Below the pieces are notes generated by a model that was given only the letters and a program-made list of their open reading frames with translations, was not told the origin of the DNA and did no database searches. The translations under genes were made by a program, and so were the position numbers. This document shows, in pieces, positions 1-64,000 of a stretch of DNA of 64,000 nt. The DNA comes from an uncultured Bacteroidales bacterium (lineage in GTDB: Bacteria > Bacteroidota > Bacteroidia > Bacteroidales > Muribaculaceae): positions 1 through 64,000 of the forward strand of contig CACXLJ010000016.1 of the NCBI GenBank assembly GCA_902768435.1, written 5' to 3'. The number at the start of each line of letters is the position of its first letter. Position 1 is the first letter of the stretch.

Positions 1-61
1 ATGTCCATATATTTTGCACAGAGATAGAAAAAGAATTTAAACATGTTCATTTATCATTTAT

Positions 62-181
62 TTAAAAATCTATCGATTCATATAGCTCGTCGCCCCAAAC
101 CGCATTAGCGATACCCAAACCTACAGAGATAAAGGGATGGTGTTGAAAATTGGTTTCGGCATATTTGTATTTTGTTTCCAT
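62..181 (-). CDS. Small hypothetical protein, 39 aa
   Basis: A short open frame reads from ATG at 181 to TAA at 62, giving a 39-residue peptide with no obvious signal or membrane segment (it ends in YESIDF). It starts 5 nt after the stop of the membrane-protein gene at 186-572, so the two are probably co-transcribed. A further possible start at position 50 opens a frame (MNMFKF...) that runs off the left edge. The region is far more AT-rich than its neighbours. I do not recognise the family; it could also be the leftover end of a larger gene. Confidence 0.4.
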   Translation of the reverse strand: METKYKYAETNFQHHPFISVGLGIANAVWGDELYESIDF

Positions 182-185
182 ATCA

Positions 186-572
186 TTATTTGCTGAGCAT
201 GACAACAAAGAAGAGGACAAATGACAATATTACATAGGCTAAGACTGCATATCCTTTCAGTTTGTGATATTTTTCGTTCCTATATTTGTGAGCCAATGCT
301 TTGTATCGCCTTTCTCCTTTCATATACCATATCAGAAATCCTAAGATGATGAAATAAATAAGAAGAAACAAATACAATAATTCCGTTTTTGTAAGAACTC
401 CAAAAAGCTTTACTATCGAAATGATGTTGAAAGTAAAAACAAATGATATTATGCAACTTGCATCCACAACAAATTGAAAATGCATATTAATCCAAAACGG
501 TATAACTTTATAAACAATATCATAGAAATGATAAAGTCTATATAATATATAATCAAATATATCTCTTATCAT
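186..572 (-). CDS. Small multi-pass membrane protein, 128 aa
   Basis: The 128-residue product has hydrophobic stretches at roughly residues 35-60, 64-84 and 107-127, plus a weaker N-terminal amphipathic segment, and a basic stretch around residues 86-104 (KGERRYKALAHKYRNEKYHK). I do not recognise a named domain. Small AT-rich membrane proteins like this are common in Bacteroidales accessory loci, including next to polymorphic-toxin genes, but no toxin is visible here. Its start overlaps the end of an upstream gene fragment by about 20 nt. Base composition differs sharply from the glycosidase genes to the right, which suggests transfer. Confidence 0.6.
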   Translation of the reverse strand: MIRDIFDYILYRLYHFYDIVYKVIPFWINMHFQFVVDASCIISFVFTFNIISIVKLFGVLTKTELLYLFLLIYFIILGFLIWYMKGERRYKALAHKYRNEKYHKLKGYAVLAYVILSFVLFFVVMLSK

Positions 573-717
573 GTTTGTTTAGAGGTGTATAAAACGGCAC
601 TGATTTCTTTACTCCATTAACGTGTAAAAAATGCACGTTATTCTCTTTTTCGATCTCACCTTCTTTTTGAACTATCAAGAAATCCTTACAAGTTGCATTC
701 TCGTCAATCCCTCCTCT
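553..717 (-). pseudogene. Open frame without a start codon, probable gene remnant
   Basis: The minus strand is open from 717 to a stop at 553-555. The translation looks protein-like and charged (it includes KEGEIEKENNVHFLHVNG), but the frame has no ATG. A strong Shine-Dalgarno-like AGGAGGG (about 709-715) precedes an ATG in another frame that closes after seven codons. A single-base frameshift near that start would explain both observations. It lies between the GH2 gene and the small membrane protein and shares the AT-rich composition of the latter. It may be chance; TTG or GTG starts inside the frame are also possible. Confidence 0.3.
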
Positions 718-729
718 TTAATTTCAATA

Positions 730-3174
730 TTATTGATTAATGGGGATGTTGAGGGTTTGTTTCATGCCGGTTTTGCGGTCTTTCACTGTGAGGGTGGCTT
801 TGCCGGCCTTGTCGCCTGCTTGCACCACCACCACGAGTTGGCCATGGAAGAGTTTCATGGTGGGATTGGTGAATACTTCGACCGAGGTGGCATCGCCGTT
901 GCACACGGCACGGAAGGTGCCGTTGCCCTGCACCGTGAATTCGAGCTGATCGTCGGCATCGGGGCACAGCGTGCCGTTCTTGTCCACGAGGCTCACAGTG
1001 ACGAAGGCCAGATCGTTGCCATCGGCCTTGAGGCTGGTGCGATCGCTCTCCAGTTGCAGGCGTGCGGGTTTGCCAGCGGTGCGCACCACCTGCTCGCCAG
1101 CGCGGTTGCCGTTCTCGTCATATACCACCACTTTGAGTTCGCCCGGCTCATATTTCACATTGCGCCAACGCAGACGGTAGCGGTCGAGGCGTGTGCTGGG
1201 GTCTTTGCTGATGCGTCCCTGGCTCTTGCCGTTGACAAAGAGTTCGGCGCTGGGATAATCGGTATAGCAGTAGACGGGTGTCACCTTGCCCTCGCGGCCT
1301 TTCCAGGTCCAGTGTGGCAGCAGGTGAATGGTGTGGTCTTGCTTGTTCCAATGGCTGCGGTACAGGTAGAAGCGGTCCTTGGGCAGTCCGGCGAGGTCCA
1401 CAATGCCGTAGTAGCTCGAGCGACTGGGCCAGTAGGCGTCGTAGGGCGTGGGTTCGCCCAGATAGTCGAAGCCAGTCCACACAAACTCGCCCACTGTCCA
1501 GGGCATATCGTCCTGCAAGCGCCAGTCGTCGTCGGGCAGATTGCTCCACCAGCAATGCTCCAGGTCGTAGCCCGAGCACTGTCCGTCAGGGTAGGCTTTC
1601 CCTATTGCGGCGGTGTCGGGGAAACAGTAGTGCCCGCGGGTGCTCACGGTCGAAGCCGTCTCGCTGCCCAGCAGGTAACCCTGGCGCAAGAGCGGGAAGG
1701 TAGGCTCGTAGCGGTGTGTGCGGTAGTTGTAGCCCGGCACATCGGCAGCGTCGGCAAAACCGCTGGCAATGTCACCGTCGGGCTGGTCCATGCCGCAGGT
1801 CACGGGGCGGCTGGGGTCGAGCAGGTGGCACAGGCCCACCAGCTGACGGTAGCGCTCGGCACCTTCTTCCTTCCATTGCTCGGGAATTTCGTTGCCCACG
1901 CTCCACATCACAATGCAGGGGTGGTTGCGGTGATTCAAGATGAGGTTGGTGATATCTTTCTGCCACCAGTCGTTCCAGTGGCGGTTGTAACCGTTGCGCA
2001 CCTTGGGCTCCTTCCAGCCGTCGAAACTCTCGGCCATGACCATCATGCCCATGCTGTCGCACGCCTCCATTTGCCAGGTCGAGGGCATATTGTGCGAGGT
2101 GCGTATTGCGTCGGCACCCATGTCCTTCATGATGCGTATTTGCCTGATGAGCGCTGCCTTGTTGACTGCTGCGCCCAGCGGGCCCAGGTCGTGATGCAGA
2201 CACACGCCCTTGAACTTGCGGGTGACACCGTTGAGTTGGAAACCATGCTGACGCGTGAAGGAAATTGTGCGTATGCCGAATTTCACTTCCTGCTTATCGC
2301 AGTATTGCAGTGAATGGAGCAATGGAGTTTCCCCCTCGTTGTGAATGGGTTCTAACCGCTTGTTGTCATAGTCCTGATACAAGTCCACTTTCAGCTTGTA
2401 GAGCGTGGGGCTCTCGGGCGACCACAGCTGGGCATCCGGCACATTGATCTTGGCTTCGGCATTGCCGTCGGTAGTTTGGACTTCTTTCTTAGTCACGACT
2501 TTGCCAGCTGCATCGGTGATGATGAACACGAAGTTAGCCTCTGTGGCACTGGTTGAGCGGGCGCTCACGAGCAGTTCGGCTGTGCCGTCCTTCACGCGCA
2601 AGGTGCGAACAAAGGTCTGCCACGGGTCCAGGTGAATCGGGTGGTTGTAGCCCACGAGTTTCACGGGGCGGAACAAGCCGGCACCGGGATACCAGCGGCT
2701 GCTTTCCTCGAGATTTTCTAGTTTCACCACCACATCGATGGATTTATTGTACAGGTTGATGTACTTGGAAAGCGGCACCCTGAAGGCGTTGTAACCGTAG
2801 GCCCACTTGGCAGCAACTTCACCATTGACATAGACGGTGGGCTCTGACATCGCTCCGTCGAACACCAGTTCCAAGTCACTGGCCAGATAACGCAGCTGTG
2901 TGCGATAGTAGCCTTTGCCAATCCAGGGCAGGGCACCACTGCGGCCGGTGTGCTCGGTGGCAGTTTCCTCGCCGTTTTCCTTGATGGCCACTACTTGCAG
3001 GTCCCACTTCTTGTCGAAGGGGCCGCTGATGGCCCAGTCGTGAGGCACTTTCACATCAACCCAGTTGATGCTGTCGCGACTGAACTGCCAGTCGGTGATT
3101 TCGGTTTCCCATGCGGCTTGCACGGTGGGGCACATCGCACAGATGGCAGCGAATGATATCAATAATTTTTTCAT
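730..3174 (-). CDS. Secreted GH2 family glycosidase (beta-galactosidase type)
   Basis: This is an 814-residue glycoside hydrolase family 2 enzyme, expected to remove beta-linked sugars from glycans in the periplasm or at the surface. A Sec signal peptide covers residues 1-20. A sugar-binding sandwich domain (about 35-200), an Ig-like domain (200-310) and the TIM barrel follow. WSVGNEI places the acid/base at Glu429; GSETAS places the likely nucleophile at Glu505. The C-terminus (from about 620) resembles DUF4982 plus a C-terminal GH2 sandwich. It begins 38 nt after the GHL10 gene, so the two are probably one operon. The exact substrate cannot be read from the sequence. Confidence 0.93.
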   Translation of the reverse strand: MKKLLISFAAICAMCPTVQAAWETEITDWQFSRDSINWVDVKVPHDWAISGPFDKKWDLQVVAIKENGEETATEHTGRSGALPWIGKGYYRTQLRYLASDLELVFDGAMSEPTVYVNGEVAAKWAYGYNAFRVPLSKYINLYNKSIDVVVKLENLEESSRWYPGAGLFRPVKLVGYNHPIHLDPWQTFVRTLRVKDGTAELLVSARSTSATEANFVFIITDAAGKVVTKKEVQTTDGNAEAKINVPDAQLWSPESPTLYKLKVDLYQDYDNKRLEPIHNEGETPLLHSLQYCDKQEVKFGIRTISFTRQHGFQLNGVTRKFKGVCLHHDLGPLGAAVNKAALIRQIRIMKDMGADAIRTSHNMPSTWQMEACDSMGMMVMAESFDGWKEPKVRNGYNRHWNDWWQKDITNLILNHRNHPCIVMWSVGNEIPEQWKEEGAERYRQLVGLCHLLDPSRPVTCGMDQPDGDIASGFADAADVPGYNYRTHRYEPTFPLLRQGYLLGSETASTVSTRGHYCFPDTAAIGKAYPDGQCSGYDLEHCWWSNLPDDDWRLQDDMPWTVGEFVWTGFDYLGEPTPYDAYWPSRSSYYGIVDLAGLPKDRFYLYRSHWNKQDHTIHLLPHWTWKGREGKVTPVYCYTDYPSAELFVNGKSQGRISKDPSTRLDRYRLRWRNVKYEPGELKVVVYDENGNRAGEQVVRTAGKPARLQLESDRTSLKADGNDLAFVTVSLVDKNGTLCPDADDQLEFTVQGNGTFRAVCNGDATSVEVFTNPTMKLFHGQLVVVVQAGDKAGKATLTVKDRKTGMKQTLNIPINQ

Positions 3175-3212
3175 AGTTGTAGCGATTTTATTGTGTGTTT
3201 ATGGTATGTTTT

Positions 3213-4712
3213 TTATAATTTCACTTTGGTTTGTGTGCCGTGCGGGCTCTCGTTGTTGCAGTGGTCGAGCGCCGTGACGACAAACACAAATTGCTTGCCC
3301 TTGGGCGCATACTGCGGCAGGGGCAATTGTGTGTCGCTGGTGATGGCGACAATGGCCTTGCTGTTGTTCAAGTCAATACGCTCGCCTTTTGCGAAACGGT
3401 ACACCACAAAGCGGGCTGCCTGCTGCAGCGGGTCGTTGGTCTTGGGGGCTTCCCAAACCAGCGTCTTCACCTTGTTGATTTTCTTCACCTTCAGGTCCTT
3501 CACCTCAGCGGGAGCAACATCGTCGAGCCACGGGTAGGTGGGTGGCAGCGCCAGGGTCGACTGGCGGCCGTTCATGAGCGAGTCGGTCACGCCCTTGTAG
3601 TTGGCGGTGAGGCTATAGCAGGGCCACCAGGTCACGCCCTGCACATTGTCCAGGCCTCGCATGATGCGCAGTTTGTGGTCGAGCTGTGTGGGGCAGGTGG
3701 GGTCGTCGGTGTCGGCATAGTCCATGGTGTTGCGGATGGCCAGGCCGTAGTACATGTGGCGGCCGTTGGTGTGGCGGTTCCACCAGTCCATGAGTATCGC
3801 ATCGCTCGCTTTGGGGTGCTCGAGCTGCCAGTAGAGCTGTGGCACCATGTAGTCGACCCAGCCCTCGGCGGTCCACTTGATGCAGTCGGCATAGAGTGCG
3901 TCATAGCACTGCAGGCCATTGGTGTCGCTGCCGTCGGGGTCGCTCGCCTTGTTGCGCCAGATGCCGAAGGGGCTGATGCCCAACCGCACCCAGGGCTTGA
4001 TGTCCATAATGGTTCGGTGCATGCCTGCGATGAGCGAGTCGACATTGGCGCGGCGCCAGTCGGCACGGTCCCAGCCTATGCCGTACAGGTCGTAGCTGGC
4101 GGTATCGGGGAATTCCTTGCCCTCGATGGGGTAGGGATAGAAGTAGTCGTCCATGTGTATGGCATCGACATCGTAGCGCGTGACAATGTCGGCGACCACG
4201 CGGCAAATGTGCTCGCGGCATTCGGGATAAGCGGGGTCGAAGTAGTTCTGCTCGCCATACTTGAGGAACCACTCGGGGTGCTGTTTGATGAGTGCGTCGG
4301 GTGCCAACTGGTGGTCGTAGCCCACGCGGTAAGGGTTGATCCACGCGTGCAGTTCCATGCCGCGCTTGTGACTCTCCTCAATCATCATCTGCATGGGGTC
4401 CCACACGGGTGTGGGAGGCACGCCGCCGGTGCCGCTCAGCCAGAAACTCCACGGCTCCAGATCACTCTGGTAGAAAGCATCGGCCTGGGGTCGGCAATGG
4501 AAAATGATGGCGTTGCAGCCCGCCATCTGCAGGCTGTCGAGCATGTTGAGCAGGTAGGCTTTGTTCTCGGCCGTTGTGTGCTTGGCGTAGTAGCGGTCGC
4601 CCACCGTGGGGATCCACACGCCGCGGAATTCGCGCTTGGGGTTATTCTGCGCCACAGTGCTTAGCGCAATGAGCAGCGCGCCAGCCAGGGCAAGGGTCCT
4701 TATAGATTTCAT
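3213..4712 (-). CDS. Glycosyl hydrolase-like 10 (GHL10/DUF187) secreted protein
   Basis: A 499-residue secreted protein with a signal peptide (about residues 1-21) and a TIM-barrel GHL10 domain at about 27-380. Hallmarks are the opening REFRGVWIPTV, the AWINPYR motif, the DAIHMDDYFYPYP segment with clustered Asp residues, and GISPFGIWR. Residues from about 400 form a fibronectin type III-like domain. The family is linked to peptidoglycan or polysaccharide processing, but the reaction is poorly defined. It is the first gene of a likely operon with the GH2 enzyme and has a good promoter at 4745-4776. Confidence 0.92.
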   Translation of the reverse strand: MKSIRTLALAGALLIALSTVAQNNPKREFRGVWIPTVGDRYYAKHTTAENKAYLLNMLDSLQMAGCNAIIFHCRPQADAFYQSDLEPWSFWLSGTGGVPPTPVWDPMQMMIEESHKRGMELHAWINPYRVGYDHQLAPDALIKQHPEWFLKYGEQNYFDPAYPECREHICRVVADIVTRYDVDAIHMDDYFYPYPIEGKEFPDTASYDLYGIGWDRADWRRANVDSLIAGMHRTIMDIKPWVRLGISPFGIWRNKASDPDGSDTNGLQCYDALYADCIKWTAEGWVDYMVPQLYWQLEHPKASDAILMDWWNRHTNGRHMYYGLAIRNTMDYADTDDPTCPTQLDHKLRIMRGLDNVQGVTWWPCYSLTANYKGVTDSLMNGRQSTLALPPTYPWLDDVAPAEVKDLKVKKINKVKTLVWEAPKTNDPLQQAARFVVYRFAKGERIDLNNSKAIVAITSDTQLPLPQYAPKGKQFVFVVTALDHCNNESPHGTQTKVKL

Positions 4713-4744
4713 AATAGTATAGGTGTAAATTGGGTTTTATAGCA

Positions 4745-4776
4745 CAAAGTTAATGTTTTGAAACTTTTTTAGCAAA
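4745..4776 (-). promoter_or_regulatory. Promoter of the GHL10-GH2 operon
   Basis: On the minus strand a -7 box TAACTTTG (4745-4752) lies 20 nt from an upstream TTTG (4773-4776), matching the Bacteroidota sigma-70 consensus. The expected transcription start is near 4738, about 25 nt before the ATG. Confidence 0.7.
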
Positions 4777-4812
4777 TTGTGCGTCACAATTCATGAATAT
4801 TCACTATTTTTG
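4777..4812 (+). promoter_or_regulatory. Promoter of the TerB-like gene
   Basis: A -7 box TATTTTTG sits at 4805-4812, with a TTGTG about 23 nt upstream. It is back to back with the GHL10 promoter; the two upstream elements are adjacent, so one regulator could control both. It places the transcript start near 4820, which rules out the upstream ATG at 4793. Confidence 0.55.
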
Positions 4813-4834
4813 CTCAACCCAAACACGAAGAGCG

Positions 4835-5176
4835 ATGAAAGAACTGCCTAAGTTTAACGATGGCGAGCGCGCGGCGCTGGTGAGCCTGCTGCTCGAGATG
4901 GTGAATGTGGACCACAGCGTGGCCTACGAGGAACTGATTGTGACCAACAACATTCATTCGCGATTCAGCATCAGCACCAACGATTTCAATGCCGGCCGCA
5001 ACCTCGACCCCGTGCATGCGCTCTATGTGGTCAAGAACATGACCGATGTGCAGAAACGCACCGTGGCGCAGCTGCTGGTGGAGGTGATTGACGCCGACGA
5101 GCTGGTGACCGACGAGGAAATCAACCTGCTCAACTTCATCTGCACCGCCACCGGCCTCGACCTCCTCTTCCCCTAA
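4835..5176 (+). CDS. TerB-like small helical protein, 113 aa
   Basis: A 113-residue acidic helical protein without signal peptide. Acidic patches such as DADELVTDEEIN resemble the metal-binding TerB/TerB-like fold associated with tellurite resistance and stress, but similarity is weak and the role is unknown. I chose the ATG at 4835 because the in-frame ATG at 4793 lies upstream of a well-formed -7 box (4805-4812). It stands alone: the next gene (Fic) is convergent. Confidence 0.75.
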   Translation: MKELPKFNDGERAALVSLLLEMVNVDHSVAYEELIVTNNIHSRFSISTNDFNAGRNLDPVHALYVVKNMTDVQKRTVAQLLVEVIDADELVTDEEINLLNFICTATGLDLLFP

Positions 5177-5223
5177 TTACCCTATTGCGACGTTTAGTCC
5201 GTCAGTCGCAATTCTTTCTTTTG

Positions 5224-6246
5224 TTAAAAATAGGTTTCGACTGCAAAGCGATATTGGTCAATGAATATCTGCTTGAACGCAAATATATTGTTCTGCTCAT
5301 AAAATAGTAGCATCGCTTTCTTGTAGTCAATACTGTCAACAGTCCGAAATGAGATTGGGCAATATCCATTGGCTATGAGAATGGCATTGGCACTAATCCG
5401 GGCAATGCGTTTATTGCCATCGTTAAAAGCTTGGATGTATGATAAAAGCAATAATGCATAAAGAGCCTTCTCAAACACGTTGTCACGGCTATTGATTAGG
5501 TCGCATGCCTGCTGAAGCGCTTCTCTAATCTGGAATTCATTGTCAATAGGGCGATAATTGGTACCTGTGATGCCAACGCGCCGAGTGCGAATGTTGCGCT
5601 GAATTGACAGGTCTTTAATCAGCAAACTATGAATATCCTCTATGCGTGATACAGAAAGATGTTCCATATAGTCGGGATTCTCAACAATGAAATCAAGGGC
5701 ACTTTTATGATTGAGTAGCATAATTGCCTCTTCTTTAGTCTTGCCCGATGCGGTTTGCTTCTCACGCAATAGTCGTTCTGTCTCAAGTAACGAATAAGTG
5801 TTACCTTCTATTTGTGAAGATTTCCAGCTCAAATCTATTCCCAATCTTTCCATCTCCTTTTGTTTCTCCTCAGGAGAGAGTGTTCGAATATTCTTTGAAA
5901 ACTGGTCTTGGAGAGCATTCAGCAACATCATTTCTGTGGATGTAAACAAATTAACCCGGCTCAACACATTTGGAATCAAATCAAAATTGTAACCAGTCAG
6001 CACTTCGCGTTCATCAATTTCTTTACTATAATATTTGTCCATATCAATGGGCATGAATAAAGAAGAAGCTGTGTAGCGTGTGGCCCTGGCTTTTCCTTGA
6101 ACAGTGACATAATAATTATCAACCAATTCACCAAGCATTCTCTTGACGGTGGAGAGGCTTACTTCATCAGCAAATACTTCACTGATTTGTTTGCTAGAAC
6201 AGTTTGGATGTTCCTTGATATAATCTAATAGAGTGCTCTGATTCAT
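5224..6246 (-). CDS. Fic-domain protein with N-terminal winged helix; catalytic His replaced
   Basis: A 340-residue protein. Residues about 5-60 look like a winged helix (SLSTVKRMLGELVDNYYV), suggesting DNA binding. The Fic domain follows, with an inhibitory-helix-like SSQIEGN at 143-149 (pattern S/TxxxEG/N). The active-site loop reads IQAFNDGNKR (271-280) where canonical Fic proteins have HPFxxGN(G/K)R, so the catalytic His is Gln272 here. Phosphate-binding residues (DGNKR) are kept. Classical AMP transfer therefore looks unlikely, although nucleotide binding may remain. It is alone, with no Doc/Phd-type antitoxin next to it. Confidence 0.88.
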   Translation of the reverse strand: MNQSTLLDYIKEHPNCSSKQISEVFADEVSLSTVKRMLGELVDNYYVTVQGKARATRYTASSLFMPIDMDKYYSKEIDEREVLTGYNFDLIPNVLSRVNLFTSTEMMLLNALQDQFSKNIRTLSPEEKQKEMERLGIDLSWKSSQIEGNTYSLLETERLLREKQTASGKTKEEAIMLLNHKSALDFIVENPDYMEHLSVSRIEDIHSLLIKDLSIQRNIRTRRVGITGTNYRPIDNEFQIREALQQACDLINSRDNVFEKALYALLLLSYIQAFNDGNKRIARISANAILIANGYCPISFRTVDSIDYKKAMLLFYEQNNIFAFKQIFIDQYRFAVETYF

Positions 6247-6530
6247 CGCTTTTTGATATTATTGGCTCACAAATGTAGGCAAATCAGCTCATTTGTGCAA
6301 GTTTTTGAGCCGATTTTTCGATTTTTTGAGCTGATTCCGTTTTTAGCCTCGACCTCTTCTTCCCATAAACTCTCTCGCACACTCCACAACCCTCCTCCCA
6401 CTTGACATAACAGCTACTCAATTCGTTAAATTATTTAACAAATCACTGTTTAATGAGTTATGAATGTTAATTTAATGTTAAAATCATTATTTTTATGCTT
6501 GAAAATTATGTTTTATAACATATTTCGCAT

Positions 6531-6538
6531 TACCTTTG
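6531..6538 (+). promoter_or_regulatory. -7 box of the 6545-6690 RNA
   Basis: TACCTTTG matches TAnnTTTG. The region where the -33 element would lie holds an inverted repeat TATGTT-TTAT-AACATA (6507-6522), a possible operator. Confidence 0.55.
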
Positions 6539-6544
6539 CATTGG

Positions 6545-6690
6545 TTTTTCATGGTATTAGTTTTTAAGGTTATGAAAATCCAGCCGCCGCGATGGCGTTT
6601 GCGCATTTTCATTATTTAAGGTTTATGTTAATGGTATTAAGGTTAAATTAGTTAAGCAATCCCCGATAGCGATATCGAGGATTTTTTTTC
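6545..6690 (+). ncRNA. Candidate free-standing small RNA with intrinsic terminator
   Basis: This 653-nt gene gap holds a complete transcription unit: a -7 box (6531-6538), about 145 nt without a credible open frame, and a strong intrinsic terminator (6658-6690: 10 bp with one mismatch, loop GCGA, eight T). Inside is a hairpin with arms ATGAAAAT (6572-6579) and ATTTTCAT (6605-6612) enclosing CGCC/GGCG. ATGGTATTA occurs twice (6551-6559, 6631-6639) and TTAAGGTT three times (6564, 6616, 6637). No plus-strand gene follows, so it is not a simple leader. I do not recognise the family. The region before it (6247-6530) holds nothing else that I can name. Confidence 0.6.
6658..6690 (+). terminator. 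Intrinsic terminator of the small RNA
   Basis: AATCC-C-CGATA pairs with TATCG-A-GGATT around a GCGA tetraloop (6658-6683), followed by a T run to 6689. Confidence 0.85.
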
Positions 6691-6789
6691 GCTTTGGTTT
6701 TTGGGTCACACAGAATAATTAGACATAAGAACGAAAGATAAAAAAGCAAGGCACCGCAGTCGCTGACTGCAGGTGATTGTCTATTATAT

Positions 6790-6902
6790 GCTATCGGCTA
6801 ACAGCTAGTTGCTATCTGCTATATGCTATATGCTAAAAGGCTAGCGGCTATAGGCTAGCGGCTATCTGCTAGTTGCTAAATGCTAATGGCTATCGGCTGC
6901 TA
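6790..6902 (+). repeat. Tandem heptamer array (GCTANNN), about 15 units
   Basis: From 6790 the sequence reads as consecutive 7-nt units with fixed GCTA and three variable bases (GCTATCG, GCTAACA, GCTAGTT, GCTATCT, GCTATAT and so on). About 15 units run with a single extra base at 6839. The array ends in the stop codon of the transporter gene; read on that strand it is a series of TAGC cores. The function is unknown. Confidence 0.85.
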
Positions 6903-8576
6903 GGTGAGGGCGAGGACGAGGATTTGGGCGACGATCACGCGCAGGAACATGGAGAGGGGGTAAACGGTGGAGTAGGCGACTGCTGGGGCGTCGTTGTTGG
7001 CCGTCTTGTTGGCGTAGGCGAGCGCGGGCGGGTCGGTGTTAGAGCCGGCGATGAGGCCCATGAGGGTGCAGTAGTTGATTTTGTGCTTGCCTCGGCCAAA
7101 GAGTCCCACTGCAAAGAGGGGCAGGAAGGTGATGAGGAAACCATAGAGCACCCACTTGGCGCCGGTGGCATTGAACACGGTGGCGGCAAAGTTGCCTCCG
7201 GCCGCGAGTCCCACCGAAGCGAGGAAGAGGCATATGCCCAGTTCGCGTAGCATGAGGTTGGCACTACTGCTGCTATAGGTGATGAGTTTGATTTTGTAGC
7301 CATAACGGCCCAGCAGGATGGCGACAATGAGCGGTCCGCCTGCCAGACCCAGTTTCATGGGTACGCTCATGCCCGGCAGGAGCAGGGGTATGCTGCCCAA
7401 AATGATGCCCAGCACAATGCCAATGAACATGGTGAAGATATTGGGATGGTCGAGGGTCTTGAGCGAATTGCCCATCTTGTCGGCCAGTCGGTTGATGTCG
7501 TTGATGTTGCCCACCACGGTCAAGCGGTCGCCCACCTGCAGCGCAAGGTTGGGGCTGGCGAGCAGGTCGAGACCGGCACGATGCACGCGCGTGACATTGA
7601 GTTTGTAACCCATGCGCAGACGCAGCGAGCCAAGCTTGCGGCCAGTGAATTCGCTCTTGGTGACCACAATGCGGCGAGCCGTGACAGGGTCGGGGTCGCC
7701 TTTCCAGTCCATTTCTTCGTGAGGCCCGAGAACGGCGTCGAACATCTCCTCGTCTTGCTGGCTCATGACCACGAGCAGCAGGTCGCCTTCCTCAATGACG
7801 GTTTCGCTCACAGGGATGTGCACATGGCCGTCGCCCTTGCGGATGCGCGAAATCACAAAGTTGTGGTCAATGATCTGGTGCAGGTGATGAATGGTGCTGC
7901 CAATGATGAGCTTGTTGGTCACCTTATAGGTGACGATGTGTGGCTGCAGCTGCGAGTTGGTTTTCTCATCTTCAATCTCCTTGGCCTCCTTGTCAACGCC
8001 AATCTTGAATACCGACTTAATAACAATCATAGAGAGGATAATGCCCACCACGCCCAGAGGATAGGCGGCGGCATAGCCCATCGACATGGCCTCGTTCATC
8101 ATCGAGGCGCTGTCGGCCTGGGTCTCGATGAGCGTTTGCTGTGCGGCACCGAGTCCGGGCGTGTTGGTCACGGCACCCGAGAGGACGCCCACCAGTTCGT
8201 AGGCCTTGAGGTCGGGATCGATGAAGAAGATGACGAGCGCCACCACAATGTTGAGCGCAATGATGGCCATGGCAAGCGCGTTGAGCGTGAGCCCGCCATG
8301 CTTGAACGAGGAGAAGAACGAAGGACCCACCTGCAGACCTATTGAGAAGATGAACAGGATGAGGCCAAACTCCTGGATAAACTTGAGGGTGCCGGGGTCG
8401 ATTGAGCAACCCAAGTGGCCCGCGAGGAGCCCCACAAAGAGCACAAATGTGGCACCGAGCGAGATGCCGAAGAATTTGATTTTGCCCAGCATCACGCCCA
8501 GGGCAATCACCAGTGAATAGATGAATATGGAGTGAGCCACTCCAGTGCCTGTGAAAAGATCAAGTATCCAGTCCAT
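6900..8576 (-). CDS. AspT/YidE-family transporter with two RCK_C domains
   Basis: A 558-residue inner-membrane transporter of the aspartate:alanine exchanger superfamily. About five N-terminal membrane helices (to about residue 185) precede two cytoplasmic TrkA_C/RCK_C-like domains (about 205-285 and 290-375), then a second membrane block. This helix-RCK-RCK-helix layout is typical of YidE-like proteins. The RCK domains probably bind a regulatory ligand; the substrate is not determined. It is the last gene of the tamL-gph-transporter run (42 nt after gph), and its stop codon is embedded in the heptamer array. Confidence 0.9.
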   Translation of the reverse strand: MDWILDLFTGTGVAHSIFIYSLVIALGVMLGKIKFFGISLGATFVLFVGLLAGHLGCSIDPGTLKFIQEFGLILFIFSIGLQVGPSFFSSFKHGGLTLNALAMAIIALNIVVALVIFFIDPDLKAYELVGVLSGAVTNTPGLGAAQQTLIETQADSASMMNEAMSMGYAAAYPLGVVGIILSMIVIKSVFKIGVDKEAKEIEDEKTNSQLQPHIVTYKVTNKLIIGSTIHHLHQIIDHNFVISRIRKGDGHVHIPVSETVIEEGDLLLVVMSQQDEEMFDAVLGPHEEMDWKGDPDPVTARRIVVTKSEFTGRKLGSLRLRMGYKLNVTRVHRAGLDLLASPNLALQVGDRLTVVGNINDINRLADKMGNSLKTLDHPNIFTMFIGIVLGIILGSIPLLLPGMSVPMKLGLAGGPLIVAILLGRYGYKIKLITYSSSSANLMLRELGICLFLASVGLAAGGNFAATVFNATGAKWVLYGFLITFLPLFAVGLFGRGKHKINYCTLMGLIAGSNTDPPALAYANKTANNDAPAVAYSTVYPLSMFLRVIVAQILVLALT

Positions 8577-8618
8577 GTTTAAACGATATTGCGGTTTTAA
8601 GAGTTAAGGTTTCTTGTA

Positions 8619-9287
8619 TTATGAGAGTTTGATGCCGTTTTCCACCACATCGAGAATGTCGATAGGCCGGTCGACGATGCAGTTGGCGTGATACTCGTTG
8701 AGTTCCTTGAGGGGTCGGAATCCCCAAGTGACGCCCACCGAGTCGACGCAGGCACGCCGTGCGGTTTCCATGTCCACGCCCGAGTCGCCCACATAGAGGG
8801 TCTCGACCTTGGGCACCTGGGCCTTGGCCAGAATGGAGAACACGACCGAAGGGTCGGGCTTGATGTTCATGCCCTCGCGCTGCCCCTCAATGGCCACAAA
8901 GTTGATGTCGGGGAAATAGTGGTTGATGATTTTGTCGACTGCCAACTGATATTTGTTGCTTGCCACCGCCATGCGCACACCCATCTCGTGCAGGTCCATG
9001 AGCAATTCGGGCATACCGTCGTAGGGTTTTGTGTATTGGGTGCAGTGCTCGTTGTAATATTCCTTGAAGTCTTTGAGTAGGCGGTCGACGGTTTCCTCGT
9101 CGCGGTGGTCTTCGGGCAGCACGCGTGTGATGAGTCGGCGCACACCGTTGCCCACAAAGAACGGGTACGATGCCATGCTGTGAGTGGCAAACTCGTTTTT
9201 CTCGAGCGCGTAGTTGACCGACTGTGCGAGGTCCTCAATCGTGTTGAGTAGTGTGCCGTCGAGGTCGAATATGACTAATTTTTTCAT
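8619..9287 (-). CDS. gph: HAD hydrolase, phosphoglycolate phosphatase-like
   Basis: A 222-residue cytosolic HAD-superfamily phosphatase. The N-terminal FDLDGTLLNT holds the nucleophile Asp (DxDGT). A helical cap follows, then VASNK (motif II Ser/Thr region), the Lys-containing KPDPS (motif III) and GDSGVDMETA (motif IV). The best match by pattern is Gph, which dephosphorylates 2-phosphoglycolate; related enzymes act on other small phosphoesters, so the symbol is tentative. It lies 33 nt after tamL and 42 nt before the transporter, all minus strand. Confidence 0.85.
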   Translation of the reverse strand: MKKLVIFDLDGTLLNTIEDLAQSVNYALEKNEFATHSMASYPFFVGNGVRRLITRVLPEDHRDEETVDRLLKDFKEYYNEHCTQYTKPYDGMPELLMDLHEMGVRMAVASNKYQLAVDKIINHYFPDINFVAIEGQREGMNIKPDPSVVFSILAKAQVPKVETLYVGDSGVDMETARRACVDSVGVTWGFRPLKELNEYHANCIVDRPIDILDVVENGIKLS

Positions 9288-9320
9288 CTCTCTTCAGTTG
9301 GTTGGTAGTGAAACAATGAG

Positions 9321-11666
9321 TTAGAACGGATAGCCTACCGAGAAGTGGAACTCGGCATCTCGCTTGAGGCGCGGGTCGGTCAGTGGCCAGTGGTTTTGCC
9401 CTGAAGCAGGATTGTGGGCCTTCATGCCCATGTCGAGTCGCAGCAGGAAGTAGGTGAAATCCATGCGCAGTCCCAGTCCGTAGGCCACGGCAATCTGCTC
9501 AAAGAACTTGTCGAACTTGAACACGCCACCGGGCTGGTCGGGGTAGTCGCGTATGGTCCAGATGTTGCCGGCATCGATAAAGAGACCCAGTTCGAGCACC
9601 CAGAACAGTTTGGCTCGGTACTCGATGCTGGCATCGAAGCGAATGTCGCCGCACTGGTAGATGAACTTGTTCTGCGTGTTGCTGCCGTTGAAACTGCCGG
9701 GTCCCAGCGAGCGCACGCTCCAGCCTCGCACGCTGTTGGCGCCGCCCGAGTAGAAGCGTTTCTCAAAGGGAATGACCGACGAGTTGCCGTATGGCACCGC
9801 AATCCCCAGCCCCGCATGCATGGCAATGGAGCTGCGTGCGTTGAAGTAGTGCGTGAAGGCGTAGTCGCCCTCCAGTTTCAAGTATTGTGAATAGCGAATG
9901 CCAAACACCTTGTAGGCATCATCTTCGTCGCGTTTCTGGTTGATCATCTTGGAGATGCCGTAGAGCAGGTTGCCCGCCGTCTCGGCCGAGGCACGCACGG
10001 TGTAGATGTTCTCCTGCTGATACCTGCGCAGTGGCGACACTTCGCGCTTGTTGGTGTGATAGAAGTTGTAGCCCATGCGCATGATGAAGTGGTCCTCATA
10101 ACTGTAGCGCAGCAGCGGATTAGTGATGCTGTCCAGGAAGTTGGACTTGCTGCGGGGCAGATACACATAGTTCAGGTCAATCAGGTTAAATGTGTGCCGA
10201 GTCATGCTCTGCTGCTCGCGCCACACATATTTCCAACCGGCACCGGCAATGATGCGGGTGTACTCGGGGCGCGCCTGATAGTTGAAATTGGTGTGAAACT
10301 CGGTAGAGGCCTGAATGCGCTGCTTGAAGCTCTTCTTGAGGAAGGGCGCCTTGAACTTGGGGAAGGTGATGCCCACCTCGGTGGCATACTCCGAGTAGTT
10401 GTCGTTGATGAGGCCATCGATCTTGCCCGAAATGCTCTCGTAACTCACCTTGAACTTGGCGTTGAGCACCTCGGACCCCCGGAACAGGTTGTGGTGGTAG
10501 TAGTCGACGCCCACGCCAAAGCCCAGGTCGCCCTCGCTGTTGGTGCCCTCGAGCGAGAATGCCACCGACTGTTGCTTTTCGCGCGTGAGCAGTATGTAGG
10601 TGTCAATCCAAATCTTGCCGTCGAATTCGCCCACCAGTTGAGAATTGATGTCGATGAACTTGACGATGCCCAACCGGCCCAGTGCCTTGTAGGTCTTGTC
10701 CACATCGCTGGCGTCGTAGAGTTGGCCCGGCTCAATGTAGCAGCACTCGTCGAGCACGCTGTGGCGCAGGAAATCCTCCTTGTTGTGGATGACCATGATG
10801 TTCTGGTACATGGTGGTGTCGCCATAGTAGGCGTTGTTCTGCATGGTGACAGGGTCGTAGTTAGTGACAAAGGTCACATTGCGCACATAAAACGGCTTGT
10901 GGGCGGTGTATCCCTCAAGACGCTTAAGCGGCCGCGGGGGCATGGTGTTGAGGGTGAGGTCGACCGCCTTGGATCCTGCTGCGGTGTCGGCCGTGAAGGT
11001 GATATACTCCTTGTTGAAGGCAAAGTAGCCGTTGTTGCGCAGGTGCTCGGTGATGATGACGCGCTCGGCATCGAGCTTGTTGTGGTCGAAGGTGGAGTTC
11101 TGCCTAATGGGGAACAGGGTGGTGTCGGCCAGGATGAGTTCGCGCAGCGTGTCGTCGGGGATGTTGTAGGTGATGGAGCGCACATAATAGGGCTGGTTGA
11201 GCCTGATTTCATACTTCACCTTCACTTTTTTCTTCTTGGCATTCGAGTCGACGATGCTGGTCACCTGGTTGTTCATGTATCCCTTGTTGGAGAGCGCTCG
11301 CGACAGTTGGTTGACGCTGGCTTCGGTGAGGGTGGAGTCGTATATGACTGGCGGCGTGCCCAGGCGCTGCACCCACCGGTTAAACCACTTGGTGGAGTCT
11401 TTGCCCGAGATGTTGTACAGGGCGAGCTGCAGTTTCAGGCCTCCCAGCACCTTGTGGTTCTCGGTCTGTCGCAGGTAGTTGACCAGTTCGGCGCTGCTGA
11501 TGTCCTCGTTCTGGTTCTCCTTGTCCATGATTTGGATAGTGACATCGTCGAGGAGAAATTTGCCGTCGGGCACATGCTTGGTCGAGGTGCAAGAAACCAC
11601 CAGCTGAATCACGAAGAGTGCAGCCAGAGCCAAAAACCACTTTATGCCCGATGTTTTGAATATCAT
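9321..11666 (-). CDS. tamL: BamA/TamA-family outer-membrane lipoprotein (TamL-like)
   Basis: A protein of about 781 residues with a lipoprotein signal ending in LVVSC, POTRA-like N-terminal domains and a C-terminal 16-strand Omp85-type barrel. The barrel includes the VRGW segment within GGANSVRGWSVRSLGPG and ends in aromatic FHFSVGYPF. In Bacteroidota this lipidated TamA relative (TamL) works with TamB in outer-membrane assembly or lipid transport; no tamB is in the window. I chose the ATG at 11666 over an in-frame TTG 15 nt upstream because the promoter (11691-11721) would leave almost no leader otherwise. It is first in an operon with gph and the transporter. Confidence 0.88.
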   Translation of the reverse strand: MIFKTSGIKWFLALAALFVIQLVVSCTSTKHVPDGKFLLDDVTIQIMDKENQNEDISSAELVNYLRQTENHKVLGGLKLQLALYNISGKDSTKWFNRWVQRLGTPPVIYDSTLTEASVNQLSRALSNKGYMNNQVTSIVDSNAKKKKVKVKYEIRLNQPYYVRSITYNIPDDTLRELILADTTLFPIRQNSTFDHNKLDAERVIITEHLRNNGYFAFNKEYITFTADTAAGSKAVDLTLNTMPPRPLKRLEGYTAHKPFYVRNVTFVTNYDPVTMQNNAYYGDTTMYQNIMVIHNKEDFLRHSVLDECCYIEPGQLYDASDVDKTYKALGRLGIVKFIDINSQLVGEFDGKIWIDTYILLTREKQQSVAFSLEGTNSEGDLGFGVGVDYYHHNLFRGSEVLNAKFKVSYESISGKIDGLINDNYSEYATEVGITFPKFKAPFLKKSFKQRIQASTEFHTNFNYQARPEYTRIIAGAGWKYVWREQQSMTRHTFNLIDLNYVYLPRSKSNFLDSITNPLLRYSYEDHFIMRMGYNFYHTNKREVSPLRRYQQENIYTVRASAETAGNLLYGISKMINQKRDEDDAYKVFGIRYSQYLKLEGDYAFTHYFNARSSIAMHAGLGIAVPYGNSSVIPFEKRFYSGGANSVRGWSVRSLGPGSFNGSNTQNKFIYQCGDIRFDASIEYRAKLFWVLELGLFIDAGNIWTIRDYPDQPGGVFKFDKFFEQIAVAYGLGLRMDFTYFLLRLDMGMKAHNPASGQNHWPLTDPRLKRDAEFHFSVGYPF

Positions 11667-11690
11667 TGCTAAAAATGACAATTATAAGTG

Positions 11691-11721
11691 CAAAGTTACT
11701 GTGTTTATACCGATTCACAAA
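11691..11721 (-). promoter_or_regulatory. Promoter of the tamL operon
   Basis: Minus-strand -7 box TAACTTTG (11691-11698), 19-nt spacer, and TTTG at 11718-11721. The start of transcription is expected near 11684. Confidence 0.7.
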
Positions 11722-11814
11722 AAGAAAGAGGCATAAAGTTTTTTAGGAATAATAGGTGAAAAATGAAAAAAAATGCCTAAATTCGCAATTCATAATATAG
11801 ATAACTCAAATATA

Positions 11815-12375
11815 ATGACAGAAACAATGAAAACAGCTTATATCTTTTTTGCCGACGGTTTTGAGGAAATCGAGGCGTTGAGCAGTGTTGATGTCCTGCG
11901 TCGTGCAGGAATGAATGTGGTGACTGTATCGGTCCACGACGACACGCTGGTAACTGGTGCTCACGGTGTTCCCGTTGAGGCCGATGCCTTGTTTGATGAA
12001 CTTGACTATGCCGATGCTCAGTGGCTCATCTTGCCTGGTGGCATGCCCGGCGCCACCAATTTGCGCAACTGCGAGCCCCTGTGCGACCTGCTCATTGAGC
12101 ATTACCGCAAGGGTGGCTACATAGCCGCCATCTGCGCTTCGCCGGCAATCGTGTTTGGTCCGTTGGGACTGCTCAAGGACCACGAGGCAGTGTGCTATCC
12201 CGGCATGGGCGCCACGCTCAACTGCCGTGCCGCCAGCGACGAAATGGTGGTGGTGAGTGGCAATGTCGTCACCGGCAAGGGCCCGGCCGCAGCCAGTCAA
12301 TTTGCGCTCGCCATCGTGGCTATGACCGAAGGCGAGGACAAGGCACAGGAAGTGGCTGCAGGCATGCTGCTCTAA
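11815..12375 (+). CDS. DJ-1/PfpI family protein
   Basis: A 186-residue cytosolic protein of the DJ-1/ThiJ/YajL group. Signs are FADGFEEIEA near the N-terminus (conserved Glu), LPGGMPGATNL, and AAICASPAIVFGPLGLL with the nucleophile-elbow Cys. Family members act as glyoxalase or deglycase-like stress proteins; the exact activity is uncertain. In-frame starts exist at 11773, 11815 and 11827. A weak -7-like TAAATTCG near 11778 argues against the first. The last (MKTAYIFF) is equally possible. Confidence 0.88.
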   Translation: MTETMKTAYIFFADGFEEIEALSSVDVLRRAGMNVVTVSVHDDTLVTGAHGVPVEADALFDELDYADAQWLILPGGMPGATNLRNCEPLCDLLIEHYRKGGYIAAICASPAIVFGPLGLLKDHEAVCYPGMGATLNCRAASDEMVVVSGNVVTGKGPAAASQFALAIVAMTEGEDKAQEVAAGMLL

Positions 12376-12429
12376 CCCTGAGAGAAAACCATTTTTTTTA
12401 AAAAAACATTGAATTGGATAAATAACTCA

Positions 12430-14376
12430 ATGAAACTCAACAGACTTTTGAAAATCACCCTTGGCATGGCGTTGACGACCTTCATGGCCAGTGCCGAGCC
12501 ATTTAATGTCGACGGACTGTATTATGAAGTGCTTTCGTCCAACGAGGTAGCTGTGGTTGCCTCGCCCGATGGCACTTATCAGTCGATTAACGATGTGAAC
12601 ATACCCGACAAGGTTGAACACGATGGCAAGCCATATAGCGTGACGCGCATTGCCGCTGGAGCCTTTGAGGGCGCTCAGGTGCAGACGCTCACCATCTCGT
12701 CGGCAATTACCGAGATAGGACCACGGGCATTCATGAACTCGTCGTTAGCCATTGCCACGCTCAACGAGGCTGGCGATGTTCCGCTCACGATTGCCGACTC
12801 GGCGTTTATGGGATGCCGCTACCTCTACACAGTTAGTCTTCCGGAGCGACTTGAGTCGATTGGTGCCGATGCCTTTAAGCGCTGCAACCTTGAAAACTTG
12901 GTTATTCCCCGCTCGGTGAAAAGCATGGGGAATTCGGCTTTCTCGCAAAACTATAATCTGATGTCGGTGGAGTTTGAAACCGGCCGCAGTGTTCCTGTTG
13001 CGTTAGGAACCGATCTTTTTTCGAATTGTGTGGAACTCAACACCGTAACGCTTCCCGAGGGAGTCGCCATGTTGCCACCGCGCACATTCATGAACACCGG
13101 TTTCACCGAGTTCACCATTCCTGCTACACTCGACACGATTGGCGTACAGTGTTTTGGTTCGTGCGGAAACCTGGAGACTGTAAACTGTGAAGAGGGTGGA
13201 ACACACCCGTTCATTATCCAAGACAGTGCCTTTAGCGAGTGCATAAGCATGTATCACTTCGATATGCCCAAGCGCACGAAGTCGCTGGGCGACTACGCTT
13301 TTTATAACAATAACCAGATGACCATGTTTCTCGTCAGGGAGAATGTGGAAACAATAGGCGAATATGCCTTTGGGCACTGCTCATCGATGATTGAGTTTTC
13401 GCTTGCGCCCGATATTCCGCCCACGACTGCGGCCACAGCGTTCTTTGATTTGTCGCCCCGTGTATTATTCTATGTTCTGGAAAAAAGCTTTGACCGATTT
13501 GCTGGCCTGGAAGCCTGGGAACGCTTCTATCCGGCTAAGTTCAATATGCTCTTGTATCATTCCGACACGGCTCCTTACAACACACTGTGTGTGACCAGTG
13601 AGATGAATCCGTCGTTTGTGAACATGACCAACATCAAGGCCTACAAAGTCAAGGAGGTGAATAAGGACAGGAAACGCGTTGTTGCCGAGCAGGTGCGTTT
13701 TGTGGTGGGTAACAAGCAGCCTCAAGGCGATTGCGTGATATATCATTTTATTACACCCGACCGAATTGCTCGCTGCAACCGCCACAAGTCATCGAGCCAA
13801 TCCAATCCTGACGAATATCTGCATGGCGTGACGAAATGGTCTGATAAAATCATGCAGCCGGCCGACCCCAATGTAACTTACTACACCATTAGCCGCTCAA
13901 CCGGCAAGTGGCGCAAAGTGCAGGCGGGTGGCACTTATCAGAGCAAGAGCCAGGCCTACCTGTGCGCTAACATACCGCAGGCCGAGGCCCCCGATGAACT
14001 TGAAATGACACTCATCGATGTACATATAGTGGGCGACCTTAATGGTGACGGCGCTACGAATGTGACCGACTTGAGCATCATGATGAACATGCTGCTGGGC
14101 GTTGAACCTGTTAACCTGGAAGTTGCCGACCTTGATGGCAATGGCACGCTCAACACGAGCGATGTGTCGCTCATGGTGTCGGTGATTCTTGGCCTCAAAA
14201 TCAAGGCTGGTGACCTGAACTTCGACGGTGTGGTCAATGTGAGCGACTTGACTGAATTGGTCAATATGATAATGGGAATTCAAAATGTGAAACTCAAGTA
14301 TGCTGACCTTACCGGCGACGGCAAGGTGAATGTGAGCGACCTCACGGCCCTCGTCAACATCATTCTTGGTGTTTGA
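12430..14376 (+). CDS. Secreted BspA-like LRR protein with two dockerin-like modules
   Basis: A 648-residue exported protein: signal peptide (about 1-22), BspA-type LRR_5 repeats (about 40-370) with the usual phrases such as GDYAFYNN and IGEYAFGHCSS, a beta-rich linker domain (about 375-530), then four dockerin half-repeats (GDLNGDGATNVTDLS, ADLDGNGTLNTSDVS, GDLNFDGVVNVSDLT, ADLTGDGKVNVSDLT). This gives two complete Ca-binding dockerin-like modules. BspA relatives bind host proteins or other cells; dockerins classically bind cohesins. I used the ATG at 12430 because the upstream in-frame start is only TTG. It lies 54 nt after the DJ-1 gene. Confidence 0.9.
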   Translation: MKLNRLLKITLGMALTTFMASAEPFNVDGLYYEVLSSNEVAVVASPDGTYQSINDVNIPDKVEHDGKPYSVTRIAAGAFEGAQVQTLTISSAITEIGPRAFMNSSLAIATLNEAGDVPLTIADSAFMGCRYLYTVSLPERLESIGADAFKRCNLENLVIPRSVKSMGNSAFSQNYNLMSVEFETGRSVPVALGTDLFSNCVELNTVTLPEGVAMLPPRTFMNTGFTEFTIPATLDTIGVQCFGSCGNLETVNCEEGGTHPFIIQDSAFSECISMYHFDMPKRTKSLGDYAFYNNNQMTMFLVRENVETIGEYAFGHCSSMIEFSLAPDIPPTTAATAFFDLSPRVLFYVLEKSFDRFAGLEAWERFYPAKFNMLLYHSDTAPYNTLCVTSEMNPSFVNMTNIKAYKVKEVNKDRKRVVAEQVRFVVGNKQPQGDCVIYHFITPDRIARCNRHKSSSQSNPDEYLHGVTKWSDKIMQPADPNVTYYTISRSTGKWRKVQAGGTYQSKSQAYLCANIPQAEAPDELEMTLIDVHIVGDLNGDGATNVTDLSIMMNMLLGVEPVNLEVADLDGNGTLNTSDVSLMVSVILGLKIKAGDLNFDGVVNVSDLTELVNMIMGIQNVKLKYADLTGDGKVNVSDLTALVNIILGV

Positions 14377-14395
14377 CGACCTGTGTTGATTTATT

Positions 14396-15424
14396 TTAGC
14401 GGGCAACTTGCGAAGCAAACGCCTTGTTGCTCCACACCTCATAAGAACCGTTGGGCGTAGTGGCTATGGTCATTACGCCCATCTTGTTTTCCTTTTCCAT
14501 CAATGCCTTGGCCTTCTCGGTGCCCATGGCCATGCATGCTGTGGCCCAGGCATCGGCCAACATGCAGTTGGGGGCGGTAACGGTCACACTCAGCAAGGTG
14601 CTCTCCTCGCTTTTGCCCGTCTTGGGGTTCACGATGTGGGAGATGCGCTTGCCGTTCACTTCCTTGAATTTGCGGTAGTTGCCGCTTGTGGCCACTCCAC
14701 CCTTGTCTAACGACAGCGTCATCACCGACTCGTGGTGGGTGCCATCAGGGTCGGATTGCGGCATGTCGACCGAGACATTCCACTTGTCGCCACGGGGACT
14801 CACGCCCTTCAGCGCCACCTCGCCGCCTATCTCCACCATGTAGTTTTCCACGCCATTGCGTTCTAGCATGCGACCTATCTCGTCGCAGGCATAGCCCTTG
14901 GCGATGGAACTGAAGTCGAATTGGGTGCGAGGGTCCTGTTTCACGATGCGTCCTTGCTCAAGGCGCGTTTTCTCCAAACCCACGAACTGCAGGATGCTGT
15001 CAATTTGTGCCTGTGTGGGCAGTTGCCCGTTCTTGTAACCAAAGCCCCAGGCATTGACCAGCGGCATCACCGTGGGGTCGAATGCTCCGGCTGAGGCCTT
15101 GTGCACCTTTTGCGAAGCCTTGTAGAGTTGCGTCAGGCATGCATCTAGGGGCTCGTTGCCACCGGCATTGATGGCGCTTATGAGCGACTGCTTGTTGTAG
15201 ACCGATGCGCTCATGTCCACGGCATTTAGCACCGCCTGCACCGAGTCGGAGAGATTGGTGGTGCCATGATAGGTGATGTGATAGTCGGTGGTCCACACCA
15301 CACCGCTCAGCCTGAAGGTGTGCCGGGCGCTGGGTTTGAACAAGAAGAAACACACTACTGCCACCAGTGTGACAGCCAGAACGGCCAAATAACGCCGTGA
15401 AAATGGTTTTTGTGATGATGCCAT
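14396..15424 (-). CDS. apbE: FAD:protein FMN transferase ApbE
   Basis: A 342-residue membrane-anchored protein with one N-terminal helix (about 12-28) and the ApbE domain. Motifs include SAGAFDPTV, FDFSSIAKGYACDEIG, GGEVALKG, ATSGNYRKF and the metal/flavin-binding ISHIVNPKTG followed by ADAWATACMAMG. ApbE attaches FMN covalently to Thr/Ser of exported targets such as Nqr/Rnf subunits; none are in the window. It is convergent with the LRR-dockerin gene (20 nt apart) and divergent from the barrel gene at 15563. Confidence 0.95.
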   Translation of the reverse strand: MASSQKPFSRRYLAVLAVTLVAVVCFFLFKPSARHTFRLSGVVWTTDYHITYHGTTNLSDSVQAVLNAVDMSASVYNKQSLISAINAGGNEPLDACLTQLYKASQKVHKASAGAFDPTVMPLVNAWGFGYKNGQLPTQAQIDSILQFVGLEKTRLEQGRIVKQDPRTQFDFSSIAKGYACDEIGRMLERNGVENYMVEIGGEVALKGVSPRGDKWNVSVDMPQSDPDGTHHESVMTLSLDKGGVATSGNYRKFKEVNGKRISHIVNPKTGKSEESTLLSVTVTAPNCMLADAWATACMAMGTEKAKALMEKENKMGVMTIATTPNGSYEVWSNKAFASQVAR

Positions 15425-15527
15425 TGGTTACAACATTTTAGGACGGGCGAAGTTAGCATTTTTTTGCCGATTATCAAAAAAAACACCTTCAAGCGCCCGA
15501 AAATTTCCTCAATATCATTTTTTTTCA

Positions 15528-15535
15528 TAGATTTG
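15528..15535 (+). promoter_or_regulatory. -7 box of the barrel gene at 15563
   Basis: TAGATTTG matches TAnnTTTG and leaves a leader of roughly 20 nt. Confidence 0.5.
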
Positions 15536-15562
15536 CAACAACAATCAAGATAACAGGAAACA

Positions 15563-16171
15563 ATGACTACACTTAAAAGATATTTAACGATAGCCTTGCT
15601 GCTGCTCATGCTGCCCAGTGTGGCGCAGGCAAGGTTCCGATTTGGCGCCAAGGCCGGTTTTGGTATCAACTCCGTGAAATTTGACCGCAGCATCATGGAT
15701 GCCGATAACTATCTGGGCTACTCGGTGGGTGTAACTGCCGAGCTGGAACTCCCGGCAGTGGGCATTGCGCTCGACGCTTCGGCACTCTACTCGCACCGCA
15801 GCAACAAGATTCTGGTGCAGGACGAGGAGAACCAGTCGTACAAACGCAACTACTTTGAGTTTCCTGTGCATGCCAAGTACAAACTCAACATGCTCGGTCT
15901 CAACCGCATTTTAGTGCCTTTTATCTATGCCGGTCCCGACTTTGCCTTTCTCACGAGCGAATCGGACCCCAGCAACTCGTTCAAAAACCGCAAGATGTCG
16001 GTCTCGCTCGACCTGGGCGGTGGTGTGGAACTCATTAATCACTTGCAGATCAGTGTCAACTACTCGCTGGGCATGTCGAAGGCCTTTGAATATGTGGGAA
16101 TTAACTCCGATGTGCGAAATGTGACCGGAAAAGACCGTTGCTGGACCATCTCGGCAGCCTACTTCTTCTAA
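15563..16171 (+). CDS. Outer-membrane beta-barrel protein (PorT-like family)
   Basis: A 202-residue exported protein with a signal peptide (about 1-20, ending AQA). Alternating hydrophobic strands suggest a small eight-strand barrel, ending in the outer-membrane-type aromatic terminus (CWTISAAYFF). The pattern matches the outer-membrane barrel/PorT-like family common in Bacteroidota. The role is unknown. It is followed by a paralogue-like barrel gene with its own promoter. Confidence 0.85.
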   Translation: MTTLKRYLTIALLLLMLPSVAQARFRFGAKAGFGINSVKFDRSIMDADNYLGYSVGVTAELELPAVGIALDASALYSHRSNKILVQDEENQSYKRNYFEFPVHAKYKLNMLGLNRILVPFIYAGPDFAFLTSESDPSNSFKNRKMSVSLDLGGGVELINHLQISVNYSLGMSKAFEYVGINSDVRNVTGKDRCWTISAAYFF

Positions 16172-16208
16172 ATTAGGCTGCACTGCGGCTCGGAAATGCT
16201 CAAATAAA

Positions 16209-16240
16209 TTTGGCATTTCGCTCGTCATGCACTAATTTTG
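16209..16240 (+). promoter_or_regulatory. Promoter of the second barrel gene
   Basis: TTTG at 16209-16212, a 20-nt spacer and TAATTTTG at 16233-16240: a near-perfect Bacteroidota promoter. It excludes the in-frame ATG at 16238 as start. Confidence 0.75.
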
Positions 16241-16261
16241 TCAAAAAATTCAACATTTAAG

Positions 16262-16888
16262 ATGAAAAAGATATATTTTGCTCTCACTATTGCACTGGCC
16301 ATGTTAACGGCTGCCACCAGTTTTGCCGCAACGCGCTGGGGTGTGACCGCTGGCGTGAACTATAATACAATTCACTTTAAGCAAACCGACCTCTTCTCGT
16401 CGAAGGGTCAGGTGGGTGGCGATGCAGGTGTCATGGGACAGCTGCTCTCGCCCGGCGGCAGTTTTGGTTTCGACATCTCGCTGCTCTACTCAATGCGTAA
16501 CGGTACCCTCGACCTGGGAGAACAAAAGGTGTGGTCGTCGCAAGGATTGGGCGAGGAGAACTGCATGCTGCACTATGTGGATGTTCCCATTCATCTGAAA
16601 TACCGTTTCAACAGGCTCAACGGCGTGGAGAACACCATCACGCCCCTTATTTTTGCCGGTCCGGTGATCTCCTTCCTTGCCGGTCACAACAAACTTGCCG
16701 ACCAGCTGAAATATGTGAAGGTGAGCACCAGCCTGCAGTTTGGCTTGGGCTGCGAGTTGTTTAACAAGGTTGAAGTCAAGGCGGGCTACAGGTTTGGCAT
16801 TGGCGAAACGCTGCGCACGCGTCTGCTCGACCAGAACACAGCCAAGAACCGCACATTCTTTATCCAGGCTACTTATTATATAAAGTAA
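16262..16888 (+). CDS. Outer-membrane beta-barrel protein, paralogue of the previous gene
   Basis: A 208-residue exported protein. Signal peptide at about residues 1-23 (MKKIYFALT start, ending SFA), then a barrel with strands such as HYVDVPIHLKYRF and VKAGYRFGIGETL, ending TFFIQATYYIK. Overall layout parallels the upstream barrel protein, so a tandem duplication is likely. ATG 16262 was chosen on promoter position. The function is unknown. Confidence 0.85.
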   Translation: MKKIYFALTIALAMLTAATSFAATRWGVTAGVNYNTIHFKQTDLFSSKGQVGGDAGVMGQLLSPGGSFGFDISLLYSMRNGTLDLGEQKVWSSQGLGEENCMLHYVDVPIHLKYRFNRLNGVENTITPLIFAGPVISFLAGHNKLADQLKYVKVSTSLQFGLGCELFNKVEVKAGYRFGIGETLRTRLLDQNTAKNRTFFIQATYYIK

Positions 16889-16929
16889 ACCGATAGGGGG
16901 GGAGTTCCCCTCGTCTAAAGAAGAAATAA

Positions 16930-16963
16930 AGCGGGTTGCTCAAACTTGGGCAACCCGCTTTTG
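16930..16963 (+). terminator. Bidirectional intrinsic terminator
   Basis: AGCGGGTTGC (16930-16939) pairs perfectly with GCAACCCGCT (16950-16959), then TTT on the plus side and T-rich sequence on the minus side. It separates the convergent barrel and RNase G genes. Confidence 0.85.
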
Positions 16964-17017
16964 ATGTGATTTCATGTGTGGTTTTGATGCCGGCAGTGCT
17001 TTGATGCATGTGCAAAG

Positions 17018-18661
17018 TCACGATTCCGAGTCATCTTTTTCTTTGCTGCGTTTCGAGCGCCGCTCTTTCTTGCTCGATTCGCTGTTGCTGGTGTCTTTCT
17101 CTTCTTTAAGATCAATTTCGTTGTTGTTCTTGTCGATGACGCGATACTGGAGATAGGCAAGCGACTGGTCGGGCAGGATCTTGAATTTTTTCCCGAATTC
17201 ACGCCGCCATTTGCCGTAGAGGTTGTTGAAAACACCCTTTTTGAGATAGGCATCGACAAATGGATGGACATACATAATAAAGTCCTTGACTCCGAGCGTG
17301 TGCACAAGATATTGAATCTTGTCCTTGAGCAGGTCGGTAAAAAGCAGCGAAGGCTGAATCTCGCCAGTCCCTCCACACGACGGGCAGGTTTCGGCAGTGA
17401 CGATGTCGAGCGCAGGACGGACTCTTTGTCGTGTGATTTGCATGAGTCCAAACTTGCTGAGCGGCAAAATGTTGTGCCTGGCTCGGTCCTTCTTCATCAC
17501 TTCTTTCATGTGGTCGTAGAGTGCCTGTCGGTGTTCGGCCTTGTTCATGTCGATGAAGTCGATGACAATGATGCCGCCTATGTCTCGCAGGCGCAGCTGT
17601 CGTGCCACTTCGTCGGCAGCCAGCAGGTTCACATCGAGCGCATTGCTTTCCTGGTCGCTCGAGGCTTTTGACCTGTTACCCGAGTTCACATCAATCACAT
17701 GAAGTGCTTCGGTGCTTTCTATTATTAAGTATGCTCCCGAACGGAATGAAACCGTTTTGCCGAATGCGGTCTTGATTTGCCTGGTGACATTGAACTTGTC
17801 GAAGATAGGCATCTCGTCGCTATACAGTTTCACGATCTCGTTGCGGTCGGGTGCGATTAGGCTCACATATTTGAGAATCTGTTCGTAGATCTCAGCATTG
17901 TTCACATGAATGGCTTCGAAGTCGGGGTTGAAGATGTCGCGAATGAGACTCACGGCGCGGCTGTCTTCTTCGTAGACGAGCGATGGCGCCTCGGCATAGG
18001 CGAGCTTGGCAATGCTGTCTTCCCAGCATTTGATGAGAACCTTGAGTTCTGCATTGAGTTCGGCCGCCTTCTTGTTCTCGGCCGAGGTTCTGATAATGAT
18101 ACCGAAGTTGGCGGGCTTGATGCTCTCGATGAGTCTTCTCAGACGCGTTTTCTCTCCGTTGTCTTTAATCTTCTGAGAGACCGAAATCTTGTTGTTGAAT
18201 GGGATGAGTACCATAAATCGCCCTGTGAAAGTGATCTCGGTGGTCAGTCGCGGACCCTTGGTCGAGATGGGTTCTTTAGCGATTTGCACAAGCAGTTCCT
18301 GTCCTTGAGTGAGCACATCGCTCACCGAGCCCTGCTTGTTAATCTCATTCTTCAGTTTCAGTTTCGAGATGGTGGGAATCCTTTTCCCGCCGCTTTCTTT
18401 TACCGACTTGATGAAACCAGCAAAAGTGCTGAATTGCGAGCCTAAATCAAGGTAATGAAGAAATGCCTCTTTGGGATGCCCCACATTGACAAATGCGGCA
18501 TTCAGTCCGGGCATGATTTTCTTCACCTTGGCAAAGTAGAGGTTGCCGACGGCATAGGAGGCATCTTGTGACTCCTTCTGCAACGATACCAGTCGCCCGT
18601 CTTCGAGCAGGGCGGTCGATATGTCGGCCGGGCTTACGTCAACAATAAGTTCACTTCTCAT
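17018..18661 (-). CDS. rng: Ribonuclease E/G family endoribonuclease
   Basis: A 547-residue cytosolic RNase G-type enzyme for RNA processing and decay. The start MRSELIVDVSPADIST at 18661 matches the family N-terminus. An S1-like domain (about 35-120), the RNase H-like/DNase-like core with metal-binding Asp in HVIDVNSGNR and IIVIDFIDM, and the zinc-link TCPSCGGTGEI follow. The tail is Lys/Ser/Glu rich. Downstream of HU and the small ribosomal protein on the same strand, as often seen in Bacteroidota. Upstream in-frame ATGs (to 18706) lack family similarity. Confidence 0.93.
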   Translation of the reverse strand: MRSELIVDVSPADISTALLEDGRLVSLQKESQDASYAVGNLYFAKVKKIMPGLNAAFVNVGHPKEAFLHYLDLGSQFSTFAGFIKSVKESGGKRIPTISKLKLKNEINKQGSVSDVLTQGQELLVQIAKEPISTKGPRLTTEITFTGRFMVLIPFNNKISVSQKIKDNGEKTRLRRLIESIKPANFGIIIRTSAENKKAAELNAELKVLIKCWEDSIAKLAYAEAPSLVYEEDSRAVSLIRDIFNPDFEAIHVNNAEIYEQILKYVSLIAPDRNEIVKLYSDEMPIFDKFNVTRQIKTAFGKTVSFRSGAYLIIESTEALHVIDVNSGNRSKASSDQESNALDVNLLAADEVARQLRLRDIGGIIVIDFIDMNKAEHRQALYDHMKEVMKKDRARHNILPLSKFGLMQITRQRVRPALDIVTAETCPSCGGTGEIQPSLLFTDLLKDKIQYLVHTLGVKDFIMYVHPFVDAYLKKGVFNNLYGKWRREFGKKFKILPDQSLAYLQYRVIDKNNNEIDLKEEKDTSNSESSKKERRSKRSKEKDDSES

Positions 18662-18783
18662 TTTCTGAAAGGTGACATTCTTCTTGCCACCAAATACAAA
18701 GAACAAACTCTTTGGTTATGTCGCCCATCTAAAGCGAGACCACAGAGTTTGCCCTCAGTATGTGTGACATAAACTAGAAAGAA

Positions 18784-18876
18784 TTATTTCTTGTTTTTGT
18801 GTCTGTTCTTTCTAAGTCTTTTTTTGCGCTTGTGCGTTGCCATTTTGTGGCCTTTTCTCTTTTTTCCGCTTGGCAT
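18784..18876 (-). CDS. AURKAIP1/COX24-type very small ribosomal protein (bS22/mS38-like), 30 aa
   Basis: ATG at 18876 to TAA at 18784-18786 encodes 30 residues, mostly Lys, Arg and His, beginning MPSGKKRKGHKMATHKRKK and ending in NKK. This matches the AURKAIP1/COX24-domain peptides of Bacteroidota, related to mitochondrial mS38 and bacterial bS22, which sit on the small ribosomal subunit. It lies between HU and rng on the same strand. It is easily missed because of its length. Confidence 0.85.
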   Translation of the reverse strand: MPSGKKRKGHKMATHKRKKRLRKNRHKNKK

Positions 18877-18943
18877 ATTACTTAGGATTAAAAATGAATA
18901 TTAAAACTGCGATCCCCAACTCGGGGAAAACGGTCATGTGTTA

Positions 18944-19216
18944 TTATTTAACCTGTTCCATGAACACCTTGGCGGGCTTGAATGCCGGAATCTGGTGCTC
19001 GGGAATGATGATGGTCTGATTCTTAGAAATGTTGCGAGCGGTCTTCTCAGAACGAGTCTTCACGATGAAGCTGCCAAAGCCACGAAGGTAAACATTCTCG
19101 CCGTTGGCCAGTGAATCCTTCACTGTTTCCATGAATTTTTCAATTGTTAAAAGAACTGAGGCCTTGTCAACGCCTGTTGCTTTTGAAATTTCACTTACGA
19201 TGTCTGCTTTAGTCAT
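18944..19216 (-). CDS. HU family DNA-binding protein
   Basis: A 90-residue HU/IHF-type nucleoid protein. Helical N-terminus MTKADIVSEISKATGV and the beta-arm segment with RGFGSFIVKTRSEKTARN are diagnostic. It bends and compacts DNA as a dimer. First gene of the HU-small ribosomal protein-rng run. A near-consensus -7 box (GATATTTG, minus strand, 19337-19344) lies upstream, giving a long leader of over 100 nt. Confidence 0.95.
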   Translation of the reverse strand: MTKADIVSEISKATGVDKASVLLTIEKFMETVKDSLANGENVYLRGFGSFIVKTRSEKTARNISKNQTIIIPEHQIPAFKPAKVFMEQVK

Positions 19217-19453
19217 TGTAGTATAAGTTTAAAATTTTACAATAAAATCAAAATACTGAAAACTCAACATGGCATTATCTTGCTGATAAATAGTCGGTTG
19301 AAACTCGTTCAACGGCCATTTTGAATTTTGCAACTGCAAATATCGTACTTTTTTTTTAATTACCCACTATGTTTCAGCATTTTTTATCTCAAAAAACACA
19401 TTTTTTTGCATTTGGTGGCTTTTTTTGCGGGTTGCGTCAATAAAAAGTTAGTA

Positions 19454-19489
19454 TTGTGATGTTCAACACTTTTCTTTTTTGTATCTTTG
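19454..19489 (+). promoter_or_regulatory. Promoter of the DUF59 gene, near-leaderless
   Basis: TATCTTTG at 19482-19489 ends 7 nt before the ATG at 19497; a TTGTG lies at 19454-19458. Transcription should begin at or next to the start codon. Confidence 0.55.
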
Positions 19490-19496
19490 CACCGTT

Positions 19497-19817
19497 ATGA
19501 CTGAAGAAACAAGAAATCAAATCCAGGACAACATCGTGAGCATGCTCAAAACCGTTTTCGACCCCGAGATGCCCGTGGATGTCTATAGCTTGGGACTTAT
19601 TTATAAAATCGACCTTAACGACGACGGTCAGGTCGACATCGACATGACCCTCACTGCGCCTAACTGCCCAGCAGGCGACTTCATCTTTGAGGATGTGCGC
19701 CAAAAGGTTGAGAGCGTTGAGGGAGTGACTGCCGTGAATGTGAAACTGGTGTTTGAACCAGAGTGGAACATCAACATGATGAGCGATGAGGCCAAGCTGG
19801 AACTCGGCATGCTCTAA
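19497..19817 (+). CDS. MIP18/DUF59 family iron-sulfur assembly protein (SufT-like)
   Basis: A 106-residue cytosolic protein with the DUF59 fold: FDPEMPVDVYSLGLIYKI and TLTAPNCPAGDFI containing the conserved Cys. SufT/MIP18 proteins help mature Fe-S clusters. The ATG at 19497 fits the promoter; an upstream in-frame ATG at 19479 lies before the -7 box. It precedes lpxH by 31 nt. Confidence 0.9.
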   Translation: MTEETRNQIQDNIVSMLKTVFDPEMPVDVYSLGLIYKIDLNDDGQVDIDMTLTAPNCPAGDFIFEDVRQKVESVEGVTAVNVKLVFEPEWNINMMSDEAKLELGML

Positions 19818-19848
19818 AACTCATTAATATATATAGTATTACAGCCGC

Positions 19849-20607
19849 ATGACCGACCGCCGACGCGCATATTTCCTGAGCGACATGCACCTGGGGGCAA
19901 ACTATATTGCCAATCATCGGGAGCATGAGCAGCGCATTGTGAACTTTCTGCAGACGATTGAGCACGATGCACAGGAATTATATCTTGTGGGCGACATCAT
20001 CGATTACTGGTATGAGTATAAGCATGTGGTGCCTCGCGGCTATGTCAGGTTTTTCGGGCAGCTTGCGCGCCTTGCCGATGCCGGTGTCAAGATATTCTGG
20101 TTCACTGGCAACCACGATGTGTGGCTCTTCGACTACTTGCGCGACGAGATAGGAATCACCATTTTCAAGAGCAACAAGGTGCTTCCCGTCATGGGCAAGA
20201 ATTTCCTCATCTCACATGGCGACGATGTCGGGTATCAGCCACCTGTCTACCGCTTCATGAGGTGGTGCTTTCACAATAAGGTGTGTCAGGTGCTTTATGA
20301 GTCGGTGCACCCGCGCTGGACCTATAGCCTTGCCCACCTGTGGAGTTCTAACAACCGCACGAGCCGTTCGCAGGAGCAGGTCGATAAGGGGGTGGAACAG
20401 AGCGTGTCGCACCTCAAGGATTTTGTGGAGCAGCATGCCGCCGCCCATAGCGATGTGTATGCCTACATTTTCGGACACCTGCATGTGGCACGCGACATCA
20501 CTGTTGCCGGCAACCGTCGCATGATTATCTTGGGCGAGTGGATGGAGCAGTGCACCTATTGCACCTTCGATGGCGAGCAGCTGCAGTTGCACACTTTCGA
20601 TCATTAA
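19849..20607 (+). CDS. lpxH: UDP-2,3-diacylglucosamine diphosphatase LpxH
   Basis: A 252-residue calcineurin-like phosphoesterase that hydrolyses UDP-2,3-diacylglucosamine to lipid X in lipid A synthesis, at the inner membrane face. Metal-binding motifs are in order: SDMHLG, GDIIDYW, GNHDVW, SHGDD and FGHLH. The length suits the Bacteroidota form. The starting ATG at 19849 follows the DUF59 gene and is probably co-transcribed with it. Confidence 0.92.
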   Translation: MTDRRRAYFLSDMHLGANYIANHREHEQRIVNFLQTIEHDAQELYLVGDIIDYWYEYKHVVPRGYVRFFGQLARLADAGVKIFWFTGNHDVWLFDYLRDEIGITIFKSNKVLPVMGKNFLISHGDDVGYQPPVYRFMRWCFHNKVCQVLYESVHPRWTYSLAHLWSSNNRTSRSQEQVDKGVEQSVSHLKDFVEQHAAAHSDVYAYIFGHLHVARDITVAGNRRMIILGEWMEQCTYCTFDGEQLQLHTFDH

Positions 20608-20700
20608 TTGTGCCTGCAGTGCTGCGGGTTTTATTTCACACAGAACTACACAGACAAAAGAGCACACAGATTTCGCACAAAAATGATTCAGTGAAATTCT

Positions 20701-20953
20701 GTGAATTTAGTGTGCTATTATCACTCGATGACTATATTCCACACAGAATACACAGAATTACACAGAACGCACTGACTAAAGATCTGAAGCCCGTCAGGGC
20801 TGGGCAGAAAATAGGCAGGGGTGCAGCCGAAGGCGAACCCCCTGTAACCAGGTTATTTAAATGACAATTAGCCCCATCGGGGCGACAGAACTAAGGGTCG
20901 ATGAACAGCAAAATAATTCATTCTAATTCAGTGAATTCAGTGTGCTATTATCA
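20701..20953 (+). repeat. 23-bp direct repeats flanking a dispersed repeat element
   Basis: GTGAATTTAGTGTGCTATTATCA (20701-20723) recurs with one mismatch at 20931-20953. Between them, 20788-20890 is a copy of a dispersed element also found at 27221-27332: a GCCCC-type palindromic end, a core with AATAGGCAGGGGTG and AGGCGAACCCC, then CAATTAGCCCC...GGGGCGACAGA. Partly repetitive CACAGAA-rich sequence precedes it (20636-20775). No gene is seen in 20608-21160. Confidence 0.7.
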
Positions 20954-21131
20954 GCCTGAAGGACTTATGCGAAGAGGTGCTCAAGGCATAAGGGGCCGTT
21001 TTTTCCTTTACATGAAATGATTTTTACTTTCAATTTGGCAATGTGCTAACATTCAGTGAATTAATGGGTGATTTTCCTACTTTTTTATGCAGTGTTGCGA
21101 ATGTGTCAGGTAAAAAATTATTCAAAATAAT

Positions 21132-21161
21132 TTTGTATTTGAAAAAATAGCAGTATCTTTG
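21132..21161 (+). promoter_or_regulatory. Promoter of the 21168-21262 RNA
   Basis: TTTG at 21132-21135 and TATCTTTG at 21154-21161, 18 nt apart. Confidence 0.65.
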
Positions 21162-21167
21162 CATCAT

Positions 21168-21262
21168 AAACCTAAAACAATCTTTTTTTACCTTAAAGAG
21201 TTTATGCCTATTGGAGACTCTAAGGAGCAATTCTTCACCGAGAATTGCTCCTTAGTTTTTCC
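21168..21262 (+). ncRNA. Candidate small RNA ending in a 15-bp terminator hairpin
   Basis: A promoter (21132-21161) is followed by about 50 nt of unstructured, A/T-rich sequence and a perfect 15-bp hairpin, CTAAGGAGCAATTCT (21220-21234) / AGAATTGCTCCTTAG (21241-21255), loop TCACCG, then TTTTT. The hairpin stem includes AAGGAG, which could mimic or sequester a ribosome-binding site. It lies about 200 nt before the AbiE genes, which have their own -7 box at 21438-21445, so it may be a separate small RNA or an attenuated leader. A reading frame through it (from 21159) is not convincing. Confidence 0.5.
21220..21260 (+). terminator. Strong intrinsic terminator
   Basis: Perfect 15-bp stem, 6-nt loop, five T. 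Confidence 0.85.
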
Positions 21263-21437
21263 TGAGCATTCTTGTGTAAGGTCTGGACAAAATGCAAGGG
21301 GGTATTCACACCATTCAAATGGAACTTTTGCTGAATCTTGCAACTTTCCTTGTGAATCCCGTTCCTTGTTTTTTGAAAAATGCACATACTATTGTTGTTT
21401 TTTTGTACAAAAACACCACAATTAAAAATATTTGTGG

Positions 21438-21445
21438 TAACTTTG
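21438..21445 (+). promoter_or_regulatory. -7 box of the AbiE operon
   Basis: TAACTTTG, about 21 nt before the antitoxin ATG at 21467. No clear -33 element is seen. Confidence 0.5.
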
Positions 21446-21466
21446 TACCGACTTTCATAAAAAACA

Positions 21467-22030
21467 ATGAACAAACGGAATTCATATATATCATCGGCCA
21501 GTGTTAAAGAGCATGGCAGAACGGCATACTACCGAATGCTTGAAAGCGCGCGTAAGGGCAGCCTTTTTCAGGTTCGTCGTGGTGTATATGCCGATGTTGA
21601 ACAACTCAGTGGCAACATGGTTGACATCAATGCTATTGTGCCTGATGGAATCTTGTGTTTGTGGTCGGCCTGGAACATCCATCAGCTCACCACTTCCATG
21701 CCTCAGGCTTTTCATGTTGCCATCAAAAGAGACCGTAAAGTGGTTGTGCCGTCGTTTCCTAAAGTGGTGTTGCACCATTATACACAGTCAATTCTGCATG
21801 TTGGTGTAATCGAGATGGAAATTGAAGGGTTCAGCATTAGCCTTTATGATGTGGAGCGATGTGTGTGTGATGCCGTCAAGTTCCGAAATAAAGTCGGTAT
21901 GGATGTTTGTTTCGAAATTATCAAGAATTATTTGGAACGATCCGACAGGAATTTGAGCACACTGATGGACTATGCTCGCAAACTTAGAGTGGGAACTATT
22001 CTCGAACAATATCTTCAAGTAATGTTATGA
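21467..22030 (+). CDS. AbiEi-like antitoxin of a type IV toxin-antitoxin system
   Basis: A 187-residue protein with an N-terminal winged-helix region (ARKGSLFQVRRGVYADVEQL) and the AbiEi body, including SAWNIHQL and the DVERCVCDAVKFRNKVGMD segment. AbiEi represses its own operon and counteracts AbiEii without direct protein binding (type IV). Stop overlaps the toxin start (ATGA at 22027-22030), so translation is coupled. AbiE systems give phage abortive infection and help keep mobile DNA. Confidence 0.85.
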   Translation: MNKRNSYISSASVKEHGRTAYYRMLESARKGSLFQVRRGVYADVEQLSGNMVDINAIVPDGILCLWSAWNIHQLTTSMPQAFHVAIKRDRKVVVPSFPKVVLHHYTQSILHVGVIEMEIEGFSISLYDVERCVCDAVKFRNKVGMDVCFEIIKNYLERSDRNLSTLMDYARKLRVGTILEQYLQVML

Positions 22031-22905
22031 GTAACGATGGTGTTAAGAATTACGGAAAGTCGATCCGTAGCAAATTGTTAAATGTGGCTATAAAAGAGAA
22101 TGTGTTCTATCAGACGATTCTCACGCGTTATTTTCACGAGCGACTGTTGTTCAGGATGTCGCAGACACGGTATCGCAATCACTTTTACCTGAAAGGTGGT
22201 GCTCTGATGTACTCGTACGAGAAATTTGCTGCCCGTCCTACGCTGGACATTGACTTCCTGGGTAGCAACATCAGTAATGAGGAGGAATCGATTGTTGCCG
22301 CTTTTCAGGAAATTTGCTCCGTTATTTATGATGAAGATGGAGTTGTTTTTGATACAGCTCATATTACTGCGCAAAGAATTACGGAACTCAGAGATTACCA
22401 TGGCCTCAGGTTAAGCATTCCTGTGAGAATGGATACAATTTCACAGATGCTGACAATCGACATTGGTTTTGGCGATATTGTAACGCCAAGTCCAGTTGAT
22501 ATTGACTACCCATCTCTTTTGGAGCACCTGCCGAGGGTGAACGTTCTGGCCTATCCAATTGAGACGGTCATAGCAGAGAAGTTGCATGCTGTGGTTGACC
22601 TTGCCGACCAGAATAGTCGCATGAAGGACTATTATGACTTGTATCATATTCTATCTGAAGAGAACTATGATAGCGGTGTCCTTAGTGATGCTGTTGTGCG
22701 AACATTCAAAAACAGGCACACAACTTATTTCGCCAACACAATGTTCTTTCGTAAGGAATTTGCCGACAATCAGCAGATGCAAGTCAAATGGCAGGCTTTT
22801 ATGAGCAAGATTGCCAAGGATGGCGGACATGTGTTGTTTCGTGATATGGTGGCCCGCATACAGGAGGTTTTGCGTCCATATTGGGAGAATTTGAGTCACC
22901 TGTAG
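22027..22905 (+). CDS. AbiEii-family nucleotidyltransferase toxin
   Basis: A 292-residue DUF1814/AbiEii nucleotidyltransferase. The catalytic signature YLKGGALM followed by RPTLDIDFLG (GG/S and DxD) is intact, as are the C-terminal KLHAVVDLADQNSRMKDYYDLY motifs. Members transfer nucleotides to tRNA or other targets and stop growth. Encoded directly after its antitoxin with a 4-nt overlap. The gene pair is lower in GC than the following ispD, which is consistent with acquisition. Confidence 0.9.
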   Translation: MSNDGVKNYGKSIRSKLLNVAIKENVFYQTILTRYFHERLLFRMSQTRYRNHFYLKGGALMYSYEKFAARPTLDIDFLGSNISNEEESIVAAFQEICSVIYDEDGVVFDTAHITAQRITELRDYHGLRLSIPVRMDTISQMLTIDIGFGDIVTPSPVDIDYPSLLEHLPRVNVLAYPIETVIAEKLHAVVDLADQNSRMKDYYDLYHILSEENYDSGVLSDAVVRTFKNRHTTYFANTMFFRKEFADNQQMQVKWQAFMSKIAKDGGHVLFRDMVARIQEVLRPYWENLSHL

Positions 22906-22947
22906 GGCGAGATAACTTCCGTTTTTCTAATTTATTTGTTTTTTTCG

Positions 22948-22955
22948 TATATTTG
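22948..22955 (+). promoter_or_regulatory. -7 box of ispD
   Basis: TATATTTG matches TAnnTTTG, giving a leader of about 16 nt before the ATG at 22978. Confidence 0.5.
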
Positions 22956-22977
22956 TAGGATTAAATGTGAATCGAAT

Positions 22978-23670
22978 ATGAAAGTGACGGCATTGATAGT
23001 GGCTGGAGGCAGCGGCACCCGATTTGGAGCCGCCGTGCCCAAGCAGTTTGTGGAGTTGTGCGGCATTCCGGTGCTCATGCGCACAATGGTGCGTTTTGAG
23101 CAGTCGGGCGTGTGCGACCGCATCATCGTGGTGCTGCCTGCCGACCAGATAGGGCAGTGGCAGGAGTTGTGCCGCAAGCACAGTTTCAATATGCCACATC
23201 AAGTGGTGGTCGGGGGCGACTCGCGCTTCCAGTCGGTGAAAAACGGCCTTGCGGCAATGACTATAGAACCTGGCGACTTGGTAGCGGTGCACGATGGCGT
23301 GCGTCCGCTGGTGCTGCCCTGCGACATCAAGATGGCTTTTGAGGCGGCGGCGGAGCATGGCTCGGCAGTGCCTATGGCCCACTTCCCCTATAGCGACTCA
23401 TTGCGCCAGATGCTGCCCGACGGCAGCACGCACCCCATTGACCGCGGCAGTCTGCGCGTGGTTCTCACGCCGCAGGTGTTTGATGCCGTGGCTCTCAGCA
23501 AGGCCTATGAGGTGCCGTTTGACCCGCGTTTTACCGACGATGCCACCGTCTATGAAGCTGCGGGTCACGCCATTCACCCCGTTGAGGGCAATCTCGACAA
23601 CCTGAAGATAACCCGTGCTGCCGACCTGGCACGCGCCGAAGCGATACTGAAGCAGCAACAAAACGATTAA
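22978..23670 (+). CDS. ispD: 2-C-methyl-D-erythritol 4-phosphate cytidylyltransferase
   Basis: A 230-residue cytosolic enzyme that joins CTP to methylerythritol 4-phosphate in the non-mevalonate isoprenoid route. The CTP-binding loop VAGGSGTRFGAAVPKQF, the VVGGDSRFQSVKNGL motif, AVHDGVRPLV and the C-terminal TDDATVYEAAGHAI ... VEGNLDNLKITR are all present. An in-frame ATG at 22936 lies upstream of the -7 box and is rejected. Followed 20 nt later by recG. Confidence 0.95.
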   Translation: MKVTALIVAGGSGTRFGAAVPKQFVELCGIPVLMRTMVRFEQSGVCDRIIVVLPADQIGQWQELCRKHSFNMPHQVVVGGDSRFQSVKNGLAAMTIEPGDLVAVHDGVRPLVLPCDIKMAFEAAAEHGSAVPMAHFPYSDSLRQMLPDGSTHPIDRGSLRVVLTPQVFDAVALSKAYEVPFDPRFTDDATVYEAAGHAIHPVEGNLDNLKITRAADLARAEAILKQQQND

Positions 23671-23689
23671 CTGAACGAGAGTATAGGCC

Positions 23690-25786
23690 ATGAATCAGCT
23701 GATGCGCAAAGATGTGAAGTACCTGTATGGCGTGGGTCCCAAGCGGGCAGATTTGCTCGCCAAGGAACTCGACATACACTCGTTCTACGATCTGCTCATG
23801 TACTTCCCCTTCCGCTATGTGGACCGCAGCAGCATTTACCACATTGCCGACCTGCAGGGCGATATGCCCGCCATTCAGCTCAAGGGCCGCTTTGTGACCT
23901 TCAATGTGCAAGGCGAGGGCGCCAAGCGGCGTCTGGTGGCGCTCTTCACCGACGGCACCGGCACCATCGAGGTGGTGTGGTTCAACCGTGTGAAAACCAT
24001 TGCCGAAACCTATCACACGGGCACCGAGTACATCCTATTCGGCAAACCCACACTGTTCAAGAACTCCTACAGCATCATTCATCCCGAGGTGGATGTCTAT
24101 AAGCCCGACGCGCCCCCCACGGGCCTATTGGGCATCTACAATCTTACCGAGAAGCTGCGCAACCGCAACTTCACCTCGCGCACCATGCAGAAGCTCGTGA
24201 CCACGCTGCTCGAGAGCGTTGCGGTGCGCCGTCTGCCCGAAACGCTGCCACCGAGCATCGTTCAGCGCCACCACCTGATGCCGCTGGGCGAGGCCTTGTT
24301 CAACATACACACCCCCACCGATGTGCCCTCGCTGCAACAGGCGCAGCGCCGACTCAAATATGAGGAACTCTTCTTCCTGCAGCTCGACATCCTCAAGAAC
24401 ATCAAGGGACAGAGCCGCAAACTGCCTGGACTGCGTTTCGCGCATGTGGGCCAGTTGTTCAACGACTTCTACCTGCATCACCTCGAGTTCCCGCTCACCG
24501 GGGCGCAGAAACGCGTCATCCGCGAGATTCGCAACGACACAGGCTCGGGTCACCAGATGAACCGCCTGTTGCAGGGCGATGTGGGCAGCGGCAAGACCAT
24601 CGTAGCTTTCCTGTCGATGCTCATTGCGCTCGACAATGGCTACCAGGCTTGCATCATGGCGCCTACCGAGATTCTTGCCACGCAGCACTACGAATCGCTC
24701 AGCACCATGGCGCAGCACATTGGCGTGAAGGTGGCCCTGCTCACCGGCTCCACGCGCAAAAAGGCACGCGAAGCCATTCACGAGCAGCTGCGCAGTGGCG
24801 AACTACAGATTCTCATAGGCACCCATGCCCTCATCGAAGAGGAGGTGAAATTCCGCAACCTGGGGCTCGCCGTCATCGACGAGCAGCACCGCTTCGGTGT
24901 GGCACAGCGCGCCAAACTGTGGAAGAAAAATGTGTCGCCACCGCATGTGCTGGTGATGACCGCCACCCCCATACCGCGCACCCTGGCCATGACCGTCTAT
25001 GGCGACCTCGATGTGTCGGTCATCGACGAACTGCCGCCGGGTCGCAAACCCGTCACCACGCGACTGCGCTACGAGAACCAGCGCCAGGAGATGTACCACT
25101 TCATAGGCACCGAACTGCGCAAGGGCCGTCAGGCCTACATCGTGTACCCCCTTATCGAGGAGAGCGAGAAACTCGACCTCAAGGCGCTTGAAGAGGGCTA
25201 CGAAATTGTGCGCGAGACTTTTCCGAGCTATCGCGTGTGCTATGTGCACGGCCGCATGAAACCTGCCGAGAAAGACCACCAGATGCAGCTCTTCGCATCG
25301 GGGCAGGCCAATATCCTGGTCGCCACCACGGTGATTGAGGTGGGCGTGAATGTGCCCAATGCCAGCGTCATGGTCATCGAGAATGCCGAGCGCTTTGGCC
25401 TGTCGCAGCTGCACCAGCTGCGCGGCAGGGTGGGGCGCGGCGCCGACCAGAGCTACTGCATACTCATGTCGAAGCACGAACTCTCGAAGGACACCCGCCA
25501 CCGCCTCGAGGTGATGACGCAGACCAACGACGGCTTTGTCGTGGCCGAGGAAGACATGAAACTGCGCGGCCCGGGCGACATGGAGGGCACTCAGCAGAGC
25601 GGCATTGCTTTCAACCTCAGGATATCGAATCTCGCCACCGACGGACTCATCGTGCAGGCCGCCCGCGACGATGCCCAGCAGATACTTGATGCCGACCCCG
25701 ACCTCACCACCCCCCAAGGCCGCCGGCTCGACGCCGAATTGCGCACCCGCTTCAACCGCACCCAGCACTGGGGCCTCATCAGCTAA
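23690..25786 (+). CDS. recG: ATP-dependent DNA helicase RecG
   Basis: A 698-residue superfamily 2 helicase that reverses stalled replication forks and branch-migrates junctions. The N-terminal wedge/OB domain (about 60-160) precedes the helicase core with Walker A GDVGSGKT, the APTEILA motif, DEQH box VIDEQHRFGV, TATPIPRTLAM, VYPLIEESE, and the motif VI region QLHQLRGRVGRG. The length is normal. Likely co-transcribed with ispD. Confidence 0.96.
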   Translation: MNQLMRKDVKYLYGVGPKRADLLAKELDIHSFYDLLMYFPFRYVDRSSIYHIADLQGDMPAIQLKGRFVTFNVQGEGAKRRLVALFTDGTGTIEVVWFNRVKTIAETYHTGTEYILFGKPTLFKNSYSIIHPEVDVYKPDAPPTGLLGIYNLTEKLRNRNFTSRTMQKLVTTLLESVAVRRLPETLPPSIVQRHHLMPLGEALFNIHTPTDVPSLQQAQRRLKYEELFFLQLDILKNIKGQSRKLPGLRFAHVGQLFNDFYLHHLEFPLTGAQKRVIREIRNDTGSGHQMNRLLQGDVGSGKTIVAFLSMLIALDNGYQACIMAPTEILATQHYESLSTMAQHIGVKVALLTGSTRKKAREAIHEQLRSGELQILIGTHALIEEEVKFRNLGLAVIDEQHRFGVAQRAKLWKKNVSPPHVLVMTATPIPRTLAMTVYGDLDVSVIDELPPGRKPVTTRLRYENQRQEMYHFIGTELRKGRQAYIVYPLIEESEKLDLKALEEGYEIVRETFPSYRVCYVHGRMKPAEKDHQMQLFASGQANILVATTVIEVGVNVPNASVMVIENAERFGLSQLHQLRGRVGRGADQSYCILMSKHELSKDTRHRLEVMTQTNDGFVVAEEDMKLRGPGDMEGTQQSGIAFNLRISNLATDGLIVQAARDDAQQILDADPDLTTPQGRRLDAELRTRFNRTQHWGLIS

Positions 25787-25806
25787 TACCGTAAAGCACT
25801 GAACTT

Positions 25807-27213
25807 ATGAATCACCTTGCGACAATTCAATCTCACGCAATACCACGCAACAGCTTGCTGGCTGTGTTGCTTACCCTATTGTCAACCTTCACTGTGGCGC
25901 AGGCGCAGGATATTGAATACTCATCCGAGCATATGGTGGAGCGCGTTGTCAACCAAGGTCTGATATACAGTTTTTGGGATTATGCTGCTTTCGTAAATGT
26001 CGATGGCTATACCGATCGTGATGCCACAGAGGTTTACATTCCCGACTCACTGCAGTGGCATGGACGCAAATATTTTCTTGGAGAAGTAGCCAATGATGTG
26101 TTTCGTGACATGCGGCATTTGCGCGTTTGTGATTTCAAAGTGGAAGGCATCCTGGTCAACGCCTTCACTGGCTGTGAGTTGTTGCGTTGCCTGCGCTCTC
26201 GCAGCTCCCAACCACCTACAATTGGCAAGCACATTTTCTATTATGGCAGGCCCGACGAGGTCTTTGAGGATTATCATTTTCTCACTACAGCCGTTGTTGT
26301 GCCTCGTGGCTGTGAGGAGGCCTATCGCAATGCTCACGGATGGAGTTTGTTCCATACCATCATCAGTCAAGAGCCCACACTGCAAGACTTCGACATCCCA
26401 GCCATCAAGCAGGCCATCACCGACCTGCAGAACGAGCGTGACTCGCTCATTGCTTTGACACAACTCCTGAGCGACAGCATTGCCTCGCTGCGTGCTGGCA
26501 CCGTGATTCCGTCACCATCACCCATTACCGTTCAGCCGCTCGCTGCCGTGCCGTCGGTACCCGCAACATCGTTGCCCGACTCGTCGGTGAATAGCGACAA
26601 TGAGAGGAACATCACACTCGAGCGTACGTCCATCAAGGTGGAGAACAATGGCTTTGTCTACAAGTCTCGCTTTACACCCTATTTGATTCTCACGGGTTAT
26701 GCCGATTCCACGGCTTTGCAGCTGGTTGTGCCCGATTCGGTTTTCCATGGTCGCCTTTATCCCGTCAAATCGATGTGGGAGAGCACTTTTGCTGGTTTTC
26801 GCCATCTGGTGGCGCTCACGCTGCCGTTGGACCTCGCTAACCTTGCTCCAGGTGCCTTGTGGGGTTGCCCCGAGTTGCGTTTGCTCGTCATGCGCAGTGC
26901 GTCGCCTCCCGCTTTCAGCTCTATCGACAAGGGACCGTGCTCGGCCAACGATGTGTTCGACCCCGATCATTTCAGCCGCGTCACCCTTGTGGTGCCTCCA
27001 GGCAGTGAACAGGCCTACCGCGATGCTCCGGGGTGGAGTAGCTTCGGCCACATTACCTCGGCCATGCCCTCGTTGCAGTCGTTGGGCGTCACTTCTGCCC
27101 ACATGCAGTGCTTGGCCCTTGATGCGCACATAAGTCGCATTGCAGCACGCCTGACGCATGTCGACGCATCGCTCCGTGCGCTGCGTGCAGCGTTGTCAGA
27201 GTTTGGAGAGTAG
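25807..27213 (+). CDS. Secreted protein with two degenerate BspA-like LRR units
   Basis: A 468-residue exported protein; signal peptide about residues 1-34 ending in AQAQ. Two similar halves of about 150 residues (about 40-195 and 275-420) each contain a short LRR-like region and end with a conserved pattern: VVVPRGCEEAYRNAHGWSLF and the parallel TLVVPPGSEQAYRDAPGWSSF. A Pro/Ser-rich linker and a helical segment (DLQNERDSLIALTQLL) lie between; a second helical segment ends the protein. It sits 20 nt after recG. Function is unknown; probably surface or periplasmic. Confidence 0.8.
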   Translation: MNHLATIQSHAIPRNSLLAVLLTLLSTFTVAQAQDIEYSSEHMVERVVNQGLIYSFWDYAAFVNVDGYTDRDATEVYIPDSLQWHGRKYFLGEVANDVFRDMRHLRVCDFKVEGILVNAFTGCELLRCLRSRSSQPPTIGKHIFYYGRPDEVFEDYHFLTTAVVVPRGCEEAYRNAHGWSLFHTIISQEPTLQDFDIPAIKQAITDLQNERDSLIALTQLLSDSIASLRAGTVIPSPSPITVQPLAAVPSVPATSLPDSSVNSDNERNITLERTSIKVENNGFVYKSRFTPYLILTGYADSTALQLVVPDSVFHGRLYPVKSMWESTFAGFRHLVALTLPLDLANLAPGALWGCPELRLLVMRSASPPAFSSIDKGPCSANDVFDPDHFSRVTLVVPPGSEQAYRDAPGWSSFGHITSAMPSLQSLGVTSAHMQCLALDAHISRIAARLTHVDASLRALRAALSEFGE

Positions 27214-27220
27214 GGTTGTG

Positions 27221-27332
27221 CCTGTCTGTCGCCCCTAACGGGGCTAATTGGATGAATTTGTGCCTTTGTTACAGGGGTTCCGCCTACGGCTCCACCGCCT
27301 GCCTATTGTCTGTCGCCCCTAACGGGGCTCAT
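27221..27332 (-). repeat. Dispersed repeat element with 23-bp direct-repeat ends
   Basis: TGTCTGTCGCCCCTAACGGGGCT occurs exactly twice (27223-27245 and 27307-27329), about 60 nt apart, each with an internal CCCC...GGGG palindrome. The reverse complement of the whole unit resembles 20788-20890 in order and content (AATAGGCAGG, AGCCG, AGGCG, AACCCC, TGTAAC, CAATTAGCCCC, GGGGCGACAGA). Confidence 0.75.
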
Positions 27333-27335
27333 TCC

Positions 27336-27420
27336 CCATCCCTCATTCCCCATTCCTCATCCCTCATCCCTCATCCCTCATCCCTCATTCTACTATTCTA
27401 CTACTCTACTATTCTACTAA
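27336..27420 (+). repeat. Heptamer microsatellite (CCCTCAT) and CTACT-rich tail
   Basis: Four exact CCCTCAT units at 27361-27388 with degenerate copies upstream, followed by TACTATTCTACTACTCTACTATTC. It abuts the stop of the kinase gene. Confidence 0.8.
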
Positions 27421-27423
27421 AAA

Positions 27424-28746
27424 TTACGGTAAAGAATACACGGCTTGTTGGTATTTTGCCTTCATGATGCGCTCATAGTCGTTGCAATATTCCATGACGG
27501 CATATTCAATCTCAGCCATTTCCTTTGTGCTGAACTTGCCCGAGGCAGACACTTTAAGCAAGTACTTTTTGGCCTGTAATCGCCCTTCCTCAATGAGCTT
27601 GAGCCCGTCAATCCACAGGTTGTTCTTGCGGGTCACTGTGTCAAGATGCTGGGCAATGTGCGTCTTCAGGTTCGCGTCGCGAGCTATGCGTGTTACTTCC
27701 TCGATGGCCGCATCCACGGCATGTTGCCGCTCCATGCGTTGCTGTTCGCGCTCTTGTAGTTGATTGTTCACCTGTCGCAGTTGCTGCAGTGTGTCGTTCA
27801 TGGCACGCAGGTGTGTCTGCGTGGTGGCGCTGCTGCTGTCGATGCGTTGTTCTGTTAGCAGTGTGTTCTCGTGCATCTGCCTCTTAATCGAGTCGCTCAG
27901 CGCACGGTTTTGCGTGTTCACATTCCTGATGGCCAACTGTTGCCACAGTATTACACCCACCAGCAGTGCCCCAGCAATGCCTACCACACCCCACAGGGCA
28001 TTTCTCCTCCTGTTTTCACCTCGCTTCAAGTAGCTCTTGAGTTCCTCCACGCTTTGCATGCGCGAGTCGATGGGTGCCAGGCATTGTGCTATTGCTTTGT
28101 CGTATTTTCGGCCAAGCTTCAGGTCGCGCAGCACCAGGCCCAGGCTGTAGATGTCGTTGCGCAGGTCGGGTTTGCTGGCCGATGCCTGTTCGGGTGCCAT
28201 GTAGCGTGCGGTGCCAGCAGGCTGCTTCAGCACGGCATGAGCATCGGTATCGGCAAGGCCAAAGTCGATAATCTTCACATTTTGCCCGTTGGTGGTGACC
28301 ATGATGTTGCTGGGCTTGATGTCGCGGTGCACCACGCCGTGCTGGTGCACATGCGCCAGTGCGTCCATCAGTTGCTGTGCCACTTGGTGGCGATCGGCGC
28401 GTGTGGGTTTTTCCTCAAGCCAGTCGCTCAGGGTGATACCCTCGACCCATTCCATTACAATGCACTTGCCCAGCCCGTCCACATCCTCCAGGCCCATCAC
28501 CTGGACCACGCCCGGGTGCTGCAGCCGCATCATGATGTCGAACTCCTTCACCAGCATCTCGTGGTAGGCATGCTGCTCGGCCACTTCGGGCGCTAGCCCC
28601 TTGAGCAAGTACCAGCGGCCAAAACGCTTGGCACGCGCCAGCACATTGTGGCCGTGTGTGTCTAGCACCTCAAGCGAAGTGAAGTGGTCGTTCACACCCT
28701 CGAACGAGTCGACCACAAAGCCCGATATACTTGCTTGGTCCATCAT
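27424..28746 (-). CDS. Hanks-type serine/threonine protein kinase with one membrane helix
   Basis: A 440-residue protein kinase. Catalytic features are intact: Lys49 (WYLLK), HRDIKPSN at 140-147, DFG at 161-163, APE at 184-186; the glycine-rich loop is weak. A basic stretch and one membrane helix follow (about 268-292), then a long Gln/Arg-rich coiled coil (about 300-370) outside the cytoplasm. A bacterial Ser/Thr kinase that may sense envelope signals. A -7 box TATCTTTG (28826-28833) gives it its own promoter just after the partner gene. The substrate is unknown. Confidence 0.92.
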   Translation of the reverse strand: MMDQASISGFVVDSFEGVNDHFTSLEVLDTHGHNVLARAKRFGRWYLLKGLAPEVAEQHAYHEMLVKEFDIMMRLQHPGVVQVMGLEDVDGLGKCIVMEWVEGITLSDWLEEKPTRADRHQVAQQLMDALAHVHQHGVVHRDIKPSNIMVTTNGQNVKIIDFGLADTDAHAVLKQPAGTARYMAPEQASASKPDLRNDIYSLGLVLRDLKLGRKYDKAIAQCLAPIDSRMQSVEELKSYLKRGENRRRNALWGVVGIAGALLVGVILWQQLAIRNVNTQNRALSDSIKRQMHENTLLTEQRIDSSSATTQTHLRAMNDTLQQLRQVNNQLQEREQQRMERQHAVDAAIEEVTRIARDANLKTHIAQHLDTVTRKNNLWIDGLKLIEEGRLQAKKYLLKVSASGKFSTKEMAEIEYAVMEYCNDYERIMKAKYQQAVYSLP

Positions 28747-28825
28747 TTAATCAAAAAAATCTTGTCAATAGTCCGATAACTCCGAGTTCTCAGAGTCCTC
28801 AGAGTTCTCATTGGTATCTTGCCCA

Positions 28826-28833
28826 CAAAGATA
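28826..28833 (-). promoter_or_regulatory. -7 box of the kinase gene
   Basis: Minus-strand TATCTTTG, with a leader of about 70 nt containing imperfect GAGTTCTCAGAG repeats. Confidence 0.45.
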
Positions 28834-28834
28834 A

Positions 28835-29431
28835 TCATTTATTCTCGTTGTCGCAAGCCTCTTCGGCCTTCAGCACCTCATATTGCACCCCATTGCGCTG
28901 GCCGCACACATAGCACCGTGGCGGCATTGACTTGTGCACCAGGTTGTCGAGATAGAGCGGGTGGCCTTGAATAATGAGGTGGCAGGTGAAGGTGTCGCCC
29001 ACTGCGAGTTTCGTGTGCTCGCTGCGTTCCACCACCCACTGGCCGTTGCCCATGTAGCGCATGAGGCATTCCCTGCCAGGTTGCCAGTGCAGCAGCACAT
29101 GGTCGCGAGCCCTCAGTTCCTCGTCCACATTCAGGTGGGGGGTCACCACCTCGTCGCTGCCGTCTTCGTCGGCACCATTAGCCAGCGAGGCGTAGTCGAG
29201 ATAGCCCGCGTAGGCTGCCAGTGCGTTGAGCGTCGTCAGGTTCGGCTTCACTTGGTTGCTCACATAGCCCCACAGGCGCATCAGCGTGCTGGTGCTCACC
29301 GTGCTGCCCGTTTGCTGCTCAATGGCCTGACTCAGCCGTTTGAACTCGCTTGGGCTGTTCACGCCGTGCCCAAATCGCTGTTCCACTGCGCGCCGCAGCG
29401 CCGCAATACTGTCTTTCTCCGAGGTGACCAT
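28835..29431 (-). CDS. Helix-turn-helix-like protein encoded before the kinase
   Basis: A 198-residue soluble protein. Residues about 20-80 form a helical DNA-binding-like unit seen in Bacteroidales proteins: FKRLSQAIEQQTG, STSTLMRLWGYVSN, TLNALAAYAGYLDYASLA. The C-terminal half is beta-rich with a CYVCGQRNG pair of Cys that could bind metal. I do not recognise a named family for the second half. It lies 88 nt upstream of the Ser/Thr kinase on the same strand; a phosphorylation target or partner of the kinase is an inference from position. Confidence 0.75.
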   Translation of the reverse strand: MVTSEKDSIAALRRAVEQRFGHGVNSPSEFKRLSQAIEQQTGSTVSTSTLMRLWGYVSNQVKPNLTTLNALAAYAGYLDYASLANGADEDGSDEVVTPHLNVDEELRARDHVLLHWQPGRECLMRYMGNGQWVVERSEHTKLAVGDTFTCHLIIQGHPLYLDNLVHKSMPPRCYVCGQRNGVQYEVLKAEEACDNENK

Positions 29432-29663
29432 AGTTGTTTCTTGTTTATCGGGGTTGCTTGCGGCATGGGCACAGTCGCCACCACCGCAAAACCCTTAGTT
29501 TTCGGCAAAATTAACTAAAAACCACCGCCCATTCACCCTGTCAATCGTTAACGGATTTTAATTTTGTGGGTATTTTCCTTAAAGAAATCTAAATGAAATA
29601 AAATGAAACAAACTACCCAAAACAAGAAATAAAATGAAACACACCCCTTCCCCCACCTTATAC

Positions 29664-29846
29664 TATATTTGCAAATCAAGTATCCGAGCCATTATCGGCT
29701 ATAAAAAGATTTAGTTTCAGGAAAGCGTTTTGCTTTTTTCACCAAACATCGAAACAAAGCAGACCAAGTCTCCACGCTTTCGTTTTGTACTAACCTTTAA
29801 AAACTAAGCCTCAATTCGGGAGACTAAAAGGGGTAATATAATAATC
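29664..29846 (+). promoter_or_regulatory. Promoter and structured leader with pseudoknot-like pairing
   Basis: A -7 box TATATTTG (29664-29671) begins a leader of about 165 nt. GAAAGCG (29721-29727) can pair with CGCTTTC (29775-29781), and AGTCTCC (29767-29773), inside that loop, can pair with GGAGACT (29819-29825). The crossing order is that of an H-type pseudoknot. It precedes a 97-aa gene and the LRR cluster. The remaining 29432-29660 is A/T-rich with several AAATGAAA stretches and no gene. Confidence 0.45.
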
Positions 29847-30140
29847 ATGTGTAAACTTGACTTTGCTTTAATTGCATCACTTCTTTCTATCATAATTGAA
29901 GTAGCTGCTATTGTTTTTGCTATTATTCAATTTATTAGTTTTAAAAAACAGAATTATAAGGACAGAATTAAAGACTTAAATGAATTGGTTGTCGCATTCC
30001 AATGTGAAGAAGAAATTATGTCTGAGGAAATAGCAAAATTAAGAAATAATGGTAAAGCAGCTGTTACTGTTAGAAAGGAATTTAGAGATTTTGCAGAAAA
30101 TCATCCTAAAAACATCAATCATATAAGACCCAAAAAATGA
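29847..30140 (+). CDS. Small single-pass membrane protein, 97 aa
   Basis: A 97-residue protein with one N-terminal hydrophobic segment (about 5-32, ALIASLLSIIIEVAAIVFAI), then a charged coiled-coil-like tail (KDRIKDLNELVVAFQCEEEI). AT-rich compared with neighbours. Not recognised. It sits between the structured leader and the LRR-dockerin gene. Confidence 0.6.
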   Translation: MCKLDFALIASLLSIIIEVAAIVFAIIQFISFKKQNYKDRIKDLNELVVAFQCEEEIMSEEIAKLRNNGKAAVTVRKEFRDFAENHPKNINHIRPKK

Positions 30141-30307
30141 TTTTTAATTGATTGATTACTTTAAAGAGCATCGGAAATGCGGTCTGCCGAATATTTGACT
30201 ATGTAAAATCGATTCAACATTGAAATTCAAGGATTTTCGCAACTTGGTTATATTCCAAATCGAGTAACTTACTTTATAAAATAATTTAATAAAAAATGAT
30301 AAACGAA

Positions 30308-32764
30308 ATGAAAACAAAACTACTTAAACCCATTTGGCTGGCGGCAGTGCTATTGCTGCTAACAGCTTTGCCATTAACGGCCACTACCTACTACCATATT
30401 ATAGAGGCCGCATCACCCGAAGACTTTATAGTCAATGGGTTTTGCTATAGTATAAACAAGGATGGCACTTCGGTTACACTGACGCTTTGTGGTAGAATAT
30501 CACAAACCTACTGGGGTTTAACTGATGTAGATATCCCGTCAACAGTGACAATAGGCAGCCAAACTTACTCCGTCTCCTCCATCGGCAGCGGTGCGTTCTA
30601 TGGTTGCAGCGGCTTGACCAGCGTTACCATCCCCAACTCTGTCACCTCTATTGGCTACGCTGCGTTCCGTGATTGCAGCGGCTTGACCAGCGTCACTATC
30701 CCCAACTCCGTCACTTCCATCGGTGAATCTGCGTTCCGTGATTGCAGCGGCTTGACCAGCATAACCATCCCCAACTCCGTCACTTCTATCGGTTACGCAG
30801 CCTTCTCTGGATGCACCAGCTTGACCAGCATAACCATCCCCAATTCCGTCACTTCCATCGGAGGCTCTGCTTTCAATAATACTCCCTGGCTGAACAATCA
30901 ACCCGATGGTTTGGTTTACGCTGGCATGGTGGCATATACATATAAGGGTACAATGTCCGAAGGAACAAAAATCTCAATAAAAGAAGGAACAAAGGCAATT
31001 GCTGACTATGCGTTCCGTTATTGCAGCGGCCTGACCAGCGTCACTATCCCCAACTCGGTGACATCAATCGGCCAAGATGCGTTCTCTGGTTGCACCAGCT
31101 TGACCAGTATCACTATCCCCAATTCCGTCACTTCCATCGGTAGAGGTGCGTTCAATGGCTGCACCTGCTTGACAAGTGTCTCCATCCCCAACTCTGTCAA
31201 TTCAATAGGTAAAGAGGCGTTCCACGGTACAGCTATATGGAACAATTCTCCTAATGGTGTGTTTTATGTCAATGATTGGGTCTGTGGCTATAAAGGGGAC
31301 AAACCTAGTGGCCACTTGGAGTTAAGCGAAAAAGCAAGAGGTATCTGCGGAAATGCATTTGAATATTGCAGTTTGACAAGCGTCTCCATCAAACCCGGCT
31401 CAGTCAAATCCATTGGCGAGGGAGCGTTCTCTGGCTGCAGCGGCTTGACTAGCATCACCATCTCTGGTTCAGTCAAATCCATTGGCGAGGGAGCGTTCTC
31501 TGGCTGCAGCGGCTTGGAATCAATAGTCGTGGACAGCGATAATAATAAATACGATTCCCGTAACAATTGCAATGCAATCATTGAAAAAGCAAGCAACACA
31601 TTAATAAAAGGTTGTAAAAACACAATTATCCCCAACTCCGTCACCAATATCGGCCAAGATGCGTTCCGAGATTGCACTGGTTTGACCAGCATCACCATTC
31701 CCAATTCCGTCACTTCCATCGGAGAGAGGGCGTTCTATAATTGCAGGGGCTTGACTAGCGTCACCATTCCCAACTCCGTCACTTCCATCGGTAGCGGTGC
31801 GTTCTATGCTTGCAGCGGCTTGACCAGCATCACTATCCCAAACTTTGTCACCTTCATCGGCAGCGGGGCGTTCAATAGTTGCAGCGGCTTGACCAGCATC
31901 ACCATCCCCAACTCCGTCACTTCTATCAGCAACTGGGCGTTCTATGGTTGCAGCGGCTTGACCAGCGTCTCCATCCCCAACTCCGTCACCAATATCGGCC
32001 AATCTGCGTTCCGAGATTGCACTGGTTTGACCAGCATCACCACCCCCAACTCCGTCACCTCCATCGGCGCCTATGCGTTCAATGGCTGCAGGGGCTTGAC
32101 CAGCATCACCATCCCCAACTCCGTCACTTCCATCGGTTACTTTGCGTTCGAGGGTTGCAGCGCATTGGCAAATGTACATATAACAAATCTAGCAGCATGG
32201 TTTAATATTTATTTTTTTGACATTAATTCCAATCCTCTTTACTATGCTAGTCATTTATTTTTAAACGGCGCTGAAATCAAAGACCTTGTTGTCCCAAACT
32301 CAGTAACATCAATCGCTGAATATGCGTTCCATAAATGCAGCAGCTTTAATACAATAGTTTTAGGTGAGAAAGTTAAGGAAATTGGTGAAAATGCTTTTGC
32401 AGGAGCCAACAATCTCAAAAGCATTACTTGCAAGCGATTTCGTCCCGCTGCTATTCAAGAAAACACTTTCTCGGATAAAGCTTATTCCAATGCCACACTT
32501 CGTGTGCCCAAAGGGAGCCTTTCGTTGTATTATGTCACAACTGGTTGGATGAAATTCGACAACATTGTGGAGGATGATGAAGAAGTTATTCCTGGCGATG
32601 CGAACGGCGACGGTAAGGTGAATGTGAGCGATGTGTCGGCATTGATTAACATGATTCTTGGTGTCATTCCCAAAGATGAGGCTCGTGCCGACATCAATGG
32701 CGACGGCAAAATAAACGTTTCCGATGTTACAGCACTCATCAACATCATTCTCGGCATCAGCTAA
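30308..32764 (+). CDS. Secreted BspA-like LRR protein with C-terminal dockerin-like module
   Basis: An 818-residue exported protein; signal peptide about 1-26. About 18 LRR_5 repeats of 23 residues (consensus GxxAFxxCSGLTSVTIPNSV) run in blocks separated by two non-repeat inserts near residues 195-235 and 310-345. Residues from about 762 form a dockerin-like pair (GDANGDGKVNVSDVSALINM, ADINGDGKINVSDVTALINI). The underlying 69-nt DNA repeats are almost identical, so copy number probably changes by recombination. Surface adhesion or host-protein binding is the usual role of the family. The ATG at 30308 is preferred over 30296. Confidence 0.92.
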   Translation: MKTKLLKPIWLAAVLLLLTALPLTATTYYHIIEAASPEDFIVNGFCYSINKDGTSVTLTLCGRISQTYWGLTDVDIPSTVTIGSQTYSVSSIGSGAFYGCSGLTSVTIPNSVTSIGYAAFRDCSGLTSVTIPNSVTSIGESAFRDCSGLTSITIPNSVTSIGYAAFSGCTSLTSITIPNSVTSIGGSAFNNTPWLNNQPDGLVYAGMVAYTYKGTMSEGTKISIKEGTKAIADYAFRYCSGLTSVTIPNSVTSIGQDAFSGCTSLTSITIPNSVTSIGRGAFNGCTCLTSVSIPNSVNSIGKEAFHGTAIWNNSPNGVFYVNDWVCGYKGDKPSGHLELSEKARGICGNAFEYCSLTSVSIKPGSVKSIGEGAFSGCSGLTSITISGSVKSIGEGAFSGCSGLESIVVDSDNNKYDSRNNCNAIIEKASNTLIKGCKNTIIPNSVTNIGQDAFRDCTGLTSITIPNSVTSIGERAFYNCRGLTSVTIPNSVTSIGSGAFYACSGLTSITIPNFVTFIGSGAFNSCSGLTSITIPNSVTSISNWAFYGCSGLTSVSIPNSVTNIGQSAFRDCTGLTSITTPNSVTSIGAYAFNGCRGLTSITIPNSVTSIGYFAFEGCSALANVHITNLAAWFNIYFFDINSNPLYYASHLFLNGAEIKDLVVPNSVTSIAEYAFHKCSSFNTIVLGEKVKEIGENAFAGANNLKSITCKRFRPAAIQENTFSDKAYSNATLRVPKGSLSLYYVTTGWMKFDNIVEDDEEVIPGDANGDGKVNVSDVSALINMILGVIPKDEARADINGDGKINVSDVTALINIILGIS

Positions 32765-32849
32765 CCGATAAGACTTATTCAACAAAATTGTAGCATCACA
32801 CGAAGCTATACATAGACTAAACGATAATAATAATTAAAATTTTATATTT

Positions 32850-35519
32850 ATGAGACATCAAGTATTTATTTTTCTGTTTTTAATCTCCTTTGGAATATGG
32901 CATGCTAACGCAGAAGGCGAAGGTTATGTGTTTATGTATAATGGATTCCGGTTTCATGGGACTGGAGGAAATGACAATGACCCATCGAGAGGTGTTGCGT
33001 CTTTGCTTCCCGATGATTCATACAACTCAAATTTTGCAGGCAAACATGTGGAAATACCAGCGGTTGTTATATATGAGCCTGGAATGTATCATTTTCACTA
33101 TTGGGTCACCGACATCAGCAATAACGCATTAAGTTACTGCAAAATGACTAGCGTCACCATCCCTGGTGGAGTCAAATCTATCGGCGACCGTGCGTTCGAG
33201 CATTGCACTGGCTTGACCAGTATCGATCTCCCTCCGAGTCTTAATTCACTTGGTGACTATGCATTCTATTATTGCACTGGCTTGACACATGTCAATATCC
33301 CTCGCATCACCTCAATTGGTGAAAGTGCGTTCTATTATTGCACCGGCTTAAAAAGCGTAAACATCAGTTATGGTCTCGAAAGGATTGGTACTCAAATGTT
33401 TTTAGGTTGCTCTAACTTAAACAGCCTCACCATAGGTGCTAGTGTCAACAGAATAGGCTTATGGGCTTTTGGGGGTTGCAATAAATTGAAAAAGATAGTC
33501 AGCTATATAGCTGATCCTAATAATGTAATATACGCCACAAGTAATGGTCATCAGCCTACTTTTCAAAGTGTTGACAAGAATAATTGTAAACTTTATGTTC
33601 CATTGGAATCTATTAATCTTTATAAAAACCATGAACAATGGAAAGAATTCATTAACATTTATCCAATAACATCATCAATTACACTGAATAAGAATAACCT
33701 TTCCATGGCAATTGGAAACACTGAGACCTTATCAGCAACTGTATTACCGGAGGGAGCAGACATCTCCGAGTTTTCATGGACTTCAAACAATCCGTCAGTA
33801 GCCACTGTTGACCAGAACGGGACTGTAACCGCAAATGGACTTGGGTCGACCACCATAATGGTGACAACGATTGATGGGGCGGCCAGTGCATCGTGTAATG
33901 TTACAGTTTATGAAACTGAAGTGGAAGATTTTGAAACCATGCCCACAACAACCAGCACTTCGGCTCAAAATGTAAATGGACATTGGTCTTATTGGTCCTT
34001 CACTAATTGTAACGTGACTGCGCCTGGCAACCAAATGTGCAACGGCACTCAAGCAGTGGCCATGATGTTGCCGAGCAATATAGAAAGCGATGACACCTAC
34101 TACGATGCTTATCAACTATCGGTAAATGTTTTTAACCAAACTAACAACGACGCCAAACTAAAACTAAGCTATTCTGTTGATGGCGGTTCCACTTGGAATG
34201 TGGCTAAATCTGAAACAGGCGAAACATCGATTACCATCAGCAAGAACTCTACCGCCACACCCACATGGGTTCTATCAACAAGTAAGACTGTACCCACTCG
34301 CTATCGCATTCAACAAATAGCAGGAAACGAAAACAACCCTATTTATATTGACAACATCACCATTTTCTACACAGCCAAAGGAACACCTCCACCCATAATT
34401 GAAGACTTTGAAACCATGCCCGCCACAACCAGCACTTCGGCTCAATATGTAGAGGGGCGTTGGGCATTCTGGTCTTTCACAAATTCCAACGTGGCTGAAC
34501 CTGGTAGCGGACTTTGCGACGGAAATCGGTCAGTATCCATGAATATGCCATGTCTTATTGAGAGCAGTGATACATACTATGATGCATATCAACTATCTGT
34601 TAAGGCATTTAACAAAACCAGCACCGATGCCAAACTCACCCTCAGCTATTCTGTTGATGGTGGCACGACTTGGAATGTGGCCAAATCTGAGTCAGGCGCA
34701 ACATCGATTACCGTCGGCAAGAACACAACAGCCACACCCACTTGGGCTCTATCAACAAGTAAGACGGTACCCACCAGCTATCGCATTCAACAGATAGCCG
34801 GTAATAAGAACAACCCTATTTATATCGACAACATTACCATTTGTTATACTGCAAAGGGTGCACCGCCTCAAAGTCTTGAGGACTTTGAAGCCATGCCCAC
34901 AACAACCAGCACTTCGGCTCAAAATGTACAGGGACGTTGGGCTAACTGGTCATTTACCAAGTGCAATGTGGTGGCACCAGGTAGCGGGATGTGTAATGGC
35001 ACGCAAGCGGTCGCCATGAAGTTGCCCAGCCAGATAGAATGTAGTGATACTTACTATGATACCTATCTATTTACAGCCAAGGTGTTCAACACAACAAGTA
35101 CTGACGCCAAACTCACTCTTAGTTATTCAGTCGATGGTGGAAACACGTGGAAAGTGGCAAATTCTGCAACAGGCGCATCATCAATTGTTATCAGCAAGAA
35201 CTCTACCGCCAAGCCCCTATGGTTGATTTCTGCTAGCAAGAGAAAACCTACTCGATATCGTGTTCAGCAGATAGCCGGAAACAAAAACAACCCCATCTAT
35301 ATAGATGACATAACTCTTTACTATACTGCTGTGGGCTCTCCTGATGAGGGTGATGTGAATGGCGATGGCAAGGTGAACGTGAGTGATGTGACCGCTTTAA
35401 TCAACATGATTCTGGGGGTTATTCCTAAGGATATGGAAAGAGCCGATGTGAATGGTGATGGGAAAATCAACGTGAGCGATGTCACCGCTCTCGTCAACAT
35501 CATCCTAGGAGTCGTCTAA
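32850..35519 (+). CDS. Secreted multidomain protein: LRR, Big_2, three sandwich repeats, dockerin
   Basis: An 889-residue exported protein: signal peptide (about 1-21), LRR_5 repeats (about 95-245), a Big_2-like Ig domain (about 270-352; SITLNKNNLSMAIGNTETLS, ATVDQNGTVTANGLGSTTIM), then three near-copies of a roughly 155-residue module (about 355-510, 512-668, 670-828), each opening with EDFE(T/A)MP(A/T)TTSTSAQ and holding KLxLSYSVDGG and YRIQQIAGNxNNPIYIDxIT. A dockerin-like pair ends it (GDVNGDGKVNVSDVTALINM, ADVNGDGKINVSDV). The modules resemble jelly-roll carbohydrate-binding folds; that is inference. It follows the previous LRR gene by 85 nt. Confidence 0.9.
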   Translation: MRHQVFIFLFLISFGIWHANAEGEGYVFMYNGFRFHGTGGNDNDPSRGVASLLPDDSYNSNFAGKHVEIPAVVIYEPGMYHFHYWVTDISNNALSYCKMTSVTIPGGVKSIGDRAFEHCTGLTSIDLPPSLNSLGDYAFYYCTGLTHVNIPRITSIGESAFYYCTGLKSVNISYGLERIGTQMFLGCSNLNSLTIGASVNRIGLWAFGGCNKLKKIVSYIADPNNVIYATSNGHQPTFQSVDKNNCKLYVPLESINLYKNHEQWKEFINIYPITSSITLNKNNLSMAIGNTETLSATVLPEGADISEFSWTSNNPSVATVDQNGTVTANGLGSTTIMVTTIDGAASASCNVTVYETEVEDFETMPTTTSTSAQNVNGHWSYWSFTNCNVTAPGNQMCNGTQAVAMMLPSNIESDDTYYDAYQLSVNVFNQTNNDAKLKLSYSVDGGSTWNVAKSETGETSITISKNSTATPTWVLSTSKTVPTRYRIQQIAGNENNPIYIDNITIFYTAKGTPPPIIEDFETMPATTSTSAQYVEGRWAFWSFTNSNVAEPGSGLCDGNRSVSMNMPCLIESSDTYYDAYQLSVKAFNKTSTDAKLTLSYSVDGGTTWNVAKSESGATSITVGKNTTATPTWALSTSKTVPTSYRIQQIAGNKNNPIYIDNITICYTAKGAPPQSLEDFEAMPTTTSTSAQNVQGRWANWSFTKCNVVAPGSGMCNGTQAVAMKLPSQIECSDTYYDTYLFTAKVFNTTSTDAKLTLSYSVDGGNTWKVANSATGASSIVISKNSTAKPLWLISASKRKPTRYRVQQIAGNKNNPIYIDDITLYYTAVGSPDEGDVNGDGKVNVSDVTALINMILGVIPKDMERADVNGDGKINVSDVTALVNIILGVV

Positions 35520-35544
35520 AGCATCCGAGAATAAAAGAATCCTT

Positions 35545-35575
35545 GTGAGGCGGCAATTTGTCGCCTCACTGTTTT
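35545..35575 (+). terminator. Intrinsic terminator after the LRR-dockerin pair
   Basis: GTGAGGCG (35545-35552) pairs with CGCCTCAC (35562-35569), then TGTTTTC. The remaining gap to 35987 has a heptamer repeat (35815-35842) and no gene I can support. Confidence 0.75.
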
Positions 35576-35814
35576 CATCTTATGCTTTGCATCGAGCTTA
35601 ACCTGCCTCTTTGTGTGTTTTGGCGTGCTTGCGTGCATTTAGCATAGCGCAAGCATCACCCGCACATTATCTTCGCCCACCCGAACATTATAAAAACGAA
35701 ACTCCCATGAAAACACCAAAATTCCAAATAACCGCCTTTTCTCAAATTTCCCCTTTTTCCCACTTTTCCCAAAAGCTGCATTGTTCCCCTCCATCCCATC
35801 AGCGCATCTATTCC

Positions 35815-35842
35815 CTCAACTCTCAACTCTCAACTCTTAACT
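35815..35842 (+). repeat. Heptamer microsatellite (CTCAACT)
   Basis: CTCAACT three times (35815-35835), followed by CTTAACT. It is 7-nt periodic like the arrays at 6790 and 27361. Confidence 0.8.
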
Positions 35843-35987
35843 AGCAGTTGCCTTGGGGAGGCGTTAAGGTTCTTTGACGAATGTTGTGTCTTATTATGAC
35901 AAATTTGTAAGAGGTTATGGGGTAGGGTGTTATGGGTGTGGTTTTGAGGTTTTAAACACAAGTTTACAAATTTTATGTGTTGAATAA

Positions 35988-36018
35988 TTGTGTAACACAT
36001 AATAAATTAGTACTTTTG
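35988..36018 (+). promoter_or_regulatory. Promoter and hairpin leader of the M23/LysM gene
   Basis: TTGT (35988-35991), a 19-nt gap, TACTTTTG (36011-36018). The 65-nt leader can fold: AATCGAGCATA (about 36030-36040) with TATGCACGATT (about 36063-36073), one mismatch. Confidence 0.6.
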
Positions 36019-36087
36019 TGCGTTAATAAAATCGAGCATAGGCCTTTTGGGCACCTATCTGTTATGCACGATTAAAATCAAGATCGA

Positions 36088-37113
36088 ATGAATTTAAAGA
36101 AATTATTATCAATATTCAGCGCAACAATCGTCGCTATATCGGCGGTTGGTTTTATGGCTCAGGCGCAGAGCCTTCAGTCAGTTTCAAGTTACCGCAAGGC
36201 GCATGCCGACCTGCTTGCTAAACAGAAACGCATCAACGAACAGATTAAACTCGAAGAAACTCAGCAATATGCTCAGGACCTCTATGGCGAGGTTGAACCT
36301 GAGATCGACATTTACACCGAAGGTTGGGAGAGCGGCCTGGTGAATCCTTTCAAGGAGAGCGATGTGCCTGCCACCAAGAAACTTGATGTGCGCAACTATG
36401 TGATGCCCGTCAAGAACAACTTCGTGACTTCGAACTATGGCTATCGCCCGCGCTTTGGCCGTGTGCACAAGGGCGTGGACCTGCGTGCAGCCATTGGCGA
36501 CACGGTGCGTGCAGCCTTCAGTGGTCGCATCAGGCTCACCAAGTATGAGCGTGGTGGCTATGGTTTCTATGTGATTGTGCGTCACGACAATGGACTGGAG
36601 ACGGTGTATGGTCACTTGTCGAAATTCCTTGTGAAGCCCGACCAGGTTGTGAAGGCCGGTCAGCCCATCGCCTTGAGCGGCAACACGGGCGGCAGCACAG
36701 GTCCTCACCTGCACTTCGAGACCCGCTTCATGGGTTATGCCATTAATCCCGAAGCCATCTTCGACTTTGAGAACCGCACCACTCACACCGACTACTACAC
36801 CTTCACGAAGAGCAACTATACCGAGTCGCGCAGCTATCGCCGCAGCACTCCTCGCCAGACTACCTACACCGCCTCGCGCAACGACAATGTGAAGCATCAC
36901 AGCAGCCACAGTTCGTCGTCATATTCACGCAAGAGCGACAAGGGTGGCAAGCACGGCAAGAAGCGTGCCGAATCGAAGTCGGTTGAGGTGAAGAATGGCG
37001 ACAGCCTCGCCAAGATTGCCGCCAAGAACGGCACCACTGTGGCCCAGCTCAAGAAGATGAACGGCATCAAAGGCGACAAGATCAAGAAAGGTCAGAAGAT
37101 TAAAGTGAAATAA
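36088..37113 (+). CDS. M23 peptidase with C-terminal LysM domain
   Basis: A 341-residue exported peptidoglycan hydrolase. Signal peptide about 1-27 (ending AQAQ), a helical stretch (30-65), the LytM/M23 zinc peptidase domain (about 115-225) with all metal ligands (HKGVDLR and HLHFE, plus VYGH), a Ser/Arg/Lys-rich linker (250-295), and one LysM domain (297-341, NGDSLAKIAAKNGTTVAQL). It probably cuts peptide cross-links and is held on the wall by LysM. Its own promoter and an intrinsic terminator define a single-gene unit. Confidence 0.95.
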   Translation: MNLKKLLSIFSATIVAISAVGFMAQAQSLQSVSSYRKAHADLLAKQKRINEQIKLEETQQYAQDLYGEVEPEIDIYTEGWESGLVNPFKESDVPATKKLDVRNYVMPVKNNFVTSNYGYRPRFGRVHKGVDLRAAIGDTVRAAFSGRIRLTKYERGGYGFYVIVRHDNGLETVYGHLSKFLVKPDQVVKAGQPIALSGNTGGSTGPHLHFETRFMGYAINPEAIFDFENRTTHTDYYTFTKSNYTESRSYRRSTPRQTTYTASRNDNVKHHSSHSSSSYSRKSDKGGKHGKKRAESKSVEVKNGDSLAKIAAKNGTTVAQLKKMNGIKGDKIKKGQKIKVK

Positions 37114-37140
37114 ACTGAACAATCAGTAATAACGCACAAG

Positions 37141-37170
37141 ACGGGAGGCAGCAGACTGCTTCCCGTTTTT
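37141..37170 (+). terminator. Intrinsic terminator of the M23 gene
   Basis: ACGGGAGGCAG (37141-37151), loop CAGA, CTGCTTCCCGT (37156-37166), then TTTT. Confidence 0.85.
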
Positions 37171-37246
37171 GTTGTGTTTTGTAGCGGTTGCTGTGGCATG
37201 ATGAGTTTTTTCGAGGTTAAGGGATGCGTAATTGGTCATTAATGCT

Positions 37247-37254
37247 TAATTTTG
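37247..37254 (+). promoter_or_regulatory. -7 box of the LRR gene at 37281
   Basis: TAATTTTG, about 27 nt before the ATG. Confidence 0.5.
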
Positions 37255-37280
37255 CAAAAAACATTGATGTAATTACAGTT

Positions 37281-39098
37281 ATGAAAAAGTTTTTGATTGC
37301 ACTGGTATTGTTGCTGACGGTGGCTTCGCTGCCTTGTGAGGCACAGTACAGCCGCAGCATGTCGCGGCATTACAATAGCTCGAGGAATCACAGTTATGGC
37401 GACATGGTCGAGGTGTTTGTAACTTCGCCTGGTGAACTTGCCGACCGAATGCCTAAGGACATGTACGACCGCGTGCGCGTGTTGCGCATCGAGGGCACGC
37501 TCAACGAGAATGACTTCAAGTACATCACCAAGCTTGCCAAGCGCAGCAAGGTGTTCAATGACGAAGGCAAGGAGATTGACAATTACCTGGATGTGGACTT
37601 GGAATTGGTGCGCGTGCAGGGAAAAGGCCTCTTTGGCAGCAGCCGCGATGTGCTGCCCACAGGCGCCTTTGAATATGCCACACGCCTGCGCTCGGTGGTG
37701 CTTCCCGACCGGCTCAAAAGCATTGGCTCGTCGGCTTTCCACTCGTGCAGCAATCTGGAAGAGGTGATTATGCCCCCCAGCGTGATGGAACTGGGCGACT
37801 ATGCCTTTGAGGATTGCAGCGAATTGCGCTACTTCACGGTGCCGTCGTCGCTCGAGACGATTGGGCAGAAGTGTTTTGAGGACTGCAGTGCGCTGCGCCA
37901 GCTGCCGTTGCCCCGCTCAGTGCGCTACATTGGGAAAAATGCCTTTAACAAATGCGGTGTGATAGAATTGTATATCCCCGCTTATTGCGAGATAGCAAAT
38001 GACGAATTGGGTTACATGAGCCAGTTGCAGTCGATAGAGGTGGAGCGCGGCAATTCGCAGCTCAGTTCCATCGATCGTTCGCTTTATGACCGCGACGGTG
38101 CCACCCTGCTGCTCTATCCGGCAGGTCGCACAGGCGAATGCCGCCTGCCGAGCGGCGTGCAGACCATTGCTGCCCAGGCATTTTACAAGAGCAAGGTGAC
38201 GGCTGTGGATATGCCCGCATCGGTGACTGTGCTGGGCGAAGAGGCATTTTCGGGTTGCAGTAAACTCACCAGCATCTCGTTGCCCGATGGTGTGACTGAA
38301 TTGCCCGGAAGCGTATTTAGCGACTGCACATCGCTGCGCGACATTGAGATGGGTACCGTCAGCAGAATGGGCGCCTATGCCTTCTACAATTGCCAGTCGT
38401 TGCAATCGTTTACGCTTGTTGGCACACTCACCACGGTGCCCAAGGGCGCATTTGAGTATTGCACCAATCTGAGGCGTGTGGAGCTGCCCGAGAGCGTGAC
38501 GACCATTGGCGAGAAGGCGTTTCACGAGTGTAACTCGCTCGTCGACCTGGTATTGAGCGAGCACCTCACCACAATAGGCAAGCAGGCTTTTGACCGTTGT
38601 TTTGCGCTGGAGTCGGTTGACCTGCCCGACGGTGTTACTTCAATCGCCGAGAAGACTTTCTTTGAATGCAAGCTTCTGCGCAGTGTGAACTTGGGCAATG
38701 GTGTGCGAAGCATAGGCAAAGAGGCTTTCCGCCGCTGCAAGGCGCTCGCTGGCATTGAGATGCCATCGGCTGTGACCAGCATCGACAAGGAGGCATTTCG
38801 CGAGTGCAGCGCGCTGAGCCACATTGACCTGAACGAAGGTCTGCAGACGATTGGCGACAATGCCCTGCGCGAAACCGCTATTCAGCAACTGTCGCTGCCT
38901 TCGACCGTCACTAAAATCGGGAAGAAGGTTGCCGAGAAATGCAAGAGCTTGCAGCGCATCGACTGCAAGGCGATTGTGCCGCCCGAACTCGATGCCTTGA
39001 GCAGCGACAAGGTGCAACTCTTTGTTCCGGCCGCATCGGTCGACGCCTACCGAAACGCCAAGAGCTGGAAAAAAGTGAAAAATATAAATCCTCTTTAA
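37281..39098 (+). CDS. Secreted BspA-like LRR protein without dockerin
   Basis: A 605-residue exported protein with signal peptide (about 1-21, ending CEAQ). Residues 35-110 form a non-repeat region (VRVLRIEGTLNENDFKYI), followed by about 17 divergent LRR_5 repeats (SIGSSAFHSCSNL, LGDYAFEDCSEL and so on) to the end. Unlike the other LRR proteins here, repeats are divergent in DNA sequence and there is no dockerin tail; it closes with LFVPAASVDAYRNAKSWKKV. Start at 37281 fits the signal peptide and -7 box. Surface binding is the likely role. Confidence 0.9.
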   Translation: MKKFLIALVLLLTVASLPCEAQYSRSMSRHYNSSRNHSYGDMVEVFVTSPGELADRMPKDMYDRVRVLRIEGTLNENDFKYITKLAKRSKVFNDEGKEIDNYLDVDLELVRVQGKGLFGSSRDVLPTGAFEYATRLRSVVLPDRLKSIGSSAFHSCSNLEEVIMPPSVMELGDYAFEDCSELRYFTVPSSLETIGQKCFEDCSALRQLPLPRSVRYIGKNAFNKCGVIELYIPAYCEIANDELGYMSQLQSIEVERGNSQLSSIDRSLYDRDGATLLLYPAGRTGECRLPSGVQTIAAQAFYKSKVTAVDMPASVTVLGEEAFSGCSKLTSISLPDGVTELPGSVFSDCTSLRDIEMGTVSRMGAYAFYNCQSLQSFTLVGTLTTVPKGAFEYCTNLRRVELPESVTTIGEKAFHECNSLVDLVLSEHLTTIGKQAFDRCFALESVDLPDGVTSIAEKTFFECKLLRSVNLGNGVRSIGKEAFRRCKALAGIEMPSAVTSIDKEAFRECSALSHIDLNEGLQTIGDNALRETAIQQLSLPSTVTKIGKKVAEKCKSLQRIDCKAIVPPELDALSSDKVQLFVPAASVDAYRNAKSWKKVKNINPL

Positions 39099-39122
39099 CA
39101 AGAGTTGAAAAATAGATAAGAG

Positions 39123-39155
39123 ACCCGAATCGTTCCAACGAGCGATTCGGGTTTA
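39123..39155 (+). terminator. Bidirectional terminator between convergent genes
   Basis: ACCCGAATCG (39123-39132) pairs with CGATTCGGGT (39143-39152), followed by TT on the plus strand. Confidence 0.75.
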
Positions 39156-39156
39156 A

Positions 39157-41070
39157 TTATGCCCGCATGAAATCGGCGGGATTGAGCTTAGGCGTGATTG
39201 GCGTCTCGCTGGCGACCAATAGCGCTATGCCCCGCGACATGACAATGTCGTCGTGCTTGCCGTCGACAGCGCCATGCTTGCCGCTGGGCTTGAGTTCAAA
39301 CCAGCTGTACTCGTCGATGGCGTCGTGGTCATGCTCGATGTAGAGACCGTCGCGAATCCAAGCGATGAGCAGGTCCACGATACGGCCCTTAGTGTCCTTG
39401 TTGGTGTGGAATCCAGGCTGCTTGTTTTTCCTGAGATAGAAATTGCTGTAGCGGTGCCTGATGAAATCAAGGATGTTATTGGCCTCGTTGCTCTCGTCCT
39501 TGACGCGGTCGAGCGAGTTGCTCTCAAAAACGAGCAGCGCATTGTTGTAGTAGGTGGCGAGTTGCGCCGCTTTCCATGCCAGCCGGTCGTGGTCGATGTG
39601 GCCGCGCCATTGCGCCACAACCTCGGGTTTGAGGGCGCGGTCCTCTTTGCGGTCGAGCACGGTAATGACCGAGTAGTCGGCCTTGTCGGTGCGTCCGCCA
39701 ATGTCGACGGCGACAATGTAGCGCGACTTGAATTGTGACTTCACGGGCTGCGCCCAGATTTTGAGTTGTCGGGTCAAATCTTTATTGAGCGCTATGTTGC
39801 TCAAGGTGTAAGGCGGGTTCGAGATGATGTCGCCCATGAAAAGTGGCGGGCGGCAGTCGCGTCGCATGGCATCGAGCCTTTCAAGGTCGAAGATGCAAGT
39901 GCCCGAGTTGGCAAAGGCCTCGATATCGGTAGTAGGAAACTCGGCCATCATCAGGTGGTGGCTGGGGTAGGCTTTGCGCTTATTGTGATACCATTGAATC
40001 TTCTCGAGGGTGCAGCCGTGATGGTTCCACAAGTTGCGCTCATACTCGTCGAGCGACATCCACAACGCATAAGGGTCGGCTACAGGCTGGCAATAGATCT
40101 CAATCTCGTGCCAGGGGACAAATACGGGCTGCTTGTCGCTCTTGCCGTTGCAGGCATCAAGCCACTGGCTGTGAAAGAAACTGCCCATGCCGTTGGCAGT
40201 GGATTCGAGCACAATCATGGAGAGGTCGCCAAGCAGAATGGTGCCGTCGACCGACCGAATAATGTCGAGCGGGTCGTGATGCGCTCCCTTGGGCCAAAAG
40301 GCGACTTCGCTCAGGTGTGCCATTGCCACATCGTATCCGCGCACGGCATCCTCGCTATAGGCCGAGCCCATGATCACGAGGCAGCCGCGAGGCTCGATGA
40401 GTTGGGTTTGGCTGCTGCCCTCAAAGTTGCGGAATTGGAGTGGCTTCCCATTTTCGAGATACTCTTTGGGATAATAGCGAAGCAATTTGGTATACATGCC
40501 CTTGATGGCGCTTGAAGTGTTGCGCTTTTGCCCGCAGATGAGGCTGTTCCAGTTCTTGCGCAGCACAATTTGAATCCATGCCATGTACATGAGTATCAAG
40601 GTGGAACCTCCCCACTGGCGAGCCTTGAGCAAGATGAGGCGGATGCCGTTGCCCGACTTGCGCTGGCGTTCGAGTTCGGCCAGCACACGACGCTGTGCTG
40701 CGTTGAGGTGCAGTTTCACATTGCGGCCGCTCATCTTGTCGCGCACTGTGGCACAGGTGGCGCACCAGAATTCAAAGTCGTAGTGCATTCGTGCCTTGTT
40801 GAATTGCATGTGGTCGGCAGTGATATCGTGCGGCTGTTCCTGGAGCATTTCCTCAGGCACCCAAACATTGCCGAGCCCTTCGACCTGTGTGCAAATGCGA
40901 TTGCCACAAGCACCTTGGCCGATGATAGGGTCATAGATTGTTTTGAGTGCCTCGTTGCGCCTGGCGTTTTCCTCCACAAGATTCTCGGGAATCTCGATGG
41001 CAGTGATTTCTTTATCAAGTGAATCATTTGCCGGAGTTTTATCTTGATGATTGAGTTTTGTGTTTTTCAT
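39157..41070 (-). CDS. Orphan phage terminase large subunit-like protein
   Basis: A 637-residue protein with the two-part layout of terminase large subunits. ATPase: Walker A-like LLKARQWGGST (Arg/Gln-rich form used by some terminases) and Walker B AHLSEVAFWP. RNase H-like nuclease: AVDIGGRTDKADYSVITVLDR and the late acidic DGKHDDIVMSRGIALL. These cut and package phage DNA in complete phages. No portal, capsid or small terminase gene is nearby, the frame is intact, and it has its own near-leaderless promoter (-7 box TAATTTTG, 41075-41082). It may be a domesticated or relic phage gene. Confidence 0.8.
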   Translation of the reverse strand: MKNTKLNHQDKTPANDSLDKEITAIEIPENLVEENARRNEALKTIYDPIIGQGACGNRICTQVEGLGNVWVPEEMLQEQPHDITADHMQFNKARMHYDFEFWCATCATVRDKMSGRNVKLHLNAAQRRVLAELERQRKSGNGIRLILLKARQWGGSTLILMYMAWIQIVLRKNWNSLICGQKRNTSSAIKGMYTKLLRYYPKEYLENGKPLQFRNFEGSSQTQLIEPRGCLVIMGSAYSEDAVRGYDVAMAHLSEVAFWPKGAHHDPLDIIRSVDGTILLGDLSMIVLESTANGMGSFFHSQWLDACNGKSDKQPVFVPWHEIEIYCQPVADPYALWMSLDEYERNLWNHHGCTLEKIQWYHNKRKAYPSHHLMMAEFPTTDIEAFANSGTCIFDLERLDAMRRDCRPPLFMGDIISNPPYTLSNIALNKDLTRQLKIWAQPVKSQFKSRYIVAVDIGGRTDKADYSVITVLDRKEDRALKPEVVAQWRGHIDHDRLAWKAAQLATYYNNALLVFESNSLDRVKDESNEANNILDFIRHRYSNFYLRKNKQPGFHTNKDTKGRIVDLLIAWIRDGLYIEHDHDAIDEYSWFELKPSGKHGAVDGKHDDIVMSRGIALLVASETPITPKLNPADFMRA

Positions 41071-41074
41071 GCCC

Positions 41075-41082
41075 CAAAATTA
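41075..41082 (-). promoter_or_regulatory. Near-leaderless -7 box of the terminase-like gene
   Basis: Minus-strand TAATTTTG ends 4 nt before the ATG at 41070, so the transcript should begin at or next to the start codon. Confidence 0.5.
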
Positions 41083-41181
41083 CCCGCAATCGCTCCTCAG
41101 CCTCAATGCCAATCGCACAGAGTAATGAGGTAGGAAAAAAGGCATGGGTAACCCTCTATCTCTCGTGTGCTACTTCGGGCT

Positions 41182-42054
41182 TTATTTCGGGGGCTTTTTC
41201 GGTTTGTTGATGTCTTTCACGGGCCACCTGTCGCGCATGAGGGGAAGGGTGTAATAGATGCTGAATCCGAAGGCAAACTTGCGGTCGCGCTTGCCGAATC
41301 CGGGCACAAACCAGGGGTCGGAATGGGTGTTCTTCTTGTAGTTGAACACGCCCTGATATTTCACTTGCCAACCTGCCGAGATGTTTTGCCACACATGCAC
41401 ACGCATGCCTGCCACAAGGCTTCCCCACAGGGCATGCGAACTCTCGCCCTTGATGCTGAGCGGCACATCTTCGTGCCAATAGCCGTTGTGATAGGAGATG
41501 TTGGTGATGTCGTATTTAAAGAAAGAGAAACCTAATCGCAGACCGGCATAGAACTGATATTTGGGGTCGTTCTTGAACAGGAAATTATAGTTGGCGCCAA
41601 TGCGCACAAAAGGCGAGATTTTACCCTTATAGGTGAAGTTCATGCCGTCGGGGCTGTTCTTGGCCCATCCAACGCCCAACTCAATGACGGGTTGCAGCCT
41701 GTTCCACATGTTGAGGGTTGCACTCAGGTCGATGCTGGTGTATTTCTGGCCGAACGCCATGAGCAGCGGGTCGATGATATTGATGCCAAACGCCACATCG
41801 GTGAGTTTGGGATAATGCGGATAGATGCGTCGCAGCGAGTCTTTGCGAATCTCCTCGAGTGCCGAGAGGGTGTCGCCCATGACATAGCGCTCGATGATCT
41901 TGTCGTCGGTGCCTCGCTCAGGAGAGAGCGTCTTGTTGGTCGAGGGCTTGACGGGCGTGATGTGCCGTTTTTGCGGCTCGGACTGTTGAGCATGAACCGA
42001 GAGCGAAAAGCCTGCCAGCAGAAGGGTTAATATGATGAAAATCCTGTGTTTCAT
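41182..42054 (-). CDS. DUF6048 family outer-membrane protein
   Basis: A 290-residue exported protein, signal peptide about 1-22 (SVHAQ). The later part (about 85-275) has alternating strands and aromatic ends typical of a Bacteroidota barrel, e.g. VRIGANYNFLFKND and FYAGLRLGFSFFKYD. Length, context and pattern fit DUF6048, normally encoded next to DUF6452 as here. It was not identified by any search. Function unknown. Confidence 0.8.
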   Translation of the reverse strand: MKHRIFIILTLLLAGFSLSVHAQQSEPQKRHITPVKPSTNKTLSPERGTDDKIIERYVMGDTLSALEEIRKDSLRRIYPHYPKLTDVAFGINIIDPLLMAFGQKYTSIDLSATLNMWNRLQPVIELGVGWAKNSPDGMNFTYKGKISPFVRIGANYNFLFKNDPKYQFYAGLRLGFSFFKYDITNISYHNGYWHEDVPLSIKGESSHALWGSLVAGMRVHVWQNISAGWQVKYQGVFNYKKNTHSDPWFVPGFGKRDRKFAFGFSIYYTLPLMRDRWPVKDINKPKKPPK

Positions 42055-42080
42055 TTTGTGGAGCGGTGAGGTGTGTGGCG

Positions 42081-42554
42081 CTAAATAAAGAGTTTGATTG
42101 AAATCCTGTCTTCGTTGTTGATCACCTTATTGGGCACGGCGACTGAGTCGATGAAGTTGTGTGTGACCTTAAACTCGCTGATGTTGAAGATGTACATGGC
42201 TCCGCACTCTTCGGAGTGGAAGTAGGGCACTGCCTCGTAGCGCAGCGTGAGGGTGTCGGGGGCAATGCCCTCGATGTTGAAATCAAACACAAAACTCGAT
42301 GTGCTGGTACTCACCTGGAGCGGCAGATAGACTTGCGTGAGCGATGCATTGTCGGCAAGTAGGCTGTCTCCAGGCGCACCCACGCCCTTGACGGTGACTC
42401 CTTCCATGCTGCCCTGCCTGCCAGTGGCATAGTCGTAGAATGCTGCGAGCGGGATGCTGCTGCCGTTGCCTATGCATCCGCTGTTGCTGCATGCCGCGGT
42501 GATGGCTGCCAGCACGATGGTGAGGAGTGCGATTGCGCTATTTGCTTTCTTCAT
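42081..42554 (-). CDS. DUF6452 family lipoprotein
   Basis: A 157-residue lipoprotein: signal ending AITAAC with Cys as lipid site. Beta-rich body (VYLPLQVSTSTSSFVFDF). Matches the DUF6452 partner of DUF6048 in Bacteroidales. An ATG two codons earlier (42560) is possible. Its start overlaps the end of the upstream glycosyltransferase gene, so translation is probably coupled. Function unknown. Confidence 0.8.
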   Translation of the reverse strand: MKKANSAIALLTIVLAAITAACSNSGCIGNGSSIPLAAFYDYATGRQGSMEGVTVKGVGAPGDSLLADNASLTQVYLPLQVSTSTSSFVFDFNIEGIAPDTLTLRYEAVPYFHSEECGAMYIFNISEFKVTHNFIDSVAVPNKVINNEDRISIKLFI

Positions 42555-43518
42555 TCTCATGGGGTGCGGTGATTTCGTCTGAGATTTCGTAGTGGTTGCG
42601 GTCGCTTGAGTGGCGTATGATGAGTTCGCCCAGGAACCCTGCCAGGAAAAGCAGTGTGCCCAGTATCATTGAGGTCAGGGCCAGGTAGAAGTAAGGCGAG
42701 TCGGTCACCAGACGGTAGGAATGTCCGCTATACATGTTGTAGAGTTTCAGCGCGCCCACAATGATGACTGCAATAAAGCCAACGAGGAACATGAGGCTTC
42801 CCAGCAAACCAAAAAAGTGCATGGGTTTCTTGCCAAACTTGGTTTGGAACCACAGTGTGAGCAGGTCGAGGTAGCCGTTCACGAAGCGGTCAAGGCCAAA
42901 CTTGGTGGAACCATACTTGCGGGCCTGATGCTGCACAACCTTCTCGCCAATCTTGGTGAAACCGGCGTTTTTGGCAAGATAGGGGATGTAGCGATGCATG
43001 TCGCCGTACACTTCGATGTGTTTCACCACCTCGTTGCGATAAGCCTTGAGTCCGCAGTTAAAGTCGTGCAGATTCTTGATGCCGCTCACCTTGCGTGCCG
43101 TGGCGTTGAACAGTTTGGTGGGTATGGTTTTGCTCTTGGGGTCGTAGCGTTTTTTCTTCCATCCGCTCACCAGGTCATAGCCCTCTTCAGTAATCATCTT
43201 GTATAGGGCGGGAATCTCGTCGGGGCTGTCTTGCAGGTCGGCGTCCATGGTAATGACCACATCGCCCTGTGCGCGCTCGAAACCGGTGTTGAGGGCAGGC
43301 GATTTGCCGTAGTTGCGGCGGAAACTCACTCCCTTCACGCATGGGTTGCTGTTGTGCAGCCGTTTGATCACCTGCCATGAACTGTCGGTGCTGCCGTCAT
43401 TAATCATCAGCACCTCGTAGGTGAAGTTGTTTTCTTTCATGACGCGCTCAATCCACTCGACCAGTTCGGGCAGTGACTCGGCTTCGTTGTACAGCGGGAT
43501 GACTATGCTAATGTCCAT
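42538..43518 (-). CDS. GT2 family glycosyltransferase, ArnC/GtrB/DPM1-like, two membrane helices
   Basis: A 326-residue inner-membrane glycosyltransferase. The GT-A domain (1-225) has VIPLYNEAESL, NDGSTDSSW, the RNYGKSPALNTGF motif and DxD in TMDADLQDSP. Two membrane helices follow (about 233-258 and 273-300). Family members load a sugar from a nucleotide donor onto undecaprenyl or dolichyl phosphate. In Bacteroidales this gene lies beside DUF4199, as here. Sugar identity unknown. Confidence 0.9.
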   Translation of the reverse strand: MDISIVIPLYNEAESLPELVEWIERVMKENNFTYEVLMINDGSTDSSWQVIKRLHNSNPCVKGVSFRRNYGKSPALNTGFERAQGDVVITMDADLQDSPDEIPALYKMITEEGYDLVSGWKKKRYDPKSKTIPTKLFNATARKVSGIKNLHDFNCGLKAYRNEVVKHIEVYGDMHRYIPYLAKNAGFTKIGEKVVQHQARKYGSTKFGLDRFVNGYLDLLTLWFQTKFGKKPMHFFGLLGSLMFLVGFIAVIIVGALKLYNMYSGHSYRLVTDSPYFYLALTSMILGTLLFLAGFLGELIIRHSSDRNHYEISDEITAPHENEESK

Positions 43519-43541
43519 ATATAGTATTGATAGTTTGATTT

Positions 43542-44066
43542 TCAGGGTTTGGGTTTGATTTTGCGCACGATAACGGCCACGATGGCACTCACCAGCGAGC
43601 CCAGGAACGATGTGAGCCAGAACATCTGGAACAGGAATTCTAGCGTGCTGGGCAACAGCCCCTTGTCGACAATGGTGCGCAGGGTATCGACCATTTCTTT
43701 GGCGGCAGGCATCGTTTTGTACTGGTCAATCACCATTTGCGCCATGTCGTAGAAAAAGTCGGGACGCAGCCATTCGAGCAGGGCATAGGTGACGGCAGTG
43801 CAGATGAGAGAACCATAGATGAAGGTGAGAATGCCTATCATCCACAGCGACGAGAAATCGGTGGTGCAACTGTCGGCTACATAGCGGGCGCGCAGCAACT
43901 TGTAGACAAGCACTGGTGTGAAGATGAGCATGACAAGCACCACAAGCGACAGCAGCGGCAACTTGTCGCTGAAAATCATGGACACCGACATCAACGACAA
44001 GTATCCGCCCATGGGCAGGCCACATCGGGCGGCATACTTGAATATGCTTTCTCTCTTCTCTATCAT
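43542..44066 (-). CDS. DUF4199 family membrane protein
   Basis: A 174-residue protein with four predicted helices (about 15-33, 38-58, 74-95 and 145-166) and the DUF4199 layout. ATG 44066 was chosen because the promoter (44075-44105) puts transcription start within a few nt; upstream ATG at 44126 is excluded. It begins the run DUF4199-GT2-DUF6452-DUF6048. Confidence 0.85.
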   Translation of the reverse strand: MIEKRESIFKYAARCGLPMGGYLSLMSVSMIFSDKLPLLSLVVLVMLIFTPVLVYKLLRARYVADSCTTDFSSLWMIGILTFIYGSLICTAVTYALLEWLRPDFFYDMAQMVIDQYKTMPAAKEMVDTLRTIVDKGLLPSTLEFLFQMFWLTSFLGSLVSAIVAVIVRKIKPKP

Positions 44067-44074
44067 TTCACTTG

Positions 44075-44105
44075 CAAAATTAGTGCAAACCGAGCGCAGA
44101 ACAAA
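44075..44105 (-). promoter_or_regulatory. Promoter of the DUF4199 operon, near-leaderless
   Basis: TTTG (44102-44105), a 19-nt gap and TAATTTTG (44075-44082). A second TTTGCACTAATTTTGC copy lies about 93 nt upstream at 44167-44182. Confidence 0.7.
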
Positions 44106-44167
44106 ATGAGAAACAAAGTTTTTCATTTTTTATGCCGAGGTGCAACCTGATTTCGCTGTTTTTAGAG

Positions 44168-44211
44168 CAAAATTAGTGCAAATATGTTGCAACGACAACA
44201 TATTTGCACTA
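44168..44211 (-). terminator. 16-bp hairpin after the YARHG gene, overlapping a -7 box copy
   Basis: TAGTGCAAATATGTTG (44174-44189) pairs perfectly with CAACATATTTGCACTA (44196-44211), loop 6 nt; on the minus strand it is followed by ATTTTGC. It probably terminates the YARHG gene and overlaps a second TAATTTTG box (44168-44175) directed towards DUF4199. Confidence 0.65.
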
Positions 44212-44234
44212 AATCTCAAAACACAAGTTGCATT

Positions 44235-45191
44235 TTACTCCTTGGGGAGGTTCTCGGTGGCCTTGATGAGGTCTACATTGAACTTTTCGATGTCGCTGAG
44301 CTGGACGGCGGCATTGTCGGCTACTGGGCGGTACCAGGGTTGCTTGGAGAAGTACTGCTGCAGGTCGGGAGCCGAGAAGCGATAGCCGTGGCGTGCCCAA
44401 ATCTCGTTGCGAATGAGGCGCAGCGTGGCTTTGTCGAAGCTGCCCAGCAACGACGGAGTGACCAGCTGAGTCGAAGCCCATGCCCACATACCCTGGCCGT
44501 AGGGCGAACTGGTGCGGGTGAGTGAGGTCACATTATCATCGGGAGCGAACGCCTCATTGTAGGCATCAAACTTACCATGCCACAGGTCAATGCCCTTGGT
44601 GGTAAGATGCATCTCATACTGTGCACCGCCAGCGGTTGTAATCACATTGCTGGGAATCTCATACATTTCCTCTATCTTGTAGGGCTTGAGACTACTCTCG
44701 CCGGACAACTGGCATTTGCCATCGGTAGAAAAGACGAACTTGTTGCCAGCATGGTCGACATAGTTGCCGGCGTAGATGGTGTGATAGTCATCGAGCATTA
44801 CCTGTTCCAGACTGCCGTCGAATTGATAGAGCACGGTGTTCAAGGCGCCCTTGTCGTCATAGAACATGAGCACTTGCTTGCCCGCTACGGTGTTGAGCGT
44901 CACGCGATTGCCTGGGTGCAGCAGATACGACACATTCACCGAGTACTCGTCGCCTGGCACATTCTCGGCAAGGGTGTATTCACCCGCCTTGGCTGTGGTC
45001 TTAAGTGCAAACTGGGAGCCACCCTCGTGCAAGGAACCACCCATGAAGTGGATGGTGCCGTCACGGTCAATGGCATTGGCGTGATAGAAAGTGAAGCCAT
45101 CGTGCCAGAAGGTGCCTTTCTGCACCTTTTGCGCCAGCATGACCGACGATGTGGCCATGAGCATGGCGATAATGAGAAATATGCGTTTCAT
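44235..45191 (-). CDS. YARHG domain-containing secreted protein
   Basis: A 318-residue exported protein; signal peptide about 1-20 (VMLAQ). A beta-rich N-terminal region (to about 230) of unknown fold is followed by the YARHG domain near residues 255-285 (IRNEIWARHGYRFSAPDLQQ, then FSKQPWYRP). YARHG is an extracellular domain thought to bind peptidoglycan or other wall material. It is 50 nt after a second secreted protein on the same strand. Confidence 0.85.
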   Translation of the reverse strand: MKRIFLIIAMLMATSSVMLAQKVQKGTFWHDGFTFYHANAIDRDGTIHFMGGSLHEGGSQFALKTTAKAGEYTLAENVPGDEYSVNVSYLLHPGNRVTLNTVAGKQVLMFYDDKGALNTVLYQFDGSLEQVMLDDYHTIYAGNYVDHAGNKFVFSTDGKCQLSGESSLKPYKIEEMYEIPSNVITTAGGAQYEMHLTTKGIDLWHGKFDAYNEAFAPDDNVTSLTRTSSPYGQGMWAWASTQLVTPSLLGSFDKATLRLIRNEIWARHGYRFSAPDLQQYFSKQPWYRPVADNAAVQLSDIEKFNVDLIKATENLPKE

Positions 45192-45241
45192 AATCTAGAA
45201 AAATTAATTCTTGCTTTAGACTATAAATGAGGTGAGAGAGT

Positions 45242-46621
45242 TTAATACTGGATGTAGTGATAATCGCTCTGGATGCAGATGAATTGGTCGCCAATCTCGC
45301 GCAGAATCATGGTCGAGTAGCTCTCGGCACCATAGCGCACCACATAGAGTTCGAGGCCCGCATTGGTGCCCATCATGCAGTGGATGCTTGGAGCGATGCT
45401 GAAATAGTCGCCCTCGTCGTCGACATGCCACACCGACTGGTGCGCCTCGGCCTCTTCGCCACGGAGTTCGGCATAATTGTCCCATGACGATACTAGTTCG
45501 CCCTCGGCAAAGCACACCACGCTGCCTAGCGCCACGCCGCCCTGGTCCTCGAACTGGACGGCATAGAACATGCGCTCGTTGGCCTCGCATCCAGCAATCC
45601 ATCTGATTTCCTTGATGGGGCGGTTTTCGTAGCGGTCGGCAATTTGTTTCAGGAAATAGTCATTGCCCAGGCCCACAATCTGTTCGGGTTCTTTCCAGCG
45701 GCTGAACTGCAGAGGATTGTGGGTGCGCAGGAACGACTCCTTGACCACCACAGGGCAGGCCTCATGGCTCTGGTAGCCACGGAACATCTTCTTGGTGAAG
45801 CTGGGGTCGTTGAGCTTGTAGCCATAACGGTACAGGTCGTTGTCATATCCCAGATTTCCCGTGAAAGTGACATTGCCCACGTGAGGCTTGAAAATCATGC
45901 GGTTATAGGCACTTGCATCTTTCACTGGATCCTCGCAAAGTGCCACGAATTTGTTTTTGGCAATGTCGGGTTCCACAAAGATGGGCCGCTCACGCAGGGT
46001 GATGTCGGTGCTGGCTTTCAGATACTTCCCGCACATGTTGAATTCTTGCCAACCCATGTCGTCGGGGTCATACTCGTGTGTGGGTTTGGCACGCTTCAGG
46101 AAGGCCTTGGCCTTCGACGCGGGATAGTTGTTTCCCTGGTCGTCGAGGTAATAGGTTTTGAGGTCGTCATCGGGCGTGGCCTCCATAATCTCGATGAAGG
46201 GGGCTTTGACCGCCTTGCTGCCCTCGATGAGGTAATACTTGTTGACGAAAGCACCCGTTCCGGCACCACCGCCCACAGTCACGAGATTGCCGTTGATGCT
46301 CATGCGCATCCTGTAGTTCTCGTGCGTGACCAACACGGGTTTGCCGTTGCTGAAGGTAAACAGCGCGCCTTCTTCGTTGTTGCCGTTGCGCACCCACAAC
46401 TCATAATGTCCATCGCCGTCGACATCCAGAATTTGATATTTGTCGGGGGTGTAGTGCACGGGCTGGTCGAAGTAGTCGTCGCTGCACATCACTTTTTGTA
46501 TCGTTTCAATGTTTTGAGCCAAGTAGGTTAGTTCAACAGGAGGAGCATCTTGAGCTGCGGTGCCGAGTGAGCAAAGCAGCGCAACGCTGGTCAGTAACAG
46601 TGAGTTGGGTTTCATAAGCAT
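45242..46621 (-). CDS. Secreted hypothetical protein with Ca-binding-like DVDGDG motif
   Basis: A 459-residue exported protein: signal peptide about 1-23, then ILDVDGDGHYELWVRNG (about 64-80), like an FG-GAP/EF-hand calcium motif. The rest is mixed alpha/beta and not recognised. It precedes the YARHG gene in the same direction and has a full promoter (46679-46709). An in-frame Met two codons later is an equally good start. Confidence 0.75.
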   Translation of the reverse strand: MLMKPNSLLLTSVALLCSLGTAAQDAPPVELTYLAQNIETIQKVMCSDDYFDQPVHYTPDKYQILDVDGDGHYELWVRNGNNEEGALFTFSNGKPVLVTHENYRMRMSINGNLVTVGGGAGTGAFVNKYYLIEGSKAVKAPFIEIMEATPDDDLKTYYLDDQGNNYPASKAKAFLKRAKPTHEYDPDDMGWQEFNMCGKYLKASTDITLRERPIFVEPDIAKNKFVALCEDPVKDASAYNRMIFKPHVGNVTFTGNLGYDNDLYRYGYKLNDPSFTKKMFRGYQSHEACPVVVKESFLRTHNPLQFSRWKEPEQIVGLGNDYFLKQIADRYENRPIKEIRWIAGCEANERMFYAVQFEDQGGVALGSVVCFAEGELVSSWDNYAELRGEEAEAHQSVWHVDDEGDYFSIAPSIHCMMGTNAGLELYVVRYGAESYSTMILREIGDQFICIQSDYHYIQY

Positions 46622-46678
46622 GTGGATTATTGAGAGTTAATATTTGTTAATTATAAAATATGGTCATCGTTGTCACAC

Positions 46679-46709
46679 CAAATTTAGAAAAAAATAGTCA
46701 TCGAGCAAA
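46679..46709 (-). promoter_or_regulatory. Promoter of the 45242-46621 gene
   Basis: TTTG (46706-46709), a 19-nt gap and TAAATTTG (46679-46686), leader about 50 nt. Confidence 0.7.
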
Positions 46710-46959
46710 ATATTATCGGATATTTTGAAACAAATGTCAGGAAAAAAACTAAAATGGTGGCAAAATGCCCTGCGGGTTTAAAAATGTAAGCATGATTGAG
46801 ACAAAAGTATCTTTTTGGGTGCGTTTTTTGTGCTTGAAAATGCGTGAATGAGTTGCTGTGATGCACATTTCGCTGATTTTTTCTGTTGAGTTAAAAATCC
46901 TCACTATCAGTGAGTGAACAAAAAAAATACAACTATGAAATATTTTTTAATTATTAAAA

Positions 46960-46991
46960 TTTGTTATTTAAGCGAAAAGTGTCTACCTTTA
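46960..46991 (+). promoter_or_regulatory. Promoter of the pyrophosphatase gene
   Basis: TTTG (46960-46963), a 20-nt gap, TACCTTTA (46984-46991; last base off consensus). A palindrome CTCACT-ATC-AGTGAG (46900-46914) lies 45 nt upstream. The rest of 46710-46959 is A/T-rich with no gene. Confidence 0.55.
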
Positions 46992-47063
46992 CGCGCTCTT
47001 ATGGAATACATGAGATGACCATTAACAACTAATTTGAATGTAATTGTTAACCTTTTTAATAAG

Positions 47064-49426
47064 ATGAAAAAGTTATTTTCCGTATTAAGTTTGTCCTTGC
47101 TGCCGCTGTTGATGCAGGCAAGCGAGGCCGATCTAGTAATGCCCGAAGGCTTCGCATCGAGCAGCTCGGCGAAGATTCTTTATTGGGGATTCCTTGTAGT
47201 AGTGCTTGGATTGCTGTTCGGTTACTGGCAATTCTCACGAGTTAAGAAACTCAAAGCGCATCAGTCGATGCTTGAGATTGGTAATGTGATATTCAAGACA
47301 TGTTCAACCTACCTCAAGCAACAAGGTAAATTCCTGGGAATCTTGTTCCTGTTCATCGGTGCTGCCATCGCACTTTACTTTGGTGTGCTCTCGAGCATGC
47401 CCATTGGCTCGGTGGTGCTCATCTTGGCTTGGACTGTGATTGGCATTATGGGCTCTTATGCCGTGGCATGGTTTGGCGTGCGCATGAACACGCTTGCCAA
47501 CTCGCGCATGGCATTTGCCTCGTTGCGTCGCCATCCGCTCGACCTGTTGAACATTCCATTGTCGGCTGGCATGAGCATCGGTGTGCTGCTCATCTGTGTT
47601 GAGTTGCTGCTCATGCTCGTCATCTTGTTGTTCATGCCCGCTGAACTTGCAGGCAGCTGCTTTATTGGCTTCGCCATTGGCGAGTCGCTGGGTGCCAGTG
47701 CACTGCGCATTGCCGGTGGTATCTTCACCAAGATTGCCGACATTGGCAGCGACCTGATGAAGGTGGTGTTCAAGATTGGCGAGGACGACCCGCGCAACCC
47801 TGGCGTGATTGCCGACCTGCCGACGGTTTCGAGACCTACGGTGTGACAGGTGTGGCACTGGTGTCGTTCATCCTGCTGGCCATCCCCGACCCGAACATAC
47901 AAATCAAACTGCTCGTCTGGATTTTCGTGATGCGCATCCTGGGTGTTGTGACTTCGGTGCTCTCCTATTATATTAATGGTGCGCTGTCGAAAGCCAAATA
48001 CAGCAAGGCCGACGACCTGAACTTTGAAAAGCCCCTCACCAGCTTGGTGTGGATTACCTCGATCTTCTCCATTATTGCCACCTTCCTGGCCAGCTACTTC
48101 TTGCTGCATGACCTGGGCAACAACTGGTGGCTTGGACTGGCAACAATCATTTCGTGCGGTACGCTTGGCGCTGCTCTCATTCCCGAGATTACCAAGCTGT
48201 TCACTTCGCCCACTTCGACCCATGTGCAGGAAGTGGTCGAGACCTCGAAACAGGGTGGAGCTTCGCTCAACATACTTTCAGGACTTGTTTCGGGTAACTT
48301 TGGCGGTTTCTGGACAGGCTTCATCTTTTTCCTGCTCATGTTCATTGCCTATGTGGCATCGGCACAGTTTGGCATGGAAGGCCTGCTGGGACAGTACTTC
48401 TCGATCTTCGCATTCGGTCTGGTGGCCTTCGGTATGCTGGGCATGGGTCCTGTGACTATTGCTGTGGACAGCTACGGTCCCGTGACCGACAACGCACAGA
48501 GTGTGTATGAGCTCTCTCTCATCGAAGACGATATTGAGAAGGCCAAGAGCGATATTGAAAGCGAATTTGACTTCACTCCCGACTTTGAAAAGGCCAAATA
48601 CTATCTGGAAGCCAACGATGGCGCAGGCAATACCTTCAAGGCTACGGCCAAGCCGGTGCTCATCGGTACTGCAGTGGCTGGTGCTACGACCATGATATTC
48701 TCGCTCATTCTCATGATACAGAAGACACTGGGCGTTGATCCTGCTGGCATTCTCAACCTCTTGAACCCATACTCTATCTTAGGCTTCATTCTGGGTGGTT
48801 GCGTGGTGTTCTGGTTCACCGGCTCGAGTATGCAGGCTGTTACCACCGGAGCCAACCGTGCCGTAGAGTTCATCAAGGGCAACATCAAGCTCGATGCCAA
48901 TGCGCCCAAGAAGGCCGACATCAGCAAGAGTCAGGAAGTGGTGAAGATTTGTACCGAGTATGCCCAGAAGGGTATGATCAACATTTTCATTGCCATCTTC
49001 TGTTTCGCACTGGGCTTTGCTTGCCTGTCGTCGCCAAGTGGCATTGGCGGTAACGACGCTGTGTGCCTCTTTGTGAGCTACCTCATCTCAATTGCTGTGT
49101 TTGGTCTGTTCCAGGCCGTGTTCATGGCTAACGCCGGTGGTGCTTGGGATAATGCCAAGAAAGTGGTAGAGGTGGACCTCAAGGCTAAGGGCACCGAACT
49201 GCATGATGCCAGCGTGGTGGGCGACACCGTGGGCGATCCCTTCAAGGACACCAGCTCGGTGGCACTGAACCCCATCATCAAGTTCACCACACTGTTTGGC
49301 GTGCTGGCCATGGAGATTGCCATCAGCGACAGGTTTAAGGACTTGGCCCCCTACTTTGGCATTTGCTTCGTGCTCATCGCGCTCTACTTCGTGTATCGCT
49401 CATTCTACAATATGAAAACGAAATAA
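47064..49426 (+). pseudogene. hppA: Membrane-bound ion-translocating pyrophosphatase, disrupted by a deletion
   Basis: Two adjoining frames (47064-47846 and from GTG 47843) together encode a membrane PPase, which uses PPi hydrolysis to pump H+ or Na+. The first has GGIFTKIADIGSDL and EDDPRNPGVIAD; the second begins in ADGFETYGVTGVAL and retains DNAQSVYEL and GDTVGDPFKDTSSVALNP. At 47811-47825, GVIAD jumps to ADGF. The stretch with the conserved DNxGD pyrophosphate/Mg site is missing, and the frame shifts. Restoring 37 nt would give a whole number of codons (2400 nt). It is unlikely to be functional unless the gap is an assembly error. The start at 47064 gives a signal-like first helix. Confidence 0.85.
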
Positions 49427-49463
49427 CCCATAAAGCGTTTATTTGTACTCATAATAATATTCG

Positions 49464-49497
49464 AGAGGGTGTGTCATAATTCTGGCGCACCCTCTTT
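49464..49497 (+). terminator. Terminator after the pyrophosphatase gene
   Basis: AGAGGGTGTG (49464-49473) pairs with CGCACCCTCT (49486-49495), then TT. A second hairpin, CAGCCGCC/GGCGGCTG (49504-49539), follows with a T-rich tail. Confidence 0.8.
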
Positions 49498-49646
49498 GCA
49501 AATCAGCCGCCGGAGAATGTGATATTTTTCAGGCGGCTGTTATTTTGTTTTTCCAAAAAATTCGATTCTCATGGCTTAAAAAATGACCTATGGCGGTAAA
49601 CGAAAAAATGGGGTCATGCTCTGCAACAAGTAGCGGAATGAATGAT

Positions 49647-49889
49647 TTAAGCCACTTTGAGCAAATCCAGCAGTGAATAGACACGACTGTTGTGCTCAAA
49701 TGTGAAGTATTGGTCGTCAAGAATCATCCATTTGTTGCGCTCCTTGACCGACATTTGCTTGATTTCTGGGAACATCGATACTGGTATCGTGATGACTCGC
49801 CCATCAGTAAGGCGAGCGATAAACTTACCACGCAATGCGGTGAAGTTTAAGTCCTTGATACCCAATTTAACATTTGGAATCTTGCACAT
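49647..49889 (-). CDS. DUF2442 family protein
   Basis: An 80-residue protein with the DUF2442 pattern (LTDGRVITIPVSMFPEI, WMILDDQYFTFE). DUF2442 and DUF4160 genes are typically paired and considered candidate toxin-antitoxin modules. A strong Shine-Dalgarno AGGAGG precedes ATG 49889, unusual for this phylum and decisive for the start. It lies 13 nt after the DUF4160 gene. Confidence 0.85.
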   Translation of the reverse strand: MCKIPNVKLGIKDLNFTALRGKFIARLTDGRVITIPVSMFPEIKQMSVKERNKWMILDDQYFTFEHNSRVYSLLDLLKVA

Positions 49890-49902
49890 GATTTTGTCCT
49901 CC

Positions 49903-50199
49903 TTACTTTTCAATATTACGTGGTTTGGTTTTCTCCCCACGGAATGATTTTGTTATTTGTTCGTTAATAAACTCCCAATGATTGTTGATGGCTTCAACGA
50001 GCATGTTGTTATCTTTTGTCGATAGTTGAGATTCAGCGATCTCTACGCATTTCATACCATTGCTCTCAATCCATATTTTAGCAACCGAATGAAGGCGTCT
50101 CCGACCTTTCTTAAACACATGAACATGGCGACGATTATCATTAGCATCAGTCGGAATCGACACTAGAATAAACATTTTCAAGAAAGCCAATTGTCCCAT
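49903..50199 (-). CDS. DUF4160 family protein
   Basis: A 98-residue protein resembling DUF4160: TDANDNRRHVHVFKKG near the middle is the usual HxHV region, and the C-terminus has an ANNHWEFIN-like helix. First gene of a pair with DUF2442. A -7 box TATCTTTG (minus strand, 50228-50235) lies upstream. Function unproven. Confidence 0.75.
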   Translation of the reverse strand: MGQLAFLKMFILVSIPTDANDNRRHVHVFKKGRRRLHSVAKIWIESNGMKCVEIAESQLSTKDNNMLVEAINNHWEFINEQITKSFRGEKTKPRNIEK

Positions 50200-50371
50200 A
50201 TCAGGAATTTATATTGTTCATTTTATGCAAAGATAATCATTTTTTTGAAAAAAGTGAACCTAGTTATGAAAAATCGTTCATTTAGAGGTGTTTTTAAATA
50301 TTCAATATGTGTGAATCAAAAGAGGGTGCGGCGCTGCGTGCGTCACACCCTCGTTGTTTTGTTGTGTAGCA

Positions 50372-50399
50372 TGACCCTATGCGAGGGTCACATTTTTTT
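50372..50399 (+). terminator. Plus-strand intrinsic terminator, no gene assigned
   Basis: TGACCCT (50372-50378), loop ATGCG, AGGGTCA (50384-50390), CA, then seven T. Another hairpin GAGGGTG/CACCCTC (50322-50352) precedes it. No plus-strand gene ends here. Confidence 0.6.
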
Positions 50400-50407
50400 G
50401 CCAGCGT

Positions 50408-50785
50408 TTATTGCAGTTCTTTAGCTGCTGCACTCACTTCTTTGGCAGCATCTTCGATTTGCTCTTTGCCTTCTTCAACTGCTTCGTCAACTTTCTTCAT
50501 GCCTTCGTCAATGGCTTTGTCGAGTTCGCCAGTCAGGGCAGCGGTGAACTGATCCTGGAATTCTTTCTGGAATTCTTCACTCTTGCCTTCGGCTTCATAG
50601 TAAGCAGCGATTTCTTCCATGATCTTGCTGTCTTCGTTGTTGACTTCACCACTCTTGTTCATGATTTCAACCATCTTGGCAGCGTCTTTCTTCATGTCGC
50701 CAGTCACATTCTCACTAGTTTTGCCACCGCAAGAAGCCAGCATCATGGCCACTGCTGCAAATGCTACAAAAAATAATTTCTTCAT
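50408..50785 (-). CDS. Small lipoprotein, 125 aa
   Basis: A 125-residue lipoprotein: signal ending LASC (lipid-bearing Cys at about 19), then GGKTSENVTG and a charged helical region rich in Glu/Lys with Ala-rich C-terminus (DAAKEVSAAAKELQ). No domain recognised. Its stop is 9 nt from the T run of the plus-strand terminator. Confidence 0.8.
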   Translation of the reverse strand: MKKLFFVAFAAVAMMLASCGGKTSENVTGDMKKDAAKMVEIMNKSGEVNNEDSKIMEEIAAYYEAEGKSEEFQKEFQDQFTAALTGELDKAIDEGMKKVDEAVEEGKEQIEDAAKEVSAAAKELQ

Positions 50786-50853
50786 AAAACAGATAATTTA
50801 AAAAAAGTGAATAATAAAACAAATATAAGTAGTTCTCGTGAAAGAAAAATGAA

Positions 50854-51183
50854 TCAGAAGTGGAAGAAGAAGAACACGGCTGCGGCCTGCTTGCGGGTCA
50901 GGTTCTCGGCCTTGCCCATATAGCCACCTGAGCTGTTGCGCACGGTTCCGTCGTTCTCGATTTTGCCCATGTATCCGCCCGAACTGTTGCGCACGGTTCC
51001 GTCGTTCTCGATTTTGCCGGCATAGCCGCCCGAGCTGTTGCGCACGGTTCCGTCGTAGTCGACTTTACCCATATAACCGCCCGAACTATTGCGGAGGCTC
51101 TGGGCATGAACTTGCGTTGCAAACAATGCTGAGAACACCAGTAAAAGTGAGAGGATTAAGCGCTTTGTGACAGATTTTTTCAT
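50854..51183 (-). CDS. Small secreted protein with 17-residue tandem repeats
   Basis: A 109-residue exported protein; signal peptide about 1-28 (ending VHAQ). The mature part is three to four copies of a 17-residue unit NSSGGYMGKIENDGTVR, i.e. a 51-nt DNA repeat, then a basic tail with a Phe/His-rich end. Repeats of this kind form small beta meanders or propeller blades. ATG 51183 starts the signal peptide; in-frame codons upstream (to 51351) lie in the purF terminator. Promoter: TTTG 51247-51250 and TACATTTG 51218-51225. Confidence 0.8.
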   Translation of the reverse strand: MKKSVTKRLILSLLLVFSALFATQVHAQSLRNSSGGYMGKVDYDGTVRNSSGGYAGKIENDGTVRNSSGGYMGKIENDGTVRNSSGGYMGKAENLTRKQAAAVFFFFHF

Positions 51184-51226
51184 AGCTGTTAAGTATTTAA
51201 TGATACATGTTTGATTGCAAATGTAG

Positions 51227-51275
51227 AAAAAAATGTTGAGAAGTTCCAAATTATTTTGGTTTTTTCTTCTCAACA
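51227..51275 (-). terminator. Intrinsic terminator of the PurF-like gene
   Basis: Reading minus, TGTTGAGAAG (51275-51266) pairs with CTTCTCAACA (51243-51234), with an inner CCAAA/TTTGG, then seven T (51233-51227). It is within the promoter region of the repeat-protein gene. Confidence 0.8.
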
Positions 51276-51305
51276 TTGTTTCGTAGCAAATTGCATGCCA
51301 ATTTA

Positions 51306-52721
51306 TTAGTAGTGGCTGGAGCCGTCGAAGCAGTGGGTGCACAAGCGGCACTTGGGCAATCCGATGGCAGTCACCAGGTCGTCAATGGTGTTGAACTTGA
51401 GCGAGGTGAGACCAAACTGCTTACGGATTTCCTCGACCATCTGGGCATACTCGGGCGTGTCGCTATCGATGTATTTTTCCAGATTCTTGTTGGGATCGCC
51501 CTCCAGTTTCTCGATGATGCGGCGGGTGATGAGCTCCATGTCGTTCTTCGAGTTGGTGAAGTTCACAAAGGGGCAGCCATAGATGAGTGGCGGGCATGAG
51601 ATGCGCATGTGCACCTCGCGTGCACCGTAGTCATAGAAGTCGCGGGTGTTGTCGCGCAACTGCGTACCGCGCACGATTGAGTCGTCGCAGAAGAGCATGC
51701 GGTTGCCTTGCATCATGGCACGGTTGGGGATGAGTTTCATCTTTGCCACAAGGCGGCGACGGGTCTGGTCGCTGGGTGTGAAACTGCGAGGCCAAGTGGG
51801 AGTGTACTTGGCAATGGCCCGGTGGTAGGGCACCTTTTTGCCCTCGGCATAACCCATGGCCATGCCGGTGCCCGAGTCGGGGATGCCGCAGGTGCAATCC
51901 ACCTCGCTGTCGTCCTTCTGGCCCATTTGCTTGCCAATGGCGAAGCGCACCTCCTCTACATTTTTGCCCTCATAGTTCGAGGTGGGGAAGCCGTAGTAAA
52001 TCCACAGGAAGGAGCAAATCTGCATCTCTTCGTTGGCGGCTCGCAACTGCTTCATGCCCTGTTGAGCGGTAATTTCCACAATCTCGCCAGGTCCCACATA
52101 GTGCTCAATGTCGTAGCCCAGATTGGGCAGCGATGTCGATTCTGAGGTCAAAGCCCACGCACCCTCTTTCTTGCCTATGATGATGGGAGTGCGGCCCAGT
52201 TTGTCGCGTGCGGCAATGATGCCTGTCTCGGTGAGGATGAGCATCGAACACGAGCCTTTCACCTTGTTATACACATTCTCGATGCCTTCCACAAAATCTT
52301 TGCCCTCAATAATGAGCAAGCCCACGAGTTCGGTGGGGTTGGTGTGCCCCGACGAGAGTTCGGCAAAGTGGTGTTTCTTGCTCAAAATCTCCTGTTCAAG
52401 TTCGTCGATGTTGACAATCTTGGCCACCGTGACGATGGCAAACTTACCCAAGTGACTGTTGAAGATGATGGGTTGCGGGTCGGTGTCACTAATCACGCCA
52501 ATGCCTATGTTGCCCTTGAACTTGTCGAGTTCATCTTCAAATTTTGAACGGAAATAGGCATTTTCGAGACTGTGAATAGAGCGGTTAAACTTTTTCGACT
52601 CAGAGTCGTAAGTGGTCATACCACTGCGTCGTGTTCCCAGATGTGAATTGTAGTCGGTGCCGTAGAACAGGTCGTTCATACAGCAATTGTCGGCATGTAC
52701 CGTACCAAAGAAACCTCCCAT
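51306..52721 (-). CDS. Amidophosphoribosyltransferase-like protein lacking the N-terminal catalytic Cys
   Basis: A 471-residue PurF-like protein. The N-terminal part resembles class II glutaminase (NSHLGTRRSGM) but begins MGGFFG, so residue 2 is Gly, not the nucleophilic Cys of CG(V/I)FG. The phosphoribosyltransferase part is intact, including the PRPP loop LFCDDSIVRGTQL. Cys pairs (DCTCGIPD and CRLCTHC) could hold an Fe-S or zinc site. It may use ammonia, or it may have a different role. A true purF with Cys is expected elsewhere. Start agrees with the promoter at 52771-52801. Confidence 0.85.
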   Translation of the reverse strand: MGGFFGTVHADNCCMNDLFYGTDYNSHLGTRRSGMTTYDSESKKFNRSIHSLENAYFRSKFEDELDKFKGNIGIGVISDTDPQPIIFNSHLGKFAIVTVAKIVNIDELEQEILSKKHHFAELSSGHTNPTELVGLLIIEGKDFVEGIENVYNKVKGSCSMLILTETGIIAARDKLGRTPIIIGKKEGAWALTSESTSLPNLGYDIEHYVGPGEIVEITAQQGMKQLRAANEEMQICSFLWIYYGFPTSNYEGKNVEEVRFAIGKQMGQKDDSEVDCTCGIPDSGTGMAMGYAEGKKVPYHRAIAKYTPTWPRSFTPSDQTRRRLVAKMKLIPNRAMMQGNRMLFCDDSIVRGTQLRDNTRDFYDYGAREVHMRISCPPLIYGCPFVNFTNSKNDMELITRRIIEKLEGDPNKNLEKYIDSDTPEYAQMVEEIRKQFGLTSLKFNTIDDLVTAIGLPKCRLCTHCFDGSSHY

Positions 52722-52770
52722 AATGATTATATTTAGTCTAAATAAACGATAATTGTGTCCAATCTTTGTG

Positions 52771-52801
52771 CAAAGATAAGCATTTTTTTTTGTTTTTCAA
52801 A
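52771..52801 (-). promoter_or_regulatory. Promoter of the PurF-like gene
   Basis: TTTG (52798-52801), a 19-nt gap, TATCTTTG (52771-52778), leader about 43 nt. Confidence 0.75.
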
Positions 52802-52837
52802 TATACTTGACCAATAAAATGGTATCAAAATTGGGCA

Positions 52838-54283
52838 TTATTCATGCTCCAGGGGGCAGTTGATGAGATACACATGCTCGCTGGCGCGTGTGATGGCGGT
52901 GTAGAGCCAGCGGTAGAAGTCGAGTTGCGTGAAAGCCTCGGGCATGATGCTGCCCATGTCGATGAACACATTGCGCCACTGGCCGCCTTGCGCCTTGTGG
53001 CAGGTGATGGCGTAGGCATATTTCACCTGCAAGGCGTTGAAGTAGGGATTCTTCTTGAGTTCGCGATGACGGGCACGGCGGTCGCCAGTCAGTTCGTTCA
53101 TCACCTCGCTGTAGAGTCGGTTGGTTTGCTCCACGCTCAGGCCGGGAGTGTCGCTGGCAAGGCAGTCGAGAATGATTTTCGTGTCAATTTCCAGATTGCC
53201 GTGGTCGGGAAGGGTGACGGTGACATTGGCAAACCGCAGTCCGTAGCGCGCTTCCACCTCGCCCCACACCCGCTGCACGCGTAGCACATCGCCGTTGGCA
53301 ATGAAGTCGATTTCGTTGTGTTCGCTTGCCCAGTAATAATTGTTTTTCACCACCAGCAGCATTTCGTCGCTCACGAGCAAGTCTTCGCGATACAAGATGC
53401 TGTTGCGTATGCCCATGTTGAACTGTGCGGCGCGCTTGTTGCTGCGTGTGATGATGGCGGTCTCGGCCATGCCCGGGCGGCTGTAGCTGTCGCTGATGGT
53501 TTCGAGCAGAAACTCGCCGCTCACCGCTTCAATGTCGGGGAAAGTTTGCAGCCGCAGTTTGGGGGCGGGCAGGGGTTCCAGATGCATGTTTTGCCGCAGC
53601 ATTGTGGCATTGTAAAGAATGCCCGAATCGCTGTCTTGGCGAGCAATGGAGGTGAGTTGCACCACTTGAGGCTGCAGCCCGTAAGAAGCCAGCACCTTGG
53701 GATTCATAGCTGGGCTTTGCGACTGACCCACGGGCGGCAGCTGCGCCACATCGCCCATGAGCATAAGGCGGCATCCCTGTCCGTTATACACATAGTGAAT
53801 CAGGTCATCGAGCAAGTTTCCCGTGCCGAATATCATGTTCTCGCCACCGCCGTTGGCCACCATCGAGGCCTCGTCGACGATGAAGATGGTGCCTGTGTGC
53901 TTGTTCTCGGCAACCGAAAAGCCTGCATCCAGATAGCCCTTTTGCCGATAGATGCGCCTGTGAATGGTGTAGGCTGTGTGCCCCGACCACTCGGTGAACA
54001 CTTTGGCGGCGCGGCCTGTGGGTGCCAGCAGCACAGCCTTGCGGCCCAATTCGTTCATGGCCTTGACCATGGCGCCTATCATCGAGGTCTTGCCGGTGCC
54101 AGCGTAGCCATTGAGCAGCAGCACCGCATTCTCGTTGCCGTAGAAGATGAAGTGTGCAAAAGCCGCCAGCAGTTGCCATTGCTCATCGTTGGGCTCGTAG
54201 TTCAGGTTCGAGACCGTCCTTTGGGCAAAGTCGGCAACGAGCGGGTCGTTTATGGGGCTGTTATGTGGGGCAGTGATAGGCAT
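52838..54283 (-). CDS. RecD-like superfamily 1 DNA helicase
   Basis: A 481-residue ATPase: Walker A NGYAGTGKTSMIGA, LLAPTGRAAKVF (motif Ia), Walker B IVDEASMVANGG, the GDVAQLPPVGQSQSP motif, and a UvrD_C_2-type end with YAITCHKAQGGQW and TRASEHVYLI. This matches the AAA_30/RecD2-like stand-alone helicases. It probably acts in DNA repair or recombination. No RecBC genes nearby. Confidence 0.92.
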   Translation of the reverse strand: MPITAPHNSPINDPLVADFAQRTVSNLNYEPNDEQWQLLAAFAHFIFYGNENAVLLLNGYAGTGKTSMIGAMVKAMNELGRKAVLLAPTGRAAKVFTEWSGHTAYTIHRRIYRQKGYLDAGFSVAENKHTGTIFIVDEASMVANGGGENMIFGTGNLLDDLIHYVYNGQGCRLMLMGDVAQLPPVGQSQSPAMNPKVLASYGLQPQVVQLTSIARQDSDSGILYNATMLRQNMHLEPLPAPKLRLQTFPDIEAVSGEFLLETISDSYSRPGMAETAIITRSNKRAAQFNMGIRNSILYREDLLVSDEMLLVVKNNYYWASEHNEIDFIANGDVLRVQRVWGEVEARYGLRFANVTVTLPDHGNLEIDTKIILDCLASDTPGLSVEQTNRLYSEVMNELTGDRRARHRELKKNPYFNALQVKYAYAITCHKAQGGQWRNVFIDMGSIMPEAFTQLDFYRWLYTAITRASEHVYLINCPLEHE

Positions 54284-54353
54284 TTAGGGCAGTTTGATAG
54301 AAACTAATACCACAAATTTATGAAAAATATGCCACATTACACAATTTTTTCAT

Positions 54354-54361
54354 TACCTTTG
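54354..54361 (+). promoter_or_regulatory. -7 box of tRNA-Ser
   Basis: TACCTTTG, 17 nt before the mature 5' end. Confidence 0.6.
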
Positions 54362-54378
54362 CAGGCGCAAATGTGCAA

Positions 54379-54466
54379 GGAGTGATGCTCGAGTGGCTGA
54401 AGAGGCACGCCTGGAAAGCGTGTATACGTCAAAAGCGTATCCCGAGTTCGAATCTCGGTCACTCCG
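54379..54466 (+). tRNA. tRNA-Ser(GGA)
   Basis: Acceptor arms GGAGTGA (54379-54385) and TCACTCC (54459-54465), D-arm CTCGAGTGGCTGAAGAG, anticodon arm CACGC/GCGTG with loop CTGGAAA (anticodon GGA), a long variable arm (GTATACGTC...AAAGCGTATC), T-arm CCGAG/CTCGG with TTCGAAT, discriminator G. The long variable arm and G discriminator mark a serine tRNA. CCA is not encoded. Confidence 0.95.
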
Positions 54467-54477
54467 CGATAGTTAAG

Positions 54478-54510
54478 CAGCAGGTTGGTTTTCAATCTGC
54501 TGTTCTTTTT
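54478..54510 (+). terminator. Terminator of tRNA-Ser
   Basis: CAGCAGGTTG (54478-54487), loop GTTTT, CAATCTGCTG (54493-54502), then TTCTTTTTT. Confidence 0.85.
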
Positions 54511-54625
54511 TGCCAGATTGGCGATTTTTGTCGGTTTTTGCGTCATCGCCCATGAGTTTGATGGGACAATTCTGGCGATGTGTGCGAATCGTTGAAAATA
54601 GGATTTATAGTTTTGTTTTTTTATG

Positions 54626-54682
54626 TATCTTTGCAAATCAATGATTTTTAACCCAATTCGGCCTAATGACCGATTTGGGTTT
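54626..54682 (+). promoter_or_regulatory. -7 box and leader hairpin of the lysO genes
   Basis: TATCTTTG (54626-54633). The leader holds AACCCAATTCGG (54650-54661) pairing with CCGATTTGGGTT (54670-54681), 11 of 12 bp, followed by TAA. It is a possible attenuator or mRNA-stabilising hairpin about 22 nt before the ATG. Confidence 0.5.
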
Positions 54683-54704
54683 AACGCACTGAAATGACAC
54701 GGAT

Positions 54705-55004
54705 ATGCTGAAGGTTGTTGCCATCATGTTTTGCGGGATGGGTGCTGGCTACTTGCTGCGCAAGTGCCGGCTTGGCATCGTGTCGGCGCTGGTCATGGTG
54801 TTCATTTGGCTATTGCTCTTTTTCCTGGGGTTGGAAGTGGGGGCCAATCCGCGCATCATCAGTGCCATTCAAGAACTTGGGCTTGAGGCGTTGCTGCTGT
54901 CGCTGGCAGGCATTGCAGGCAGTGTGACTCTGGCATGGGCGCTATGGCGATTTGCTTCGCGCAAGAAATCGTCATCTCACGAGCAGAAAGGAGGCCAGTC
55001 ATGA
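54705..55004 (+). CDS. LysO-family lysine exporter, N-terminal part
   Basis: A 99-residue membrane protein with three predicted helices (about 3-20, 22-45, 58-82). It corresponds to the first half of LysO (DUF340), the lysine exporter, here a separate gene overlapping the second half by ATGA (55001-55004). Bacteroidota often encode LysO as two translationally coupled genes. The substrate (lysine, thialysine) is from family knowledge. Confidence 0.8.
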   Translation: MLKVVAIMFCGMGAGYLLRKCRLGIVSALVMVFIWLLLFFLGLEVGANPRIISAIQELGLEALLLSLAGIAGSVTLAWALWRFASRKKSSSHEQKGGQS

Positions 55005-55603
55005 AAGGCAGCCTGATTATCGTGGGATTCTTTGTGCTGGGCATCGTGTGCGGCCTTTATCACTGGCTGCCCGATGTGGTGATGCAGTCCGACATCAGTT
55101 TCTATGTGCTTTGCGCTCTCATGTTCTTTGTGGGCATGAGTGTGGGCAGCAACACCAGTGCGCTCAAGAGTTTCAAGAAACTCAATCCGCGTCTTGCCCT
55201 GCTGCCGCTCATGACCATCGTGGGCACATTGGCAGGGTGCAGCATTGTGGCCCTGCTGCTGCCTCACCGATCGCTGGCCGACTGCCTGGCGGTAGGGTCG
55301 GGGTTTGGTTATTACTCGCTTTCAAGCATCTTCATCACACGGTATTGCGGTCCTGAACTGGGCATGGTTGCCTTGCTTGCCAACATTGTGCGTGAAGTGT
55401 TCACACTGCTGGGAGCGCCGCTGTTGGTGCGCTATTTCGGGCCGCTGTCGCCCATCTCGGTGGGCGGTGCCACTACCATGGACACCACACTGCCCATCAT
55501 CACCCGTTGCTCGGGTAACGACTTTGTGATTCTTTCAATATTTCACGGGTTTATTGTTGACTTCTCGGTGCCTTTCCTGGTCACATTCTTCTGCTCACTC
55601 TGA
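55001..55603 (+). CDS. LysO-family lysine exporter, C-terminal part
   Basis: A 200-residue inner-membrane protein with about seven helices and the LysO signature GSGFGYYSLSS, VGGATTMDTTLPI. The ATG at 55001 overlaps the previous stop, indicating translational coupling to the first half. An upstream ATG at 54935 is unlikely because it would overlap the first gene by 70 nt. Its last codons overlap the end of the next, convergent gene by 9 nt. Confidence 0.85.
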   Translation: MKGSLIIVGFFVLGIVCGLYHWLPDVVMQSDISFYVLCALMFFVGMSVGSNTSALKSFKKLNPRLALLPLMTIVGTLAGCSIVALLLPHRSLADCLAVGSGFGYYSLSSIFITRYCGPELGMVALLANIVREVFTLLGAPLLVRYFGPLSPISVGGATTMDTTLPIITRCSGNDFVILSIFHGFIVDFSVPFLVTFFCSL

Positions 55604-56377
55604 GGGAGCATCACCAGGCTGTGGCGGCATGAAGCGCGCGTTGGGATCTTCGTCGGCGGGCGTTGCTTGCTGTGCCGGAGCAGTGTCGTCGCCTGGCTGT
55701 GGCGGCATGAAGCGCGCATTGGGGTCTTCGTCGTGGGGTTTCTCTGAGTTCTCGGTGAGCTCTGAGTTCTCGGTGGGCAATTCCTTGGCTGGCGTTGCCT
55801 TTTTCTTGTTCTTGTGAGTAGCATTTTCCAGCTTGTTCCACTCGTCATGAATGTCATGACCCACTTTGGAGAGTTTCTTTTTGCCGCCTTTGATGCCTTT
55901 CTCAAAGGTCTCGTCGATTGAGCGTTCGAGAATGGTGTTGAACTTGAAGGGTAACAGCGACACCAGTGCCGACACCAGCGTGGCAAGCAGGAGCCAGCGA
56001 CACACTTTGTGACCGATGCTCAGGTGTTCCATGCCAAATCCTTCGAGTTCGGCATTGGGGATGACATCGGGCGCATGCTGAAGTCCCACATTGAGGAAAA
56101 CCTTGTCGGAATAGAAAAAGAAGAGGCCTATGAGCACAAACACAGTCACCACAATGCCCCAGTAGCGATTCTTCATGCAGTTGAAGACAATGCCGCCAAA
56201 GCAGGCAATGAAAGGCAACAGCGCAAACACGGTGCGTTTCAGGCTGAAGTTCTCGGTAATCATGGCCGCCGAGTAGGCCAGTCCGGTGACATCGCCCTTC
56301 ACCTGCAGTTCGCACAACGGCAGGAATACATAGCAGATGAGGGTAGCGATGAACAATATGTTGGTGATGGGTTTCAT
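55595..56377 (-). CDS. Four-helix membrane protein with repeated acidic C-terminal tail
   Basis: A 260-residue protein with four hydrophobic segments (about 5-22, 48-68, 72-90 and 124-142), a basic helical stretch (KGIKGGKKKLSKVGHDIHDEW), then a low-complexity tail with the unit DEDPNARFMPPQPGD twice and Thr/Glu/Asn repeats. I do not recognise the family. The tail is probably cytoplasmic and disordered. Convergent with lysO. Confidence 0.7.
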   Translation of the reverse strand: MKPITNILFIATLICYVFLPLCELQVKGDVTGLAYSAAMITENFSLKRTVFALLPFIACFGGIVFNCMKNRYWGIVVTVFVLIGLFFFYSDKVFLNVGLQHAPDVIPNAELEGFGMEHLSIGHKVCRWLLLATLVSALVSLLPFKFNTILERSIDETFEKGIKGGKKKLSKVGHDIHDEWNKLENATHKNKKKATPAKELPTENSELTENSEKPHDEDPNARFMPPQPGDDTAPAQQATPADEDPNARFMPPQPGDAPSE

Positions 56378-56502
56378 GAATCGTCGTTGTAATTATAGAT
56401 AGTATCTTGCTATGCAAAGTAACATAATAAGTGGTGAAATGCCAATTTTTGAGACTAATTTTAGTTAAATTTCACCTTTTGCAACAGTTTTAGCAATAAA
56501 TT

Positions 56503-58737
56503 TCACTTGCGCAGCGGGGCCAACAGTTTGGGATCTCCCACAATCCACAGTATGTCGCCAGGCTCAAAGCACAGCTCGGGCGTGGGATTCAGGAACTCCT
56601 CGTCGTTGTCGCTGCGTTGCACTGCTACCAGCATGGAGCGGTAATCCTCGCGCAGCCGTGCCTGCGAGAGTTTCTTGCCCACGATGGGCGACTTGTCGCT
56701 GATGGCAAAGTGCACAAATTTTGGCGACCCTGCCGTGCTCACCAGCTTCTCGTTCGATTCCACCAGAGGCAGCATCACCTGAATTTGTTCGTCGGTGCCA
56801 ATTACGCCCAGCACATCGCCCGGGAAGATGCGCATGTCGCCTTTGGGCACAGGATAAATCACCGAGTTGCGCTGTATGTTCACCACATTCACGCCATACT
56901 TGCGGCGAATGTCGGCATTGCGTAGCCGTTCGCCCACAAAGGGGCAGCTGTAGCCCACCCGCATATAGGCAAGGTGTAGGTCGCTCACCAGATTGTGTCC
57001 CTTGCCTGTGCGGCGGTTCTCACGCTCGTTCACATTGTTCACAAAGCGGCTTTCCACTTGCTTAATGCGGTGCTTGAATATGGGCGCGAAGACCGCCATA
57101 ATCAAGATGATCACGGCCAAGCCAATGAGCAGCGACAAGGCACTCGAATAGGTGCCATACAGGATGCTCATGATGAAGTTGAGCGCCAGGAACACCGAGA
57201 ATAGCGTCATTACTACCAGCGGCACATAGGAAACACGGCCTGATTTCTTGACCAGTTGCCTGCGCTCGAGCGTGGTGACGCTCGGGAAGATGATGGCGTA
57301 GATAAATGGCATGATAATGCCAATCGATGCCGCCATGGCCAGGAATCGTCCCCATCCGCCAGGAATCGCCTTGGTGATGAAGGGAATGAGATAGGTGCGG
57401 CACATGAAGATGAAGGCGATGACCACCACCGAGTAGAGCAGAATGCGCAGCGCATAACGCTTTGCAACCGATTTCCACAGCGAGCGCGACTGCTTTTGTT
57501 CGCTCTCGGCAGCATTCTTGCTGTAGCCATCGAGCACGCTCGACCACTTTTGCGGCAAGTGCCGCGCCACCCAATTATAGCATGGAATGGCACTCTTGAT
57601 GAAGAACGGGGTGAAGAAGGTGGTGATGACCGACACAGTCACAATGATAGGATACATGCTGTCGTCGAGCACACCCAGCGACATGCCCAGCGTGGCAATG
57701 ATGAACGAGAACTCGCCAATCTGTGTGAGGCAGAATCCCGACTCCATGGCTATCTTCAGTGGCTGGCCAGCAGCAAGCATGCCAAAGGTGCCAAACAGTA
57801 TCATGCCAACAACCACTACTGCCGACAGCAACGCGATGGTGCCGCCAAAGTCCACAATTATCTGCGGGTTGACCATCATGCCCACCGAGATGAAGAACAC
57901 GGCGCCAAACAGGTCCTTCACTGGCATGATGATGCGCTCGATGCGCTCGGCTTCGCTGGTGCCGGCAAGAATGGAGCCCATCACAAAGGCTCCGAGAGCC
58001 AGCGAGAATCCCGACTCAACAGCCAGTATTGCCATCAGGAAGCACAGGCCCATGGATATGACCAGCATCAGCTCGTCGCTGATGATGCGGCGGAATCGCT
58101 TAAAGATGGTGGGAATCAGGAAGATGCCCACGGTGAACCACATTACCAGGAAGAACGACAACTTGAGGATGCTCTTCAGCATTTCGCCGCTCTCCACGCT
58201 CTTGTGGATGGCGATTGACGACAGGATGACCATGAGCACCACCGCCACCAGGTCCTCGATGATGAGCACTGCAAGCACCAGCGGCACAAAGCGGCGCTGA
58301 CGCATGTTCAGGTCGGTGAGCGCCTTGATGATGATGGTGGTCGACGACATCGAAATCATGCCGCCCAGGAAAATGGCGTTCACCGTAGAGAAATGCAGCA
58401 TCTTGCCCACCACAAAGCCCAGGCCCATCATGCCCGTCACAATAATCAGGCAGGTGATGATGGCCGAACTGCCCACATTGAGCAGTTTCTTGAAACTGAA
58501 TTCAAGTCCCAGGGAGAACAGCAGCACAATGATGCCTATCTGGGCCCAGAACTCAATGTTCTCATGAGTGGCCACCGTGGGGAAAAACGAGAAGTGCGGA
58601 CTGGCAATGAAGCCTGCCACAATGTAGCCTAGCACCACAGGTTGCTTGAGCAGTTTGAAAATAATGGTGGCAACGGCGCCCAGCACCAGTATCAGGGCAA
58701 GGTCGCCAATCAGACTTTCAATATTCAGAGCTTCCAT
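56503..58737 (-). CDS. CPA2 cation:proton antiporter with C-terminal TrkA_C (RCK_C) domains
   Basis: A 744-residue inner-membrane protein. The N-terminal antiporter domain has about 12 helices (to about 400), with FSLGLEFSFKKLL and LIIEDLVAVVLMV as in KefB-like proteins. Extra helices (about 425-560) and two RCK_C-like domains (about 610-675 and 685-744) follow; it ends in the usual DPKLLAPLRK type. Exchanges K+ or Na+ for H+; ligand binding to RCK_C likely gates it. mgtC lies upstream by 29 nt on the same strand. Confidence 0.9.
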   Translation of the reverse strand: MEALNIESLIGDLALILVLGAVATIIFKLLKQPVVLGYIVAGFIASPHFSFFPTVATHENIEFWAQIGIIVLLFSLGLEFSFKKLLNVGSSAIITCLIIVTGMMGLGFVVGKMLHFSTVNAIFLGGMISMSSTTIIIKALTDLNMRQRRFVPLVLAVLIIEDLVAVVLMVILSSIAIHKSVESGEMLKSILKLSFFLVMWFTVGIFLIPTIFKRFRRIISDELMLVISMGLCFLMAILAVESGFSLALGAFVMGSILAGTSEAERIERIIMPVKDLFGAVFFISVGMMVNPQIIVDFGGTIALLSAVVVVGMILFGTFGMLAAGQPLKIAMESGFCLTQIGEFSFIIATLGMSLGVLDDSMYPIIVTVSVITTFFTPFFIKSAIPCYNWVARHLPQKWSSVLDGYSKNAAESEQKQSRSLWKSVAKRYALRILLYSVVVIAFIFMCRTYLIPFITKAIPGGWGRFLAMAASIGIIMPFIYAIIFPSVTTLERRQLVKKSGRVSYVPLVVMTLFSVFLALNFIMSILYGTYSSALSLLIGLAVIILIMAVFAPIFKHRIKQVESRFVNNVNERENRRTGKGHNLVSDLHLAYMRVGYSCPFVGERLRNADIRRKYGVNVVNIQRNSVIYPVPKGDMRIFPGDVLGVIGTDEQIQVMLPLVESNEKLVSTAGSPKFVHFAISDKSPIVGKKLSQARLREDYRSMLVAVQRSDNDEEFLNPTPELCFEPGDILWIVGDPKLLAPLRK

Positions 58738-58766
58738 GTTGAAGTGAGTTTCTTGATTATGTGTGA

Positions 58767-59486
58767 TTACAGGTTGGCCTCGTTGGTGAGCGTTATCGAC
58801 AGCGTGTTGTCGTACTGCGATTTCAGCTCATCAAAGAGTGTCCCAATATCGGTTGATTTTCGAGTGAGCACGCGATAGTTGATGATGCTCATGTTGTTCT
58901 CGTAGTCATATTTCATCGACTCTACAATGGCATGCAGCTTGTGCCGCTTGAATACCGCCATGCACGCATCGCGGTCGGTCACAATCTCGCCCACCTTGAT
59001 GCGTATCACCTTGGTCTCCCACAGCATGTTGGCTCGCTGCTCAATGCGCTCAATGTTCACTAGAATGAAGATGATGAGCAGGGTGGCTATCACCGAGATG
59101 ACATACATGCCGGCTCCCACGGCAAGGCCAATGCAGGCCGAAATCCAGATGCCGGCGGCAGTCGTGAGGCCGCGCACCGAGCCTTTCATTTGAATGATGG
59201 CACCGGCACCCAGGAAACCGATACCGCTCACCACCTGGGCGGCGATGCGGCCCGGGTCGCCGTTTTTCAGCCCGAAATACACTTGCGGAATGTAGATGGA
59301 GATGAGCATGGCCAGCGTAGCGCCCATGGCAATGAGTGCAAAGGTGCGCAATCCCGCTGTTTGCCCCTTCAGACGCCGCTCATAGCCTACAGTGGCACCC
59401 AGCAGCATGCTCAGCAGCAGTTTGAATATCGCGCCCGTCAGGTTCACATCGGGGCTCATAATGTCGTTGTATATCTGTTCAAGCAT
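58767..59486 (-). CDS. MgtC/SapB family membrane protein
   Basis: A 239-residue protein: MgtC signature LLGATVGYERRLKGQTAGLRT with an Arg pair and five helices (about 20-160), then a soluble ACT-like C-terminal domain (about 160-239). MgtC proteins affect Mg2+ homeostasis, ATP synthase or phosphate balance depending on species. Probably one operon with the CPA2 antiporter. Confidence 0.9.
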   Translation of the reverse strand: MLEQIYNDIMSPDVNLTGAIFKLLLSMLLGATVGYERRLKGQTAGLRTFALIAMGATLAMLISIYIPQVYFGLKNGDPGRIAAQVVSGIGFLGAGAIIQMKGSVRGLTTAAGIWISACIGLAVGAGMYVISVIATLLIIFILVNIERIEQRANMLWETKVIRIKVGEIVTDRDACMAVFKRHKLHAIVESMKYDYENNMSIINYRVLTRKSTDIGTLFDELKSQYDNTLSITLTNEANL

Positions 59487-59681
59487 TTTGTTTGGTCAAG
59501 GCAGATTTTTAGGGCCCAATATGGGGCCGTTGACAAGTGGCTTCTGCCTCAACCTACAAAGTTACAAAAAATGTGCCGTATATCCTCCTTTCAACCCATA
59601 AAATCGTCATTCACCTCTTCATCGTGCGTCGTGAATTGCTAAATATTAGGGAAAAGTGTTGTTTTGACAGATAATTTATAT

Positions 59682-59689
59682 TAACTTTG
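59682..59689 (+). promoter_or_regulatory. -7 box of the SUMF1-like / LRR-dockerin-SusD operon
   Basis: TAACTTTG, with TTTG at 59663-59666 (spacing short, 15 nt). The leader of about 130 nt is A/T-rich. The rest of the 342-nt gap (59487-59681) holds nothing I can name. Confidence 0.5.
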
Positions 59690-59828
59690 CCATGTTTTGA
59701 TATAATTATGAAGATGTTTGTAGAATAATTATAATAATATCAAACCTTAAAATAAGGCTTGTCAAGCCAACCTTGTATAGATTGTTTGAACTAACTTTAA
59801 ACTGAAATATTCACTAAATGTCGAAACA

Positions 59829-61604
59829 ATGAAAAAACAAAGACTCTTATTCATGCTGGCGACCCTGGCACTGCTGTTGAGCATTCCAGGTGCAGCGTCG
59901 GCTGTTGTCGACAAGAAGCAGGATGTGAAACGCAACACTTCGGCACGCTTCGATCAGCCTATGACTATCGATGCGCCCGACTTCAAGCCTTCGCAACCGG
60001 CTGTCGACAAGAAAGGCGCTCAACCCAGCGCCAATGATGTGAGCCGGGCACCGCAGCGCGCAACCGGCGAGACTGTTACTGTGAATGGTGTGAGCTTCGT
60101 CATGGTTCCCGTGCAAGGTGGCACCTACACGCGTGGCGCTACCGAAGGTCAAGGGACCGATGCCACATCGTCTGAGAAGCCGACGCACTCCGTTACGGTC
60201 ACAAGTTTCTCGATGGGAGCCACCGAGGTTACCCAGGAATTGTGGCAGGCTGTAATGGAGTATAACCCCAGCCGCTTTACCGGCGACATGCAGCGCCCCG
60301 TGGAAATGGTGTCGTATCTCGACTGCCAGGCCTTCATTTACAGGCTCAATGAACTCACGGGCCGCCACTTCCGCATGCCCACCGAAGCCGAGTGGGAGTA
60401 TGCTGCTCGTGGTGGTCAGTACAGCAGCGACTTCATGTATGCTGGTGGCACAAGCCCCAATCCCAATGCATGGTATAGCGAAAACTCCTATGAAACCACC
60501 CACGCCGTAGCCACCAAGATGCCCAATGAACTGGGTCTCTACGACATGAGCGGCAATGTGGCCGAGTGGTGCCAGGATGCCTGGGCCTATTACAGCGATT
60601 TCGGACAAGATGCACCAACCATCAATCCCTGGATACGAGCAAATACCACCTATCGCGTGATAAGAGGTGGTGGCGCCCTGTCGGCTGCATCGGCTTGCCG
60701 TGTCTCGGCCCGCAGCGAGAACAACTGGGTGAATCGTGATGTCGCGCTTGGTTTCCGCCTTGTGCTGAGCGACATGCAAGGAACCAACATCTCCTTCATG
60801 AAACAGAACCACCAAATGAAAGTCAACGCCACCGATGTGACAGTTCCCGTGGCCATTACCCGTGGCAATACCCAGGGCACCTATACAGCCGAGGTGGAGG
60901 TGAATGCCGACGACATCAGTATCACTCCTCTGCAAATGGAGAATGTCACCTTTGCCGAAGGTCAAAGCATAGCCTATGTGAATGTGCCTTTCCAGAATAT
61001 GACACCTGGCAACACCTACACCTGCACGCTCTCCCTCTCGGCCTCCGATGCCGAGACTGCTAATCCCGAGTATGGCGAGCAGATTCTATCCACCACCGTT
61101 CAGGTTACCTGCGACTATCAATGGGTTGCCTGCGCAACCGCAACAATGACCGACGGAAGTAGCACTCCAGCCGCCGAAGCCGAGGTCGCCGTTGAGCATG
61201 CTGTGGGTTCCAATCGCTATCGACTGGTTGCCCCGCTCTACGCGCTCTACAATGGTGAGGAGGATAATATCGACATGAGCAACTTCGAGTTCTTGCTCGA
61301 CAATGACCTGAACATGACCATCGAAGATGGCTATTACCTCAACTATTGGGGCTATCAGATGTACTACTCCGCAACAGATTATCCCACCTACTGCAATGTG
61401 GAGAGAAGTGGCGACACCTATACGGTGAAATTCCTGTTAACAGCTCAAAACTCCACCAGCCCTGCTTATGTGGGCGGTCCCTGGACTTTGACGTTCAACT
61501 GGAATGCGGGCTCTCTTGCACCTGCCACCCCAAAGGCGGCTAAGCCGGCATCTGATTCCTTGAGAAAGAAAGAACTTGTTCCATTTCATGAAATTAAAAA
61601 GTGA
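59829..61604 (+). CDS. Secreted SUMF1-like (formylglycine-enzyme family) domain protein
   Basis: A 591-residue exported protein; signal peptide about 1-25. SUMF1-like domain at about 90-320: FVMVPVQGGTYTRGA, EVTQELWQAVM, FRMPTEAEWEYAARGG, LYDMSGNVAEWCQDAW, YRVIRGGG, GFRLV. The two copper-binding Cys of active formylglycine enzymes are absent in the ACRVSARSENNW segment (one Cys, in a different place), so it is probably a binding protein, not a sulfatase-maturation enzyme. Two beta-sandwich-like domains fill 325-575. Its stop overlaps the next start (ATGA, 61601-61606 region), so translation is coupled. Confidence 0.85.
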   Translation: MKKQRLLFMLATLALLLSIPGAASAVVDKKQDVKRNTSARFDQPMTIDAPDFKPSQPAVDKKGAQPSANDVSRAPQRATGETVTVNGVSFVMVPVQGGTYTRGATEGQGTDATSSEKPTHSVTVTSFSMGATEVTQELWQAVMEYNPSRFTGDMQRPVEMVSYLDCQAFIYRLNELTGRHFRMPTEAEWEYAARGGQYSSDFMYAGGTSPNPNAWYSENSYETTHAVATKMPNELGLYDMSGNVAEWCQDAWAYYSDFGQDAPTINPWIRANTTYRVIRGGGALSAASACRVSARSENNWVNRDVALGFRLVLSDMQGTNISFMKQNHQMKVNATDVTVPVAITRGNTQGTYTAEVEVNADDISITPLQMENVTFAEGQSIAYVNVPFQNMTPGNTYTCTLSLSASDAETANPEYGEQILSTTVQVTCDYQWVACATATMTDGSSTPAAEAEVAVEHAVGSNRYRLVAPLYALYNGEEDNIDMSNFEFLLDNDLNMTIEDGYYLNYWGYQMYYSATDYPTYCNVERSGDTYTVKFLLTAQNSTSPAYVGGPWTLTFNWNAGSLAPATPKAAKPASDSLRKKELVPFHEIKK

Positions 61605-64000
61605 TGATTATGAAACGATTTCGCAATACAATAATACTGGCCTTGGCGGCACTGGCTGCCAACACGGCCATGGCCTTCGACTTTGTTCAAGATGGCATTT
61701 ACTATAACATTCAGGCCGATGGTGTGGAAGTGACCTACAAGACGCTGGGAGAATGTGACAACTATAGCGAGACAGTGAACATTCCTGCAACAGTGTCCTA
61801 TCTTGGAACCACCTACGATGTGGTGAGCATTGGCGACTATGCTTTCTCTGGTTGCGTGGGCCTGAAACAGGTGTCGATACCAAACACGGTGAACTACATT
61901 GGCGTGTGTGCCTTTGCTGGTTGTGCCTGGCTCGAGAGTATTTCAATTCCTGCTTCAGTTACCTCGATAGGTCTGCAGGCTTTTAACCACTGCATGAACC
62001 TCCAGAACATGACAGTGGCAAGTGGCAACGCTTTTTATGATTCTCGCAATGGCTGTAAAGGCATTGTCGAGAAAGCTACCAGCCAACTCATTGCCGGCTG
62101 CCAGAAGACCATCATTCCCACATCGGTCACCTCGGTAGGTGCCTATGCATTTGTGGGTGATGTGAAGCGTAACTACATTACCATCCCCAATTCGGTAGAC
62201 TCTATCGAAAACTACGCCTTTCAGGAATGTCTCTCTTTGAATCGCATCACCTTGGGCTCATCGCTCAAGAAGATCAAAGATTATGCCTTTATTAATAACA
62301 TCAGATTGGCTTCGGTGGCAATCCCCAACTCAGTGACCCACATCAACGATTATGCTTTCAGTCAGTGTTATAATCTTGAAGACGTGACCTTTGGCAACTC
62401 GCTGCAAGAGATAGGATACTCAGCTTTTAATGGTTGTGAGAGCCTGACGAGCCTCACCATTCCGGCTTCGCTCAACAAAATAGGTGGTTTGGCATTTGCC
62501 TACTGTCCCTCGTTGGAGAGCATTAAGGTTGAGAGCGGAAACGCTACCTATGATTCCCGCAACAATTGCAATGCCATTATCCAGAAGAATGGCAATATGT
62601 TGCTTGTGGGCTGCAAGAACACCTCCATCCCTGGAACAGTAAAGGCTATTGGCGATAATGCATTTGCTGGAGCATCCACCATGACGAATATCACGATTCC
62701 CGCTTCGGTAAATAACATTAAATATAATGCCTTTATCGACTGCAAGAATCTGACCAATGTCTATAGTTTAATTACACATTTCTCTGACTTTGAATATGGT
62801 GAAGGTCTCTTCTTTGGTGTGCCTGTTCCTACAAGCACCCTGCATGTGACTTATGGTACCAAGATGTATTATGAGCAGATGGACCAATGGCGCGACTTCA
62901 ATGTTGTTGACAATGCTGTGGAGCCAGGCGATGCCGATGGCAATTTCGATGTGAATGTGATGGATATCACCCGCATCATCGATCTCATCATGAATGGTGG
63001 TTATGAAGTTAATGCCGATGCCAATTGCGATGGCGAGCTGGATGTGCGTGACCTCACTGTAGTTATCGATCGCATCATGAATGGTCCCGATGACTATCAG
63101 GCTGAGTTCGGGCTATACAGCGTCAACACGGTGTATCGCTCGATGCACACCGCCGGCTGGTCGACCACCCGTAGTAACACGCACCAGTGCTTCGGCATCA
63201 GTGCCTATAACCTCATGGCCGAAGTGATGGGCGACGACATGATTATGGCTGCTGCCGGTTCGGGATGGTTCTGGTACGATGCCACCTATGCGGTCAAGAA
63301 CCGTTATACCAGCAGTGGTTGGCGCTCCTATGACTTGTGGAATGCCTATTACACCTGGATTGGCAATGCCAACCGCCTCATCAGTAACGAGAGCACGATG
63401 ACATCGGCCAGCGCCAAATATGTGCTGGGACAGGCCTATGCCATCCGCGCTTACTCCTACTTTATGCTGGCCCAGTCGTTTGCCCGCACCTACAAGGGAC
63501 ATGAGTCAGAACCTTGTGTGCCCATTTACACGGGTACCTCATTTGCAATGAACACGGGCACTTCACGCGCTACGGTGGCGCAGGTATATCAGCAGATCGA
63601 TGCCGACATTACCAAGGCCCTACAACTGCTTGCTGGCACCACACAGCAGAATCCCGCTCACATGGGACTCGCTGTTGTGCAGGGACTCAAGTCACGCATT
63701 GCACTTGTCAAAGAAGACTGGAGCACTGCGCTCACTGCTGCCGAGGCTGCTATTGCTGCCAGCGGCAAGACAATCGCCGAAGTGCCTTCGTTCATGGGCC
63801 TCAACGATGCTACTGCTCCCAATGTGATGTGGGGTGCAATGATCGATGATGACCATGCTGGCGCTTATGCTTCATTGTTCGCACACATGAGCCAGAGTAT
63901 CGCTTATGGTCAACGTGCTCCCAAGCAAATCACGGCCTCGCTCTACAACAAGATGTCGGCCACCGATGCACGTCGTGCATGGTGGGATGAGAATGCTTAT
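61604..64000 (+). CDS. LRR-dockerin-SusD fusion protein (3' end beyond window)
   Basis: The frame from ATG 61604 (or 61610) is open to the edge, 799 codons. Order: non-lipid signal peptide (about 1-25, ANTAMA), BspA-like LRR_5 repeats (about 30-410), dockerin-like pair (about 443-498; GDADGNFDVNVMDITRIIDL, ADANCDGELDVRDLTVVIDR), then a SusD/RagB-like region (about 505 on) with NRLISNES, the hallmark YVLGQAYAIRAYSYFMLAQS and VAQVYQQIDADITKALQLL. SusD proteins bind glycans beside a SusC pore. No SusC precedes it. It directly follows the SUMF1-like gene with overlapping stop/start. Confidence 0.9.
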   Translation, partial: MIMKRFRNTIILALAALAANTAMAFDFVQDGIYYNIQADGVEVTYKTLGECDNYSETVNIPATVSYLGTTYDVVSIGDYAFSGCVGLKQVSIPNTVNYIGVCAFAGCAWLESISIPASVTSIGLQAFNHCMNLQNMTVASGNAFYDSRNGCKGIVEKATSQLIAGCQKTIIPTSVTSVGAYAFVGDVKRNYITIPNSVDSIENYAFQECLSLNRITLGSSLKKIKDYAFINNIRLASVAIPNSVTHINDYAFSQCYNLEDVTFGNSLQEIGYSAFNGCESLTSLTIPASLNKIGGLAFAYCPSLESIKVESGNATYDSRNNCNAIIQKNGNMLLVGCKNTSIPGTVKAIGDNAFAGASTMTNITIPASVNNIKYNAFIDCKNLTNVYSLITHFSDFEYGEGLFFGVPVPTSTLHVTYGTKMYYEQMDQWRDFNVVDNAVEPGDADGNFDVNVMDITRIIDLIMNGGYEVNADANCDGELDVRDLTVVIDRIMNGPDDYQAEFGLYSVNTVYRSMHTAGWSTTRSNTHQCFGISAYNLMAEVMGDDMIMAAAGSGWFWYDATYAVKNRYTSSGWRSYDLWNAYYTWIGNANRLISNESTMTSASAKYVLGQAYAIRAYSYFMLAQSFARTYKGHESEPCVPIYTGTSFAMNTGTSRATVAQVYQQIDADITKALQLLAGTTQQNPAHMGLAVVQGLKSRIALVKEDWSTALTAAEAAIAASGKTIAEVPSFMGLNDATAPNVMWGAMIDDDHAGAYASLFAHMSQSIAYGQRAPKQITASLYNKMSATDARRAWWDENAY

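Follow-up and report, generated by a model that had tools for sequence, protein, structure and literature searches.

SusD is considered to be a lid on the SusC outer-membrane sugar pore, and the SusD/RagB proteins of PULs (PF07980, PF14322) are lipoproteins. Dockerin-cohesin systems, both cellulosomal and non-cellulosomal, are known from Clostridium and Ruminococcus, and proteins that combine LRR_5 repeats with a type I dockerin have been found in a rumen Ruminococcus metaproteome (PMC7480376). Dockerins and tandem cohesins are also reported from rumen Bacteroidetes bins in the accessible text of a camel-rumen study (PMC6071333). A further group with a bearing on the locus described here is that of the SUMF1/FGE-like C-lectins, which includes Treponema TvpA, PorK/GldK and FGE itself.

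We analyzed a stretch of 64,000 nucleotides (hereafter, the window), which comprises bases 1-64000 of a 165-kb contig (C16) in a 2.75-Mb genome that is 99.9% complete. At its right end lies a pair of genes that resembles each of these systems in part (Table 1). The SusD part of the second gene is complete from the tether end and is close kin to SusC-partnered SusDs; unlike the PUL lipoproteins, it has no lipobox and no SusC, and is joined to LRRs and a dockerin. Type I dockerin pairs, calcium loops, cohesin homologues and LRR_5-dockerin proteins are shared with the Clostridium and Ruminococcus systems. However, this organism belongs to the Bacteroidota, the sampled dockerin cargo consists of C10 and M6 peptidases, endonuclease I and LRR proteins, and the cohesins, which diverge from the known ones, are small in number and linked to T9SS-like tails. 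The camel-rumen bins are similar in phylum, habitat and richness in dockerins, but the SusD fusion, the dockerin classes and the LRR-dockerin-cohesin proteins do not appear in the accessible part of that account. The first gene's product has the FGE-sulfatase fold of the SUMF1/FGE-like C-lectins, and its SUMF1 domain has the Treponema variable lectin TvpA as its best PDB match (2y3c, 1.4e-31), but it misses one catalytic cysteine, carries a Calx-beta module of the SusD-operon kind and is apparently coupled to a dockerin-SusD gene.

Table 1. Features of the gene pair, in window coordinates (C16 marks contig coordinates beyond the window's end)
Feature	Position	Strand	Remarks
SUMF1-like gene	59829..61604	+	591 aa, non-lipid signal peptide, fused SusD-operon third-gene module
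SUMF1/FGE (C-type-lectin-like) domain	60102..60764	+	first catalytic Cys replaced by Ser
Calx-beta domain	60774..61124	+	homologous to SusC-SusD operon third gene
C-terminal beta domain of SUMF1-like protein	61116..61514	+	exchanged relative to sister species, dS saturated
TGATG overlap	61602..61606	+	stop TGA 61602-61604, start ATG 61604-61606
LRR-dockerin-SusD gene	61601..64000, past window end to C16:64510	+	open frame, 970 aa
Signal peptide without lipobox	61601..61675	+	MKRFRNTIILALAALAANTAMA, no cysteine
BspA-type LRR_5 region	61676..62908	+	Pfam
Dockerin pair, class-B type, internal	62924..63079	+	profile match, calcium loops
SusD domain	63098..64000, running on to C16:64510	+	aa ~500-970, Pfam

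The second gene starts at GTG 61601 or ATG 61604 and is a single intact frame in which all three kinds of domain are recognized by Pfam, as the preliminary description of this DNA had proposed when it spoke of one continuous LRR-dockerin-SusD frame with a non-lipid signal peptide. LRR_5 (E = 1e-70) covers four stretches, and two SusD profiles score above their cut-offs (SusD-like_3, 65.5 bits, 1e-17; SusD_RagB, 50.3 bits, 3e-13); PDB homologues of the SusD domain are 3snx, 3lew and 3kez. The dockerin (aa ~442-493) is borderline by score, with 18.1 bits in a scan of the protein and 23.5 bits in a scan of the genome against a Dockerin_1 cut-off of 22.9, and it is the least canonical of the dockerins that we sampled. 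Its paired calcium loops are intact, each retaining its D/N ligands, and we assign it to type I. Pfam and NCBIfam scans found no C-terminal T9SS sorting domain; the protein ends in its SusD domain. Having neither a lipobox nor a T9SS tail as a route across the outer membrane is a point against the explanation that we favor below. As had been said of the upstream side, there is no susC among the flanking genes, and this applies to both sides. The neighbors are of ordinary kinds: those on the left are, judging from their sequences, presumably MgtC-like and cation-antiporter genes, and those on the right we take to include genes for a small secreted protein and an M13 peptidase.

Dockerin-SusD proteins are present in about a quarter of ~90 genomes of the same genus. 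Their usual form consists of a signal peptide, dockerin, SusD, Calx-beta-like domains and a terminal domain (~950 aa), mostly encoded downstream of glgB, and in all of them the dockerin is internal or N-terminal. A susC gene lies upstream of 0 of 26 dockerin-SusD genes, versus 52 of 56 ordinary SusDs (the other four being a remnant in genome G046, two at contig edges and one unmatched within the distance limit), and a lipobox occurs in 0 of 25 dockerin-SusD proteins versus 41 of 55 ordinary ones. It follows that the dockerin sits where the lipid anchor and tether were; the alignment of the window's SusD with ordinary SusDs begins directly past their lipid tether. These ordinary relatives are encoded in SusC-SusD operons as lipoproteins, often followed by a third gene for a lipoprotein of ~270 aa. 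The C-terminal half of the SUMF1-like protein is homologous to the post-SusD gene in 25 such operons, and the third-gene lipoprotein is also homologous to the C-terminal extension of the dockerin-SusD proteins. The window's gene pair therefore descends partly from one SusC-SusD-third-gene operon. The locus is readable as such an operon taken apart, in which the lipobox gave way to a dockerin, SusC disappeared and the Calx-beta module of the third gene was joined to a SUMF1-like protein. A single origin of dockerin-SusD fits the sequences best: it is favored by a tree (support 81/99) and by an AU test (p 0.744, lnL 17 better). Two origins, as in a first quick tree, were dropped after the careful tree and this test.

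These comparisons bear on the idea that the fusion still caps a SusC pore from another locus, e.g., that of contig C11, the LRRs and the dockerin being additional adhesive parts. The nearly complete SusD domain, which is ~62% identical to the C11 SusD that has its own SusC, speaks for this idea. However, C11 is already supplied with a SusD, SusC is found at no dockerin-SusD locus, the lipid tether is lost and the dockerin-SusDs form a separate clade. We consider this idea quite improbable. Most likely, the fusion is a SusC-independent surface glycan-binding protein that is plugged in through its dockerin.

The SUMF1-like protein matches the FGE-sulfatase Pfam family (1e-40), but does not have the two copper/catalytic cysteines that define a formylglycine-generating enzyme. 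The earlier statement that it is without copper cysteines needs qualification, as the first is a serine while the second pairs with a cysteine adjoining a three-residue gap in the alignment to FGE. An AF2 model of the C-terminal module (pLDDT 90) consists of a Calx-beta domain, which superposes on 3h6a (VIA Z 11.8, rmsd 2.4, 101 aligned), and a second beta domain. To the latter we assigned no known fold, since the candidate Bacteroides ovatus surface proteins 3n91 and 3sot match weakly and superpose poorly. DGR-type diversification of the SUMF1 variable region was considered and set aside on a codon comparison with a second species (L069, below), in which the changes are not adenine-specific. 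The suggestion that SUMF1-like domains bind ligands fits both the lectin as closest solved homologue and the module from a SusD-operon third-gene lipoprotein. The overlap of the two genes, which had been noticed before, is the TGATG of Table 1, and may couple their translation.

The same gene pair occurs in the MAG Tb.RUG.442 of a second species (L069, also G151), with a SUMF protein of 591 aa and an LRR-dockerin-SusD protein of 969 aa, so that the concerns raised at the outset, that the fusion might reflect a frameshift or assembly junction or be absent in all relatives, are answered by an orthologue of identical architecture. Between the two species, dN/dS in the LRRs, SusD and the SUMF core is 0.20, 0.21 and 0.22, respectively; by this codon comparison, the pair is under purifying selection in both. 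Its presence in another species' MAG and this selection show that the fusion is not an artifact. Although dockerin-SusD itself is common in the genus, its pairing with SUMF1 was found only in these two species, so the gene pair, whose co-occurrence across relatives had been proposed as a check, is not general. In G069, an LRR-dockerin-SusD protein of 1016 aa has no SUMF1 partner. In a third species, G046, the locus is kept, and SusD is a 5'-truncated remnant beside phage-terminase-like genes. Related records are mostly rumen MAGs (Muribaculaceae, Prevotellaceae or Bacteroidales).

It might be supposed that a chance deletion joined an LRR-dockerin gene to a SusD gene, yielding no selected unit function. 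The genome is rich in LRR-dockerin genes, and the G046 copy, which lies next to a phage-terminase-like gene and is truncated at its 5' end, illustrates that the locus can decay. However, the gene is intact in two species with a dN/dS of ~0.2 over both parts, the architecture recurs in G069 within a genus in which dockerin-SusD is widespread, and the dockerin changes in step with the species (see below). Purifying selection largely refutes this supposition, and we give it very little credence.

The window's own genome (G000) contains 128 Dockerin_1 matches. Among 45 sampled dockerin pairs, 43 are C-terminal, one lies at most 20 residues from the end and that of the fusion lies 476 residues before the end. 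They fall into two sharp classes, A (...NVSDV[ST]ALINMILG...) and B (...DVRDITALIDVIMN...). Within a class, synonymous differences are large (mean pS ~0.5) at a pN of 0.07-0.10, a value lowered by the selection of class members by sequence, and the dockerins of one class are thus not recent copies. Ten class-A proteins scanned are mostly LRR proteins, with one C10 peptidase, and ten of class B include an endonuclease I along with C10 and M6 peptidases; no cellulase was found among these 20 cargo proteins. The class-B signature has 55 matches in the window's genome versus 0 in 100 congeners (0 for a reversed-pattern control), and is on this count unique to the window's species. G151 possesses two dockerin classes of its own, with one cohesin protein per class.

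The Pfam cohesin model (PF00963) exceeds its cut-off in 37 of 101 genomes of the genus, among them G054, where four cohesins stand in tandem with a dockerin. The same model has no match in the window's own genome, for which we then used a profile built from the genus domains. This profile matches PDB cohesins (7e-6) and finds five divergent cohesin domains (best 1.8e-32), with no multi-cohesin protein seen in this search. Two of the five are encoded by tandem genes on contig C17, whose products (~618 and 692 aa) consist of LRRs, a dockerin, a cohesin and a T9SS-like tail, one bearing a class-A dockerin and the other a class-B dockerin. The remaining three come from small cohesin proteins whose tail is similar. 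LRR-dockerin-cohesin proteins are present in all four congeners tested, and T9SS GldK (516 bits) and eight T9SS tails occur in the window's genome. For one cohesin-like domain of G069, the best matches to an AF2 model (pLDDT 69, built on an alignment of three sequences) are cohesins (VIA Z 12.6, rmsd 2.4, 114 aligned).

The distribution of the dockerins might also be explained if these repeats were a C-terminal export or sorting tag, analogous to T9SS tails, and the fusion a client whose tag is now internal. In agreement with this, 44 of the 45 sampled pairs lie at or near the C-terminal end of secreted proteins of various kinds and differ little across the genome, some 128 dockerins face only 5 detected cohesins, and the dockerin proteins carry no other known export signal. 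However, the position of the dockerin in every dockerin-SusD protein does not suit a terminal tag, the calcium loops are retained, and cohesin homologues exist, with the two LRR-dockerin-cohesin proteins each matching one dockerin class. On balance, a sorting tag seems unlikely to us.

A further observation concerns three helix positions of the dockerin. In class-B cargo, these read IDM in 47 of 48 repeats in G000 and VNL in 7 of 8 in G151; the class-B cohesin protein has IDM and VNL, respectively, and the LRR-dockerin-SusD protein IDM/LDM and VNL/VNL. Because VNL is likewise the most frequent state in class A, only the G000 side is distinctive. For an internal dockerin that changes in step with some two dozen unlinked dockerins at C-termini, the best explanation is a shared binding partner, although gene conversion among dockerins could also produce such change. 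Between the two species, dS of the fusion's dockerin is 0.93 versus 0.34-0.44 for its flanks, and the dockerin was therefore probably replaced or homogenized. We rejected fast evolution of this dockerin, as the raised dS favors module exchange or concerted replacement. In the LRR-dockerin-cohesin protein, used as a control, non-synonymous codons are modestly more frequent in the dockerin (28/60) than in the LRRs (129/390); it was substituted for the window protein at 32850-35516, which has no clear orthologue in G151. The in-step change and the genome's own divergent cohesins with T9SS-like tails lend real support to the previous proposal that the dockerin attaches the unit.

We think it probable, without great confidence, that the gene pair derives from a SusCD glycan-uptake unit that was dismantled and rebuilt into a dockerin-cohesin surface network. 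SusD no longer has a SusC pore or a lipid anchor, the dockerin having taken the anchor's place, and an LRR array was added, while the surface-binding module of the third gene is now part of a SUMF1/C-lectin protein, whose translation is probably coupled to that of the fusion. Sec would probably export the LRR-dockerin-SusD protein, and the class-B dockerin would keep it at the cell surface, most likely through a cohesin of the LRR-dockerin-cohesin proteins with T9SS-like tails. SusD, the LRRs and the SUMF1/Calx partner may then act jointly as binders of ligands or glycans without transport, and would stand beside secreted proteases, nucleases and LRR proteins that have the same plug. Fold and family suggest that the SusD part may capture glycans. 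Further points against this explanation are the lack of a Pfam cohesin match in the window's genome, whose cohesins are divergent, the low score of the fusion's dockerin and the restriction of the SUMF1 coupling to two species.

A broader proposal is tentative, and we regard it as somewhat doubtful. Rumen Bacteroidales in this genus may have a dockerin-cohesin surface system of a non-cellulosomal kind, in which two parallel dockerin codes sort some 100 or more clients (LRR adhesins, proteases, nucleases, SusD) and a separate LRR-dockerin-cohesin adaptor with a T9SS tail corresponds to each code. One of the codes or both would be species-private, such that the clients, the adaptor and the recruited SusD changed jointly and a secreted protein comes back to its own species only.

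The preliminary description had suspected that the combination is undescribed. In line with this, our literature search, which covered neither preprints nor most subscription journals, found no paper on SusD and a dockerin in one protein, nor one on LRRs, dockerin and BspA combined; species-private dockerin classes did not appear in the accessible text of the literature searched. A genus-wide SusD lineage that is separated from transport and seems to be docked in a cohesin network illustrates a second use of SusD. The dockerin codes also hint at what may go on in a genome that has ~128 dockerins but in which Pfam detects no cohesin. Two such codes, one of them private to a single species, provide a testable model for how secreted proteins may be kept in crowded communities, and may be a source of orthogonal dockerin-cohesin pairs.

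The C-terminal domain of the SUMF1-like protein, compared with the corresponding gene pair in a MAG of another species (Tb.RUG.442; locus L069), has been swapped for a divergent homologue, while the flanks on both sides of this segment retain about 86% DNA identity. The difference is a module exchange.

C-terminal dockerins across the window's genome (G000) fall into two sharply separate classes. The signature of class B, to which the fusion's dockerin belongs, has 55 matches in the window's species and 0 in 100 congeners. Separately, one LRR protein in the window carries four tandem dockerin repeats at its C-terminus, and a terminase-like gene (RQWGGSTL), found repeatedly, adjoins a dockerin-SusD gene or SusD remnant in two genomes.

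Coordinates of the features discussed
Feature	Location
SUMF1-like C-terminal domain	window 61116-61514
Class A example	window 30296-32764
Class A example	window 32850-35519
LRR protein, four dockerin repeats	window 12409-14376
Terminase-like gene	window 39157-41070
Terminase-like gene	L063:6375-8252
Terminase-like gene	L059:7013-8926
Peptidase fusion	L119:1821-5060
Small cohesin-dockerin protein	L119:5053-5919
Tandem LRR-dockerin-cohesin-T9SS-tail genes	L186 (G000:C17:50000-64000)

Each dockerin class is represented by one of the tandem LRR-dockerin-cohesin-T9SS-tail genes, relatives of which are present in four congeners. At another locus, a C10-type cysteine peptidase is fused to Big_2-like, dockerin and cohesin domains, and a small cohesin-dockerin protein adjoins it. 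Finally, one frame in a congener (L151, in G054:C7) comprises four tandem cohesins with a dockerin pair at the C-terminus; we regard it as a scaffoldin-like protein within this Bacteroidales genus.
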